From NCBI GenBank assembly GCA_001600635.1, contig BCKL01000010.1, positions 387,663 through 451,662 of the forward strand: DNA of 64,000 bases. Direction: 5' to 3'. A program made the translations under genes and the position numbers. How positions within the stretch are numbered: the stretch's first letter is position 1; each line of letters starts with the position of its first letter. Below, one piece after another: positions 1-64,000 of this stretch. This DNA is from Leucosporidium creatinivorum. Its lineage: Eukaryota; Basidiomycota; Microbotryomycetes; Leucosporidiales; Leucosporidiaceae. The notes under the pieces were generated by a model that saw only the letters and a program-made list of their open reading frames with translations, made no database searches and was not told the origin of the DNA.

Positions 1-2
1 AA

Positions 3-898
<896 letters not shown>

Positions 899-1496
899 TT
901 GTATTGAGGTAAAAGTGGAAGAATAGTGTAAAAGTAAGAAGCAGAAGAAGCAGCGAGTCTCAGCCCGTACCCTCCTTGTCCTCCCTCCCTATCCTGAGTT
1001 CAACTCACTACAACAGCTCGAGGCTCGACTACAAGGCTACAGCTTACACACCCCGACTAGGCTACAACTCGCCTACACTTCCCACCTTCCCGCTCACCTC
1101 GCTCCTCCAAACCGTCGTCACCAGCCCGAGCGCCTCGCCTCACATCTCGCAGTAAACGCTCTCGAAGGCTACAGAGGTACATCAGGTTCATTCAGGTAAG
1201 TGTACAAGTGCTATCCTGCTCCCTTCTCGACAACAGAGGACACCTGGGCGATAGATCTAGCGGGAACGAGGCGGTGCTTGCGCTCGACGCAGGTCAGACG
1301 AACAACGGCCAGCTGCTGTACCTCGGCGTTGCAGTAGGGGGAGCAGGAGCAGATCATAGCCCAGTGCAGTCGAGCAGCACCATCCCAGCAGAGCTGACTC
1401 CTGCCCTATTCTCCCGCCCTCTCAGCCCGACCCACACCTCTCTCTCTCTCTCTCCTTCTTCTTCTCCCTCCAAAACACCTCCAAACCCACCCAGAC
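899..1496. promoter_or_regulatory. Shared upstream region of calmodulin and WASP genes
   Basis: No supportable gene lies in these 598 bases between two divergent start codons, so it should hold both promoters and 5' UTRs. A CTCGACTACA element sits at 1024-1033, and related elements occur upstream of the F-box and SIN1 genes. CT-rich runs (about 1424-1475) precede the WASP start, as is common in fungal promoters. Confidence 0.5.
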
Positions 1497-3435
1497 ATGC
1501 CCTCCACCTCCACCCTCACCTCCTCCGAGAAATCTCTAATCAAGAAGCACGCCCCCACCTCCTCGGGGGACAAGATCCACACGGCCGCCATCGGGCGGAT
1601 CTACTATGCCTATCCTGATCCTGGGAAATGGAGCTACAGTGGGATTAGTGGAGCTGTGGTGTTTGGGTGGGGAGGGGGAGGCGGGTGGTTGAAGGTTGTG
1701 GATTTGGCGGTGAGTTCTGAGGGCGCCGAGCGAGGGATGGGGGAGAGCTAACGAGGTGTGGTGACTGGACAGGGCACGCGAGGAGTGATTTGGACCCACG
1801 AAATTACGGAGGAGATGGCCTATTTTCAGGATCGGACCTTCTTTCATACGTTCCCCAGCGACGTGAGTTTCGGCTCTCGGTCTCCCTCTCCCTCGGCTCT
1901 CGCTGACCATGCTCAAACAGGACTGCATGATCGGCATCGCCTTCTCCTCCGAATCCGAAGCAGCCGAATTGTTCAAGAAAGTCTCCCTCCGGCACAAATA
2001 CGCCGCGAAAGCAAGCGGTCACTCGGCCTCTTCGGCGAAGCAGTCCTCCTCGGCCTCTGCTGGTGGATCGTCCAGCAAGAAGAAGAAGGGAGGGATGAAC
2101 AAGAGTATGATTGGCGCGCCCACTGGGTTCAACCATGTGGCGCATATGGGGTTCGATAGTGAGAAGGGCTTCAGTTCCAATAATGTCGATCCGAGTTGGG
2201 AGAGGTTGTTGGGGCAGTTGGAGAGTCAAGGGGTTAGTAGGGTCAGTCTTATCTTCACTGTTCGCTTGTTCGTCCCACTAACCCTCGATCCACAGACCCA
2301 AATCCTCAAGAACGAGACCTTCATCCGCAATTTCGTCGAAGGCTCCGGAGGACCTCCTCCCGCTGCTCCTCCTCCCGCTCCTGCACCAACGGGCAAACGA
2401 GTCCCACCTCCCGCTCCCCCCTCCCGCGGCGCTACTACACACCAGATCAAGCGCAAGCCCCCCGCCCCACCTGCGCCGAGACGAGCGGCGGGAGGCATGG
2501 CTAGTCTGCAGGAACAGGCTCCGGCGCCTCCTACGACTGCGCCACCACCTCCTCCTCCCCCGCCCGCGAGAGGAATGGTACCTCCACCGCCTCCGCCGCC
2601 GCCTGTTCGGGGTGGTCAGTCGTCTTTCTTTGTCGAGCAACAGACCGCCGAGCTGACCTTCTCGGTCCACACAGCTCCTTCGGCTGCTCCTCCACCGCCT
2701 CCTCCTCCGCCACCACCACCACCACCACCACCTGCTCGCGGCGGCGGCGGCGGAGGAGGTAAGCATCGTTCTGTTCTCTCTCGCTGCTCGGCTCTCGCTG
2801 ACCTCCTCCTTCCTTCGTCTCGGCGCAGCTCCTCCCCCTCCTCCGCCCCCTCCCCCTCCTCCAGCTCGCGGTGGTCGTACGTCTTCCTCCCCCTCTTTCC
2901 CGCTTCTTCCTGTCCCTCTTCTCCCTCTCCCCAGGGTGCTCTCGCTGACCCTCTGTTCCCCCGATCTAACAGCGCCCGCCCCGCCTCCCCCACCTCCTCC
3001 CCGAGCGCCCGGCGGCCCTCCTCCTCCTCCTCCACCATCGGGAGGACCACCTGCGCCAGCGCAGGATGGACGAGCGGGCCTGCTCGCCTCGATTCAAGGG
3101 AAAGGCGTCAGCAATCTGCGCAAGGTGGGTTTTTCCCTTCTCTACGGTCTCGCGTCTCATTCTCTTTCCGGCGGAACTCGCGCTAATCCTCTCCCCTCGT
3201 GATGTTTAAACAGACGGACCCTTCCGCCGCGCCTCTCGCCGCCGGCGCTGGCATCGCAGGGGGAGCAGCTCTCGGCCTCGGCGCCGCTGCCATCGCTGAG
3301 GATGAGCCTGCCCCCTCGAGCGGAGGTGGAGGAGGGGATTTGGCGAGTGCTCTGGCAGCGGCATTGAGTCAGAGGAAGGGCAATATGGGCGATTCGGACG
3401 ATGAGGATGAGGAGAGTGATGCGGAGTGGGATTAG
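1497..3435 (+). CDS. LAS17: WASP-family actin nucleation-promoting factor
   Basis: Activates the Arp2/3 complex at cortical actin patches and in endocytosis. The exons encode an N-terminal WH1/EVH1 domain (GRIYYAYPDPGKWSYSGISG onward, with GVIWTHEITEEMAYFQDRTF). A basic stretch (SSSKKKKGG) and a GBD/CRIB-like segment (IGAPTGFNHVAHMGFD) follow. A long polyproline region comes next, then a WH2 motif (GLLASIQGKGVSNLRK), an Ala/Gly-rich linker and an acidic tail ending DEDEESDAEWD with the conserved Trp, i.e. a VCA module. Introns are placed at 1710-1772, 1863-1920, about 2233 or 2242-2295, 2615-2674, 2759-2828, 2877-2972 and 3125-3213. Two of these (about 2233-2295 and 2615-2674) are multiples of three with no stop, so retention would only lengthen the protein. 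A clear GBD-like segment is notable because budding-yeast Las17 lacks an obvious one. Family assignment is firm; exact borders in the proline region are not. Confidence 0.93.
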
Positions 3436-3839
3436 AGGGGGAATGAGGGGAGACAGAGGGAGGGAGGAGAGGGCGCTGTAGGAGAAGGAGATGGTCGATT
3501 GAATGAAACATGGAACGCTCACTCATTTGCCGTGGCAGGCCGCTCGCGAGATGCACCGTCGAGGCTGCTTCCAACTGCTCGGCGCTCGCTCTTCCGTTCG
3601 GCGAGTTCGAACTCGGCCGCTCTCACTGCTCCGCTTCCGCTTCCCACAGCAAGCCGAGTACCGAGTGGAAGCATCGATGCCGGGTGTACTAATCATCCTA
3701 CGAGACGATCTGACTAGTACTAGCGCTGTTTCGCCCACCGCACTCGTCCCCGCCCGAGTGGACCTCTTCACTTCACCTCGCGGAGTGCTTCTCTTGCTCT
3801 CTCTCTTCTCTTCTCTTCGTCGCTCTATCAGCTTGAAGG
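3436..3839. other. Intergenic region before the carboxylesterase
   Basis: About 400 bases between two plus-strand genes. The open frames here have no recognisable protein features. It presumably holds the WASP 3' UTR and the esterase promoter; the last 50 bases before the ATG are rich in CTCTT repeats. Confidence 0.4.
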
Positions 3840-6305
3840 ATGAAGCTCAACAGTACTACCAACGCTTTACTCGTCTTCGCTCTCGTCTCTACCGCTCATG
3901 GTGCAGCGATCGTCCCCCGAGCCTCGGCGCCAGAGGTGACGATCAAGAACGGAACGCTGCAGGGCATCTCCATCGCCTCGTTCAAGCAGGAGGGTTCGTC
4001 CCCCTTTCTCTTCTCAGTCTCCATTCCTCGCTGAGCATCATCCAACATCCAACAGCCTTCCTCTCCATCCCCTTCGCCCGACCCCCGCTCGGCGACCTCC
4101 GCCTTCGTCGGCCCCAAAGGCTCAACACTACCTACGACGGCGTCTATGAAGCGAAGGCGTACCCGCCGTTCTGTCCCGGGTTCGGGAGCGATAATTGGGC
4201 GTATGAGGCTAGCGAGGTGAGCTTGCCTTGAGGGGCTCGGCGATCGACTCGATTCGGAGAGCTGACGAGAGTGAAATGATAGGACTGCCTTTACCTCAAT
4301 GTTGTGAGGCCTGAGGGGACGAACAAGGAGTCGAAACTTCCTGTTGGTTTTTGGATCTACGGCGGTGGCTACCAGCAAGGTGGATCAGGTAAGTAAAGAA
4401 GCGTGCATCGCCGAGCATGGCTGGAGGTCGCCTCGGCGTCGGCGCTCGTTTCCCTGCGTTCCAGGGAAGCTCCCCGCTGACTCTAATCCCTTTGCTACTT
4501 CTTTTGCCCTGCTCTTGCACCTCTCCCAACGCACAGGCGACCACCGCTACAACGGCACCTGGATCGTCGAGCGCTCGGTCGAGATGGGCAAGCCGATCAT
4601 CTACGTTAACATCAACTATCGTACGGCTGCTGGAGGGTTCCTCGACTCGGAGGAGCTCAGGAAGGAGGGAAACACCAACATCGGCCTGTATGATCAGCGG
4701 ATGGCGCTCGAGTTCATTCACGAGAATATCGAGGCTTTCGGAGGGGACAAGGAGAAAGTGACTATTTGGGGAGAGAGGTGAGCTTCTTCGTACCTTCGAG
4801 GATGTACCTCGCTGACCTCTCGATCGAACTCCAGTGCCGGCGCCATGTCCGTCTCCTCCCATCTTCTCGCTTACGGCCTTACCTCCACCCCTCTCTTCCG
4901 CGCTGGGATCCTCCAATCCGGCTCTCCCACCACCGAGAACTACAAGAGCGTCAACGAGTCCAAGGCCGCCTACGACTCGATCCTCAAGGGCGCTGGTTGC
5001 TCCAACTCGACTGGCTCCGCCTCGGCGCTCGCTTGCCTGAGGGCCTTGTCGGCCGACGTTTTCAACTCCTCGGTCGCTGGGACCTCTTGGATGCCGACTA
5101 TTGATGGTGGCTTCGTACCCGACTACCCGACTAAGCAGCTGGAGGAGGGCAAGTTCGTACAAGTCCCGCTTTTGCTCGGAGGTGAGAGCTAGCCGAGTCG
5201 TTTCATTCTCGCCGACGACCAACTGATTTGATCCTCTCCTCTCTCTCGCCTGCTTTCCACAGCCAACTCGGACGAAGGCACGGCTTTTGGAGCTCGTGGC
5301 ATCAACACCACTGAGCAGCTCAAGGGCGCTCTCATTGGCCGATACCCTCATCTTTCCAACTCGAGCATCGAGAAGATCCTCGAGCTGTACCCCGATGATC
5401 CCTCAGTCGGATCGCCTTACAACACTGGAGATGGATACCTCTCGACGGGATTGCAGGACAAGGTGAGCCTGCTCGCCTCTCGGCGGATTGCTCGGCGCTG
5501 ATTTTCGCTCTTCGGTTCCGCAGAGGGTACGGCATAACCTTTGCTGCCAAAAACAAATTGATTAAAGCTGACCTTCTGATCGACCACAGAGTTGCTCCAT
5601 CTTCGGCGACATCAGCATGGTCGCCCCTCGCCGTCTTCTCGCCGAGCGTGCCGGCTCGCAGAACCCCGTCTTCTCGTACCGCTTCAACCAGGTCACGCAG
5701 AACATGTCGATGGAGACTGGCGTAAGCTCTCTGGCTTCTTCTCCATAGCTGATCGGAACTGACTCGTCTATACTTTTGATTCGCCTGTCCGGACCTTCGC
5801 ACTCCCAGGTCACTCACTTCCAGGTCAGTCGTATTGTACTCTCCCCAGCTTGATGCAGGCAATTCCACTGACTCGTTCCTCCTACACAACTCGCAGGAAG
5901 TCGCCTACGTCTTCTCCAACCCCCTCCCGACCCAGAACCCTCTCGGCACTCGCCCTACGGACCTCTCTCTCGCCAAGCTCATGACGTCGTACTGGATCTC
6001 CTTCATCCACGACTTGGATCCTAACGGTAGCAAATGCGAGTATCATCTGTCAGCCCTTTGAGCTCTCGTTTTGTTCTGACACCTCGCTCGGCGATCGTTT
6101 TGCAGACCCCGAAGCGCCCACCTGGCCCGACTACGCCTCTTCCTCTTCAAACATGGTGTTTGAGAGGCAGGCTTCGTACTGTGAGTCGCTTCCGTTCTCC
6201 AGTTAGAGCTCCTTGCTGACCTCGCGACGTTCAGTGGAGGAGGACGACTGGCGCGCCGAGGGCATGGCTTTCATCAACCAGCTGGGAGAGGAGCTCAGCC
6301 ACTAA
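3840..6305 (+). CDS. Secreted type-B carboxylesterase/lipase
   Basis: Alpha/beta-hydrolase of the carboxylesterase type B (cholinesterase/lipase) family, hydrolysing carboxylic esters outside the cell. The protein starts with a signal peptide ([21 protein letters not shown]). It then shows the family landmarks [44 protein letters not shown] (oxyanion region) and the nucleophile elbow GESAGAMS, whose Ser codon is split by an intron. The acid lies in [11 protein letters not shown] and the His in GVTHFQEVAYVF. The His is encoded by a 15-base microexon at 5809-5823. Several NxS/T sites fit a secreted glycoprotein. The C-terminus ends QLGEELSH. The intron before [11 protein letters not shown] (about 5463-5590) is longer than the rest and has two possible acceptors (5522 and 5590); the second keeps the family motif intact. 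Substrate cannot be told. Confidence 0.92.
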
Positions 6306-6511
6306 GAACTCACAAGATGTACAACTATAGCTCTCGAAAGCTCAATGCACTCCATCGCAAGGTGAGTAGCGACCGAAAAAGAGTGGCGAGCTCTGCGCCG
6401 AGCCTTGCTCCCGAACCTCGCTTTTTCTCGGAAAACTCTCGGCGATCAAAGACTGCTCGAGAACAGATTCGAGCTGCGTTAAGCCTTGTACAAACAAACG
6501 AACTTCACTGA

Positions 6512-8797
6512 CTACAACTTCGCCTGCACCTGTCCTCCGCCCTGCTGCTTCTCCTGCCCCTGCTGGCCCACCCAAATCTTGCTCAACGCCTCCTTCAAAA
6601 TCCTCTTATCCGTCTTGCCGACTCCATTCCTCGGCAGCGCATCTTGGAAAACGACCAACACGGGTACGCAATGCTTCGGAAGAGCACTGGCGACGAGCTC
6701 GATGATCTCTTGCGTCGAGAGCTTGCCGATGAACTCGGGGCGGACGACGACGGCGGCGCTGCGAGAGGATGACGTTAGCAGGGCATCCAAAGAGGGGAGG
6801 ACGGGGGACAAAGCGTACGAGACGAGCTCGCCGAGCTTAGGGTCGGGGACGGGGACTACAGCAGCGTCGAGGACGGCAGGGTGGCGGTAGATCTCGGTCT
6901 CGACCGCGACGGAGGAGACTGCAGCGCGATGGGTCAGCTACAGCGCTTTGGGAGAAGGGCAAGCGTCTAGAACGACTCACTGTTCTCTCCGCCGCGAATG
7001 ATAATATCCTTCGCCCTGTCCGAGATGTAAAGGAACCCTTCCTCGTCGACGTAGCCGAGGTCTCCGCTGCTCGTACAAAACATCAGCTTCAACTCGGCTC
7101 TCGGAAGTACAGACGAACACACGTTCGGTAGTGCCCATCAGCAGTGAAGGCCTCTTTCGTAGCCTTCTCGTTCCTCCAGTATCCGTACGTTCGGCTCACG
7201 CCGTGCACGAGGATCTCGCCGACCGAGCCGGTGGGGACCTCAACATCGTGCTCGTCGACAATCTTGAGGGTCGTGACGAAGGTGGGGAGTCCGGCGGTGG
7301 TGGGACCTGTGTCGAAAAGGGGAGGAGGGGGTGAGCCGAGAGCTCCGCGCCGCGGCCGGAGAGAGAGAGCGAAGAACTCACGCATGATGTAATCCTCTCC
7401 ACAAATGCCGGTAGCCATACTACTCGTCTCCGTCGCTCCATAACCCTGACTCGGCACCACCTCCTTGCCCAACTTGCCTTGAATCTCCTCCGGCAGGTTC
7501 GCCGAGGAAGGCGCTCCTCCCCACGCGATGCTCTCCAGGACATGCTTGCCGCCAGAAGCAAGCTTGACCGCTTCCACGAGCTCCATCGCCATGAAGGGGA
7601 TCCCGCCGCCGTGGGAAATCTTCTCGGCGATGACGATTTGGGCGACCTTGACAATCTCCCAGCGGTGGATGAGGACAATCTGTTCAAAAGGAGGTCGATG
7701 ATTAGTGCTGTACAGAACCGAGTGAGCTGAAGGAGACGTAGCTACTCACCCTCATGCCGAGCATCGAGCACAAGCCGAGCGAGGAGTGGTTGCCGACGGC
7801 GTGGAAGAGCGGGACGGCGAGGAGCATGGCCTTCTGAGGGATGTTGGGGTCGGGAGTAGGCATGTCCTCGCCTCGACGGAGGTAGGCTCGGTTGCCGTCT
7901 GCAAAAGGGCGAGGTCAGTGCCGAGGGTCGAGCAGCTCGGCGGAGACGGACTGACTGATGAGCGAGTTGAAGAGGTTGGTCGTGTAGTTGCGGTGACTAC
8001 CGACAACTCCCTTGGGTAGACCAGTCGTTCCCGAGGTGAAGAAGATGGTAGCGACGTCCTCCGGGTGGATCTCGACGTCCGGAACCGTCTGCTCGGCTCC
8101 CTTCCAGCTCGCTACCTCCTTCTCCAAGCTGCTCATGCCCTTCGGCAGATCTCCTCCAGCCCTCATCACCAGCACGTTCCTCGTCCCTCCCGCCTGATCC
8201 ATCTCCTCCACCGCTCCTCCTAGGATCTGAGCCCGCTCGGCGTCGAGGATGACGAGCCTCGGGGTCGTAGAAGTGAGGCAGTGGATCATGGCGGCGGGAG
8301 GCAGCCAAGCGTTGACTGCTACGGAGACGGCGCCAATGACTTGGGATGCCCAGAAGGCGAAGATCCACTCAGGAAGGTTGCGAGCGCAGATCGCGATGCG
8401 GTCGCCTCGGCGGACGCCGTATTTGTGGTAGAAGAGGGCGGCGAGGGCGTCGACGCGGGCATGAGCGTCGGAAGAGGTGTAGCGCTCGTCTGAGAAGCGG
8501 GAGTCAGCGAATAAGTCCGACAAAGGAGGGAGGCGCAAGGACTCACTTTCATAGACGAGGTACTCGCGTGCGCCGAATTCCTGTAGAGCAGCAGCAAGGT
8601 CAGTTTGAGTCGTGTCGCTGGTCTGAGGTAGGACTTCCCTTTGTAGCCTTCCACACTGCCCGAATGGAAGGCGGCGCGTGCTTGTAAGTCTTGAGCTTGA
8701 GTCCCCGAATCTCAGTCTCCTCGAGCTCCCAAGCAGCGCCGGGAGCAGTCATAATGCTGTGGCACTCGGCGAAAGTGCGAGATGGGAAGTTGGCCAT
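6512..8797 (-). CDS. Acyl-CoA synthetase / 4-coumarate-CoA-ligase-like enzyme
   Basis: Adenylate-forming enzyme (ANL/AMP-binding family) that activates a carboxylic acid with ATP and joins it to CoA. It starts [12 protein letters not shown]. It carries the phosphate-binding loop [14 protein letters not shown], the A5 motif [12 protein letters not shown], the hinge region [17 protein letters not shown] followed by [10 protein letters not shown], and the catalytic Lys in [16 protein letters not shown]. The last residues are GQVQAKL. AKL is an accepted variant of the peroxisomal PTS1 signal, so import into peroxisomes is likely (inference), which fits fatty-acid or aromatic-acid activation there. 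Several minus-strand introns have GTGAGT donors. The start lies 581 bases from the divergent GCP2 gene. Substrate class (medium-chain fatty acid, coumarate-like) is not decidable from sequence alone. Confidence 0.92.
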
Positions 8798-9378
8798 GTT
8801 GCTGAGTGGTAGAGACGAGTGAAAGTGCAGGAGCAAGAAGAGCGAATGCCGACGCTTGAGTTGATAGGCGAGGTGGGGCTGCAAGCTCGGCACGGCCGTG
8901 ATTGGCGACCGGGGGTTCTCAAATGGCTGGGAGAGCAGCTGACTCTTGGGCTCAGCGCTGCACAGCGCGTGGTAACGTACGCAAGTCATGCTTTTGCTGT
9001 AGCCAAGTCCGCCGCTCCGCCTCCTCGGTCTGCAAAGTGCCGAGTTTGCACTGCAAAGACGTCCAGGTCTGATACAGATGGCAGAGCGATACAGTGCTGC
9101 ACAGCTGCCTCGCTCTACTGTCTCCGCTGCTCCTTCGCCGCACCAGCGCCGAGAGAGGCGTGGCGAATGCGCCGAAGAAGGGCAGCGGCGGCGAGGGGAG
9201 GGCGAAGGCTGCCTGATGAGCTGCAGAACCTGGTGCGAGTGAAGTCGGATAATAGACCAGCTGCGATACTGAGTAGTGATAGAAAGCAGACCTCAGAGGT
9301 TCGCTGCTCGCTCTTGCTCCTTCGCTTCCCCTGCTCCCGGCGCTCACTTGTCCCTCGACGCGTCTCTCGGCTGTTACG
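8798..9378. promoter_or_regulatory. Shared upstream region of acyl-CoA synthetase and GCP2 genes
   Basis: 581 bases between divergent ATGs. Open frames on both strands lack protein-like composition and I see no gene. It should contain two promoters and 5' UTRs. Confidence 0.45.
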
Positions 9379-12300
9379 ATGGACTCGCGCAGGTCAGAAT
9401 CGCGGCAATCGCGCTCTCGGCCACCTTCTTCCCTCAGCATGCGCCCTCCCTCTTCCCTCTCGTTCGCCGCTTCGAGCTCCGTCGCTGGCTCCTCTTATGG
9501 CGGCGCGCTCCCTCCCAAAACACCCAAGGCTTCAGCTGCACGCTTTGGAGGACTGGCTGAGAAGGATTTACAGAAGGTAAGCTCGCGATCAGACTCTGTT
9601 GGGCAGCAGAGAGCTTACCAGAGCCTTGTTTGGGCGCTCCTCGTCGCTAGATCACCAGCAGCATTCGCACAGCGGTCAAGACGACTGGCCACCGCAGTAG
9701 AGCTGTACCAGAACCAGAAGATCTCGAGCTCTCAGGCGGCAACGAATCAGTTCGAGGTACGTAGCAAGCTACAGGCAGCTGGAGCCACGAACTGACCCCT
9801 TCGTTCAACCAGAGCCAGCACCAGCAGGCGCCTTCGTAGCAGAGACGTCCTTCTCCCGCGCACCTCTCAACTCTCGACTCCCTCCCATCTCGCCTCACCG
9901 CGTAGCCATCGCTTCGACTTCCCAGCGCCCGAGGAAAGAGACGCGACAGCAGCGCGACGAGTACGACGAGGAGGACCCGCTCGCTTCGGACGAGGAGGGC
10001 AGTTTCGAGGAGGAGGACGATGACGATGTGCTGGCTAGCGAGCGGACCAAGCGGAAACGGGAGGGCTTGGACAAGGAATCGCTAGCGGGGTTGAGCCCCG
10101 AGCTGCAGGAGGCGCTCATCGTCGAGGATCTGCTCTTTGTGCTGATGGTGAGCAGTTAGATGCACCATTTTGAGAGAGCCTGCTGACTCCCAGCTTCCCC
10201 ATAGGGCATCGAGGGCCAGTATATCGAGTACGATCCTTCGTACACGCCCGAGGACGACTTTGACCGGCTGCAAGGTGCTCAGTTCGTTCTGGACCCAACA
10301 ATAGGTGCACTACAGCCCCACGTCTGGTGTAGGTAACCTCGCTGACCCCTCACTTCGCGCAGAGCCATGGATCGCCTCGGTCGTCGCTCGCTTCCTGCCC
10401 CTCGCAACCTACTACACCTCCATCCACGCCTTTGTCGAGCAATACTCGGTCCTCGAGCACGGTGTCATCAACCATGCTCTCTGCGCTGCCATCCGCGAGA
10501 TGCTCAGGGTGCGTTACTCCAACCTCGCGCTTCGGCGTTCATCAGCTGACCCTCGCTCGCTTCGCAGGAGTACCTCATCCTGATCGCTCAGCTCGAGCAC
10601 ATGTTCCTCACCTCGCCGACCTTCACTCTCCAACGCTTCTGGTTCTACCTTCACCCAACTCTCCACACCCTCTCCCTCATCCACTCGCTCACCTCCGACC
10701 TCGTCTCGCTCAACCTTCCCTCCGAGGACGACGACGCCTCTTCCGACGACTCGACAGAGGATGGCTTTGGCGGGGAAGCGATGCGCGGTATCCTCGACGA
10801 GATGAAGGGTGCAGCAGCGGGCATCAAGTCCTCGAGCGAGGGCTGGCAAGGCGGCGTCGCCAAAGGAGGCGAGGTGCTCTACGTCCTCGCCGATAAGCTC
10901 GAGCGTACATCCGGCGACCCAGCAGCACGAGAGCTGTACGGCACTCTCCTCCTCCGCGCCAGTCAGCCGTATGTCGTCATCCTCCTCGGCTGGATCTCGA
11001 CGGGCCACCTCTCGGATCCATGGGACGAGTTCATCGTCAAGGAGGGCAAGGGGATCAACCGAGGGAGTCTCGAGATGGACTACACGGACGAGTATTGGGA
11101 ACGGCGGTACACCCTGCGCGATAAGGGTGCGAAGAAGGCGACGACGGGACCAGGAGGAGTCGGCAGGGAACCACCGCGCGAACGAGGCCTCGCAGGAGGG
11201 GCCATCGTTCCGAGCTTCCTCGAGCCGTGGAAGAACAAGATCCTGTTAGCCGGAAAGTACCTCAACGTTATTCGTGAGTGCGGGATCGAGATTGAGCCGC
11301 CGGAGGGGGCGACTTCCCAGGCCGACGAGCTCGTCGCGATGAACAAGGAGAGGTGCGTTCCATCTTCCAGCTCCCTTCTGAGCAGCCGCTGATCCCGTTT
11401 CCATACCGCAGCTTTTTCAAGCGCATCGACGAGGCCTACACTTACGCCAACAAGAAGCTCTTGCGACTCCTGCTCGAGGAGCAACACCTCGTCTCTCGGC
11501 TCAAGTACGTTCTCCCTCGCACCCGACAGGCCCATCGGCCCTAACCTCCTACATCGCAGGTCCATCAAGCAGTACTTCTTCATCGACCACGGCGACGCCT
11601 TCACCCACTTCCTCGACCTCGCCAAGCACGAACTCAGCAAGAAGCGCAAGCACGCCTCGGAGAGCAAGCTGCAATCGCTTCTCGAGCTCGCTCTGCGGCA
11701 TCCCTCGTCGGCATCGGCCAGCGACCCCTTCAAGGACGACCTCAAGGTCGGTCTCGGCGGCTCGACCCTCACCGAGTGGCTCGTCAAGATTGTCAATGTC
11801 AGCGGCGCTTTTTCGGGCGAGGATGGTGTCGATGCGCTGGGGACGGGGATGATGGAGGAGGGCAAAAAGGAGGAGCAGCAGGGTGTGGATAAGACGAGTT
11901 TGCATGGTGAGCTTGCTTTATCTGTCTTGTCGCCGTTCGGAGCTGATCCGAATCACCATCCCCAGCCTGGGAAGCCTTCACCCTCGACTACACCGTCAAA
12001 TTCCCTCTCTCACTCGTCATCTCCCGCAAGACCATCCTCCGCTACCAACTCCTCTTCCGCCACCTTCTCCAGCTCAAGCACGCCGAACGAGTCCTCGCCG
12101 AAACCTGGACCGAGCACACCAAGTCCCCTCTCTGGCGCAAGCGGTCCATCTACCCCGAGCTCGAAAAGTGGAAGCTCCGCGTCTTTGGACTGCGAGCGAG
12201 GATGTTTGCGTTCGTGCAGCAGATGTACAGCTTTGCTGTCAGTGGGGTGCTCGAGGTCAACTGGACGACGTTGGAGAAGAAGTTGGAGAAGGTCGAGACG

Positions 12301-12797
12301 GTCGATCAGCTGCTGAGGGATCATGTCGATTTCCTCGATACGTGCTTGAAGGAGTGTCTTCTTACGAACGAGAAGCTGTTGACGGTGAGTTGGCCTTTGC
12401 GCTCGTTTCGCGCTCGGTGCTGAAGCTAACCTTTTCGCTTGCCTCTTCGTAGCTGCACAGCAAGCTCCTCACCGTCTGCACCCTCTTCTGCTCGTACACC
12501 GCCCACTTCACCGGCGTCGTCGCCAAGGTGCAAGCCGAAGCTGAGGCAGCCGGAGGCGATTGGAGCAAAGTAGCCTTCTCTAAGCAGTGGGACTTCCTCG
12601 ACAAGTGAGCTCGCTCTTCCCCTTGGCTCTCTAGCCTTCTCGCTGACCCGCTGCACTCGTACAGGTTCGAAGCCAACTTCAATCACCACAACAAGACGAA
12701 CCTGGATCGCCTCACCTACCACGCTTCGCGCGAGAATGCCCAGCTCCTTCCCCTCGTCGTTCGCCTTACCAACCTCAAGATCAACTCGCAGCCCTAG
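9379..12797 (+). CDS. SPC97: Gamma-tubulin complex component 2 (Spc97/Alp4/GCP2)
   Basis: Core subunit of the gamma-tubulin small complex that nucleates microtubules at the spindle pole body. The N-terminal 200 residues are Ser/Arg-rich and acidic (EEDPLASDEEGSFEEEDDDD). The GRIP1 region follows (SPELQEALIVEDLLFVLMGI, GQYIEYDPSY, then FLPLATYYTSIHAFVE). The phrase LYGTLLLRASQPYVVILLGW and the acidic GHLSDPWDEFIVKE are characteristic. The C-terminal gamma-tubulin-binding GRIP2 half includes FFIDHGDAFTHFLDLAKHEL, FTLDYTVKFPLSLVISRKTI, RMFAFVQQMYSFAVSGVLEV and the closing FNHHNKTNLDRLTYHASREN. The stop lies after KINSQP. Length (roughly 850-900 residues) suits GCP2 and the order of motifs is closer to GCP2 than GCP3. 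Many short introns; start chosen as first in-frame ATG. Confidence 0.92.
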
Positions 12798-13198
12798 TCC
12801 TGCGCTCGTCGACCCCTTCGGCGTCCTTTCCAGCCTCTCGGCGCTCGGCGGCTCTTCCTTCGATATTCTCCTTACCTTGTTTTTGCCCTCTTTATCTCGC
12901 TCGCCGTTTAGTCTTAGCACTCGAGCAATGTACTGTTAGTTTACCAGACTCATCACAGACGCGCCTGGACGTTGAGTTGGGATCGCCCTTCGCGAGACGT
13001 GGGGCTCTGCGAACCGTCTCCAAGTCGCGTACGCTCGAGAAAACCCGCTCTTCTCTCTCTCCTCTTATCTGAACCAGCAACCATGCCTCGCAACGGAGGG
13101 GCTGCACCTGCTGCACCTCCGAACAAACGGAAGAAGGTCCAGCAACCCGCCCGCGCTCCTTCCCCTCCCCCTCCTCCTCCCCGTCCTAATGGCGAGGA
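12798..13198. other. Intergenic with an orphan short ORF upstream of the DUF6699-like gene
   Basis: Contains the GCP2 3' UTR and the next promoter. An ATG at 13083 in good context opens a 48-codon frame (Pro-rich, basic PNKRKK, ending NGEEWLKKCGSRT) that overlaps the next CDS start out of frame. It could be a true N-terminus joined by an unseen intron or sequencing error, or an upstream ORF. Confidence 0.4.
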
Positions 13199-13881
13199 AT
13201 GGCTAAAGAAGTGTGGATCTCGCACGTAGAGCTGATTGAGGTTAGTCTCCTGCTGTACGGCTCTAGAAAGGATACGACTGATCAATCCCTCTTCGCTTGC
13301 AGCACACCAGTAGCTTCACCTCTGCCTTCCGATGGGCGCCCACCGACCGCTACATCGGCCTTAAGTCCGAGGTCAAGCTTCACCCTCTTCTATGCGAGGT
13401 AAACCTCCTCGCCGACGACGTCTCAAAAATTACCCTTCCCGTCCACCATCCTACTTCGGGCGCCAAGATCGCCGAACTCTTCGTCACCGAGCTCCCCTTA
13501 GTAGCCGAGTTCGCCACTTCTCCCGCTCGCAAGAAGCTCGAAATCATCCACAACATCGCGGTACACGAGGACGCTGTTACTATCACCAGGGAGGAAGGCG
13601 TCACGGTCCTAGACGTGCTCAACGCGATTGTCGACGTTTGGCAACGACGGGTCCCGTCGAACGCTTGGGACTTCGACTTGGACCTTCGGGATTTGGAGGA
13701 GGACTATGACGAGGAGAAGGCGGCCAAAGAGGTGGTGTCCACGTACGACGCCTTGTACCGGCTGGCTCGAGCGACGGGCAACGAGAAGAGGATCTACGTG
13801 AGGGGGTGGGAGGCGATCCGGGTGAGGTGGGATGGAGTTGTCTCTGCTGAGCTGGGAAGAGTAGACGGTTGGGCGCCGTAA
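13199..13881 (+). CDS. DUF6699-like protein of unknown function
   Basis: Two exons: MAKEVWISHVELIE, then a phase-0 intron from GTTAGT (13241) to the acceptor before HTSSFTSAFRWAPT. The second exon encodes IGLKSEVKLHPLLCEVN, then ITREEGVTVLDVLNAIVDVW and an acidic region. The pattern of a short domain with an LHPLL-like start and a GVTVLDVLNAI helix resembles the basidiomycete DUF6699 family, many members of which are expanded in yeasts and mushrooms; function is unknown. Family call is from memory of the pattern and is moderate. The true N-terminus may be longer: the 13083 frame reads NGEEWLKK just before VWISHVE in another frame, so a one-step frame difference would fuse them. Confidence 0.6.
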
Positions 13882-14586
13882 GCGGATGTAATGAGTACCT
13901 TGGGGTGGCGTACGCCTTTGTGAACTCGACGCCGAAGCGAGAGAAGGCTCGAAGCGAACGCTGAGCTCTTTGATTAGCCCGAAGAAGGTCGGCTGTGCTT
14001 TGTATATGCTTGTGTCTAGCTTTCAGAATCTGTGGCACGAGGTGCTGAGCTCGCAACGGACCTTGAAGCCCAGGTCAACTAGCCCACGCCAACGCCGAGC
14101 TCGGCGACGAGGGGTCTGCCTCGGTGCAGGTGCAACTCTGGGAGAATGAATGCGCATAAGCCCACTGGAGCTATTCTTTCGATGCTCTGCAGCGAGTGCA
14201 CCTTTGAAGTCGCTGCATGCTGTTCCGCTAGGGGCGAGACTGACACTGACTGAATGAGCGGGCGTCGCTCTCTCGCTCCTGCCACATCGTCTCGAGCTCG
14301 CACTTGTCTCAAATCCGTTCAAAGCAGTGAGTGGAGTAGCTAGCATACAGCTTCTAGCTGTACGGTCATCTTGCAAGAGATCAGCAGCTGACACCTCGCC
14401 GGCCTCTCGTCAAAACCAGGCTCTCACTCCGCCGTCTCCCGTCTCTTGGTCTCGAGTCACACCTCTTCGCTTCTACAACACTGCAGCTGCTCCCTCCGTC
14501 TCTCCACCTCTCCCCTTCCTGCACCTCACTCCCGCCACCTTCGTCTGACTTCAGCTCTCGGACCAAGCTCCAAGTCTCGCAACAGA
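13882..14586. other. Intergenic region upstream of the RING gene
   Basis: 705 bases without a supportable gene. Short frames on both strands lack recognisable features. The last 150 bases before the RING gene ATG are pyrimidine-rich (CTCC/CACC), typical of a fungal promoter or 5' UTR. Confidence 0.4.
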
Positions 14587-17500
14587 ATGGCGTCAATACA
14601 CACCGCCCCAGCAGTGGTGGGCGATTCGGCACCAGCCGTATCCGCACTAGCCATGCCTATGGTCAAACCGCCCGAAGCGCCAGCTCCCCTCGCCGCGTTT
14701 GGACTCCCAACACCGTCGAGCCTCCCCACCGTTGCAGGTCTCGCACTCGTCGCGGACGACTCGGCCGTCGAAACTGGCTCGGCGGAAGCTAGGATGGATT
14801 CGCCGCACGACGATAGGATGGAACGAAGTGCTAGCGAAAGCGCAGGCGAGGAAGAGCCTTCGGGAGCTCGAGGCGAAGTCGACGTCTTTGCGTTCGAGGC
14901 GGGGGACGTCGAGATGGCGGAAGGGCAGGGAGCTGAAGACGCTGCAGGACGACGACAGAGCACGATTGCCCCGAGCAAGTAAGTTCTTGTATATATCTTG
15001 TTGCCTTCGTCGACGCCGAGCTGACCTTACTCGTCTTAGCAGCTCGCTCGTCATTGCGCCCCCCACCTTCGCATCGGGGGAGGCCACTCCAGCCGTCTTC
15101 TCTTCCAATATCACCGTACAGCGCCCCTTCCGCTCGCGCTACAGCGACTTCGAAACACCTCTCCCAACGGCCCTCCTCGAAGCCTCGCTCGCACCGAGCT
15201 CAATGCCGCCGAACGGCAGCGGCCCCTCATCTGCGTCCTCGGTCAAGCGATCCTTCGACGAGGTTACACCTTCCTCGGGAACGACCCCTCCAGCTGTCTC
15301 GACTTCCGCTCTCGATGAGGCCCTCTCCGCCACCTACTCGCCTTTCCCGCGCGGCCGAGAGACGAGCACGAGCCCCCGACCCACACCTTCGCAGTATCGG
15401 CACTCGTTCGATTCGCAGAGGGCCAGCGTTACGTCCAGGATGCGCTACTTGAGGGAGCACGATGCCGCTACCTCTACGCTCAGGAGGAGATCGCCCATGT
15501 CGAGTCGAGCAGCGTCAAGGGAACGCTCCGCCGAGGAGGCCGAAGCTTGGTCGAATCGCCTCGCCGCGGCCGACAGGTCAAAAAGGAGGCGCTCATCCAC
15601 CATTCCTCATGCGGACGACTCTCTCGATCACGATAGCTTTCGCGGGCTCGACCTCGATGTCGACATGCACGAGCCCGAGCCATCGTCCAGCAGCAATCGC
15701 CTACCCACCACCTTCGCCCCTGCCCTCGGCCGCTACCCCTCTCGTCCCTTCCCGATCGACCCTGTCCTCACCTCCACCTCCCAAGGTCGCGACGCCGTCG
15801 CCACTGGCTCGCCCGAGGATGATCTGGAACCCCTTCGCCGAGGCCGACCTGGCATCTCGCGCTCCCCTCCTACATCGTCTAACAGCACTCAGATCGCCTC
15901 ACCCATTTCTCCCGCTTCGCTTCGCTTTCTGGGGGTGGCGGAGGACGGTTGGATGTCGTCCGAACGAACGACTCAACCCGAAGCATCGACCAACTCGCGC
16001 AGGAGCGCCACCGCCTTCCCCAGTTTCTCGACCTTCCGCCGAGCGACCTCTACCTCATACCAGCTCGCCCCTCCCGTCACTTTCCCGGCCCCTCCCACCA
16101 CCACAGCATCGACCTCCTCCTACTCGGCATCGCCTCCCTCCGGCTCGACTCTCCTTCGCCCTCGTTCGGCTAGGGCGAGACCCGATCCCATGCGCGAGAG
16201 GCAGCGCGATCCAGTGGTCAGCTTTTGGAGGGAGGAACAGGAGCAGGCGAGAATAAGCGCCGACGTCGAGGAGCGAGGGAGGGCGGTCTTGCAGGAGGCG
16301 GGCGAGCGATTGGGGAGGGCTGAGGAGAGTATGAGGGGTGTGGAGAGAGCGATCGAGGGAGGCTCAGCAGCAGCGCATGATGCCAGTGCCGAGTCAGCGG
16401 TCGAGCGAGCGACTCGGATGCTGCAAGACTTCCCCGCCGTCCCTTCGTCGCCACCCACCGACGTCAACGATACTCTCCCCGCTTTCCAGCTTCCTTCGAC
16501 TCGCGATCTTCCTCCTCCCGACCGCGCTCGCCCACGTCCTCCCATCATCGGTGTTCGAGTCGGCGAAGGCTGGGGTCCGAGCACCTCCATCTCCTCGTCG
16601 CGCGCAACTCGTCGCGCTTCGGATACAGCAACCGCTCCCATCTCACCCACCTCTCCCTCAGCCTCCTCCTCATCCAGCGACATCTCTACCAGCGGCACTT
16701 CCGGCTCTCGAGCTCTCCACTTCCTCACCAGCCTTCGCTCTCGCCGACCTCGACTCTCAAGAAACGCGACTGGAGTACCTCCGCCCGAGTCGCCTGAGAT
16801 ACTTATGGGCCCTGCTGGCTCTGGAAGGGAGGAGGGATGGATCGCAGCAAGGAGCGCGGGCGGGACAGAGCGGACGAGAGAGGAGGGTAGGAGAATCGAG
16901 GCGACAGTGGAGAGGGACGCTTGGAGGGAGGGACTCGCCGCCATGAGGTCCTATCCTCGCTCAGGAGTGGGATTCGACCTCGGAGCACCCACTTCTGATG
17001 CTCCGCCGAGGCGCACTAGGATCCCTTGGGCCGAGGCGAGGCGCGAGACCGTCGCCGAGTCGCCGGCCTCGTCGCTTTGGGGAGCTGTCGGAGATCCTCC
17101 TTCGACTTCGACCTCAGCCTCTCGTCCCATCGATGCTGTACCTACCGCGGCCTCTAATTCCACGTTCCGCCGCATGCGAGGACCGACCGAGCGTGCCAAC
17201 GAGCGCTGGCGACTCGGCCAGCAGCCCATCACCGCCGCTGCCACCACTTCGACCACCTCCGCTTCGTCGAGCATCAATATACCTCGTCTTCGTCCGCCCT
17301 GGAGGGACGACTCTCCTCCTTCGACATCAGCCGACGCCTTCCCCACCTCGACTCAGACGCCCGTCGCTGGACCTTCGCGTTGGGTGAGGCGCACCGAGCC
17401 CATCTCAGAAGGCTCCGGGACAGTCGCTCGCGGCGAGACGTCCCCCTTCACTCGCGCTGACAGCCCTAGCCCTCGTCGCCCCGCTCGATGGAGCATGCCC

Positions 17501-19139
17501 GCTTCCATCTTCACCGCGACCGACTTTGACGACCGCAACCCTTCGCTCGCCCGCGAGGAGACCGACGACATCTTTCGCAATCTCGACGAGGGACTTCCCT
17601 CTCGCCCTTCCATTCGCATCCCTCGTCCTCCTCCCCAAGGTCCCTTCAGCGAACGAGCTCGCGCTGCCGACACTCGCTACCCTCGCAACCCCTTCAACTT
17701 TGATGAGGACGACGAGGAGCTGCTCGCGAGGGAGGAAGCCGATGAGGTGGCTGCTGCGGCGGTTGGCAGGGGCGGGGCATGGGCGAGGCCGTACATGCTA
17801 CCTAGTGGGAGTGTGGGTCGGAGGTCGGGCGATGGGGCCGAGCTTGTCGGCGAGCAGGAGGAGCGGGAAGGACGGACTAGGTTGGTGTTCGGAGAGGGAG
17901 CTTGGGGAGTTCAAGTGAGCTCTCTCTGCAATTCTGGGCGCTCGAAGCCAAGCTGATGCTTTCCACTCGCAGCGACGGGAGCCTCTGCTCTTCCACTCCA
18001 GCTTCAACTTCGAGCCTCGCCCTCCCACCACCGCCGCTTCGGGATCCGCCGCCATCAACGATGACTCCAACCAGTCCACCCTCTTCACTCACCGTCGCAT
18101 GCCCATCATCCGCGACACCACCTCGACAGCCGACGGCCCTTCGCCTCCCCGCCGACGCTCTCCTCCTGCTCGCCAACGCAGCACCATCGCCGAGGCGCTC
18201 TCCCATTTCGGCACCCGATCTCGCGCTTCACCTCCCTCCCCTCCTCCCATCGAGGACTCTACCCTCCGGCGCCGTCGAGGGATGTCCGACTCAGCCTTAT
18301 CGAACCAAGCCGAGCCGTCCACCTCGGGCACGAGCGCGACCGAGCGCCACACTGCTCGGGCAGAACGGCTCGCCAGCATTCGAAGGGAGCGGAACGTCAT
18401 GAGGGCGCTGTTCAGCGGCGCGCCTGTAGATCAAGAGGCCTCTGCCGAGGCTGTAGCGGAGCAGCCGAGGTCGCCAGGCGGTACGAGGCGGCGAGTGGGT
18501 TTGGGCGAGTTCTTCACGAGGATGGGAGGAGTCGGCAATCGTTTCATCGCTGCATGGGATGAGGATTTCGCTGGTCACTACCGACGAGACAGCGCAGCTC
18601 TCGATGCTCGCAACTACGTCGACGACGACGACTTCGACTCTTCCTACGATGCCCTCCTCCGCCTCTCCGAACGCCTCGGCGACGTCAAGCCCAAAGGCGT
18701 TTCGGCTGACAAGGTCTCTTCCCTCGCCGTCTTCAAGTACGCCGAGTGGCCCATGCCCGAACGCTCGCCAACTTCTCAGCCCGTTCCGACTGGGATCGCC
18801 TCAACCAGCGCCGTCACGATGGACGAGGACGTCTCGCCCTTCGCGAGGAAGGGACTCGAGAAGGAGGAGCGGTGTGCCATCTGCCTGCAGGTGCGTACTG
18901 ATACTATAGTTAGTCACTGACATGGCTGACTCTCTTCCACGCTACGCTCGCAGGACTACGAGGAAGACGAGGAGTGCATGCTCGGTCGCTGCAAGCACGG
19001 CTTCCACTCCGAGTGCTTCAAGTCTTGGCTCAAAGAGCATGGAACTTGCCCGTACGTTGCTCGCGTATCCTCATCTCGCTCCTCGCTAACCCCTCCCCCC
19101 TTTCGCAGGGTCTGTCGCCGAGACCACGCCGCCGACTGA
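14587..19139 (+). CDS. Large RING-H2 finger protein, probable E3 ubiquitin ligase
   Basis: Probable E3 ubiquitin-protein ligase. The only folded domain I can see is the C-terminal RING-H2: CAICL, then RCKHGFHSECFKSWL and CPVCR, with the C3H2C3 ligands in order and two short introns inside (donors after CLQ and within the Pro codon of CPVCR). Everything before it, well over 1000 residues, is Ser/Pro/Thr/Arg-rich and looks disordered, with repeated basic-acidic patches and the motif SRYSDFETPLPTALLE. The first intron (donor 14980) splits an Asn codon so that ATIAPS continues as NSSLVIAPPTF. Further introns lie at 17915-17972 and in the RING. Start is the first ATG in frame (14587). Disordered basidiomycete RING proteins of this layout are common and poorly studied. 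Substrate unknown. Confidence 0.85.
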
Positions 19140-19361
19140 CGACGAAACGATGGACGATTACTTCTTTATCACGACTTTGACTGCCCTTTTGTTCCCCTAA
19201 AAGCATATCGATTCTTGATTTCTGTAGCTCTCATGTAAACGGACGAACCCTTTGTACAGCTCGACAGGCGGCGAGGATGAGACCGAAGCTCGCGAAGCGT
19301 TGAGAGCGATTCGAAACCCTAAGAAGCCCGGTACATTAGTCATATATGCTGCACCTACGCT

Positions 19362-21392
19362 CTACCGATTCGCACTAATAATCTCAACAGCCGCCGTCGT
19401 CACCACGAGTACTCCACCGACCATGAACGTCCAAGCCCTCAACCTCTGCCCAATAATCTCCTCCGCGTCCGCCATCCTGCTCAACCAACTCAGCCCTCGC
19501 ATCCACTCGAGGATATTCTCCAGTATTCCCGGTGGAGGAGGCACAAGGATCCCGAGTCCTTCTTCGAGATTGCGGTCCGAGGTGGAGGAGACAGACGTTA
19601 GGAAGGATGAGAGGATTTCGGAGCCGTCGAGGTGGGGGAGGGGCAGGAGGTTGAAGAAGGCGACGGCGAGGGAGAGGGAGAGGAGATGGCTGTTGCAAGA
19701 AGGGTGGTTAGCTGGATGCGACGAAGAAAGCAGCGGGCGTGAGGCTTACGAGTAGAAACGCTCGGTGCCGCGAAGCCAGGTCTTGGGAACCCACCAGAAG
19801 CGAGGTAGCGAGTCGGAGACGCTCACTGTAGGTGTAGGATTCGGTCAGCGAAAGCTTGACGACGATAGCGCAGGTCGAAGCTCACCATGATGCAGTACCG
19901 CCGACCTCCTTCCCTGCCAAACGACCGTTCTTCCCACCTTCTCCCTTTCATTCGGCCCAACTCCAATCCTTAATACCATCTCCCTCCTAGCGAGCGTCGC
20001 GCACCCAAGTCCCGCTGCACACTTCTTGCCGTCGAGGCATCGCTGAGGGATGACTTTCGACGGATAAAAGAGCGGCAGAGGATCGAGACAGGCGTGGGAT
20101 TGACGGTCCTGTTCTAGTGGGTCGTCCATTGCGAAACAGAGGTCGTGAGATGTGGAAGAGGCGAGAGGAGCGGCTGAGGTGCAGCAAGGCGGAGGGATGG
20201 AGATGGAGAAGTCGGAGACGGGGAGACACCAGCCGAGGGAGGAGTAGGAGGGGCTTGTGGAGGTAGTGCTGGAAGTGGAGGTGGAGGGTAGGGTGGAGAG
20301 GTAGGAGCCCCAAAGCGAGAGAGGCTTTGAGGAGGAGTCGAGTTCGAGGTCGTCGAGATGGGTGATGACTGAGGAGGCCGGGAGGTAGGGATGAAGAGGC
20401 GAGGACTGTGGGGGACGCTGATCAGCTTCCTAGCTCTTTAGCGAGTCGTCAGATAAGCGCACCGAGTCTACTTCAATCACCGCTACGCCTCGGTCGACCC
20501 GGTGAAAGAAGCCCGAGGCGAGGATTCGTCCTGCTCCTCCGCCCTCGCTGCTGAGCAGCCATACGGCCAGTACGAGCACCAGGTTGTGCCAAACTCCGGC
20601 AGCGCTGATCTTCAGTGATGGAGCGGATGACGGAAGGGCGACGTAAAAGGTGGGGAGAGCGATCCAGAGGTGGACTCCCGCCGAGAGGAGAGGAATTGAC
20701 TCGCTGCGAGAGGAAGGGGGTCAGCGGCAGAAGCTCAGACAGTCAATATAACACTCACGAAGCTGCTGCAAGAGCATGGCCTAGCTCGTGGAACAGTTGC
20801 GCAACGAGGAGAGCCGCGAGGAGAAGCGGCAACGCCGAAAGTGGCTGAGTGAGTCCTGGGATCTGCAGGGCGATTATCGTCAGTTGACTGGCGTATGTAA
20901 GAGCTCCGAACTCACTACAGGACGCAGCAAAAGCTCGGCAGCTGGCGATGCGCTGCTCGTCGCGTGCTCGACAGCGCGCTTCACCAGTCGAGGAGCGGCC
21001 GTCTTGTCTGCGCTGAGCACTCTGAGCAGCACCGTGATACTACGTACAGCAGCCCACGCCAGTACTCCCTGCGCCAAGAACAGCCCCAGCACTCCTGCGA
21101 GCGCGCCGACCTCCCAAAACCAGCCCAGCGGTCTCTCGTCGTCCTTGACTATCAGGCTGAGCTTCCTCCGCCGTCGCTTGCGAAAGGGTTGAATGAGAGC
21201 TGGTGGGAGATGGTTGAACGCTGTAGTCGAGATGTGAAGGGATAGCAAATGCAGCGTCCAGCTTGTTGAACGAGGTGGGGTCGAGCTCCTTCTCCTCGAA
21301 TCCGACGAGAGCACTAGCGCTGGATCATCCGTTGTCTTGAGAAAGATGTGTAGCAGAACCCAGAAGAGGATCAAGCCCGCCCCGAAGAACAT
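19362..21392 (-). CDS. Site-2 protease (M50 intramembrane zinc protease)
   Basis: Membrane-bound zinc metalloprotease that cleaves membrane-anchored transcription factors such as SREBP within the bilayer. It is in the Golgi/ER and controls sterol and hypoxia responses in basidiomycetes (known for the family, e.g. Cryptococcus Stp1). Visible: N-terminal hydrophobic segment MFFGAGLILFWVLLHIFL, a Leu/Ala-rich membrane region (ALAGVLGLFLAQGVLAWAAV), the active site HELGHALAAA (HExxH) and the third zinc ligand region FFNLLPLPHLDGSEIL (LDG motif). A cysteine-rich luminal insert (CCTSAAPL to CATLARREM) also matches metazoan-type S2P. It ends VEIISANR. The start is only 41 bases from the possible upstream ATG of the divergent PEBP gene. 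Identity firm; several introns are approximate. Confidence 0.88.
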
Positions 21393-21433
21393 CGGTTCCG
21401 AACGAGGTGAGCGGCGAAGGCTGAGCGAGTGTC

Positions 21434-22452
21434 ATGGCACGCCGGCCCATTTCGCAAGGCTTGAACACCGACCACATCTTTGCTCGACCTCGAATCTCAA
21501 CAGTGAGTTTTAGCTGTAATCTAGAGCGAGAGCCACTGCTCACACTACTCGCTTACAGATTATGGTTCTACTCCCCCTTCAAATCGTCAAGCAGGCGTGC
21601 GTTCACCGGTCGCTGATCTCGCCTCTCTCAACGGAAGAAAGCTGACCTTTTGGAACGCTACAGCCTCGACAAGGCTGGTCTCCTCGGTACTCCTTTCCTT
21701 CCCGCCGACTTCCAGCCCAAGGTACTCGTTCAAATCGACTTCCCCGAATCCGACTCGACCGTCAGCTTGGGCAACTCTCTCGAGGCGGCTCAAGGCAAGG
21801 GCGAGCCTGTGGTCTCGTTTGTTGCTGAGGTATATCTTCTCGACGTCCTGCTCTGACGCCCTTTGAATTCGCCGTTCTTCCACTCACCTCCTCGCCGAGC
21901 AGGACCCCACCGACTCGGGCTCGACCTACACCCTCCTCTCCTTCGACCCTGACGCCCCATCGCGCGAGGATCAAAGGTTTGGACCCTGGCGTCACTTCGT
22001 CCTCGGTGGATTGAAGCCCAAGTCGTTGGAGGAGATCAGCTCGGCCGTCGAGACGAGCGGCGAGCGTGGGCTCGGCGGACAAGGTCTCGTTGAGAAGACT
22101 CAGGAGCCGCTGTCGCCTTGGGTCGCTCCCTCCCCTGGACAGGGAACTGGGTGCGGTCTCTCCATCTGTGTTTCGGGAACGATAGCTAACCCTCGCCTTT
22201 CGCAGACCTCACCGCTACTGCTTCGCCCTGTACAAGGAGTCCAAGCCCCTCCTTCCCATGGAGCAGCAGCCCACTCTCAAGGACAACGAAAGGCCTGCTC
22301 GTCGCAACTTTGACGTCGCCGAGTTTGCCAAGCAGAACGGACTCGAGCTCGTTGGCTTCACCTGGTTCATGGTTCGTCGTCTCTACGCCGAACTCGTCCG
22401 ATTGAAGCAGCGAGCTGACCTCGACCTCTTTACACAGTGCGAGAACCCTTAA
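21434..22452 (+). CDS. Phosphatidylethanolamine-binding protein (PEBP family)
   Basis: PEBP/TFS1-type fold, known for anion and phospholipid binding and, in yeast, inhibition of carboxypeptidase Y and Ras signalling. Exons give LDKAGLLGTPFLPADFQPK, then VLVQIDFP, the signature region TYTLLSFDPDAPSRED, WRHFVLGGLKP, the ligand motif GTGPHRYCFALYKE and LELVGFTWFMCENP at the stop. Two starts are possible. ATG 21562 gives MVLLPLQIVKQALDKAG. ATG 21434 adds a first exon (MARRPISQGLNTDHIFARPR) joined in frame by a 59-base intron (donor GTGAGT at 21503), which looks like a mitochondrial presequence. I give the longer model; the shorter would make the first exon a 5' UTR exon. A short intron (donor GTGCGT, 21598) splits the Ala codon before LDKAG. 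Confidence 0.88.
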
Positions 22453-23397
22453 GAGCGCTGTAGACACGCAAGATGAAACAAGACGTGCTTCTGTGCAGAT
22501 CTCGAGCAAGGCGCCATCGCGAGCTTCCGATCGAGAGGACACACTCTGCACCACTTGGCGATCCCTCGGCACTACGGACAGCTTTCTTCGCCTTTCACTT
22601 CCGTCTTCTCCGCTCGAGCAGCTCTTACCTGCTTGTCGAAGGCTGGGTCTTCTGGCGAGGAGGGGTCGTGAGGGAACCACGATGTCGAGGAGCTGAGGAG
22701 CGTCGCGCTGTGAGCTGCTCATGGCTTGGGAGTGGGAGAAGGTTGTTGAAGAGTCGGGGTTGGTGCTGGAGAGCAAGTGAGTGATGCTCCAACCGAAGCG
22801 AGAGCGGGCCGAACCGTCGCTGACCTCTCGCTCCCTTCCTTCCTCGCTCCCCTCTCCTTCTTCTCCTTCCCCCCTCCTCGCTTGCCTCCTCTTCCACATA
22901 GGCGTCTTTCTCCCTCCCTCCCTCGCTTTCTCCGTTGCCCCCACGCCCTCCTTCTTCGCCCATCTACCTTCTTCTCCTCTCGTCACTGCCGAGCAGCTAC
23001 CCCGCCGGCGCCTCCAGCTGCCCTCAGTCGCCGCCTGGACGGGCAGCATCGTCGCTCAAGAGTCCAGCAAGCCCTTGACGAAGCAGTACCTCCCTCTCGG
23101 GGGCACGATGCTCTTCAATGGCGTCAAGTCGAGCACGAGGGTTTGGCCGCCGCTTGATTCGCTTCGGGCGAGGAGCAGAGGAGGAGGAAGAGGAGCAGGA
23201 AAGCATGAGCAGTAGGATACCCCCAGTCGTCGTCGTCGTTGTCGTTCTGCAACAGGTCTGAGCCGCACCCCCATCCTTCTTTCATTTGCTGGGAGAGAGG
23301 AAGAAGGGAGCCGAGCCATCGCCGAACTTCGCAAGTCGACTCGTCGCTCGGAGGTGCCCTACAATACGATCTCGAACTTGCTGCCCACTCGCCTACG
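22453..23397. other. Poorly resolved region with a doubtful small plus-strand gene
   Basis: About 945 bases between PEBP and the gene ending at 23398. Possible coding signal: ATG 22710 (MAWEWEKVVEESGLVLES), a donor GTGAGT at 22769, a branch-like GCTGACC and an acceptor CACATAG. A downstream frame then contains LPSVAAWTGSIVAQESSKPL and TKQYLPLGGTMLFNGVKSST, ending at 23215. The two parts do not join in the same frame with the splice sites I see. I do not recognise the protein. Confidence 0.3.
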
Positions 23398-24569
23398 CTA
23401 CCAATCACCCCTCAGACACGACTTTTTGAAGACCTTGACCCTCTTGCTCCTCCTCAACGTCGGCACCGAGTCGTCCTCGTCGGCGAGGCGGGCGAGGCGT
23501 TCGGCTTGGTCGTGGCGGGAGAAGACGTGGAACTTGGAGAGGGAGTGTTTGATGTTTCGGCGGACCTTCGACCAGACCGATGTCTGTAGCGTAGAGAAGA
23601 TCAGAAAGTGAGCCGAGACCAGCGTCAGCAGGCGTATGGAGGAGCGCCGAGCTCGACCTCACCTTGAAGATGTCCTGCAAGATCGTGAAGATGCTGACCC
23701 AATGGTCGTAGGTCTTCTCCCTCAGGTGTTCCTCCTCGGCCCTGCTAAGCGTCTCGGGGATGCCGTACTTGTCCAACTCCCACTTGCTCATCTTCTCCGC
23801 CATGGCACATCTCGCCGTCTGTCTCTTCCATCGCTCAACCTCTCCTTCCAAAATCTTAAACTGCTTTGGACTCATCCCGTCGAGGTATGGCTTCATGTCG
23901 TCCAGATCCACTTTGATTGTCTTCCTCGCGACGACGAGACGCTCGATGTCGAGGAGGTCCTCATGAACCTTGTCGGCGCGATTGGCGACCAAGATCTTGC
24001 TGAGAAGGAGGATTGGGTTCCGGAAGACATTGATGCTGCCCATCGGTACGCTGGGCGTGAGGTAGACCTTTCGGCGCAGGGTGTGGTCGAAAGGGTTGGC
24101 TCCGGCAGGCAGCAGCAGCCTGGCCTTGCTGTCCTTCTTGAGATCGATCTCGACTGCATGCTCACTGTGAGAGTAGTGCGGGTCAGCAAGCTTCCGGGAA
24201 GGACTCAGAGACGAACTTGCTCTGCGCCGGGAGCGTGTTTGCTCCGCCGACCCCAGAGGTAGGTGTAGTTGAGGTCCTTGTCCGCCTTATGGCTGTTCTT
24301 CTTCTTGGTCATATAGAAGCCTCCTTTGAAGAGATCTCGGTCGCGCTGCGAACTGATCAGCGAGTTTGGCGGGAGGGGGCAGAAGGAGGCGGCTCACGGT
24401 GATCGGTATTCGCTGGCGGGCGAGATGGACGGGAGCTGACGCATCAGTTCTCACTACGATGCTTCTGTACGTTTGTCTCCATCTTCTCGTGACCCAGGTC
24501 GCCGCTGGCTCCGGTCTGCCCGCTCTCCGGAGTCAGCCCCAGGGCTTCGCCGAACTCGGACTTGGGCGC
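23398..24569 (-). CDS. C-terminal part of a nucleotidyltransferase-like protein (runs into gap)
   Basis: Minus-strand exons give RDRDLFKGGFYMTKKNSHKA, GAEQ, EHAVEIDLKKDSKARLLLPA, KVYLTPSVPMGSINVFRNPI, LLLSKILVANRADKVHEDL and LDIERLVVARKTIKVDL. A helical stretch follows, and a final exon TSVWSKVRRNIKHSLSKFHV ends RVKVFKKSCLRGDW. The run P-LLLSKI-A-R-K-EDLLDIERLV resembles the helix after the palm domain of MNT-type nucleotidyltransferases (KxxAxxxRxKxxDxxDIxxL). The upstream side disappears into the gap. I infer that it is the same gene as the fragment at 25435-26088. Function, if any, as a nucleotidyltransferase is unproven. Confidence 0.5.
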
Positions 24570-25434
24570 NNNNNNNNNNNNNNNNNNNNNNNNNNNNNNN
24601 NNNNNNNNNNNNNNNNNNNNNNNNNNNNNNNNNNNNNNNNNNNNNNNNNNNNNNNNNNNNNNNNNNNNNNNNNNNNNNNNNNNNNNNNNNNNNNNNNNNN
24701 NNNNNNNNNNNNNNNNNNNNNNNNNNNNNNNNNNNNNNNNNNNNNNNNNNNNNNNNNNNNNNNNNNNNNNNNNNNNNNNNNNNNNNNNNNNNNNNNNNNN
24801 NNNNNNNNNNNNNNNNNNNNNNNNNNNNNNNNNNNNNNNNNNNNNNNNNNNNNNNNNNNNNNNNNNNNNNNNNNNNNNNNNNNNNNNNNNNNNNNNNNNN
24901 NNNNNNNNNNNNNNNNNNNNNNNNNNNNNNNNNNNNNNNNNNNNNNNNNNNNNNNNNNNNNNNNNNNNNNNNNNNNNNNNNNNNNNNNNNNNNNNNNNNN
25001 NNNNNNNNNNNNNNNNNNNNNNNNNNNNNNNNNNNNNNNNNNNNNNNNNNNNNNNNNNNNNNNNNNNNNNNNNNNNNNNNNNNNNNNNNNNNNNNNNNNN
25101 NNNNNNNNNNNNNNNNNNNNNNNNNNNNNNNNNNNNNNNNNNNNNNNNNNNNNNNNNNNNNNNNNNNNNNNNNNNNNNNNNNNNNNNNNNNNNNNNNNNN
25201 NNNNNNNNNNNNNNNNNNNNNNNNNNNNNNNNNNNNNNNNNNNNNNNNNNNNNNNNNNNNNNNNNNNNNNNNNNNNNNNNNNNNNNNNNNNNNNNNNNNN
25301 NNNNNNNNNNNNNNNNNNNNNNNNNNNNNNNNNNNNNNNNNNNNNNNNNNNNNNNNNNNNNNNNNNNNNNNNNNNNNNNNNNNNNNNNNNNNNNNNNNNN
25401 NNNNNNNNNNNNNNNNNNNNNNNNNNNNNNNNNN
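24570..25434. other. Assembly gap (865 N)
   Basis: A run of undetermined bases. Open frames spanning it are artefacts. It interrupts a minus-strand gene whose two ends are visible on either side. Confidence 0.99.
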
Positions 25435-26088
25435 TATCTCTGCGTAGCTACGCCTTCGAAATGCTCAGTAGGGACCAGTTTGGTCTCGTTTTGCGGTACA
25501 CTTAGGCCGAACGGTGCTCGTTGTGAGAACAGCTGTTGGACCTCGGCGCTCGATAGGTGTGCCGTCTCGTCTTTTTCTCCATGATCTTGAAGAGCCGATA
25601 CAAGCTGCTTGATTGTCTGCCCTTCTTCGAGCGCAACATCAACGTCTACATCGTATGGGCCGCAACTCGGGGTCAGCCAACAAGCTCGGCGTTCGGGCTT
25701 GACGAAGACTCATCTTGGTGTATCGAGTCCAGAGAAGCGCATGCATATCTTCTGCCCCCGTGCGTGCTTGCGGAATGAGGTTTCTAAACGTCCTGAACTC
25801 ATAATGACCCAAAGCTGCTGCCACTGCCACGCCGCCGATGACTGCGTAAGTCTCGTCGCTCACGGCGCCGAGCTTGTTCTTGGAGTTGGCGAAGGTCACA
25901 GCAACCCAGGTTGCACGGTCAAGATCCTCCGATGTGGCGTCCACCTTTGCCTTTGCCTTAGTTGGCGCTCGGTGCTCGTTCGGACTCGAAGACGACGGCG
26001 CAGGGTTCGGCTTTTGTGATCGTGCCGCTGGATGCTGCTTGGTAGGTACTGGCTGGGCGTTCTTGGGTCTCCTTGAGGGATTTGGCAT
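25435..26088 (-). CDS. N-terminal part of a nucleotidyltransferase-like protein (cut by gap)
   Basis: Starts MPNPSRRPKNAQPVPTKQHP, a basic Pro/Ser-rich leader, then SDETYAVIGGVAVAAALGHY and EFRT. With an intron from GTTTAG to CCCGAG the frame continues T-CGPYDVDVDVALEEGQTI and KQLVSALQDHGEKDETAHLS, then runs into the gap. YAVIGG...LG...RT...DVDV follows the MNT-type nucleotidyltransferase pattern (GG, then DxD metal ligands). The donor GTTTAG is weak, so this join is a proposal. An alternative without the splice stops at 25639. A longer leader from 26121 is possible. I infer that it is joined to 23398-24569 across the gap. Confidence 0.5.
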
Positions 26089-26337
26089 GCTGAGGCGACG
26101 GGAAGGGACAAGCAGAGACAAGCAGGAGGGAAAGAGACGAAGGACGAACGGCGACGGGTGCCGGAGCGCCGAGGAAGGGAACGACAGGAGATTTTCGGGG
26201 AGAGAGGAGGGTGCGGAGCAAGCTGCAGCAAAACGCTTGTCTTGCTAGGAAGATATCTGCTTGACAGTACGACTCACTTGTTCTCAGACTTGTCGCTCTT
26301 CGAGTGCAGACAACGCCGAGCACGCTCAGCTTCCCGC

Positions 26338-27483
26338 TCAATTGGAATAGAACAAGTGCGGGCTACAGAACTCCAGCGTCAACCCCTTCTCCTTCATCTT
26401 CTTCACTGTATAGTCTGCTCCACCCGGGTAGCGCTCTATCAACCACGGCTCTAGGACTACCCTCTCCACTCGCCTCAGCGCCGAGACGACATCGACGGCG
26501 CCGTCGTCCCAATACTCAAAGAAAGACCACAGTCGTTCGTGCGAAGGTTTAGGCCCAGTTACTGCTGACCTCGCCGAGAACCATGGGTCTAGTATGCAGC
26601 TGAGACGCAAGGGAGGAAGGTCCGCGAGGTCGAGGGGGACGAGGATGGATGGCAAAGGCGGAAGACGAGAGTCAACGAGGACGGTCGTGTCGAGGCGGTG
26701 AAGTCGAGTGGCGATGCTGAGGATGTTCCGAATGAAGGAGATGGGGATTCCGGCTGTGTCGTTGTCAAGACGAAGCGTAACGAGCTGAGGAGCCATGGCC
26801 ATTACAAACTCGACGTTTGATGGCCCGGCGGCCCCGAAAGGCACGGTTATACCCTCAGTGAAGAGGATGGCGAGCTCTGTGACGTTGGGAAAAGCCGAGG
26901 CGAGAGTCGAGATGTCGGAGGGAAGGGTAGTAATGCTGAGGTGGAGGGTATGGAGGAGGGGGAAGATCGCCGAGACGGCGGGAATAGTGATGTCGCGCAG
27001 CTTAAGCGTGTTCAGAGAGGGTATGTCTGTTGTATTCGATTGTCAGAAGGCGATAAGAAACCATACTGCACTCAAGAACTTGCCGAGAAGGGGATCCCAC
27101 TCGTTTCTCCACTCGCTGGTCGCTCCGTCAATGTCGAGCTCCCTCAGATACGTGCAGCGCTTCAGAACGTTTTGCACCAAATGATCCTTCCATTCCTTGT
27201 TCGGCGCGAAACCATCGAGCTTGAAGGTCCTGCACAGAGCTGCTCGCTTCGGCTGCTCGTTGAAGGTCCGCATAAGGGCTTTTGCAGACGGTTCCAAGGT
27301 GATCCAAATGTTGGAGTAGACGAATGGGCGAGCGACCTCCTCCCATGCAGAACTGACGAGACTGAGCGACCGAAAGAGCGTCCTAAGCTCAGCAGCTCGT
27401 GTCCGTCCCTTCTCGTTGGTGGAAGCAGCGAGCTCGATGATACGGCGAAGTAGCTCCACTGGTAGGTGCTCTGCTGGATCCAT
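26338..27483 (-). CDS. F-box-like protein
   Basis: Starts MDPAEHLPVELLRRIIELAA, an F-box-like N-terminus (LPxELLxxI), followed by LSLVSSAWEEVARPFVYSNI. This layout is typical of fungal F-box proteins, which recruit substrates to SCF ubiquitin ligases through Skp1. Then come Leu-rich segments (LKRCTYLRELDIDGA, LHTLHLSITTLPSDISTLAS, APQLVTLRLDNDTAG, IATRLHRLDTTVLV) resembling degenerate leucine-rich repeats. One clear intron sits after LLGKFLS (donor about 27077). The protein ends LTLEFCSPHLFYSN. Substrate unknown. Confidence 0.72.
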
Positions 27484-28263
27484 GGCGAGCTGAGCGAGCG
27501 AGCGAAAGATGCGGGAGGAGAGAGAGCGACGCAAATGTCGAAAGAGGCGGACCCAGCTCGTCTCCTCGAAGGGGCTCGGGCGTCGAGCAGCTGCGCGAGT
27601 GGAGGTTTTTGAGGCTGTAGTCGAGTAGGGATGTCGAATAGCGAGCGATGGGACGGTCGAGTCTGACGAGGAAGCGAGAACATGAGCAGAGGCAAGAAGC
27701 AGAGCTCAGAAACGGAGAGAGAGAGCTCGGCGTCGAAGTTCAGCGTTGAAGCTCGGCGATGCGCTCGAGGGTCTTCACCCGGTCCCTGCAGCCTGTCGGC
27801 TCTTTGTATAACATCCATTTCCATTTCCAGCTTCCACTCCCCTCGCTCTCTCAGCAAGCTGATTCATCCTGCGAATTCGAAGCCTCCGTCGACCACCCTG
27901 CTCGACGACTTTCTCTCGGCTTTCGCACTCTCCCTCTGCGCCCGAATGTTGTTGGTGGAATATAGGTGAGCAAAAAAGGACTCTGTTTCGAGCGACATCC
28001 ACTCACGCAACTTACGAGTCGAGAAGCGCAGATTGTCGGAGGAAGGAGACTTGAGCGAAAGCCGAGCGTTCCGGCTCGAGTCGACGAGCTGGTCGTCTTG
28101 AACTGAGTCCGAGAAGCCGTGGGAGTAGCTTGAGCAGCCTGAACGCTTTCAGAACCGTCCTCCACCGCTCTGTAGCCTTCCCAAGCCTCGAGACCGAGCA
28201 CCGACGCCTCTCCTTCGCGCTGCTCTCCCTCACCAGCAATGCCAACATCAAAGCAGCACTGTA
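27484..28263. other. 780 bases between F-box gene and COX19 without a supportable gene
   Basis: Should contain the F-box gene promoter and COX19 3' UTR. A TGTAGTCGAG element (reverse complement CTCGACTACA) lies at 27616-27625, about 130 bases upstream of the F-box ATG. Frames on both strands are short and without recognisable motifs. An isolated donor-like GTGAGC at 27965 might mark an unseen small gene or noncoding transcript. Confidence 0.35.
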
Positions 28264-28801
28264 TTAGCTCCGATCCAACCCTGGTGATGGTCCCTGCGTA
28301 TGCTTGGCTGTCGGCTTCTTTCCCTCGCCTCCTTCGCCGTCCTGGAAGCCCAAGTCTTGCCAATTCGCTCGCTCCATCAGTCCCCTGCAGAGCGAGATGG
28401 GTCAGCAGAGCTCGACAGTACAGCTTGAGAGATGTATCCTACTTCTCCATCCGACAATTGAGGTACTCCTTGGACAGATGACGGCACTCTGTCGACTGCG
28501 ACTTTGACGTCTTCATGCACTTGAGGTACTTGATCATGTAGTCCTTGCATTCACCTGTGGTGTAGCAAAGTATCAGATCTAGCTTCCTGTAGCTCTAGAG
28601 GTCGCTGCGTACCGTCATGGTCGAGAGGGAACGATCCGCGTTCTGAGGAGGATGGGAGCAAACGAGCAGCAGCGGCGAATGAGGAGGGAGCATAGGGGCA
28701 GGCTGGTCAGCGATAGCTAGAGAGACGAAGCAAGACCAAGACTGACCTGGCGCTGTAGCAGAAAAGTTGATGCTAGCGTTGCCTGGTCGGCCGAAAGACA
28801 T
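28264..28801 (-). CDS. COX19: Cytochrome c oxidase assembly protein Cox19
   Basis: Small twin-CX9C protein of the mitochondrial intermembrane space, needed for copper delivery to cytochrome oxidase and imported by the Mia40 relay. Four exons: MSFGRPGNASINFSATAP; ACPYAPSSF...SSSERGSFPLDHDG; ECKDYMIKYLKCMKTSKSQS-TECRHLSKEYLNCRMEK; and GLMERANWQDLGFQDG, ending SPGLDRS. The twin CX9C cysteines (CKDYMIKYLKC and CRHLSKEYLNC) and the phrase ERGSFPLDHDGEC are diagnostic of Cox19. Split codons G, G and K at the introns all rejoin in frame, which supports the model. Confidence 0.95.
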
Positions 28802-29017
28802 CCTGGAAGCGCGAGGGTGGAGAGCGAAGAGCGCAGGTGGCGAGGCGGGTAAGGTAGCAGTGTAGGAGTTCTTCGATTCGAAGCGAGCGGTGATGAGGTC
28901 GACGAGCGAAACGAGGTGGGAAGAAGAGAGACAGCAGGCCGACCTTCGCTTCTCCCCTCGCTGCGAATCGAGAGACTTCGCTGGTATCGAGTATCTCTAT
29001 ACATAACTCAATTGCAT

Positions 29018-31329
29018 TTACTGAGCGGTCGTAAGCACATAAATGTAGTTCTCCAGCTTGTCGGCCGCCCAATCGAGCACCCACGAGATCGGGTTCCAGC
29101 TCGTCGGCGACCGAACATCCACCACAGCAGCCTTCTCGGCTCCCTGAGGCTGAGAGCGAGCCTCCCAGTCCTCCCATCTGATGTTGCGAGTGCGAAGCCA
29201 AAGCTCCGCTGTCGAAGAGGCGAAGAAGTGAGATTAGCGATGCTCGGGCCCTCGGCAAACGAAAGAGCAAACTCACTCGCTGTTAGACCAGAAGGAGCGA
29301 TGACCTTGCCGTATCCTCGGTATCGGTACCAGGCTGTGCAGAGTTTGGAGACCAGTACCGTCTGCTCCAACCTCTCCTGTAGCTTGAGGTTGTAGGTGCT
29401 CGTCGCGGCAGCCTTGGGAGCGATCGAGGTGAGGCCGTTGTCGACGATGCCCTTGACGAGGCGGGCGATGAACTCGGTCTGTAGTGATGAAGGAAAGCGG
29501 GATGGGATGGAATGCGAAGAGTCAGCATCAATCGTGAAAAGTTTGGCAACCAGCTCGGCGCCGAAGGAGGGAACGCCGAGTTCGTGTAGAGGGTGCAGAA
29601 CTCGTCCCGACGACTTGAATATTGGCTCTTCAGTCTCTGCTCACCTGATTGCCCAGCGTGTAACCCCAAGACATTGAGATCGCATTCGGTCCAAGTACAG
29701 TGAAGTAGTTTGGAACGAGCGAGTGACCAACGCCGAGGTAGGCGAAAGCTCCCTCGTTGTCCTCCCAAAGCTCTCTCAGCTCCTTGCCGTCCAGACCGTA
29801 GACGCCATGGTTGAGTCCCACGCCTGTAGCCGAAACGTCGAAGCCGGTGGCCCAGATGACAACGTCAAAGTCGTAGCTGGCTCCGCTCTTCGTGGCGAGA
29901 CCAGTAGGAGTGACGGCGGTGATGGGGTCGGCGGTGAGTTGAACGTTGGGGCGATGGAGAGCTTCGAGCCAGCCGGCGTTGTAGGCGACTCGTTTGCAGT
30001 GCATGGCTGTTGAAAGGGAGACAGGGCGAGTTAGCTCGGGAGGGAGAGCGTCGATGGCGTTGTAGAGAGCAGATGCGCACGGTAGTGAGGTGTGAGAATG
30101 TTGTGATACTCCTTGGGCGCCGTCTTGTGGAGGTAGCCGAGGAGACGAGCCGTGTGGCCCTCGCGCTGCTCGGTGGACCATTTGCCGGTTCCTCTTGAGG
30201 CGCCGATGTGGTCGTAGGCGTAGAAGAGGTTCCATCGGTAGAGACGATTGGCAAAAGGGACGTATGTGAAGATGAAGCGCTGAAGCCAGGAGTATTGGAA
30301 GTTGACCTTGGGCTTCCAGTAGCCCGGGCTCCTCATGAACTGAGTGAGCTGGATCCCTTCGAGGCCGGCGATGTAGGGGACCGCCTGGATGCCGGACGAT
30401 CCGTTGCCGACGACGGCGACCCTCTTGTTGCTCAGATCGACGCTCGTGTTCCATCTCGACGAATGCCACTGCAGGCCTTCGAATGAGTCGATACCGGGCA
30501 GCGAGGGGACGATGGGCTTGTTGAGAGCTCCCGAGGCGGCGATGAGGACCTCGGCGTCAATCACGACGGTTCCAGTAGGAGTGTTGAAGGTGATGTGGTG
30601 GACCTGTTCGATCTCGTCCCAGGAGGACGTCTGAAAGTCGTACTCGAAGCGGAAGCGATCCCTGAGGCCGTGCTCGTCGATGATGGAGTTCCAGTCTGCA
30701 TCGATGGGTAGTCGAGTTGGGTTGTGAAGAGGGTGGAGAGAGACGAGAGTAACCGAGTCGAGTGGCAACGAGCGGGAAGTGAGAGCGAGAGCGAACGCCG
30801 AGAGGGGACGGAAGATGGAAGCAAGGGTCAGCGGGGACAGCTCTTAAGACTGTAGCACTGCGGGAAGACTACTTACAGGCTAAGACCTCATCCCGCCGAG
30901 CATACTTCTCGGAGAAGTTGCCGTTCAGATGCGAGTAGAGGGCTGCAGGCGGTCGAGAGGAGAGGTCAGGGCGAGCGTCTGTATCCGAGAGAGAGCAGCA
31001 GCTCACAGTAGAGATGTATAGGGACATCGACACCAGCTCCCTTCCAAAGCGAGTCCCTCCAGACACCTCCTACAGCAACGTCGCGCTCGTAAATCTGGGC
31101 GGGGAAAGCGTGAGCTCGGCTCTACAGCGTTGCAGCTTCTCAGCGAGCACCAAGACGTACGATGAACTCGACCTTGTCACCCAGAGCTTCCTGCAACCGC
31201 ACAGCTTGAGCGATTCCGCCTTTCGGAGGGAGCGGAGGTCAGCTTCAAGAAGCGGGGCGCGAGACGCGCTGTACTCGACTCACTGATCCCGCCCCCGACG
31301 ATTGCTACGCGCTTCCTGTTTGGTGCCAT
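29018..31329 (-). CDS. FAD-dependent monooxygenase, Baeyer-Villiger/FMO type
   Basis: Class B flavin monooxygenase using FAD and NADPH to oxygenate ketones or heteroatoms. It starts MAPNRKRVAIVGGGIS, completed by an intron-split Ser codon to GGGISGIAQAV (FAD-binding GxGxxG). It carries the fingerprint FEGLQWHSSRW, matching FxGxxxHxxxW of type I Baeyer-Villiger enzymes and related FMOs; the next residue is Asn instead of Pro/Asp. The NADPH site VAVVGNGSSGIQAVPYI and the ATG motif VVIWATGFDVSATG follow, then LGVGHSLVPNYFTVLGPNAI. It ends DWAADKLENYIYVLTTAQ. Eight or more exons. Directly downstream of a tandem 2OG oxygenase gene (31783) and near a permease, suggesting a small catabolic or modification group (inference). 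Substrate unknown. Confidence 0.9.
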
Positions 31330-31782
31330 CTTGTCTAAAGTAGCGTCTTGGTCCAAGCAAAGCCAGTCCAACGTCTTGCCTTCGAGCGCCTGCTCCTTGC
31401 GCGATTCGCTGCTGCCTTGCGAATCTCGATCACAGTAACTCGGCCGGAAGTCGCCTGCCGTGGAGTCAAAGTGTGACTTTGAAAACTGTCTGGCGTGCTG
31501 CAAGGACGAGGTGGAGGCGGGAGAAGAGATGAAGCGGGAGCCCAAGAAGCAAGCGCCGCCGGGTCGCAGGACAAGAGGATGGGCGAGCAGAACAGTAAGC
31601 GGCTTTCAAGGGCCGCAGAGGCTCTGGTTTTGGTGCCAAGCGGTACTTTTCGGTGTGCTGGCGTTCCCAGAATGATACACTGGACAGCGCGACAAAGCTC
31701 GGTCCTCGGCGAAAGCTTCGCGAGGTCCGGTTCGCTCTAAAAGGGAGCCACTCTACAGCTGTGTATTCACTACTAAACATCT
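31330..31782. other. Upstream region of the FMO gene
   Basis: 453 bases between the FMO start and the 3' end of the next minus-strand gene. No gene seen. Holds the FMO promoter and the oxygenase 3' UTR. Confidence 0.4.
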
Positions 31783-33413
31783 TTACACAGCTACGCTCTT
31801 CAGCTCGGTCTTTGAATCAAAGTCATAGTCCGTCCTGACCTCGAGGCCACCGACCGAGAAGCCCTTCTTGAACTCGTCGTCGCTGTAGACAGGCCTGTCC
31901 CAGCTGTGCTTGACCCTCGCTCGAGTGAACTCTGGGAAGAAACAAGGTGAGCGCCGGCGCTGACGAGGAGCGAGATCGAGGCTCACCGAGACCAGAAACG
32001 ACCGGCGCACTTGGATCCGCTTCCTTGTACAGGCCGAGGCGCTTGAGCAGTGGTGATGGCGCGACCTTGAGCTCGAGGTCATGGGCAGCGCGCGAGAAGT
32101 AGAAGACCCCCATCCGCTCGTAATTGACTTGGTCGTCCGGCGGGCGCAGGACTCGGTGGATAGTCGACTTGAAGTAGCCCGCCGAGCAGACGCTCAGCAC
32201 GTCGGCGGTCTGTTGGCATGATGGAGTTGGAGAGATTAGCCAATGCTGCTAGGAGGAAGTAGGTTCGAGAGGACTCACGTTGATGAGAAGGCCGTTCGGG
32301 AGGTAGGGAGCATACTTCCACTCGCCTTCGGGCGTCAGAATCTGCAGCCCTTGAACGATTTGCGGAAACAAGATGGTGACGAGGCCGAAGTCGCTGTTTG
32401 GTACAGAAGGGATGAAAGGGTGAGAGGGTCAGTGAGGCTCGAAACGATGAGTGAACGCTCGGTGGTCTTAGCGCCGAGCTCGGCCGGGAACCGGACTTTC
32501 GAAAATGAGAGCGAGGGGGAGTGAGACGGTAACGATAGAGAGAACAAAAGTGGGAGGGAAAGATGAGGGTGTTTTTCGAAGCCTTCGACTCACGTATGGC
32601 CGTTGAGATGGATGTTGCCGATGGCGACGTCGTCTTCGGGGCAATTGGGGCGATACTTCATGAAGCGGAGGTGGTCTTCCGTCTTCCGCTCCCATTCGTG
32701 TGGCGCAAGGAAGTAATTTTCAGGCAGCTCGAGTAGCAGGGCGAAGAGGGAAAGGAGAGGAGCGAGGACATTGGAGTGGATCTTGCGCTGGCTTATCAAC
32801 CGAGTAGGGTCAGCTCTCGCACTCCGTCGCTCACTGAGCATCGCAACTCACAAAGCCTCGATCTCCGACTGATGTGCAGCAATGAAGTCGTAGCCTGGAA
32901 GCTCGTGAGCAAGACTCGGCGTGATCTTCGGCAGGTTGAGCGCTTCGGCGTTGTCCTTGACCTGGCTCTTGCCCATAAGTCGGGTTCCTTCCCTGAAGCC
33001 GAAGAAGTTGCCATGCTTGAAGTCGCAGGGATGCTTCCTCTTTTCTTCGATAGGCAGATCAAGGAAGGCGTTGCCCAGCGACATTTGACGGCCAATCTCC
33101 TCGTCGGTGATGCCGTGGCCGACGACGAACCAGAAGCCGACTCTACAGATATAGAGAGTCAGCTACGCTCTTCCTTGAGAGCAGTCAGAAGGTACAGCTG
33201 TCTTAGCTCGCCCAGCAAGCGTCCCTCCTGCGACGAAGCAGCGAAGTGAAGCCCGACTTACTCATTGACGGCTCGCCGCATGTCGACCAGTAGCTCATCT
33301 TTTCGCGCGGGCCACTTCGAGAGGTCGACCTGAGCCAGCTCGGCGTAATCCAGCTGCTCCTTCGTCGCGGGAGGGGGAGTCCATTTCGGAACGTCGAGTG
33401 CGGTCGGGGCCAT
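31783..33413 (-). CDS. 2-oxoglutarate/Fe(II)-dependent oxygenase, isopenicillin-N-synthase-like
   Basis: Non-haem iron oxygenase of the IPNS-like (DIOX_N plus 2OG-FeII_Oxy) family. It starts MAPTALDVPKWTPPPATKEQ, with N-terminal domain segments LAQVDLSKWPARKDELL, VGFWFVVGHGITDEEIGRQM and FFGFREGTRLMGK. The jelly-roll core shows IHLNGHTDFGLVTILFPQ (HxD metal ligands), DVLSVCSAGYFKSTIHRVLR (distal His) and an Arg in NYERMGVFYFSRAAHD that may bind 2-oxoglutarate. Ends FDSKTELKSVAV. A longer in-frame start at 33485 (MPAETK) exists; the shorter is preferred because family members begin close to this point. In tandem with the FMO gene, divergent from the permease at 33896. Reaction unknown. Confidence 0.9.
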
Positions 33414-33895
33414 GGTTGCTGATGGTGGCCAAGGTGCAAAATGCTGCTCTTCGTCAGCCTTCCCCGCTTTCGTTTCGGCCGGCATCTCAGCTCCCTGATG
33501 CAACGACGTGTTTAGCGAAGGCGTGCGATTGCGAGCTCGAGCTTGATCACCCCAGCGGCGATATCGGGTGGAGGCTGGGGAAGCGAGCAGAGACGCTGAG
33601 CAGTTCTGTATCGAAGCAGGACGAAGAGCGGCGGTTGAAGAGGTGAAGCGAGATGTAGGAGACGAAGCTCGAACCCCGTCCAAATCCGGCCAGCTCATCA
33701 TTTCTCTCCTCCTCGACGCTCGACCTGGCTTTCGACGCTGCTGCGATCGAAGGCGGAGCACACCTTCCGGTTTCTATCGCTCGCGAGAGCTTATTACAGA
33801 GTCGTGCTTTCGATTGGCTCGCTTGACGAGCGTCGGAATTCGCTCCTGCTCTTTTCTTCAGGCAGCCACTCGCTCGCTCAGCAACAGTCCTCGCC
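33414..33895. promoter_or_regulatory. Shared upstream region of 2OG oxygenase and permease
   Basis: 482 bases between divergent start codons with no gene seen. A shared promoter would allow joint control of the oxygenase and the permease (inference). Confidence 0.45.
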
Positions 33896-36121
33896 ATGTC
33901 TGCACCTTCCTACGAGTCCGGCAAGTCGCCAGCACAAAGCGACATCCTCGATAATGAGTCGACCCTCACCTTCACCGAGGAGGAGCACAGAAAACTGCTT
34001 CGAAGGATCGACTGGCGGATCCTGCCCTTGATAGCTGTGACCTACTGTGTTGTTCGCCTCGACCTGGGCAACATTTCCAACGCGGGAACGATGAACTCGG
34101 AGACCCACAACTCGCTCAAGCAGACCCTTGGCCTTACTCCCCAGCAGTGGTGAGCAGCTCTCGGCTTGACCGGCGATTCGGCAATGATAGGGCTTACTCG
34201 ACCTATATGCAGGGCCAACTGCCTCATCGTCTTCTACCCGGGATATGCGGCCATTGAACCTCTATCCACCTTCTTCCTCAAGCTCACGAGTCCTTCCAAG
34301 TGGATTTCTCGCATCAGTAAGGAGGATGAGGAAGGAGGCGGCGCCGGCGGCCTCGGCTTCAGAGCTGACTTCCCTCTCTTTCGAAATAGTGATCTCCTGG
34401 GGAATCGTAATGATGAGTGTGGCAGCTGTGACCTCTTACGGCGGTCTCCTCACCACCCGAATCCTGCTCGGCTTGATGGAAGGTGAGTCTTCGCCGCTCG
34501 TTAAGACAGCTCGATTACTGACCTGCTCCTCTAGGCGGATACTTCACTAGCCTGATCTACATGTGGTCATTCTGGGTAAGTTGTGAAGCGAGAAGAGCCT
34601 CTCGGTTCCCAATCGCTGAGACCGAGGTGTCCCCACAGTTCTCCTCGGCCGAGCTCGTGCCCCGCATCCTCATCCTTTACATGGCCAACGCGACGTCGGG
34701 TGGAGGTACGCCCATAGGACTGCTGACTCTGCCGCCTGCTCGCCTCTAATCGCCGAGCGGGGGAAAGCCTAGTCGAGGCAGACAGCTGACTCGCGCCTCT
34801 CCTTCGCAGTCTCCGGTTTCCTCGCATGGGCGATCAGCTACACCAACGGTCGCCTTCATGGCTGGCAATGGCTCTTCATCATCGAAGTGAGTAGAGCCTT
34901 ATCCAACCGCCAGATAGTCCACTACGCTGACCCTCGGCGTTTCCTACCGTAGGGCTCGCTTCCCTTCGTGCTTGGCATCGTCGTCTACTTCTGCCTTCCC
35001 GACTTCCCCGAGACCGCCAAATTCCTCTCGCCCGCCGAGAAGGCGCACATTAGCGCTCACCTGCACAAGGCAGCTCCGAGGAAGAGCGCCGAGAATTGGA
35101 ATGGCGCCGAGATCAAGGCTCTGTTCAAGGACCCGACGTTCTGGTTCTTCTCGGCGTTCTGGGCGCTCTATGCAGTCGGAGCTTGGGGTATCAGCACCGT
35201 CCTACCTCAGTGAGCTGCTTCCTGGAGCGCCCCTCGTTCGCCGAGCTGACCTCCGTCGTCTCCCTCTCGCAGGATCATCCTCGACATGGGCATCTCGGGC
35301 TCGGCAGGATCCAACTTGCTTCAAATCCCTCCTTCTGTAAGTCGTCACTTCTTCTCGACCAGAGGCATGAGTTGACGCAGCCTTTGTCTGCAGGCCACCG
35401 CCGTCTTCTTCTGCGCCGCATGCTCCTGGATCATTCACAAGCGAGGCGTTAGCCCCTTCCTGGTCGTCCTCGTCCTCCACGCATTCGTTATCATCTCCAA
35501 CATCCTCCTGATCACCGTGCATGCGCCTGGAGCACGCTACTTCGCTGCCTGCATCATTTCCGCCTGCGCCCCGACGTGAGTCGATCGACCGAGAGCTGTG
35601 CTGAGGTCGCCTGCTGACACTTTCACCACTTGCAGGGCTTATGCATGCCTCTGGCCCAAGCGTGTAGCCGCTATCCGAGGCACAAGTGCTGCTGGTGAGC
35701 CTCCTTCCATCGCCGAACTCGCTTGAAAGGGCGCTGCTCACCCTGAAACGCCTCGCCAGCCCTCGGGATCGGTATCAACAATGCCCTATCTCAATTGACA
35801 GGGCTTCTGGGACCTCAAGCTTATCGTTCGGATTTCGGACCTCGGTTCGTTCTAGGAAGGCTCGGCGCTCGTTCGGCGCGCCCCGCTGGCTCGGCGCTGA
35901 CCCTCCTGCGCGCCCACAGCTACATCAAATCCTTCGAGGCATCCACGGCGCTCATCATTGCATCTGGCATCTGCATCAGCTGCGTCTGGTGGCTCATGCA
36001 TGGTGATCTGACCAACTACCCTCGCATCCGAGCGCGAGTGATGGCTCAGACTCAGATTCGACCTGAGGACGAGCGCGAGGGCTCAGTGCGTAGGGATTCC
36101 AACGAGAAAGCTGTTGTGTAG
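33896..36121 (+). CDS. MFS permease of the Dal5/allantoate (anion:cation symporter) family
   Basis: Plasma-membrane proton symporter of the ACS family of the major facilitator superfamily, whose known members carry allantoate, nicotinate, biotin-type vitamins and other organic anions. Starts MSAPSYESGKSPAQSD with a cytosolic leader. Then LLRRIDWRILPLIAVTYCVV, GNISNAG, SVAAVTSYGGLLTTRILLGL (TM4 region), the signature GWQWLFIIEGSLPFVLGIVV and FCLPDFPETAKFLSPAEK before the central loop. Later helices include LVVLVLHAFVIISNILLITV and SACAPTAYACLWPKRVAAIR. The C-terminal tail is charged (ARVMAQTQIRPEDERE). About twelve membrane segments across some ten exons. Substrate is not predictable; the adjacent oxygenases suggest an organic acid or aromatic compound (inference). 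Confidence 0.9.
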
Positions 36122-36290
36122 TCTGTTGTATACCACGAGTCTTAACTTATCACAGCGTCTTGTTAGAGCGAGAGGCGCTCGACTCGGACCCCGCTCGCGG
36201 TCCAGCTTGGAGAGACGCTGCACTCTCTCGCTCGCCTGCTCGCACAGTCGCCTACAACTCTGGGAAACGTGGTCTTCACACGTAACAAAG

Positions 36291-39200
36291 CTACATCTGC
36301 AACCTCATCCCCCTTCGCGCCGCCTCCTCAGCTTTGTAGCTAACCATGAGCGCCTTGACATGCGAGACAATCTCGACCGCCTGCCTCGAGCTCTCGGCCT
36401 CAAAGTCATACCGCTTGTCGTGCCCGTTCTTCTGCACCAGCATCTTGAAGGTCGTAGGCGCTCGTCGGGAGACCTTACAGTCGTGCACCATGGAGATGTG
36501 GAAGGAAGAGGTCCGGCCACCTTCGAAGCGACCGCGGTTGTCGGCGGCGGAGGGCATGAAGTGGATGCTGTAGGGCGAGGGGGAAGTTAGCGAGCGTACG
36601 GAGCGAGAGCAGCAGGTAAACTCACTAGTCCCCGTCGATGGCGATGGTACGAGGATGCCGACCGAGGGGCATGGGAAGCTTTCGTTGGACGTTGAAGCGC
36701 TGGTAGGTCGAGGTGAGGTCCGAGGCCGACTGGTACTTGGGCTGAGGCGGCTCCGAGAGGCGCTTGAAGATGGACGCTGTGCAGTCGAGCGGGTCAGCTC
36801 TACTCCATTCCTCAGATCTGAGTGACTGCTCACCACTCGGGTTGTTGTTCTGCAGCGCCTGCTTAATGTTGCCTCGAAGGCTGGCGACTTGACTCCGACG
36901 AACGAGGGTGAGGTCGTGGCGGTCGCCGAGGCTGTCGACGGTCCGGTCGAGAGGGACGACGATGTCGGCGTCATTGTGGCGGACCATGAGAGCCCACTCC
37001 TTGGGATTCTCGAGCCCTCGCTTCTTGCAGATGTGGTCTGCGGGCGAGAAGAAGGTCAGCTGGATCGCTTGAGACGTCGATCTCGAGGGACATACCCAGA
37101 ACATCGCTCATGTACATATCGTTCGGTACGCTGACCGTCGTGTTGATCTCATCGACACCCGGCGCCGGAGGGAGCCGCACGCGAAGGAGCACGGGAATGG
37201 AGAGCGCCGAAGAGACACCCATCGTTGTCCCGGGGCGGAATGATCCTCCAGTAGGCGTAAGTGGAACAGCAGGAGAAGCGACGGCGAGTGCAGGTTGAGC
37301 GTCGGCAGCGATGGGAGGGGCGAGAGTATTGCCGGCGGGGATGGCGAAGGAGCGTTTCGGCGCAGCGAGGACACGGGAAGGTCGACGCTGGATGGTGGAC
37401 TGCTTCGACTGATTATCCTTGACTGTAGAGAGCTCGTTGGTCAGCGAACAGGAAGTGGAGTGAAAATTCGGTCGACTTACGTTGCGGTCCCGTCGCCAGA
37501 ACGATGGCAAACTCGTCGAAGGAGAACTTGGAGATGGCGCGAGTTCGGTCGAGGGCTACAAAGAGATAAGTGTTAGTTCACCAGCCTTGTAAGCCGAAGC
37601 TGACGAGTACTCACCAGGAAAGTCCTCATCAACCTCTCCATCATCCTCCACAATCCGCAAGTTCCACTTGGTCGTCTCATCATGCTCCTGCTCCCCCTCC
37701 CCAACCTCCAACTTCGGCTCCCTACCCTCCTCCCAATAAGCCCACAGTCCCGCTCCAATAACCTCCTCGACCGAAAGGTCCTTCTTGACCGCAATCTTGA
37801 GCTTCTTGCTCGGGCTCTTGGATTGCGGGAAGTAGATAGTAAGCTTGAGAGCATCACTACCGCGGGAGACGAGGGCGGCGTAGAGTCGGGAGAAGGGGTT
37901 CGAGGCAGACGGGGAGTCCTCTTTGGCGGTCAGGAGGGCTGTCAGCGCCGAGCGTTTTGGCGCGGTAGGAACGAAGGAGGTGGGAAGGTCAGAGCGTTTG
38001 GCGAAGGAGATGACGGGCTGATGTTGGCGGGTGGGAGTGTGTGGTGGTGGCTGGGGTTTGGGGCGGAGGTGTTGGGGAGGAGAGGCGGGTGCGGAGGATG
38101 GCGCCGAGGGAGGGGCGTCGTGCGCGGTTGAGGGGTCGGCGCTGAGCATAAGGCTGGGCGCAGAGACCTTGCGCTTCCGCTCGATGGGATTCGTGTCTCC
38201 GGAAGGAGGACCTTGGTCGACAGTGCTGGAAGGATCGGCCTCGGGCGGCGAGATGGGGTCGGTGTTGGCCCTCGGTCGAGTAGGCGAGTCGTGAGGCGCC
38301 GATGCTGCATGTGCGGTGGCTGCAGATGGTAGTGGTGGTGCCTCCTCCTCGTGAGCCGGCTCCGCGATGGGCACGAGCATTCGGCCGCTGATATTGACCC
38401 TCCGGCGCTCCCTCGCCCGAAAGTTGCGAGGAACCTGGATTGGGGGTGGAGGAGGCTGTAAGTCATCCTCGTCGTCCTCCTCGATAGCGCCGATGCGATT
38501 GTTGGTCGAGCCAGGAGCGAAGGACGACGAGCCGCTATCGCTGCGCTCACGGCCCATGACTCCCTCAGCCGTGCCGTTGAGTCGAGAGACGCCGAAGAGC
38601 GAGACACCTGAGCTAGCTACGGAGGCATAGCGACCGCCGAAGGAGGAGGGCTCGGCGGCGTCGCGTACGGAGGAGACGGAGGGCGAAGACTGGAGGGAAG
38701 AGGCATGGATTGGCGAGACCGAGCTGGACGAGTGCGAGTGCATGAGGGCGAGGGGAGCTGAGGTCGAGACGTCCGAGCCTTCGGTGATGTGAGAAAGGGG
38801 GAGAGACGAAGCGGCGTCCACCGAGGAGGCTGCTGTATCGGACGGAGGGAGGGGAGGAGCGTCGTAGGCCCGGCGAGCCTCTGCTTCCTCGGCGGCGCGG
38901 GAAGCTTCGAGGAGAGCTGTAGCGGCACTGATCTCGACGGGCACTGCTATCGGTCGCTTCGGTGAGTCTGGTGGAGGGGTAGGAGGAGTATTGGCGCGAC
39001 TCGGATCGACGGTGCTGACCGGCGAGTCCTGCGGCGTCTGGATGGGTGAGTGGATGACGACGGGGGGAGGCGGCTGAAGGTGAGCTGTATTGTCCTGGAA
39101 GCGCTTGCGATGGATGGAAGCCTCCAATGAGTTCCGTCGACTTCGAAAGACGAAGTCAGCGCTCGGCTCGGCGAAGGAGGTCCAGAGAGGGCCTTACTTG

Positions 39201-39748
39201 AGATTCTCCGTCGTAGCTTCCTGCACCTCGGGCTCCGCCGGATCGCTTTCGTCGGTCTCGGCTACCTCGAGCGCTCCTGCTCGACCCTTCCAGCTCCTTT
39301 GGCGACCACCGACCCGCATGCCAGCGCCCCCCACTCCACGCCCTTTGCCGACAATCGTCTGGCTGTAGTTCAAGCCGGTAGATCCTCCAGTGGAAGGCGG
39401 TGGTCGTCGCCTTCCTCCTGCTCCACCAGCGCCCGAATCCCCTCGACCGAATCCCAGCGCGAGCGGCGGACTGGACCTCCCGCTGGACAGCTCAGGCCAT
39501 TTCGACTCGTCGGCGAGGCCGGAGAGGACGACGTAGGGCGAGTTGAAGCCTGGGGAAGAGTGGTCGAATGCGACGAGGTTGTGCGGTCCTGTACCAGGGA
39601 TTGCCGACTGGACAGCGTGATTCGGGAGGACGTGCCGGACGTAGTTGAGCTGAAGCGAGTGCAGGAGGAAGCTGTTGTCTGGCAGGTTAGCTATGCACGA
39701 TGAAGCTGCCGGTGAATGAGCTCACTCCTTGTCTGCAAGCAAAGACAT
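36291..39748 (-). CDS. SIN1: TORC2 subunit SIN1/AVO1
   Basis: Scaffold of target-of-rapamycin complex 2, at the plasma membrane, presenting AGC kinases (Ypk/Akt type) to Tor2. The first exon MSLLADK ends with a split Asp codon rejoining to DFLLHSLQLNYVRHVLPNHA, a typical SIN1 N-terminus. A long disordered Ser/Pro region follows. The CRIM domain follows (SASNPFSRLYAALVSRGSDA, LKLTIYFPQSKSPSKKLKIA, VEEVIGAGLWAYWEEGREPK), then a Ras-binding-like domain (LLRVRLPPAPGVDEINTTVS, MYMSDVLDHICKKRGLENPK). The C-terminal PH domain reads YQRFNVQRKLPMPLGRHPRT, IAIDGDYIHFMPSA and VSRRAPTTFKMLVQKNG, and ends ARRGMRLQM. Convergent with the permease (169 bases apart) and divergent from the MATH/USP-like gene. 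Confidence 0.94.
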
Positions 39749-40078
39749 GCCTCAGCAACAGCGGCAGCTGCTCGCGGGGTGTTGACGGGGTCGGAGCGCG
39801 TAGTCGATGGCAGGAGCTGAGAGCGGAGCCGGCAAGGAGCTTCGGTAGCGCTTTATGAGCCGAGTGAACGCTGTAGTCGAGATGCAGCGCGAACGAGTGA
39901 GTCGGAGGAGCAAGAGAGGTCGCGCGACCAGCTTCGAAACTCCTTATCTTCCTGCCTCATCGTGCTCCTTCAATTTCAACTCCAGCATCGCTTCTGCACC
40001 TCGATAGCCTAGTTGCTGCTGCTCCTGGACTTCACACAACCTACACCTCGCTGTCCCGCTTTCTCTCAGCTCGCCCGC
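39749..40078. promoter_or_regulatory. Shared upstream region of SIN1 and MATH/USP-like gene
   Basis: 330 bases between divergent start codons. It contains the 20-base word at 39865-39884 that recurs exactly at 21215-21234; its core in the SIN1 direction is CTCGACTACAGC, about 120 bases upstream of the SIN1 ATG. Confidence 0.45.
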
Positions 40079-41592
40079 CATGGTAAGCCGTCCTCTCGCC
40101 TCGCCGCATACGTTCGCTGACCTACTCATCTGCAGGCCGAACCAGTGCAACATCCTCAGCCTGCTCCTCCAACCAGTCCTCCCGAGCCCTCCCTGTACCC
40201 TCTAGAGCGTGCGTTTCCCCCCTTCGCTCTCGCGCTGAACGAGGGGCTGACTTTGCTACTCAGTCAACTCCAGGACGCCCGACATGAGCGACAAGCCAGG
40301 AGAAGATCAAGCTGATTTCAAAGCCTTCTCGTGGCGCGTGAGCTGGCACGAGCAGGAGTGCGATGCCATTCGCAGCCCTCGGTTCGAAGTAGGCGGGCAT
40401 CAGTGGCGAGTTCACCTTATTTCGAGTCGACTCGTACGCTCGCGAACCTCGGCTGACCAAAGCTCCATCCTCAGGTCGCTCTCCATCCGTCCGAACCGCG
40501 AGCTTGAATCCGGCCTCGTCTCCATCATCCTCAACCACGAGTCCCCCGAGCTGCTCGCAGGTCCAGTCGACCACATCTGCGCTCGCATCGCCATCTCTAT
40601 GGCCACCACTAACCTTCCACTATCTCGAAACCGTACCTTCACCGAGCGTGAGCAATTCTCGATCTCGCCATCGCCGAGCTGCCTCACAACTGACCTCTAC
40701 CCTCTACTCTTCCGACGCACAGGCGGCGCATACCGCTTCTCCGCCAGTCGCAAGCTGTATGGCTTCCCGTCCTTTGGATATCGGAAGGATCTCGTCAAGT
40801 GGTGTGTCGGCTCAGACGATGACTCGGTCGTGACCGTCTACCTCAAGGTGCTCAAGGACGAGACGGGCTACTGCTTCTACCCTTTTTCCAAAGCTATGTA
40901 AGCTCTCAGTGACCTCGAAGTGAACATCACTGACCTCTCGCGGCGAACAGATACGACTCGAGGGAACGGATAGGCCTCGTCTCCCTCAGAAAGTACCAGG
41001 ATTTTACCGATGTCGGCTTCCTGCTTCTGTGGAGCATACCCGAGATCCGCAAGGTATGTAGCTTCTCTTGTACTTCCCATCACGGCTCTGACGTGCTCTC
41101 GCCGTTGTCAGCTGGTCTACGAGCTCCCCGACCTCCCCGATTCGCCGTCGGGCAAGCAGAACCTCATCGTCGGCAGCCTTCAGACCCTCTTCTATGCCCT
41201 CGAGGTCGCAGAACGGGCAGTCAGTGAGTCTCAAGGTAGTCTGATACCACCTTGTTCGCTTGCTGAGCACTCGCCCGCCTCGCAGGTACCGAGCCGACCG
41301 TCCAAGCTCTCAGTCACAGAGCGATGACCTTCGGCTCTGAGCGAGGCGAAGCTGTGCGCTTCGCTTACGACGCGATCAACGACTCACAACTTCCTGGGGT
41401 GAGTTCGACTTCTTCTCCTCGCAAGAACCGGCTCGAGCTAACATGCTCGTCCTCAGGCGCCGTCTCGCAAGCTCTTCAACGACTTGCTCTCGAGTCGAAC
41501 GCTCCGTAGAGCGGAGGATGGCTCGCTCACCGTCGACTATACCGGTGGGTACTGGCGCCTCGTCTTCTCGCAGCTTCAAGCTAACCGGAACT

Positions 41593-41623
<31 letters not shown>

Positions 41624-42582
41624 GCAGACTCCATTTCGATCGCGCCCGTCCGCCGCTTCTGCGCCACCGACCTCATCTCCACCCTAGACCGTCGTCTTCA
41701 GACCCGACCCTCACTCACCGACTTCAGCTCCGACGACACTACCTCACAACAGGACCCGCCATTAGCCATGTTCGACTTCTCCCCCTACCTCACCATCGAG
41801 CTGGGCCCCCCGGTCACCGCCGGCTCCTCAGCTCCGCGCTTCACTTTCCCGACCACCCTCGACATGACCCGTTTCCTCCCCTACACAACCCCCGAACTCG
41901 CAGCCCAGCAGCTCGGCGCATCCCACCCCCCTCCTCGCAAGAGTGCCAAATTCCGCCTACACACCGTCATCGTTCAACTACCCGACTTTGACGTCCCCCT
42001 CCTCAATCGAGCGGGCAAACGTGTCCTCAACGAGTCGTATGCTTTTATCCGCCCCGAGCCAAGTGGGCTCTGGTACAAGCATCGCGATGGCAGGGTCGTG
42101 GTCGCGACGGAGAAGGAGGTCCTGGAGAGTGCGTTTGGAGGGAGAGGAGTGCAGCAGACGGAGGAGTTCGGAGCGGCGACGACGTTGGTTTATGCTGATG
42201 ACGAGTTTGAGAGGAGGAGAGGCGAGGTTGAGGCCAAGCCGAGGATTGGGATTCGTACGTTGGTCGCTGGCTCGCGTTCTCGCTTTATGGGTCGCGGAGC
42301 TAACGCGACTTGACTCTGTCTATAGGCGACTGGGTCAAGCGCAACCTGCAGCTCAAGAAGGGCGAGCCGCTGAGCCCTTTCACGCGGACCGAGGGTGAGT
42401 TGTGGCTGCGTCTTGCCCTCCCTCCATCCTCAACTCCCTGCCTTCTACCTCATTCTCTTCCACTGACACGTTCCCTCGCCACAGCCCTCGTGTGCGCTAC
42501 TGCTACCGTCGGCATCGCCGCTGCCGCGATTGGCCTCCTCGCTTTCGGCGTCAAGGCGGCGATGAGGATGAGGAGACCGTAG
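40079..42582 (+). CDS. MATH plus USP7-like protein, apparently inactive, with C-terminal membrane anchor
   Basis: The ATG is alone in its first exon (40079-40081). Downstream exons give MAEPVQHPQP, then a MATH domain (FKAFSWRVSWHEQECDAIRS, PRFEVGGHQW, LESGLVSIILNHES, ICARIAISMATTN, GYRKDLVKWCVGSDDDSVVT). Next is a region colinear with the USP7/Ubp15 catalytic core: GLVSLRKYQDFTDVGFLLLW, PEIRKLVYELPD, VGSLQTLFYALEVAERAVST, RAMTFGSERGEAVRFAYDAI. The finger-to-palm part follows (FTFPTTLDMTRFLPYT, FRLHTVIVQLPDFD, LNESYAFIRPEPSGLWYKHR). By eye, the Cys-box Cys is Asp (FTDVG versus ATCYM) and the GGHY His is Ser (NESY), so no peptidase activity is expected. The tail VCATATVGIAAAAIGLLAFG followed by VKAAMRMRRP reads as a tail anchor. 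One intron needs a GC donor (40406-40474). Role probably ubiquitin or substrate binding at a membrane (inference). Confidence 0.82.
41593..41621 (+). repeat. 29-base poly-C tract in an intron
   Basis: An uninterrupted run of 29 C lies between the branch site GCTAACC (about 41578) and the acceptor TCGCAG of the intron after the DYT codons. It takes the place of the pyrimidine tract. The opposite strand is 29 G. Length is probably unreliable in the assembly. Confidence 0.9.
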
Positions 42583-42752
42583 CAGTGCTCAGCCTAATTC
42601 ACGTCATACAGCCGATGGGACCAACTTTGCGTACGAGTAGAGCCAGCTGGAGAGCCCTGCTTGTGCGACTTTCGAGAGCGGCGAGCAGCTCAAGCGCCGA
42701 AGACCATCGCTCGTCGGCAGCTGTGAGTCGATGCGGCGAATTGGATACAAGC

Positions 42753-44191
42753 TCAACCACCCTCCTCCACCCTCGCACTACTGCCCATCAGCGCCTTGAA
42801 CCTCTTCCTCATTCCCTCTCCCACCTTTCTCACCCTCTCCTTCACCCACTCCTCGTCCCCTCCCACTTCCTCGCCCTCCTCATCCTCGCTCCTCAACCTG
42901 CAGCCAAACCCCTGATCCCTCACCCTCCCCTTCACAGCATCCCTCACCTCTCCATACAGCTTCTCATGCTTTCTCCAATCCATTTCTACCTTCACTTCTG
43001 ATTGGCCCAGCTCGGTGGGGTGGAAAGGAGTAGGGAAAGGAGCGGCCTTGTCCAATGCAGGACCGTAGAGAGCTTCTTCCAACCAGGAGGGGTTGGGCGT
43101 CGAGGGTGAGAGATGGGAGGGAGGGTGAGCGTTGGGAGGGGTGAAACGCTCGGTGTCGAAGTGAGGGTGATTCGTCGAGGTGGTGGAAGAGGAGGAGGGT
43201 GGTGGACGATGAGAGGGTGCTTTGAATGATTGTGGCTGGGGCGCCCTGGGTGGGTAGGGGAAGGTGGTGGGCAGTTTGTGTGTAGGCTGATGTGAGGGCC
43301 GAGAGGAGGGAGGGTTCGGCGGAAGAAAGGCGAAGCGCTGTGGCTGGTTCGGCGGGGGGTGCTGTTGTTTGCAAAGTGATACGATGGAATTGTCCGGTGG
43401 TTGAGGATGTGAACGAGGAACCTGAGCTGGTCGTAGAGGTGCGAAAGGCTGCGGTCCAGGTCGAGCGGGGTGGGAAGGAGTAGCGATTTGAGCCATGAGG
43501 GTGTCGGAAGCACAGGAGGTGTCGCTTGAGTGACGGTGAGAGGCGTTCGGGAGCTTGGAGTGATCGAACGCTGCTCCAGAGGTTGGCGTGCCCGAGTCCG
43601 GTGGGAAGAGCTTTGAAGCTGGGACGAACGAGCGCCGAGCGGTCGAGGGTGCAGCTGCAGAGAGACGCTGGGTCGAAGCAGCAGCGAGATGAGCTTTTCG
43701 GTAGTACGGTGTCAGCTTTGCTTCCTTGCCGAGCGGCAAGAAGGGCTCACCTGCTCCTATAGATCCGTCTCGTCTCGAATCGCGCCTCGGCTCGAGACTT
43801 CTTCCCGCGAAATCTGCCGCAGTGTCCTTCCAGCCATCTCCTCCTCCTTCCTACCGGTAGCGGCGTCCCTCTCCCTTCCTCCCTCTCCTACCGCACGCTC
43901 CTGAACCGCCGTTCTGGCCAGCTTGCTCGACGCTGCTGCGCTTCCCTCCTCCTCGACTCGGCGCCTCTTACTTGCTGTGCGACGATCGAAGACTCTCCAA
44001 ACTCCAGCGGAAGCATCATTAGCTCTGGCTACTAGTCCCGACGAGCTACCCCCTCCCTGCTTGCTGTCCGAGACAGATACGAGCGAGGAGAGCTGAGGTG
44101 GCGAAGCTAAGTCGAGCTCCTCATCCGATCCGTCCGATAGTTCCTCCTGCTGCATGTTGTAGGACCAGTCGCCGTCGGTTAGCTTGGTCAT
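42753..44191 (-). CDS. Disordered protein of unknown function (model uncertain)
   Basis: First exon MTKLTDGDWSYNMQQEELSD, then an acidic run (GSDEELDLASPP) and a basic patch FDRRTASKRRRVEEE. A second exon is Pro/Ser/His-rich (AHLAAASTQRLSAAAPSTAR, PHFDTERFTPPNAHPP) and ends in a charged helical stretch EEWVKERVRKVGEGMRKRF, then SSARVEEGG. Read without an intron, the first frame stops at 43757. A donor GTAGGA inside it (about 43855) and an acceptor AAAAG before CTCATCTC join both frames (DAAT then AHLAAAS). Two separate genes are the alternative. The basic patch may be a nuclear signal. No family recognised. Confidence 0.45.
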
Positions 44192-44377
44192 GTCGAGCTG
44201 CAGCAGCAAAGCGCGGCGAGCTGAGGACGAGGTAAAAGCAGGAGGGAGAGAGAGGTCGAGCAGCTCCGTTTCGTCTCTCTCATCTCTCGCTGATCTGAGG
44301 GGTACCTTGCTACACGGTACAGCGGGTCTAGTCGCTACAACATATCTGTCACTTGAGCAGCCGGTATGTGTAGCTCT

Positions 44378-44650
44378 TTACCTCCCGCCCCCTCGAAAGA
44401 GCACCTCGGCTCCGAGTTCGAGACAGCGCAGGCTTCCGCTCTGGCGTCTAGAGCTACAGAGTGATGAGCTACGGCAAGGAGAGCGTACGACTAAGATGTA
44501 GGTCTTGTTGTGGATGTTGCGATCCTCCGTACAGATGTAGCCCGCCGACCAGGAGCGTAGAACGTAAGCCGAAGCGAGCGGGATGAGAGCGCGAACGACC
44601 TTGTTGGATCCTAGCCTATTGATGCTGAAGGAAGCAGCATCGAGTACCAT
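44378..44650 (-). pseudogene. Possible relic of a short-chain dehydrogenase N-terminus
   Basis: ATG 44650 reads MVLDAASFSINRLGSNKVVR, then ALIPLASAYVLRSWSAGYIC and TEDRNIHNKTYILV. In the same frame it ends LRCLELGAEVLFRGGGR and stops at 44378. A membrane segment, a GxxC element and NKTYILV followed later by LELGAEVLF look like the start of a membrane-anchored SDR (KTxxVTGxxxGIG...LxxxGAxV), but the TGxxxGxG cofactor loop is not there and nothing further of an SDR follows. I read it as a truncated, degraded copy. It could also be a real short protein or chance. Confidence 0.3.
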
Positions 44651-44976
44651 CTCTGTAGGTCGACAGCGAATCGAGCGATGAGGTCGGAGCAAGAGCCCCC
44701 TTGGACGACTTGGCCGCGAGAAGGCTCCCCCTCCCTTTCTCTCCCGCGCTCACCTCGTCTACGCTTCGACTGCTCGTCTGCACGTCGGGAAGCTGCTTAC
44801 TGTACGTCTAGCTGTGAGTATATCTCTGTAGGCCGAGCTGACCCATCTCCCCGCGCTTTCAGACTCTCGATTCACTCAACACTCGTCGACGCTCTTGATG
44901 GACGACCAGGACCGCTGCTTCTCCGAGCACAGGCTTCCGCGCGCTACCTCTGGATATCAAAGCTCGTATCGCTGAG
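44651..44976. other. Intergenic or unrecognised first exon of the next gene
   Basis: Contains a likely intron (donor near 44816, branch GCTGACC, acceptor CTTTCAG at 44862). Just before the next ATG, in its frame, 44944-44976 reads LPLDIKARIAE, so the following gene probably starts further upstream. Confidence 0.4.
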
Positions 44977-46332
44977 ATGGTGTACGAGGGAGACCTACGA
45001 GGAGCCGAACCGCGAGATTGGCGCCTCCCAGTGACCAACACGCCCCGCTCCTGGGACACCCCATCGCTCTCTCGAGTGGATCGCAGCATGAACAAACTCT
45101 GCAGCATTTACCTCTTTAGGGTGAGCTGTGCGCGCTCCGTCACTTCAGCGGCTCCCTCTGACGGAAGCTCAATCCCTCGTTCTCGCTGCTACCGTTCAAC
45201 AGTACCTGAAGTCATCTCGCACCGGGCATCCCACGCTCAAGTTTAGGGTTCTCCCGCGCCACGGCGCTAGCTTCAGAACCCTCGGATTCGACTCGCCGGA
45301 TCCCGCCGAGAACCTCCACGCCCTCTCCCTCCTTCCCTTCCTCTCTAACATAACGGCCCTCGACTTCACGGGCATCACGCTCGCCTACATCAAGGAAGCC
45401 TCTTCGAAGAGGACTTCAGAGATGCCCTTGGACTCGTCTCGGGACGGATCACATCCATCACGCTCAGCGCAGCGCAAGATTACCGAGCTGTCGACATCTT
45501 GAGCCGTCTCCCGGCGCTCAGGAGAGTCGAGATCGGAGGAGAGGCCGTCTGCCTCAACGACTCCGTTGTTGAGATCCTCTCCAAGATGCAGCTGCACCAT
45601 CTGGTCCTTCGGCCAACCTACGGAGGATCCGCTCGCGCGGCTGGAGACCTCGGCGACGTCGTTCGAGGCCACCACTGGGCGTCGACTACCACTTTGCGGT
45701 CACTCACACTCGATATGGGCCGTCTCGAGGAACAAGGATGGGCCTTCATCTCGTCTTTCGCACCTTCCCTCGAATCCCTCTCGCTCCGCATCGACTCAGC
45801 GGTGACTGAGGCGCCCACCACCTCGACAACCTTCCCGCACCTCACTCATCTGTCCCTCACCTCGACGGGCAACTCCCTTCCCGCCATCCTCCCGGCCTTC
45901 GCGACCTCCCCGGTTCAGCACATCACCATCCGCCCCACTCAGTTCTCCAAGGCCGAGAATATGGAAGAGGTGTCCAGGATCCTCGAAAGATGGGGGCATC
46001 TGCGGCTGCTGGACTTCCACGTCCCATATCAGCCACCAGGCACTTACACGCTACTTCACTCCTTCCGACGCCTCAGCACCGACCGGCTTCTCGTGCGCTG
46101 CCACGGCGAGGCTCCCTTCCCCGCCGCCGATTTCCATTTCACTCCCGCCCCATCTACAACAGCCTTTCGCACCAAGTTGACCAGGGTGGCTACGGATCAG
46201 GCGATTGAGGGAATGCGGTTCATGCAGAACCTGCTCGGGCGGATGAGGGCGATGGGCGAGGTGGAGAAGATTCCAGAGGTGCTGGAGGCGATGGAAGGTA
46301 TCTTCAAGCTGAAGGAGATCGAGGAGTACTAG
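44977..46332 (+). CDS. F-box/LRR-like protein (5' end uncertain)
   Basis: From ATG 44977: MVYEGDLRGAEPRDWRLPVT, then LCSIYLFR, SLVLAATVQQYLK, LHALSLLPFLSNITALDFTG and ITLAYIKEASS. A long last exon has repeated Leu-rich segments (DILSRLPALRRVEIGGEAVC, LSKMQLHHLVLRPTYGG, TTLRSLTLDMGRLEEQGWAF, FPHLTHLSLTSTGNSLPAIL, WGHLRLLDFHVPYQPPGTYT). This is the layout of fungal F-box proteins with degenerate LRRs. The in-frame LPLDIKARIAE directly upstream looks like the F-box itself, so the ATG used here is probably internal. Ends FKLKEIEEY. Partner presumably Skp1; substrate unknown. Confidence 0.68.
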
Positions 46333-46477
46333 TTCCGATAGTTGAGGCTGGAAACGAGCAGTCTTTGGTGCGCCGAGGAAAAGGGCGACTTCGAGGCGAG
46401 CACCGAGCTTGTGGCTCGCAGAGATGCAGAAGAGGGACACTAGGCGACCTTCAAGCATTTGTCACCAACAGCACTAC

Positions 46478-47201
46478 TCAAGCTCGCTCCGACGCGCTGA
46501 GAATCTGAAGCAGAATCTGCAAGGCAAAACGAGAGCGATACGTTAGCCTTCGCCGAAGCTCCGCAGCAGCTCGCTCGCTCACTCAATTCACCTGTCCCTT
46601 CCTCTGTCGGTAGCCAATCTGTGTAACGATACATGCCGTGCCGAACTCGTCGAGGTTGGTCATCGACGGCAAGAGGACCTTCTGCGCCGCGGCGAGGACT
46701 TCGGGCGCCAGCCTGCCTTTGTAGCCGTTGATGGACGCGGCGAGTGCTCGAGCATCATGTCCGTATTGAGCAAGGACCTCCTTTCGACGATCTGCGAGAG
46801 GCAACGGGGTGTGGTCAGCCGTGTCATCTTTCGGCGATCCGCTCGGCGAGTTTTTAAGTCGCGGGGAGATGCCTCTGAGACCAGGGGCAGTTGCAAGTGA
46901 ACAGCTTACGGAGAATTACCTATGAGCTGGGTATGTCAGCAAAAGACTCCGGCGTCTCTGCAGGCCTCGATATCGCGGAACTCACCTGCTCAACTCGGTC
47001 ATGAAACACCTGCAAGTTGTGCCGGAGTGTTTGACGAGGTTGCACGGCTACCGTTCCTCTCAGCAGGGTCACTCGTTCGGCTTCCGTCTTCAGCTCTCTT
47101 CCTTCCGCTGCTAGCTGCTCCTGCTGCCCAGGCGGTAGACCGTGCTCGGCGCCGAGAAGTTCGAGGATCTCACAGAGCCTGCGATGATATGTGAGTGACA
47201 T
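46478..47201 (-). CDS. Small helical protein of unknown function
   Basis: Starts MSLTYHRRLCEILELLGAEH, then GLPPGQQEQLAAEGRELKTE, LRHNLQVFHDRVEQ. A 10-base microexon (46919-46910) supplies VIL plus one base, and the next exon reads HRRKEVLAQYGHDARALAAS, then APEVLAAAQKVLLPSMTNLD and FGTACIVTQIGYRQRKGQ. A final exon reads ILLQILSASERA. Joined, it is about 160-170 residues, mostly amphipathic helix. I do not recognise the family. It is in tandem with 47358-48302, which has the same kind of microexon. Confidence 0.6.
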
Positions 47202-47357
47202 GGTCGTGTGTTGAGGGGTATGCTGACTTCAAAGATGGGAGTCTTTGCAGAACTTGCAGGAGCAAGAGGAAAAGGGAAGCTGAAGCGAGAGCAACGAAAA
47301 GCAACGAGCGAACGCCGAGGGGTCCAAGGAAAAGGGGGCTGATGAGCAATTTTACTT

Positions 47358-48302
47358 TCACCACATCGCCATTCTGTCACTACTACTAGAGTACACCAGC
47401 GGTCGCTCTGCACCCTCCTGCCTTGCCTGGACTTGATGCGGTCCCGGTTTGGCCAGAGACCGCTCCCGCCGAACATGCTCCGAATCCGAATTGGCTCTAC
47501 GGTTCCCCTGCATCTTTCGGCAAGCCGGTCAGAGTGAAGGTCCAAAGCGAAGCAAGTACACATCAAGCTCACCGTGACAGGGCTTGCTGAGCGGCGCAGG
47601 GGAGGGTGCGTAGCGATTGTCTTAAGCAAGTCGACTAGACGCTGCAAAGGGGGAGGCTCAGCGCCGAGCTGGTGGGTAGAGGCAGCAAGGCGTGTGAGAA
47701 CGTACTTCTGCCTGGTCGAGCATTTCCTCGGAGTACATCTGGATCTCCGAGTTGGAGAACTGGCTGGGAAAGCTTGTCGGCTCCTCAAAGACTGAGTGAG
47801 CAAGCCGCTGAACCTCGGTTGGGATGTTCTGCACTTTGCTGATGTCCTCGTTATCCTCCTTTATGTATCTCTTGTGCTGTTGCTCGAGTGCACTACGAGT
47901 CTCTGCTCTCAGCAGCGTCAGCGGTAAGGCTCAGCGGAGAGCGCAACCTCGGCGATCGGTGCGGAGGCGACCAAGGGCGACAAAGGACGTACCGATGATG
48001 ATCTACAGCACCGCAGCGATACATTCATTAGCTGGATGACTTGTACGCCTCTTTGGTCCCGGTCAGGAGAGGCTCACCGTGTCCAGTTCCCGCTCCACGA
48101 CACCGACCCGTCGCAGCGTGTCGTAAATCGTCGTCCGTTGCTCTCGCGGGATGGAGAACGCGCTCTTCAGCTCCGCTCCGAGCGTTGAAAGCTTGTCCAG
48201 GATCGTCCCTAAGACCGTCTGGCCTGGCAACATGGCGCGCACGACCCTCCCCCAAATCCTCGACACCTCTTCATCCGCCGCGACGATTTGCTGGTCGCTC
48301 AT
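47358..48302 (-). CDS. Coiled-coil-like protein of unknown function
   Basis: Starts MSDQQIVAADEEVSRIWGRV, VRAMLPGQTVLGTILDKLST, then IPREQRTTIYDTLRRVGVVE and RELDT. A 10-base microexon (48002-47993) gives III plus one base, then ETRSALEQQHKRYIKEDNED, VQRLAHSVFEEPTSFPSQFS, YSEEMLDQAE, RLVDLLKTIATHPPLRR. The proposed last exon is basic and disordered (MQGNRRANSDSEHVRRERSL) and ends SDRMAMW. The frame stays open through every join, which supports the model. Largely helical and charged, possibly a subunit of a larger complex. No family recognised. Confidence 0.58.
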
Positions 48303-48841
48303 GGCTCCCGGGAACGTCTTGCGCCGCGTTTGATATTTAGAGCGGAAGAAGCAGCAAAGACGATGAGGATACCCCGCCGCGGAGGTGCGAAATGGCGGTG
48401 CTCGGCTCGGCTGGCGCCGAAACGGCGGTGAACTGAGGCGGCCAGCTGGAGACGGCACTGAGCGGACCGCTTTCAAGTTGGATTTGGCATGTTCAGCTGT
48501 AGGAAGAGAGGAGCTGAGACTAGGTCAGAGTAGGAAAAGAGGACAAGCGGCTCCTTCCGTTTCGTCTCTCTGATCTCTTCGCTCGTCTACTCGCTACCTC
48601 GCTACCCGGCTCAGCGGATGGCGCAGCTATAAAGATACTCTCGTCAATACAGCCGATCTGCAGCTCTTGAGATAGATGCCTCTCCTCCTCCGCCGAAAGG
48701 GCGACTCGGCCCAAGGGGATATCCCTCTCAGCTGAGCTCGAGCAGAGGGAGGGAAGGATGATGAGAGCAGGGTTGACCTCCTACCACTACCTAGCGCTCG
48801 ACCTAATGCCCTACAGCTTCTTGCCCCTCTCAATCTAGTTG
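48303..48841. promoter_or_regulatory. Shared upstream region of coiled-coil gene and RBMS-like gene
   Basis: 539 bases between divergent start codons. No gene seen. Ends in a pyrimidine-rich stretch before ATG 48842. Confidence 0.4.
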
Positions 48842-51286
48842 ATGAATCCACTTCCTCTCGCTCCTTTGCTTCCTCCCGCTCCTCCTCCGCCCAACTTTTT
48901 CCCTTCCCTCTCACCTCAATCGCCTCATTGGACTCAGCAGTACTTTCCTACAGCTCATCCGCCCTACCCTCACCCTTCTATACCCTACCACTACCCCTAC
49001 AGCCTCCCTCAGCCTCTTCCGCTTCCTCTCCCTCAACCGCCTCTCTCGTTCGGCGCTCAAAACCTGCAGCAGCATGGCCAGTCGAGTTTCCTCCTGCATC
49101 GCCAGCAGTTGGGCAGTCACTACTACAGCCACGCTGGAGGCGAAGGATCGAGTCCGATGAAGCTCGACTTGGGGGCAGGAGCTGTCGGTGCAGGTGAGTC
49201 GTTGTCGGCGAGCGAGGAAAGGTCGGATGAGCTGGAAGGAGGAAGCTGACGGGCTCGGTCGTCGAGCATAGGTGCTTCTCACAGCATCTCCCCGTGGCCT
49301 GGATACCGTCAGCAGCGTGAAGTCAAGCTGGAGAAGTGAGTTCCCTCGACGCCGAGCTCGGCCTGACAGCAGCGCGAGCGAGAGCTGACCTTTCGCTTCG
49401 CCCAACCACAGCGTCGACCACGCCACCAACATCTACGTGCGCCCTGATTCCATCCAACTCCCTGCCTACATCTGACCCTCTCTATCGCCCTACAGGTCCG
49501 TCTCCTCCCTCCCGAAGCTCGCGACTCGGACTTGCACGCACTCGGCTCTCGTTTCGGCCAAGTCCTCTCGGTTCGCGTTTTGACGTCTACTTCAATGGTC
49601 GCGGATCCCATCAGTGGACAGCCTGTAGAGACGCAGACGTGTAAGGGCGTCGGTTTCATCCTCTTCAAGTCGCCTGACGAGGCCGAGAGGGCGGTCGCGA
49701 GCCTCAACGCCGAGGGGTTCGAGGCGAGCTTTGCCAAGGTGCGTGGGCTGTGGAAACGCGGAAGGTGGGGACGAAACCCGAAGCTGACCCCCCGACTCTC
49801 GACAGGAATCCGTCTCGCTCAAGCTGCGCCGCCTCGCCGACGAGTCGTCGACCAATCTCTACCTCACCAACGTTCGTCGTCTCGCTGCTGTACCGCAGCT
49901 CTGAGCTCATCCATCGTCTTGTAGATCCCTTCCGACCTCGAGGACCACGACATCATCCAGCTTCTAGCACCTGCGACCGTCCTCTCCGTCCGCATCCTAC
50001 GCGAGAATGATTCGCTCCCCAACGCCGAGCGTGGAGACGGAGGCAAGTCGAAGGGGATTGGCTTTGCGAGGTGAGCCGCCGGGAGATGGAGCCTTGACAG
50101 TCCAGCAAGGGGTCAAAGCTGACCCCCCTCGATGCCCGTAACAGGCTCGAAGATCGCGAGACGGCCGACGAAGCGATCGCAAGGCTCAATGGCGTGCAGC
50201 TCCCCGGCGCTCTCCTTCCCTTGAGGGTTCGCTACGGTGAGCGCTAAGTATTAGCAGTGCTGGACTGTATGTTGAGCCTCTCCCGCCACCAGCCGACACT
50301 CGTGAGCAGCGCAAGCTCAAGGAGCAAGTCGGCTCGCTTCGTCGCTCGCGCAGTTCGGGCCTCGAAAGCGGTCTCTCGACTCCTTCGTATGTGCAGAGCT
50401 TTTTAATACAATCCTATCACTGTATCTGACTACTCCTTCCACCTACAGCGCCTCTGGTCCTCTCGACCGCTTCCGCTTCGACTCCCCCGCCAACTCGCCT
50501 TCAAGGGGCAACACTCCCCTCTCCTCTCTCATCAACACGCCCAGCAAGATCGGCAACGCTTCCTCGGCGATGCAGTGGACTCCTACCATCTCCCCCGCCT
50601 CGTCGATGTACCTCTCGCCTCTCAAGCCCTCGATCTCGGCGGCCACCTCGCAAGCTCCGAGCTACTTCGACCGCGCCGTTCCTCCTCCTCCTCCTCCCGC
50701 TTTCATCCCTCAAGGCTTCTTCCGACCTACCTCCGACCCTTTCCAGACCTCTCACCTCGCTCACTACCCCGCCCCTTCCCCTCCCGTCGCGCCCAACTTC
50801 GCCTACCTGGCCGAGCAAGAGACGGCTGCGTTCTACCAACACGTGCAGCACCACCTTGCACCTGCGCCCACGAGTGATGTCGACATGGGATCGTCCCTCA
50901 AGCGTTCTTACAAGCCTCAAGATGCTCGCTCCGTTGGCGACTCGGCCCTCTCGCTGTCGGACTGGACCTTCTCCTTCGGCTGCTGTGGCAGCGCTGGAGG
51001 AGGGAGCGGGAGCATGAGTGCAGGACCTCTGAAGACTCGCTTCTTTGCTGGCGAGGAGGATGATGAGGAGGATGCGTGGGAGTTGGGCAAGTTGGGATTG
51101 GCGAGGCTGGACCGAGGAGCGAGCTTGTGTGGCTTGGGAGGAGGAGAGCCTGTGAAGGAGGGCAATGGACCGGGGAGTGAGGCTTGGATGCTGAGAAGGT
51201 TGGAGGCAAGGAAGAGTGTGAGTCTGATGGAGCTGTGTCGAAGCTCGCTGATGGCTAACGTATCCTGCTCACGACAGCTCCCTTGA
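48842..51286 (+). CDS. RNA-binding protein with two RRM domains, RBMS/MSSP-like
   Basis: Binds single-stranded RNA (or DNA); family members act in mRNA stability and localisation. The N-terminal part is Pro/His/Gln-rich (MNPLPLAPLLPPAPPPPN). RRM1 begins ATNIYVR; RNP1 is CKGVGFILF, followed by SPDEAERAVASLNAEGFEAS. RRM2 begins STNLYLTNIPSDLEDHDIIQ, VLSVRILREN, RNP1 KSKGIGFARL and ETADEAIARLNG. The pairing of both domains with the short linker resembles RBMS/MSSP and related fungal proteins. The C-terminal half is disordered (SPLKPSISAATSQAPS, FAYLAEQETAAFYQHVQHHL) with an acidic patch EEDDEEDAWELG. The last intron (donor GTGAGT after EARKS) leaves only Leu-Pro-stop. Confidence 0.88.
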
Positions 51287-51698
51287 TCGCCGAGCGCCGA
51301 GCGCCGAGCGCCGAAGCAACTCCCCATCCTTGTCAGCCACCTACAGCCCATCACAGCTACCCCTCACCCTTCTACCGCCACTCTACACTGTTTCCTTCTT
51401 CTACCGCTTGTCTACCTCTGCCTCACTCTCACCGCTTAGCCCCCCTTCCGGGCCTCGGCGCTGTCTGCGAAGGCAGTCGAGGTCGCTTCTCTTGCTTAGC
51501 CTGATTGCTTGCTTAGGTACTCCGTGTCTGCTGGGTAGGTGAAACAGGCGTCTCCCGTGTCCAGCAGCATATTTGACGGAACGAGAGTCTGAGAGGGCGA
51601 GCTCGGAGCAGCCCGACCGCGGATTCGCCGCTCGCTGCTTCATGACCGGTGTACGTACAGCTCTCTTACATCCCTCAGCGAGCTCCATCAAACGCCTT
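51287..51698. other. Intergenic region between converging genes
   Basis: 412 bases between the 3' ends of the RBMS-like and CPL1-like genes. No gene seen. GCGCCGA is repeated three times in a row at about 51294-51314. Confidence 0.4.
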
Positions 51699-52533
51699 TC
51701 ATTCAGGCGCCCTTCTTCTCCTCGCTGTCTTCATCCTCCCCTTCCTCCCTCCCTCGGCGCCTTGAGCCCTCGCCGCTAGCATCTCCACCCACCTCTCCTC
51801 GAGTCTCGCCTCCTCTTCGAACACTTCCGCCTTCTCCTCTCTTCTTATCTCGTCCGCAGTCGCCTGATCCAACAGCATCAGACGGGGCTGGACTGATGGT
51901 AGGGAGGTGAGCGCGCCCGAACCTGAGGATAGCGAGGGAGGCGAGGGTGTGAGGTGATAGTATGGGTGACAGGCGACTGAACGGAAGTGAAGAGGGTTAG
52001 CGAAGCGTTTGATAAGGGGTAAAGGGGCACGCACGTGCTTCACATCGACCAGCCCGGCAGGACGTGGCAGCGACGCCAGGAAGGGAGGTGCAGTCGACGC
52101 CTTTGCCTGTTGATGCTGTGAGTTTCGAGTTCAAGGGTCAACTACGGTGGAAGCAGAAGGCAATGCGAAGGGCAGACCCACCGCATCCGCCGCACGAGGT
52201 CGGATCCTGCTCAACCTAGAGCGAACAGAGGCAGAGGTCAGCGCCGAGCTCCCGCAGACAAGAGCCGCGCTAGCTCACCATGACACATCTCCTCCTCCCG
52301 CCCTCCCAGCACATCTCCCGCTCACCACCGCTCCGACACAGCACCTCTTCCTCTTCGTCCTCCCACATCTCCATCTCGACCTCTTGCCTCTCCTCACTTG
52401 CGCTTGGGCTCCACTGCTCGATCTCTTGTAAGGTTTGCATGAAGTAGAGGTCCGTTGAGTCCCGTGTAGGTGGTGTTGGCGAGGAGTGGACGAAGATCAG
52501 GAGGGTGGAGAAGAGGAGGGCGAGGAGGAGCAT
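51699..52533 (-). CDS. Secreted CPL1-domain protein
   Basis: Starts with a signal peptide MLLLALLFSTLLIFVHSS, then an acidic region (SASEERQEVEMEMWEDEEEE). The Cys-rich domain reads CWEGGRRRCVMVEQDPTSCG, GC, GKGVDCTSLPGVAATSC and RAGRCEALACHPYYHL over four exons with split codons that rejoin. The order C...CV...SCGGC...GVDCT-PGV...C-GRC...C is that of the fungal CPL1-like domain found in many basidiomycete secreted proteins, including a known Cryptococcus effector. Role here unknown. The C-terminus is unusual: a charged helix (EEKAEVFEEEARLEERWVEM) ending in a basic stretch (KTARRRRAPE). Assignment rests on cysteine pattern and phrase similarity. Confidence 0.75.
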
Positions 52534-53030
52534 TTTGGTCGAGGCCGAGCGAAGGCGTCGGCTGCAGCGGGAAAGGACAGGAGGCGGCGAGTGGAGCACG
52601 AGAAGAGGGGAAGGAGCAGAGAAGAGGGGAAGGAGCAGAGAAGAGAGAAGACGAAGCGAAAGTCAGACCAGGTTGATTGATGCTTGAAGGAGGAGGCCCG
52701 AGCGAGCAAGCGAGCTGAGCGGGATGAAGTGTGAGCGGGAGGGGGGTCCGAGCGCTCAACGGTCGAGGGGTCGAGCAGCTCATTGAGATGGAGCAGCTGG
52801 TAGTGCACAGAGCACATGCAGCTGATAGATTGGTGGTCGAAGTACAGAGCGGCGCCTGGCGAGAAGTGAGAGGGCGAGAGGCGGAACAGGTGACATTGCG
52901 AATCTACCGCACTGGCGAAATCCGCGCCGAGGTTCCGTCTACCGCTTCCTAGTCTATGCGAGTCCTACCGAAATGCGATACGAGTCAGCTCTGTACCTCT
53001 CAGTCCCTTCCGTCGCCCCGAGAACTCACC
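52534..53030. other. Upstream region of the CPL1-like gene with CT-rich tandem repeat
   Basis: 497 bases between two minus-strand genes with no supportable gene. At about 52610-52650 a purine-rich unit (AGAAGAGGGGAAGGAGCAG on the plus strand) is repeated about twice and a half. On the coding strand of the CPL1-like gene this is a pyrimidine tract just upstream of the start. Confidence 0.5.
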
Positions 53031-54045
53031 TTACTGCTCCTCAAACCCCGGGATCTTCTCCCCCTCCTTCATCTTCCAGCTGGTCCACACCCCGAAGTTG
53101 TTCGCAATCCCTCCAGCATGCGTGACCTTGATCTCGCTCTTATACAGTGGGCCGAGTGGGGCTGAGCCGTAAATGTCGGGGAAGAGGTGCTCGACCGAGG
53201 TAGAGGTGAGGAGGACTAGACGGCCTTTGGTGGGGTGGAGAATGTGAGAGAGGGTGCGGGCCAGCTTCTTGTTGGTGGCCTGTGGATGTCAAGGAGAGAC
53301 GGGTTCAGGGAGGTCCGAACAGAGAGCAAGACACCAGCTCACCTCGTTCAAGAATGGCGGATCGCAGACGGCAAGCTCCACAGTTCCCTTCAGCTCAGCT
53401 GGCAGGTCCACCGGCTCGTCAATATCATACGGCACAAAGTTCTTGCCTGCAAAGAGGCCGAAGCGTCGGTCGTATTCGAGGAGCTTGGTTTCGGGGAGGG
53501 GGTTGGTGTGCTGGAAGCCGACGTAGCCTGTTGGGCAGCAAAGGAAGGCGACGCGAGTGGTGGGCTCGGGGCAGAGGGAGCGGATGAACCGGGCGAGCGA
53601 GGTGGCGAAAGGTGTGGAGTACCTATGCGCAGCGAAGGAAGGCGAGGAAAGAGAGCGAAAGCCGAGCTGTCAGCGCGGGTTTTCTGAAGCGCCGAGCTCG
53701 CTACCAGAGCAGTGGGAGGTGAAAAGGGTGTGGACGAACTCACCAAAACTGGCTCAGTTGCCAATCCTCGCCGAACAGAGCCCTAAACTCGTCGACGCTC
53801 ATCATCTCCTTCTCCGGCTCGTCCTCGACCTCTGCTCCTTCTCCCGCCTGCGCCTTCAACAGCCTAGCATGTGCAGCTTCCTCTAGCTCCTGGAACTTCT
53901 TTTCTGCCTCGTCTCGCTCGTTGTAGAACGAGTCGAGAAGAGCGAGAGTCGAGGGGTCGAGCTGCAGCGGAGGGGAGCCGGATGCCTGCGAGGTGGCAGA
54001 GTCGGGCGAGGCAGCGCGGGCGGAAATATCAATGCTATCCGTCAT
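53031..54045 (-). CDS. EFM5: eEF1A lysine methyltransferase (EFM5/EEF1AKMT1)
   Basis: S-adenosylmethionine-dependent methyltransferase that modifies a lysine of translation elongation factor 1A in the cytosol; formerly grouped with N6-adenine methyltransferases. Starts MTDSIDISARAASPDSATSQ, then LDPSTLALLDSFYNERDEAE, FGEDWQLSQFWYSTPFATSL, VAFLCCPTGYVGFQHTN, LLEYDRRFG and ELAVCDPPFLNE (catalytic DPPF motif). Then GRLVLLTSTSVEHLFPDIYG and NNFGVWTSWKMKEGEKIPGF end the protein with EEQ. WQLSQFWY and the DPPFL motif are typical of this family. The start is 104 bases from the divergent elongin C gene. Confidence 0.92.
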
Positions 54046-54149
54046 ATTTTTGAGGCGCCTAGTCGAGGTGTAGAAATGCGAGTGTAGAGCAGGAGAGAGA
54101 GATCCTTCGCGGTTTCTCTCCTTCAAATCGCTCGTTTCGAATCTCAGAC

Positions 54150-54647
54150 ATGGTGAGCTACAGCGCGCTTCTACGGCGCAGTACAACAGCTAATCCTGCT
54201 CTGCTACAGGCCGAGAACCCTTGGGTCACCCTCATCTCCGCCGACGGTCTGCTTCACTCCCTCCGCTTCGCCTCTCAACGCGACTCGAGCTGACTCGGCG
54301 CACATCCTGCAGGCCACCGCTTCGTCCTGCCCCGAGCAGCAGCTCTCGGCTCCGTCCTCATCTCCGACTCGCTCACTTCCGGCATGGGAGGTTTCGCAGA
54401 GGCGCAAAAGGGCATCATCAACCTCGAGGAGCAGCGCGCGGAGGTCGTCGAGAAGGTGGCAGAGTACCTCATGTACAAGGATCGATACACGCATTCCAAG
54501 GACGAGATTCCCGATTTCAAGGATCGGGTCAAGCCTGAGATTGCGCTGGAGCTGTGAGTAGCGAGGGCGAGACGGAGGAGAGTCGGAGCAGGAGCTGACC
54601 CACTACATCGATGCAGGCTAATGGCTAGCGACTTCATGCAGTGCTAG
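54150..54647 (+). CDS. ELC1: Elongin C
   Basis: Skp1-like adaptor of BC-box/cullin ubiquitin ligases and partner of elongin A in Pol II degradation. The ATG is alone in the first exon (54150-54152). Exon 2 reads AENPWVTLISADG with its Gly codon split. Exon 3 reads HRFVLPRAAALGSVLISDSL and EEQRAEVVEKVAEYLMYKDR, then YTHSKDEIPDFKDRVKPEIA with LEL. The last exon is LMASDFMQC. The signature YxxYKxRYTxSxxEIPxF and the end ELLMASDFMQC are diagnostic. Length about 100 residues fits. Confidence 0.95.
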
Positions 54648-55308
54648 TTCGCGCATGAAAGGGTCTGGGAGGTACTCGACTTATTGTTGTACAATCGAGC
54701 TGTCGTTTCGCTCGATCTCAAAGGCTCGGCGAGTCCGTTCGGCGCTGTTGCTTCGGCACGAGGACTGATGGTACTTCAGCGGACAGAGATCATTCTAAAC
54801 GGCTCAAAGCTGCTTGCTGACCTCACTTCGTCTCCAGCGAAGACGTTACGCGCTCTCGGCCTCTCGCTTCGCTGTCACTCGGCGCTGGCTTGACACCCTG
54901 GCACCCCTCGCAGGCTCCAGGGGACAGCCTAGGGTGGGCTCACTTCTACACACAAGAAGCTGGCAGCTTTCTACCGCTATATCGGCTCCGCCCCTACCAT
55001 CGCCGCCTTCGCAAAGCTCATCTGCTGTGCTCGGCGCAGCGACTTCCATCCTTTTCCCTCGTCTGCTGTTTGTTCAGCCTTCTCAGCTCTTACACGGCAT
55101 CTCATCACGTGCAGCCGTGCCGAGCTCTCACGATGAGCGTCAACTTCGGCCTCGACGGTCGACTTTCCAGCACTAGCTCGACGCTCGGCCGCGCCCTTCC
55201 GTCTCCGTCTCGTCGGCCTCTGAGGGCGTGGAGAGCGCTTCAAAGGCGGCTTAAACAACGCTTGAGCTTCTGCGCTTCACTCGTCCCTCTCTACACTACT
55301 ACAGCAAC
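54648..55308. other. Upstream region of the first FAD monooxygenase
   Basis: 661 bases with short frames and no recognisable gene. A frame starting ATG 55134 (MSVNFGLDGRLSSTSSTLGR) overlaps the monooxygenase start and may be an upstream ORF. Otherwise promoter and 5' UTR. Confidence 0.4.
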
Positions 55309-57233
55309 ATGTCGCCCGCACCTCCTCCCTTCAAGCAGCTCAAGGTCGCCAGTGAGTTTGGCTCTCCTCCTGGCCGGCGCCGGACTCGCAGAGAGGAAGC
55401 GGATTGCTGATAGCCTCCTTTTCGAAACCTACAGTCGTCGGTGGTGGACTCGGTGGTCTCTCCGCTGCCATCGCTCTTCGTCGTGCTGGTCATCTCGGTG
55501 CGCCCGGAAGGACTCTCTCCTTCGGCTTTGGCTGACCCCATCTCTCACTCGCCACAGTCTCCATCTATGAACGTCGTGACTTCAAGCTCGAAGTGGGAGC
55601 TTCCATCTCCTGCGCAGCCAACGGTACTCAGGTGTGTGACTGCTCGCGGAGCTGCAGGGGAGTAGAGCTGACTATCGGCGCTCGTCTCGCAGTGGCTTCG
55701 TGAATGGGGAGTCGACATCGCCTCGGGACGTCCCATCCAGCTGATGAAGCTCGTTATGCGCGAGTGGAAGACGGGCAAGATCCTCAACCAGTACTCGTTG
55801 GACGACTACGAGAAGACTTGGGGCAACGTGAGTTNGGGTCGTTCTCGCCGAGCTGACCTGCCCTCCCTCAAAGCAAGGCTGACCCTTCTCGTTGTATCGA
55901 GAACAGGTCTACAACATGTTCCACCGCGTCGACATGCACACCATGCTGCTCGAGACGGCTACGCAGGACGAGGGAGAGGGAACCCCCTGCTCGGTCGTCG
56001 TGGATCACATCGCCAAGGAGCTGGACCACGAGAAGGGCACCGTCACCTTCGAGAATGGCATCACCATCCAGGCGGATCTGATCATCGGCGCGGACGGTAT
56101 CAGGGTGAGTCTTGCAGGCGTGGAGTGAGCGAGGAGCTAATCCTGGCCTTGCGACCAGTCGGCCGTTCGCTCCCTCATCGGCGCCATTCCCGACACCAAG
56201 TCGGCCAACCAGACTTGCTACCGATGCAACGTCAAGGTCTCGGACATTAAGCGACTCGGTCTCGTCGAGTGGGCTGCTGATCCGGGAATTCAGGTGGGTT
56301 GGAAGCTGGAGGATGAGCTCGGCCGAGGGGAAGCTGACCTCTCGTCGGTCTCCCCCTCGCAGTTCTGGGGTGGATACCCTACCGACGACCTGAGCATGTA
56401 CTACAAGATTGTCATGTCGCCTTGTGCTGGAGGAGACGTGAGTCGTCCGAGCGTCCTCAGGCTTCGAGACGAGCGCCGAAGCTGATATTCCTCTCGCCGA
56501 ACACAACAGATCGTCTCCTTCTACTGCTTCATGCCCACCGAGATGACCAACCACACGCAAGAAGGATNCCAGTTCGCCGAAGTCCCCGTCTCCGACATCC
56601 TCGCTGGCGCCTACTCGCAACTCGACCCCAACTGCGTCGACCTGATCAAGAACTCGATTGACCGCATGCCTTGGCGGCTCTACGTTCATCAGCCTTACAG
56701 CGTGGGTTCCTCACTTACTTCGCCGTCCGCCACATAGCTGACCAGCTGTCTCTGAACAACAGCACTGGACTAAGGGCAACGTCGCCGTCCTCGGCGATGC
56801 CGCCCACCCGATGATGCCCCATCAGTCCCAAGGCGCCTGCATGGCCATCGAGGACGCCGCTGCGCTCGGTATCATCTTCAGCAAGGAGTACGGCTTCACC
56901 ACCGATGTGCAGGCGGGATTGGCCATGTATCAGCAGATTCGAAAGCCGAGGGCGACGAGGGTGCAGAACGCCAGTACGAGGGCGACGGAGAACCTGAACG
57001 AGCGGATCGGGTTCTCAAGTTTGAGTGCACCGGAGGCCAAGTTGGCGGCGGCGGAGAATAAGCTGACGGTGAGTCTGAGGGGAGCGCGGTGAGCGAGGAA
57101 GAGCGCCGAGGCTGATTCTGGTCTCTCTGCTCTATAGGTCGACGAGATGAACCTGTACGACATGAAGGCGCATGTCGCCAAAGAAGTAGCGTCAAAGTAC
57201 AGTGGGAGCAAGGCGGGCAAGCTGCAGGCTTAG
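55309..57233 (+). CDS. FAD-dependent aromatic hydroxylase, salicylate-hydroxylase type (copy 1)
   Basis: Group A flavin monooxygenase using NAD(P)H and O2 to hydroxylate an aromatic acid. Starts MSPAPPPFKQLKVA, continuing IVGGGLGGLSAAIALRRAGH (FAD GxGxxG), VSIYERRDFKLEVGASISCA, then NMFHRVDMHTMLLETA, the DG motif ADLIIGADGIRSAVRSLIGA, YPTDDLSMYYKIVMSP and the GD motif GNVAVLGDAAHPMMPHQSQG with ACMAIEDAAALG. Ends ASKYSGSKAGKLQA. At least nine exons. Ambiguous bases at 55835 (in an intron) and 56568 (coding, before QFAEV). A second copy in opposite orientation starts the far arm at 63303. Close to salicylate or 6-hydroxynicotinate monooxygenases; exact substrate unknown. Followed within 180 bases by the acyltransferase gene. 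Confidence 0.92.
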
Positions 57234-57266
57234 ACGAGCAGGGTTCGGCAAAGGGTCGGCGCCGAG
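56569..57266 (+). repeat. Inverted repeat, left arm
   Basis: Pairs with the reverse complement of 63303-64000 without any length change (coordinates sum to 120569). By eye the arms are identical from 56569 to 57127, introns included. Eight substitutions follow between 57128 and about 57250, and similarity ends after GGCGCCGAG. The arm may extend leftward beyond what the window shows for the other copy. Confidence 0.93.
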
Positions 57267-57410
57267 CAAAAGGTCGAGCGGTTCTGAGGTTCTCAATCCG
57301 TAAATACACTGTAAATGCTTGTCCTATTTGTATCTTCCAATCTCGCCCCTGTGGAATTGCAGCTTCCTTTCAGTCGGCCACGCTTCTTTCCCTCCCTCGC
57401 TCATCTCGAC

Positions 57411-59121
57411 ATGTCTTCCTCGCCTCCGCTCTACTCCATACCTACCAAGGACCGTCAACGACACGGCTCTCTACTCACAGGGCTGCTCTTCGCCTGCATC
57501 TTCAACTCCTGTATCATTCTCACCAACTGCACGCAATTCCTCCTCTTCCCGCTCTCGCTGCACCCGGCCACGGCACCTCTATACTACCGCGCGACGAAGA
57601 GCAGCTTCGGATGCTGCACAGTACTCATCTCAGAGTGGTTTGCACCGACGAGCTTTGTCGTGACCGCTGGGGACGGCGTCGAGGGAGGGGACTGGATCGA
57701 GCGGGACAGCAGGGGGAGGGTGACGGGCATCAAGTTGGCGAAGAGGGGTGTATGGGTGAGTGTTTCTGCTCATCAGAACTCGGACAGCGCTGCAGTGCAG
57801 GACGTTTCGGGCTCTGCTCCCCCACCTCGGGCTGCGAGCGCTTCGTATCGAGGGAGTTGACTGCTGACCTTTAACACTCGGTCGCCAGATCTCCAACCAT
57901 CAAACACTCGCCGACTGGCTGTGAGCTCGTTTCCCGCCCAGCCTTCGGCTTCCTCGCTGACCCCTTCGCTCCTCAGCTACCTCTGGAGCTTCGCCTACTT
58001 CTCCTCGCACCACCGCTCCATTCTCATCACCCTCAAATCTTCTTTGCGCAAGATCCCCGTCATCGGATGGGCTACACGACTCTATGGCTTCATCTTCCTC
58101 GCTCGGAACTGGACGGCCGACAAAGTTCCCTTCGCCATCCAGCTCAAGAAGGTCGTCAAGAACCTGAAGAGCGGTGGAGATGATGAGAAGCTGGTAAGCC
58201 AGTCGCTGCTGGTGATGCAACCTCCAGGGAGCGGTTTCTAGGACTCGAAGAGCTCGGCGCTAACTCTCGGCTTCATTCGCAGGCTCTTCTCGTCTTCCCC
58301 GAGGGCACGCTCGTGACTGGGAACACTCGCCCCAAATCCCTTGCGTTCGCTGAGAAACTTGGAGGTAAGCCGCCTTCTTTTTCTTCGCTCGACTGGAGCT
58401 CACGGAGCTCGCCTTCGCAGTCGCCGACCTCAAGCACACCCTCTTGCCTCGCTCCACCGGTCTCTTCTTCGCGCGAGTTCTCCCCTCCTCGACTCTTATC
58501 TAGACCCAAAGCTGACTCTCAACCTCACACAGCCTTCGCAACCTTGCCCCTTCCGTCCCCGACCTCACGCTCGTCGACCTCACCGTCGCCTACCCGGGCA
58601 CCTTCGACCCTCCCACCTCATACCCCGAGGACCACTACTCGCTGTCAATTTGGTTCAAGCAAGTACCCCCACCCTCCATCCACGTCCACCTCCGCCAATT
58701 TTCGGTCGCCAAGAACGTGCCGCTCGGCGTGCTCGATGGAAGTGACGGAACGCCCGAGGAGAAGCAGATCTTCGACGAATGGCTCAGGAAGAGATGGGAG
58801 GAGAAGGATCAGCTGATGCTGGACTTCGCGCAAGAGGGAAGCTTCATGGGAGGGAACCATTCGAAGAAGGGCGAGAGGGTGGTCTTGCCCGTCCAGCTCA
58901 GGCGTTGGTGGGAGTACCTCGAGTGCTTCTCCTTCTTCCTCCCCATCGTCGCTCTCGCAGCAGCTTGGTATCTGCTGCCGGCCCTCTGGACATACGCGAC
59001 GACTCGGGCAGTGAAGGTTGGAGCCGAGGCAGCAGTTCGGCCTTGCTGTGCGGCGAAGGCGTCGGCAGCGGCGGCGAAGTTGGCAGGCGAGAAGCTGACG
59101 AGTGCAAAGTTGGAGCTGTAG
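57411..59121 (+). CDS. Lysophospholipid acyltransferase (LPA/lysophosphatidylinositol acyltransferase type)
   Basis: Transfers an acyl chain from acyl-CoA to a lysophospholipid at the ER; closest in layout to Cst26/Psi1 and animal AGPAT4/LCLAT1. Starts MSSSPPLYSIPTKDRQRHGS and a membrane segment (LLFACIFNSCIILTNCTQFL). Motif I is ISNHQTLADW (NHx4D). Then RSILITLKSSLRKIPVIGWA, YGFIFLARNW and motif III LLVFPEGTLVTGNTRPKS. Later VPPPSIHVHLRQFSVAKNVP leads to a C-terminal membrane segment (FSFFLPIVALAAAWYLLPAL) and an Ala/Lys-rich tail. An in-frame ATG at 57315 would add 32 residues; it lies close to the preceding stop, so 57411 is preferred. Confidence 0.9.
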
Positions 59122-59265
59122 ACATGTGCAGTCTTGCTAGCCAATCATTATCTCTCATCCTCGCCGTCGCAAAGAGCCCTCTCGTCGTTTCGCGAGAAGG
59201 CAGCTTCAAAAGCTAAGCTTCCAAGATGTCTTGGTCAATATCAAGCCTAACGATCTACATGTCCT

Positions 59266-62200
59266 CTACCTCATCTCCACTCCCTGCACCGACTCGAAAT
59301 CCTGCAGCAGCAATGAGAGATCGCCGAAGTCTCCAGAGAAAAGCTGGCCGAGTCCTGCAGCGTGAGAGCTGTCTTGACCGCCTTCCACGAATACGTCCAG
59401 CTCGGGATGGCTGGTGTTGACCTGAAGGAAGTCAAAGACTCCGGTGGGTGCTGGCGTTGACGCTTCGAAGAGCCCAAGCGAGGTGACCGAAACCGGACTG
59501 GGATTGCACGCCGATGAAGTGTCGTAGTGGGGTGAGCTGGCGGCGAGCTGTTGAGCCTTACAGAGTCAGTGGAGTGCTGCATGGAGGCGGAGCCTGGCTT
59601 TCAACTCACCAGCAAGCGGTTGACGACCTTTTGGAAGGGGTCGGCGACGTCCTTGACGCCCGAGCTGTCTCGTTTCCGCTTCCCTGTGCCCTCGTTCGCG
59701 GGAGCATTGGCAATCTCCTCCTCGGCGGCGAACAGGCCCTCGAGCAAACTGATGGCGTTGCGAGCGGCCGCACTGACGTTCTCAGCGGTCCTGCGAGGCG
59801 AGGTCCGGGATTAGCGACGGCCCGGGAAGGTGAAGGAGAAGACTGACTTGAGGAGAGTGAGCGTGTTGCGTAGGACCATGCGAGTCTCTTCGTTTGGTGA
59901 GCGAGTTTGGTCGAGGAAGACGACGATCGCCTGCGAACGAGAGGGTCAACGCGAGGTCGAGTCGGCGACGGCGAGCATAGCCTACCGCTGTAAACCTATA
60001 GGAGGAAGCAGTTCAGCTCAATTGTAAAGACATAAGGGCGCGAGAGCACTGACGAGTAGAAGATGATGATCCAGAAACGCAATAAGTCGGGACAGCGCTC
60101 GCCAGCAATGCCGAGAAGTCGCAAGATTTGCCCTGCAAAAGCGTTCGAAAGCAGTCAGCCACTTGAGATCGGTCGTGGGAAATGGGCAAGAGACTCACGA
60201 GCCGACTGTACGCAACGATCTTTCGAAGGAGCGTACTTGCTTTCGCGGAAGCCTCGGGTGAGGTATGGTCGATGTAGGCGCAGCAGGCGGTTTTCGCCCA
60301 TGATACCGAGCAGTATGGACTCCTTGAGGAGCTGTGTAAGACCTCAAAGTGTCAGTTTTCTTCTCCTCGAGCGACTCGATTGAGAACACCGACTCACGTT
60401 CGGCTTGGTAGGATCGACGGGGCGGTTGGGCGCGTCGCGGAAGAATGGTGGAAGAGAATCCATGAGTTTGACCAGCCGGACGTCCATGCTGTGGGCAAGT
60501 GGGGAGAGGGTAAGATGTCGGTCCTCGGCGGCGTCGCTAGGGCTCGGCGCAAGACCTACTCGAGGATGAAGTTGTAGGAAGCGGGCAAGGTGGTGTTGAG
60601 GTGGTCCACCAGTTCTCGATATAAGATCACAAAGCGAGTCTTGTAGATGTTGAAGGCACTCTCCTGTAGACAAGAGATGATTAGCTCGTGGGTTCGGAGA
60701 TGAGGCTGCTGGGCGCACCGTGTAGATGTCGGTGGAGCGAGTGATGAACTCTCGCGACTCCGTGAGCATGTCATTATCGTCAAGGTTGGATGGTGGAGCA
60801 GTATGAATCTGCGATGGGTGAGCGGCGTCTGCGAGCGTGGTAAAATCAGCTTCGGTGACGAGCGGGGTGAGGGTGAGCCGTACACGTTGCGCTGTGCGCT
60901 GTAGCGTGGGACCTGAGACATAGACATCAGTGCCAAATAGATTAAAGAGTCTCAGTCTCGGCAGCGGCTCACCAGTCGAGCATGATCTGATGCCGAAGAG
61001 GGAAGTCAGCGACCGCCGAGAGGGAGCAGCCGAGAGGGAGCAGCCGAGCCGTCAAAGGCTGAGGGTCAAGCCTCGGCGCGCCACACACAACTCACCAGAT
61101 TCCACCAAACTCGCCTCCCAATCTCCCTCCGCCGGAAGCTCTTCCATGCCTCAGGCCAGAGCGCCTTTCTCGATTCCGTCTCTGGCCCGAGGCGCGAGAG
61201 ACCGAGGTTCTGCGCCACCTTGATGGCCGACCCTAGCAGCGCCCAGCTTGCATCTGACTGCCCATCAACATTGAACTGGTAGACGCCCATTAAGACGATG
61301 CATTGGAGGTGGTCGAGGGTATGCGAGCTGAGGTAGTCGGAAGCATAAAGGACAGCTTGTGCCGCGCTGAACATGAGCTTGGCGAGGTCTTGCGTTTCCT
61401 GAGTGGTGTAGCCGAGTTGAAGCTGGATGTCGGGCTCGATGAGGTGGAAAGCGAGGCAGAGGACCATGACGTGAGTGCACAGAAACTCGGGGCGGACTTG
61501 ACGTGCTGCTTCGTACGGTGGGAGAGAGAGGAGCTTCTCGCACTGTGGGAAGGGGGAAGGGAAGATGGAAGAGAGTCAGCGTCAGCCTTCCGAAATTGCT
61601 TCATCGACCGAGGCTTAGCAGGGGTGAGGTGAAGGGGAGCTCTCGACCGACCTCTTGATAAAACGACGGCGCGTGCAGAGCCTACAGAGGTGAAGAAGCG
61701 ATCAGCGTGAGGCTACAGGTCGAACAATGCAAGCAACGACTTACCTTGGTATACCACTCGTGCTTGGCAAAGTAGAACTGCACCAGAGCCCAGCTCCGGG
61801 GGGCGTCTGGCAGCACCGAGATCACGCGCAAGATATAGTCGAAGCCCGAAGGAATGAAGAAGGCTAGCGGGTTGTGGTCGCTGATAGGTCGAGCCTCGCC
61901 GAGAATGCCTTCGGGCGAGGTAGCCGCCGCTGTAACGCTGACGAGCTCTCCAGCGGGGTTGAGTCGCTTCGTGGCGCGCACTTGGTTCATGCGATGGCCC
62001 ATGGCGAAATCCTCGAGCACCATGGCGACCTCCTCATCGGGATGAGCCACGATTCCATCGACCGAGTCCTCAGCGCTTCGGCGACGCTCGACGAGGGGCG
62101 TGTGAGAGCGGGGAGTGTGGGCGTCCGAGATGTCGGCCGAGTCGTCTCTTCCAGTTCCGTTTCCGTCTCGCCGAAGATCTCGAACGGTTTGCTGGAGCCT

Positions 62201-62908
62201 GTAGAGGTCGCGAAGGTGAGCTTGTGAGCTCGGCGAAGGCGCCGAGAGCTCTTACGCCAGCAGCTGAGCCTCCAATGTCGTCACGCGCGATGATACGGCA
62301 TCAAGCTCCTGCACTCGAGCAAAGGTTTGTCTGCAGGGTGGTAAGGGTCAGCTCTGCAGCTCGTATCTCTGCGATCCTCTTGACCGACCCAGGATCCACC
62401 TTCTCGACCTCCTTGCAGGTCGCCTCGTCTCCTCGAAGAAGACAGGGTCCACATGGGTAGACTCGGTTGCACCTGTGAAGTCAGCGTGATCAGCTAAGAG
62501 ATTCCCGGGAGCGCCAACGACGAGCGGAGCTGTGAGTGCTCCCTTGCAGCTTCGGATCGGCGCCAGGCAGCACGAACGAGCTGCAGCTGTACGTACTTGA
62601 TCTTGCGACGCTTGCCTGCTCGCGCATCCGAATACAAAGCCGTCAGCTCCTTCCAGTCCTTATCGCTCCCCGGCTGGGGCCAGCAAACAAGGCCCCCGCA
62701 CGCTCTACTCACATTCAGCACACGCTTGGATCGGGCGCTTACTCGAGCTGACCACCTGATTCGAACTCAGAGCGAGAGAGCTGTACCCGTCGAAGCTGGG
62801 CGACTTGGAGCCGCTGCCTTGTCGCGAGATGGACGGCAGCAAGGGGAGAGGCGGCGGAGGGAGGAAAGGCGACGTCTGGTAGGGCTGTAGCGATGGTGGA
62901 TGCGACAT
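59266..62908 (-). CDS. Zn2Cys6 transcription factor with fungal-specific regulatory domain
   Basis: Gal4-type nuclear regulator. Starts MSHPPSLQPYQTSPFLPPPP. Exon joins at split Cys and Lys codons give the binuclear cluster CAECKRRKIKCNRVYPCGPC, LLRGDEATC (C-x2-C-x6-C-x5-C-x2-C-x8-C). A heptad-like region (KRIAEIRAAELTL, VTTLEAQLLA) may dimerise. The middle homology region includes MVLCLAFHLIEPDIQLQLGY, LMFSAAQAVLYASDYLSSHT, LDHLQCIVLMGVYQFNVDGQ, SDASWALLGSAIKVAQNLGL and RREIGRRVWWNLV. The C-terminal part carries a basic patch GTGKRKRDSS and ends with an acidic, hydrophobic stretch (LFSGDFGDLSLLLQDFESVQ), plausibly an activation domain. It lies between two copies of the FAD monooxygenase and may regulate them (inference). 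Confidence 0.9.
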
Positions 62909-63335
62909 GTTGATGTGGAGATCCTGTCGAGGCTACGTAGAAGCAGACTATCGCTTCGCGCGGGACTTTGGCGGGAGCACAAGAGCAGAGGAGACAGCTC
63001 GGCCGTGACTTTCCGTCGAAGTTCGGCTTGAGCCTTGAGTGAAAACAGGTCATGCGGAGGTGGAAAGTCACGGGCAACACATCCTAGTACTGATTAGAGT
63101 GAATATCTCAAGTCGGAAAGCGCCACAGTTTGCAGCCTTCGAATATCTCGGCGACGGGGCAGCCGAGGAAGCGCCGGCGCCGAGCTGAAGATACAGCCCA
63201 GGGAGCACCTCAACTGGCTCACCGAGCAACTTGTAAGATAAAATAACGACACCTTTTTACAGTAAGACTACCCGTGAGAACTTCGGATCCGCTCTACACC
63301 CCCTCGGCGCCGACCCTTCGCCGAATCCTGCTCGT
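62909..63335. other. Intergenic: promoter of the Zn2Cys6 gene and 3' flank of monooxygenase copy 2
   Basis: 427 bases with no gene seen. From 63302 leftward it is unrelated to the flank of copy 1, which marks the duplication breakpoint. Confidence 0.5.
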
Positions 63336-64000
63336 CTAAGCCTGCAGCTTGCCCGCCTTGCTCCCACTGTACTTCGAAGCTACTTCTTTGGCGACATGCG
63401 CCTCCATGTCGTACAGGTTCATCTCTTCGACCTGTAGAGCGGAGAGACCAGAATCAGCCTCGGCGCTCTTCCTCGCTCACCGCGCTCCCCTCAGACTCAC
63501 CGTCAGCTTATTCTCCGCCGCCGCCAACTTGGCCTCCGGTGCACTCAAACTTGAGAACCCGATCCGCTCGTTCAGGTTCTCCGTCGCCCTCGTACTGGCG
63601 TTCTGCACCCTCGTCGCCCTCGGCTTTCGAATCTGCTGATACATGGCCAATCCCGCCTGCACATCGGTGGTGAAGCCGTACTCCTTGCTGAAGATGATAC
63701 CGAGCGCAGCGGCGTCCTCGATGGCCATGCAGGCGCCTTGGGACTGATGGGGCATCATCGGGTGGGCGGCATCGCCGAGGACGGCGACGTTGCCCTTAGT
63801 CCAGTGCTGTTGTTCAGAGACAGCTGGTCAGCTATGTGGCGGACGGCGAAGTAAGTGAGGAACCCACGCTGTAAGGCTGATGAACGTAGAGCCGCCAAGG
63901 CATGCGGTCAATCGAGTTCTTGATCAGGTCGACGCAGTTGGGGTCGAGTTGCGAGTAGGCGCCAGCGAGGATGTCGGAGACGGGGACTTCGGCGAACTGG
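63303..64000 (-). repeat. Inverted repeat, right arm (cut by window end)
   Basis: Reverse complement of 56569-57266; see that arm. It begins at GGCGCCGA near 63303 and runs to the window end, so its full length is unknown. Confidence 0.93.
63336..64000 (-). CDS. FAD-dependent aromatic hydroxylase, copy 2 (5' part outside window)
   Basis: Same protein family and near-identical sequence to copy 1. Visible part runs from QFAEVPVSDILAGAYSQLDP through GNVAVLGDAAHPMMPHQSQG to the end SKAGKLQA. Amino-acid differences from copy 1 are confined to the last exon: VDEM becomes VEEM and YDMKAH becomes YDMEAH; other changes there are silent, in the intron or after the stop. The N-terminal FAD site is off the window, so whether this copy is intact is unknown. 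Confidence 0.9.

Follow-up and report, generated by a model that had tools for sequence, protein, structure and literature searches.

What might a USP7-like protein do once its catalytic residues are gone and its C-terminal half has given way to a hydrophobic tail? The question is raised by a gene at 40080..42582 on the forward strand of the window, by which we mean the whole 64,000-nucleotide stretch of Leucosporidium creatinivorum DNA that was analysed. An earlier note had read the locus as an inactive, membrane-anchored derivative of USP7. Our own reading, to which we give a probability of roughly two in three, is that the gene is a duplicate of USP7 that lacks the catalytic triad, keeps the MATH-plus-USP frame and ends in a hydrophobic tail, and that its product would be a tail-anchored scaffold or decoy. 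This figure covers the explanation as a whole and blends our estimates for its two parts, the structural description of the gene, which we consider very probable, and the scaffold or decoy role, which we offer tentatively.

The open frame encodes 591 amino acids in 12 exons, with no internal stop, running from an ATG at 40080-40082 to a stop codon that ends at 42582, so that the limits first given for the gene were right to within one base. Splice sites and branch-like motifs are present. Exon 1 (40080..40082) consists of the ATG alone and is followed by an intron in phase 0, just as in the fungus's own USP7 gene, and exon 2 (40136..40208) encodes an N-terminus rich in proline. The MATH domain starts in exon 3 (40264..40405), whose 142 nt equal the length of USP7 exon 3, continues through exon 4 (40475..40647) and ends in exon 5 (40723..40897; VTVYLKVLKDETG). 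The exon corresponding to the Cys box (exon 6, 40951..41053) is followed by two further thumb exons, exon 7 (41112..41223; RK/LVYELP..LQTLFYAL) and exon 8 (41286..41398), the latter again matching its USP7 counterpart in length (113 nt). The fingers begin in exon 9 (41457..41544) and continue, together with the palm, in exon 10 (41628..42254), which measures 627 nt compared with 618 nt for USP7 exons 10 and 11 combined. A basic linker (exon 11, 42326..42394) and a hydrophobic last exon (exon 12, 42485..42582) complete the gene.

The intron ends are GT-AG in 10 of 11 cases and GC-AG in the remaining one, intron 3 (40406..40474). Branch-like motifs (CTGAC, CTAAC or CTGAT) are present in all 11 introns, 17-33 nt from the end in nine of them and 45 and 47 nt from the end in introns 7 and 9, and the coding sequence has GC contents of 0.61, 0.48 and 0.74 at the first, second and third codon positions, versus 0.59 in the introns. 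Intron 3 interrupts the codon of a MATH tryptophan, as does an intron of the fungus's own USP7; the GC-AG junction was chosen because it preserves the frame and this tryptophan at the position of the USP7 intron. Models with no intron 3 (614 aa) or with a GTGGCG donor at 40403 (590 aa) were dropped in its favour. A run of 29 C at 41593-41621, within intron 9 just upstream of the acceptor, is a likely site of sequencing or assembly slippage and is non-coding.

Read from its sequence, the gene is an old, diverged duplicate of the fungus's USP7/Ubp15 gene, made at the DNA level with introns included. We scanned the 27.7 Mb genome (63 contigs), in which the gene lies on contig C10, and found the best matches beyond the gene itself at C1:321625-321969 (E 1e-4) and C1:323385-323501 (E 0.003), both of which are parts of a single USP7/Ubp15 gene (L044); a weak additional match was located at C4:1007407-1007877 (E 0.40). 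The hand-built model of this USP7, in which the end of the last exon is provisional, has 1112 residues and contains GATCYMN, QHDVQEF, GGHYF and RFDDD. GC-AG introns occur in that model as well, at introns 6 and 10, which have GCGAGT donors (L044 2410-2415 and 3192-3197).

Local alignment of the two proteins, blind to introns, gave a score of 279 at about 28% identity, whereas 300 shuffles had a mean of 38.6 and a maximum of 67. A profile of 121 fungal USP7 proteins scored 130 bits over residues 33-263 and 398-505, the best of 400 controls reaching -1.4, and all 23 PDB matches at E<=1 to the 614-aa model were to USP7 (best E 0.014). The alignment score, the profile and the PDB matches bear out the proposed colinearity with USP7; as in human USP7/HAUSP and yeast Ubp15, the MATH domain comes first and is followed by the USP thumb, fingers and palm, in that order. 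Pfam scores for the 614-aa model fell below the curated cut-offs (MATH_2, 19.5 versus 32 bits; UCH, 13.4 versus 23.9), and exon 10 alone had no Pfam match at E<=0.1. A scan of the fungus's own genome for the MATH family returned no match, nor did 14 controls, and it is therefore uninformative. The fold predicted for exon 10 had a mean pLDDT of 65, with residues 1-66 below 50, and its input alignment included USP7 relatives (28 of 120), favouring a USP7-like model.

Gene structure is likewise held in common with the genuine USP7 gene. The phases of introns 1-9 follow an identical order in both genes. In the profile alignment, introns 1, 3, 4, 6 and 7 coincide with USP7 introns by residue and phase, and introns 5 and 8 are no more than two residues away; the final count was taken from this alignment and not from the blind pairwise one, in which four introns were exact and one was off by a residue. 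The profile alignment places intron 2 off by 4 residues, intron 9 by 8-14 residues and intron 10 nearest a different USP7 intron, and these three were paired with USP7 introns by phase, order and junction residues, by eye only. USP7 intron 10 is absent from the gene, and intron 11 of the gene has no USP7 counterpart; the intron on the 5' side of exon 11 has the phase of USP7 intron 11, its position being matched by eye only. The shared introns, phases and exon lengths argue for duplication with introns and not by way of reverse transcription.

Catalysis by USP enzymes relies on a triad of Cys, His and Asp and on an oxyanion residue, here an Asn column. In an alignment of 122 rows, comprising this protein, the fungus's own USP7 and 120 listed relatives (length-filtered, some partial), the Cys column is occupied by Thr208 (41006-41008), the His column by Glu463 (42032-42034), the Asp column by Arg480 (42083-42085) and the oxyanion Asn column by Lys. 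The earlier note had reported Asp at the Cys position (FTDVG) and Ser at the His position (NESY); both losses stand, and the residues themselves are corrected by the profile. Small manual shifts place Asp206 (41000-41002) or Gln205 at the Cys position, and Ser464 (in the pair with Glu463, 42032-42037) at the His position when the Tyr is anchored. Loss of the third triad residue, Asp, goes beyond that first reading.

The loss of the Cys hardly depends on the alignment, because exon 6 is bounded by introns that match USP7, the 3' intron at the exact USP7 position and the 5' intron within two residues, and holds no in-frame Cys. A strict Cys-box pattern was absent from all six frames of 39900-42800, and a His-like pattern matched once in the same frames (SHY at 42773, beyond the end of the gene). 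Relaxed box patterns gave one plus-strand match within the gene, GQTC at 42013, in another frame and in the palm region, and the rest were on the minus strand. An alternative exon model that restores the Cys and His boxes was ruled out, as no frame has a box at a fitting place. In a genome-wide UCH scan, none of the 35 listed matches fell on the gene's contig. Sequence homology, the positions of the introns and the replacement of the entire triad all support the prediction of an inactive protein that descends from USP7 and has a hydrophobic segment at its C-terminus; it would be a pseudo-deubiquitinase in which the USP fold is kept and the triad replaced. An enzyme that uses alternative residues, a situation reported for USP52 and under debate for USP39 (PMC10919355), might draw on Cys339 and His439, which are located in the fingers/palm exon, but this seems extremely improbable to us given that Cys, His, Asp and the oxyanion Asn are all replaced where aligned.

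How much of the remaining USP7 surface has been kept bears on what such a protein could bind. Taking as near-invariant every column with at least 95% agreement among the 120 relatives, we found that the protein retains 14 of 29 for the MATH domain, 7 of 19 for the Cys exon, 10 of 29 for the remainder of the thumb, 12 of 23 for the palm and 5 of 37 for the fingers. The fingers count is a minimum, since that region aligns weakly or uncertainly. The corresponding figures for the fungus's own USP7 are 28/29, 19/19, 29/29, 23/23 and 37/37. Where USP7 has QHDVQEF, exon 8 encodes GSERGEA, which retains the Glu but has other residues for the near-invariant Gln, Asp and Val. In the MATH domain, D147 and W148 of the fungus's USP7, a pair that we take to be the residues used by the USP7 MATH pocket, are replaced by Leu142 and Tyr143, and the classic USP7 ligand motif may therefore not be bound.

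The changes in the fingers, in QHDVQEF and in the Asp-Trp pair weaken the case for the suggestion first made for this locus, that of a receptor for ubiquitin or substrates on the membrane of an organelle. If it were a ubiquitin receptor, the dead USP fold would still bind ubiquitin and gather ubiquitinated cargo at the membrane, a role for which the 12 retained palm columns could be cited, along with the statement in PMC10919355 that proteases of the USP class can recruit proteins without catalysis. We judge it unlikely in view of the few columns kept in the fingers and in the Cys exon and of the GSERGEA segment. Because few near-invariant columns are kept on the ubiquitin side, a membrane-tethered scaffold or decoy appears likelier than a ubiquitin receptor.

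The proposed membrane attachment comes from the last exon, which encodes a 23-residue hydrophobic segment (ALVCATATVGIAAAAIGLLAFGV; residues 560-582 of 591) with a mean hydropathy of 2.18, followed by the basic end KAAMRMRRP, with four positive residues (+4). The next best 19-residue window reaches only 1.17, and this is the sole protein of the 122 aligned to contain a 19-residue window with a mean Kyte-Doolittle value of at least 1.6. The protein stops 55 residues beyond the palm exon and lacks the C-terminal ubiquitin-like domains of USP7, confirming that a hydrophobic segment and a basic end stand in their place. By hydropathy windows it has a single hydrophobic segment near the C-terminus and no other strong one, as expected of a tail anchor, and the claim that it is tail-anchored holds at the level of sequence prediction. 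Published tail rules conflict on the organelle: PMC5450235 gives a hydropathy of more than 1.75 for yeast ER anchors and, for mammalian cells, associates highly charged tails with peroxisomes and less charged ones with mitochondria, so that the value of 2.18 exceeds the yeast ER figure and the +4 end favours mammalian peroxisomes or mitochondria.

The tail would be lost from the product, leaving a soluble inactive copy of USP7, if the last exon had been misjoined or if intron 10 were often retained. Retention would bring in an in-frame stop at 42311-42313, and not one of the 121 USP7 proteins compared has a tail of this kind. Intron 10 itself has the form GTACGT..TATAG, with CTAAC 26 nt upstream of its end, and intron 11 (42395-42484, 90 nt) has no in-frame stop, so that the tail is encoded, unchanged, whether this intron is spliced or retained; on these grounds a soluble product is quite unlikely.

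Searches against 5.8 billion proteins found no orthologue of the whole protein (614-aa model) at E<=0.001 among the 7992 top word-sharing candidates scored, and no match to residues 430-530 of the 591-aa model at E<=10 among 186 candidates. A control with residues 1-548 of the fungus's own USP7 gave 1582 matches among 7996 candidates, indicating that fungi are covered by the database. The absence of orthologues is weak evidence, because the search requires shared 5-residue words. Together with the 28% identity, the failure of these searches to find a relative could be read as a sign of a decaying duplicate, a pseudogene under loss whose frame is intact by chance. Against such decay are 591 stop-free codons and 11 introns that have usable ends and branch-like motifs despite the divergence. 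When the USP7 coding sequence was randomly substituted to 30% identity in a neutral simulation confined to substitutions, a mean of 15 stops appeared, with 3 or more in every one of 200 runs; zero stops here versus at least 3 in every run argues for selection on the protein through most of its history, making decay very unlikely.

Loss of the catalytic Cys was also seen in other fungi. Among the 120 listed relatives (of 1582 matches), 18 have another residue in the Cys column (9 Gly, 6 Ser and 3 Ala), with the His kept in 14 of the 18 and the Asp in 17. These are P0003, P0006, P0007, P0008, P0011, P0013-P0017, P0021, P0025, P0030, P0042 (without a clear motif), P0044, P0048, P0065 and P0109, all of them carrying fungal names, drawn from Mycena, Thelephora, Galerina, Melanogaster, Flagelloscypha, Serendipita, Rhizophagus, Glomus and Gigaspora. 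This proportion, 18 in 120, is probably inflated because candidates were restricted to 0.55-1.75 times the query length, leaving out the longest full-length USP7s. Such proteins (e.g., P0065 of Serendipita, P0017 of Rhizophagus and P0013 of Thelephora) are, like the present one, USP7 copies in which the Cys has been replaced, but they are much closer to USP7 and none has a hydrophobic window of at least 1.6. The presence of Cys-less copies in a number of fungal groups points to recurrent loss of catalysis, which is open to comparison. In Thelephora ganbajun, P0016, P0021 and P0048, and P0012, which keeps the Cys, come from contigs of 179150 nt each, suggesting a cluster.

Judged by its sequence, then, the gene arose from USP7 by duplication at the DNA level, introns included; it has lost the triad and the oxyanion residue, keeps the MATH-plus-USP frame and carries a hydrophobic last exon where USP7 has its C-terminal ubiquitin-like half. 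In the mechanism that we propose, the tail would anchor the protein in a membrane, facing the cytosol, where its MATH domain and what is left of the USP palm may hold a partner protein, the whole acting either as a scaffold or as a decoy in competition with active USP7 for a common partner. A possible partner is the peroxisomal Pex6, which is bound by yeast Ubp15: PMC9265785 reports that Ubp15 interacts with the Pex6 N-domains and deubiquitinates Pex5, and that Pex6 is recruited by Pex15, a tail-anchored peroxisomal protein. Pex15/PEX26 are not USPs and are invoked purely to illustrate how a tethered relative of Ubp15 could act. Ubp15 is also described as acting in endocytosis and the cell cycle (PMC7653365), and pseudo-deubiquitinases as able to serve as scaffolds or allosteric activators (PMC10919355). 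We put forward with some reserve the idea of a tail-anchored, non-enzymatic receptor, derived from a USP7 duplicate, that might recruit partners of USP7 to the membrane of an organelle or withhold them from the active enzyme.

Unlike USP7 and Ubp15, the protein has neither the catalytic Cys, His and Asp nor the C-terminal ubiquitin-like half, and it has a hydrophobic last exon. We know of no USP7 descent or membrane tail in USP39/Sad1. As described in PMC10919355, the latter also has a USP domain without the Cys and His, with Asp at the Cys position of USP39 where our protein has Thr or Asp, but differs in possessing a zinc-finger domain and in working in pre-mRNA splicing. A literature search, judged partly by title and the start of the abstract, found no description of a fungal or membrane-tethered pseudo-USP7. 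Pseudo-deubiquitinases are already known; if our reading is true, a pseudo-USP7 with a membrane anchor replacing its ubiquitin-like half would show how a soluble protein-turnover enzyme turns into a membrane-bound regulator.

Open frames on the minus strand flank the gene on both sides. Downstream, a 365-aa frame at 42753-43850 had no Pfam match at E<=0.1. Upstream, two adjoining frames occupy 37556-39721, the first carrying a CRIM domain (E 3e-31) like that of the TORC2 subunit Sin1/Avo1. The upstream frame extends to 39721, at a distance of 359 bp from the ATG, and the two frames probably form one gene, arranged head to head with the pseudo-USP7 gene.
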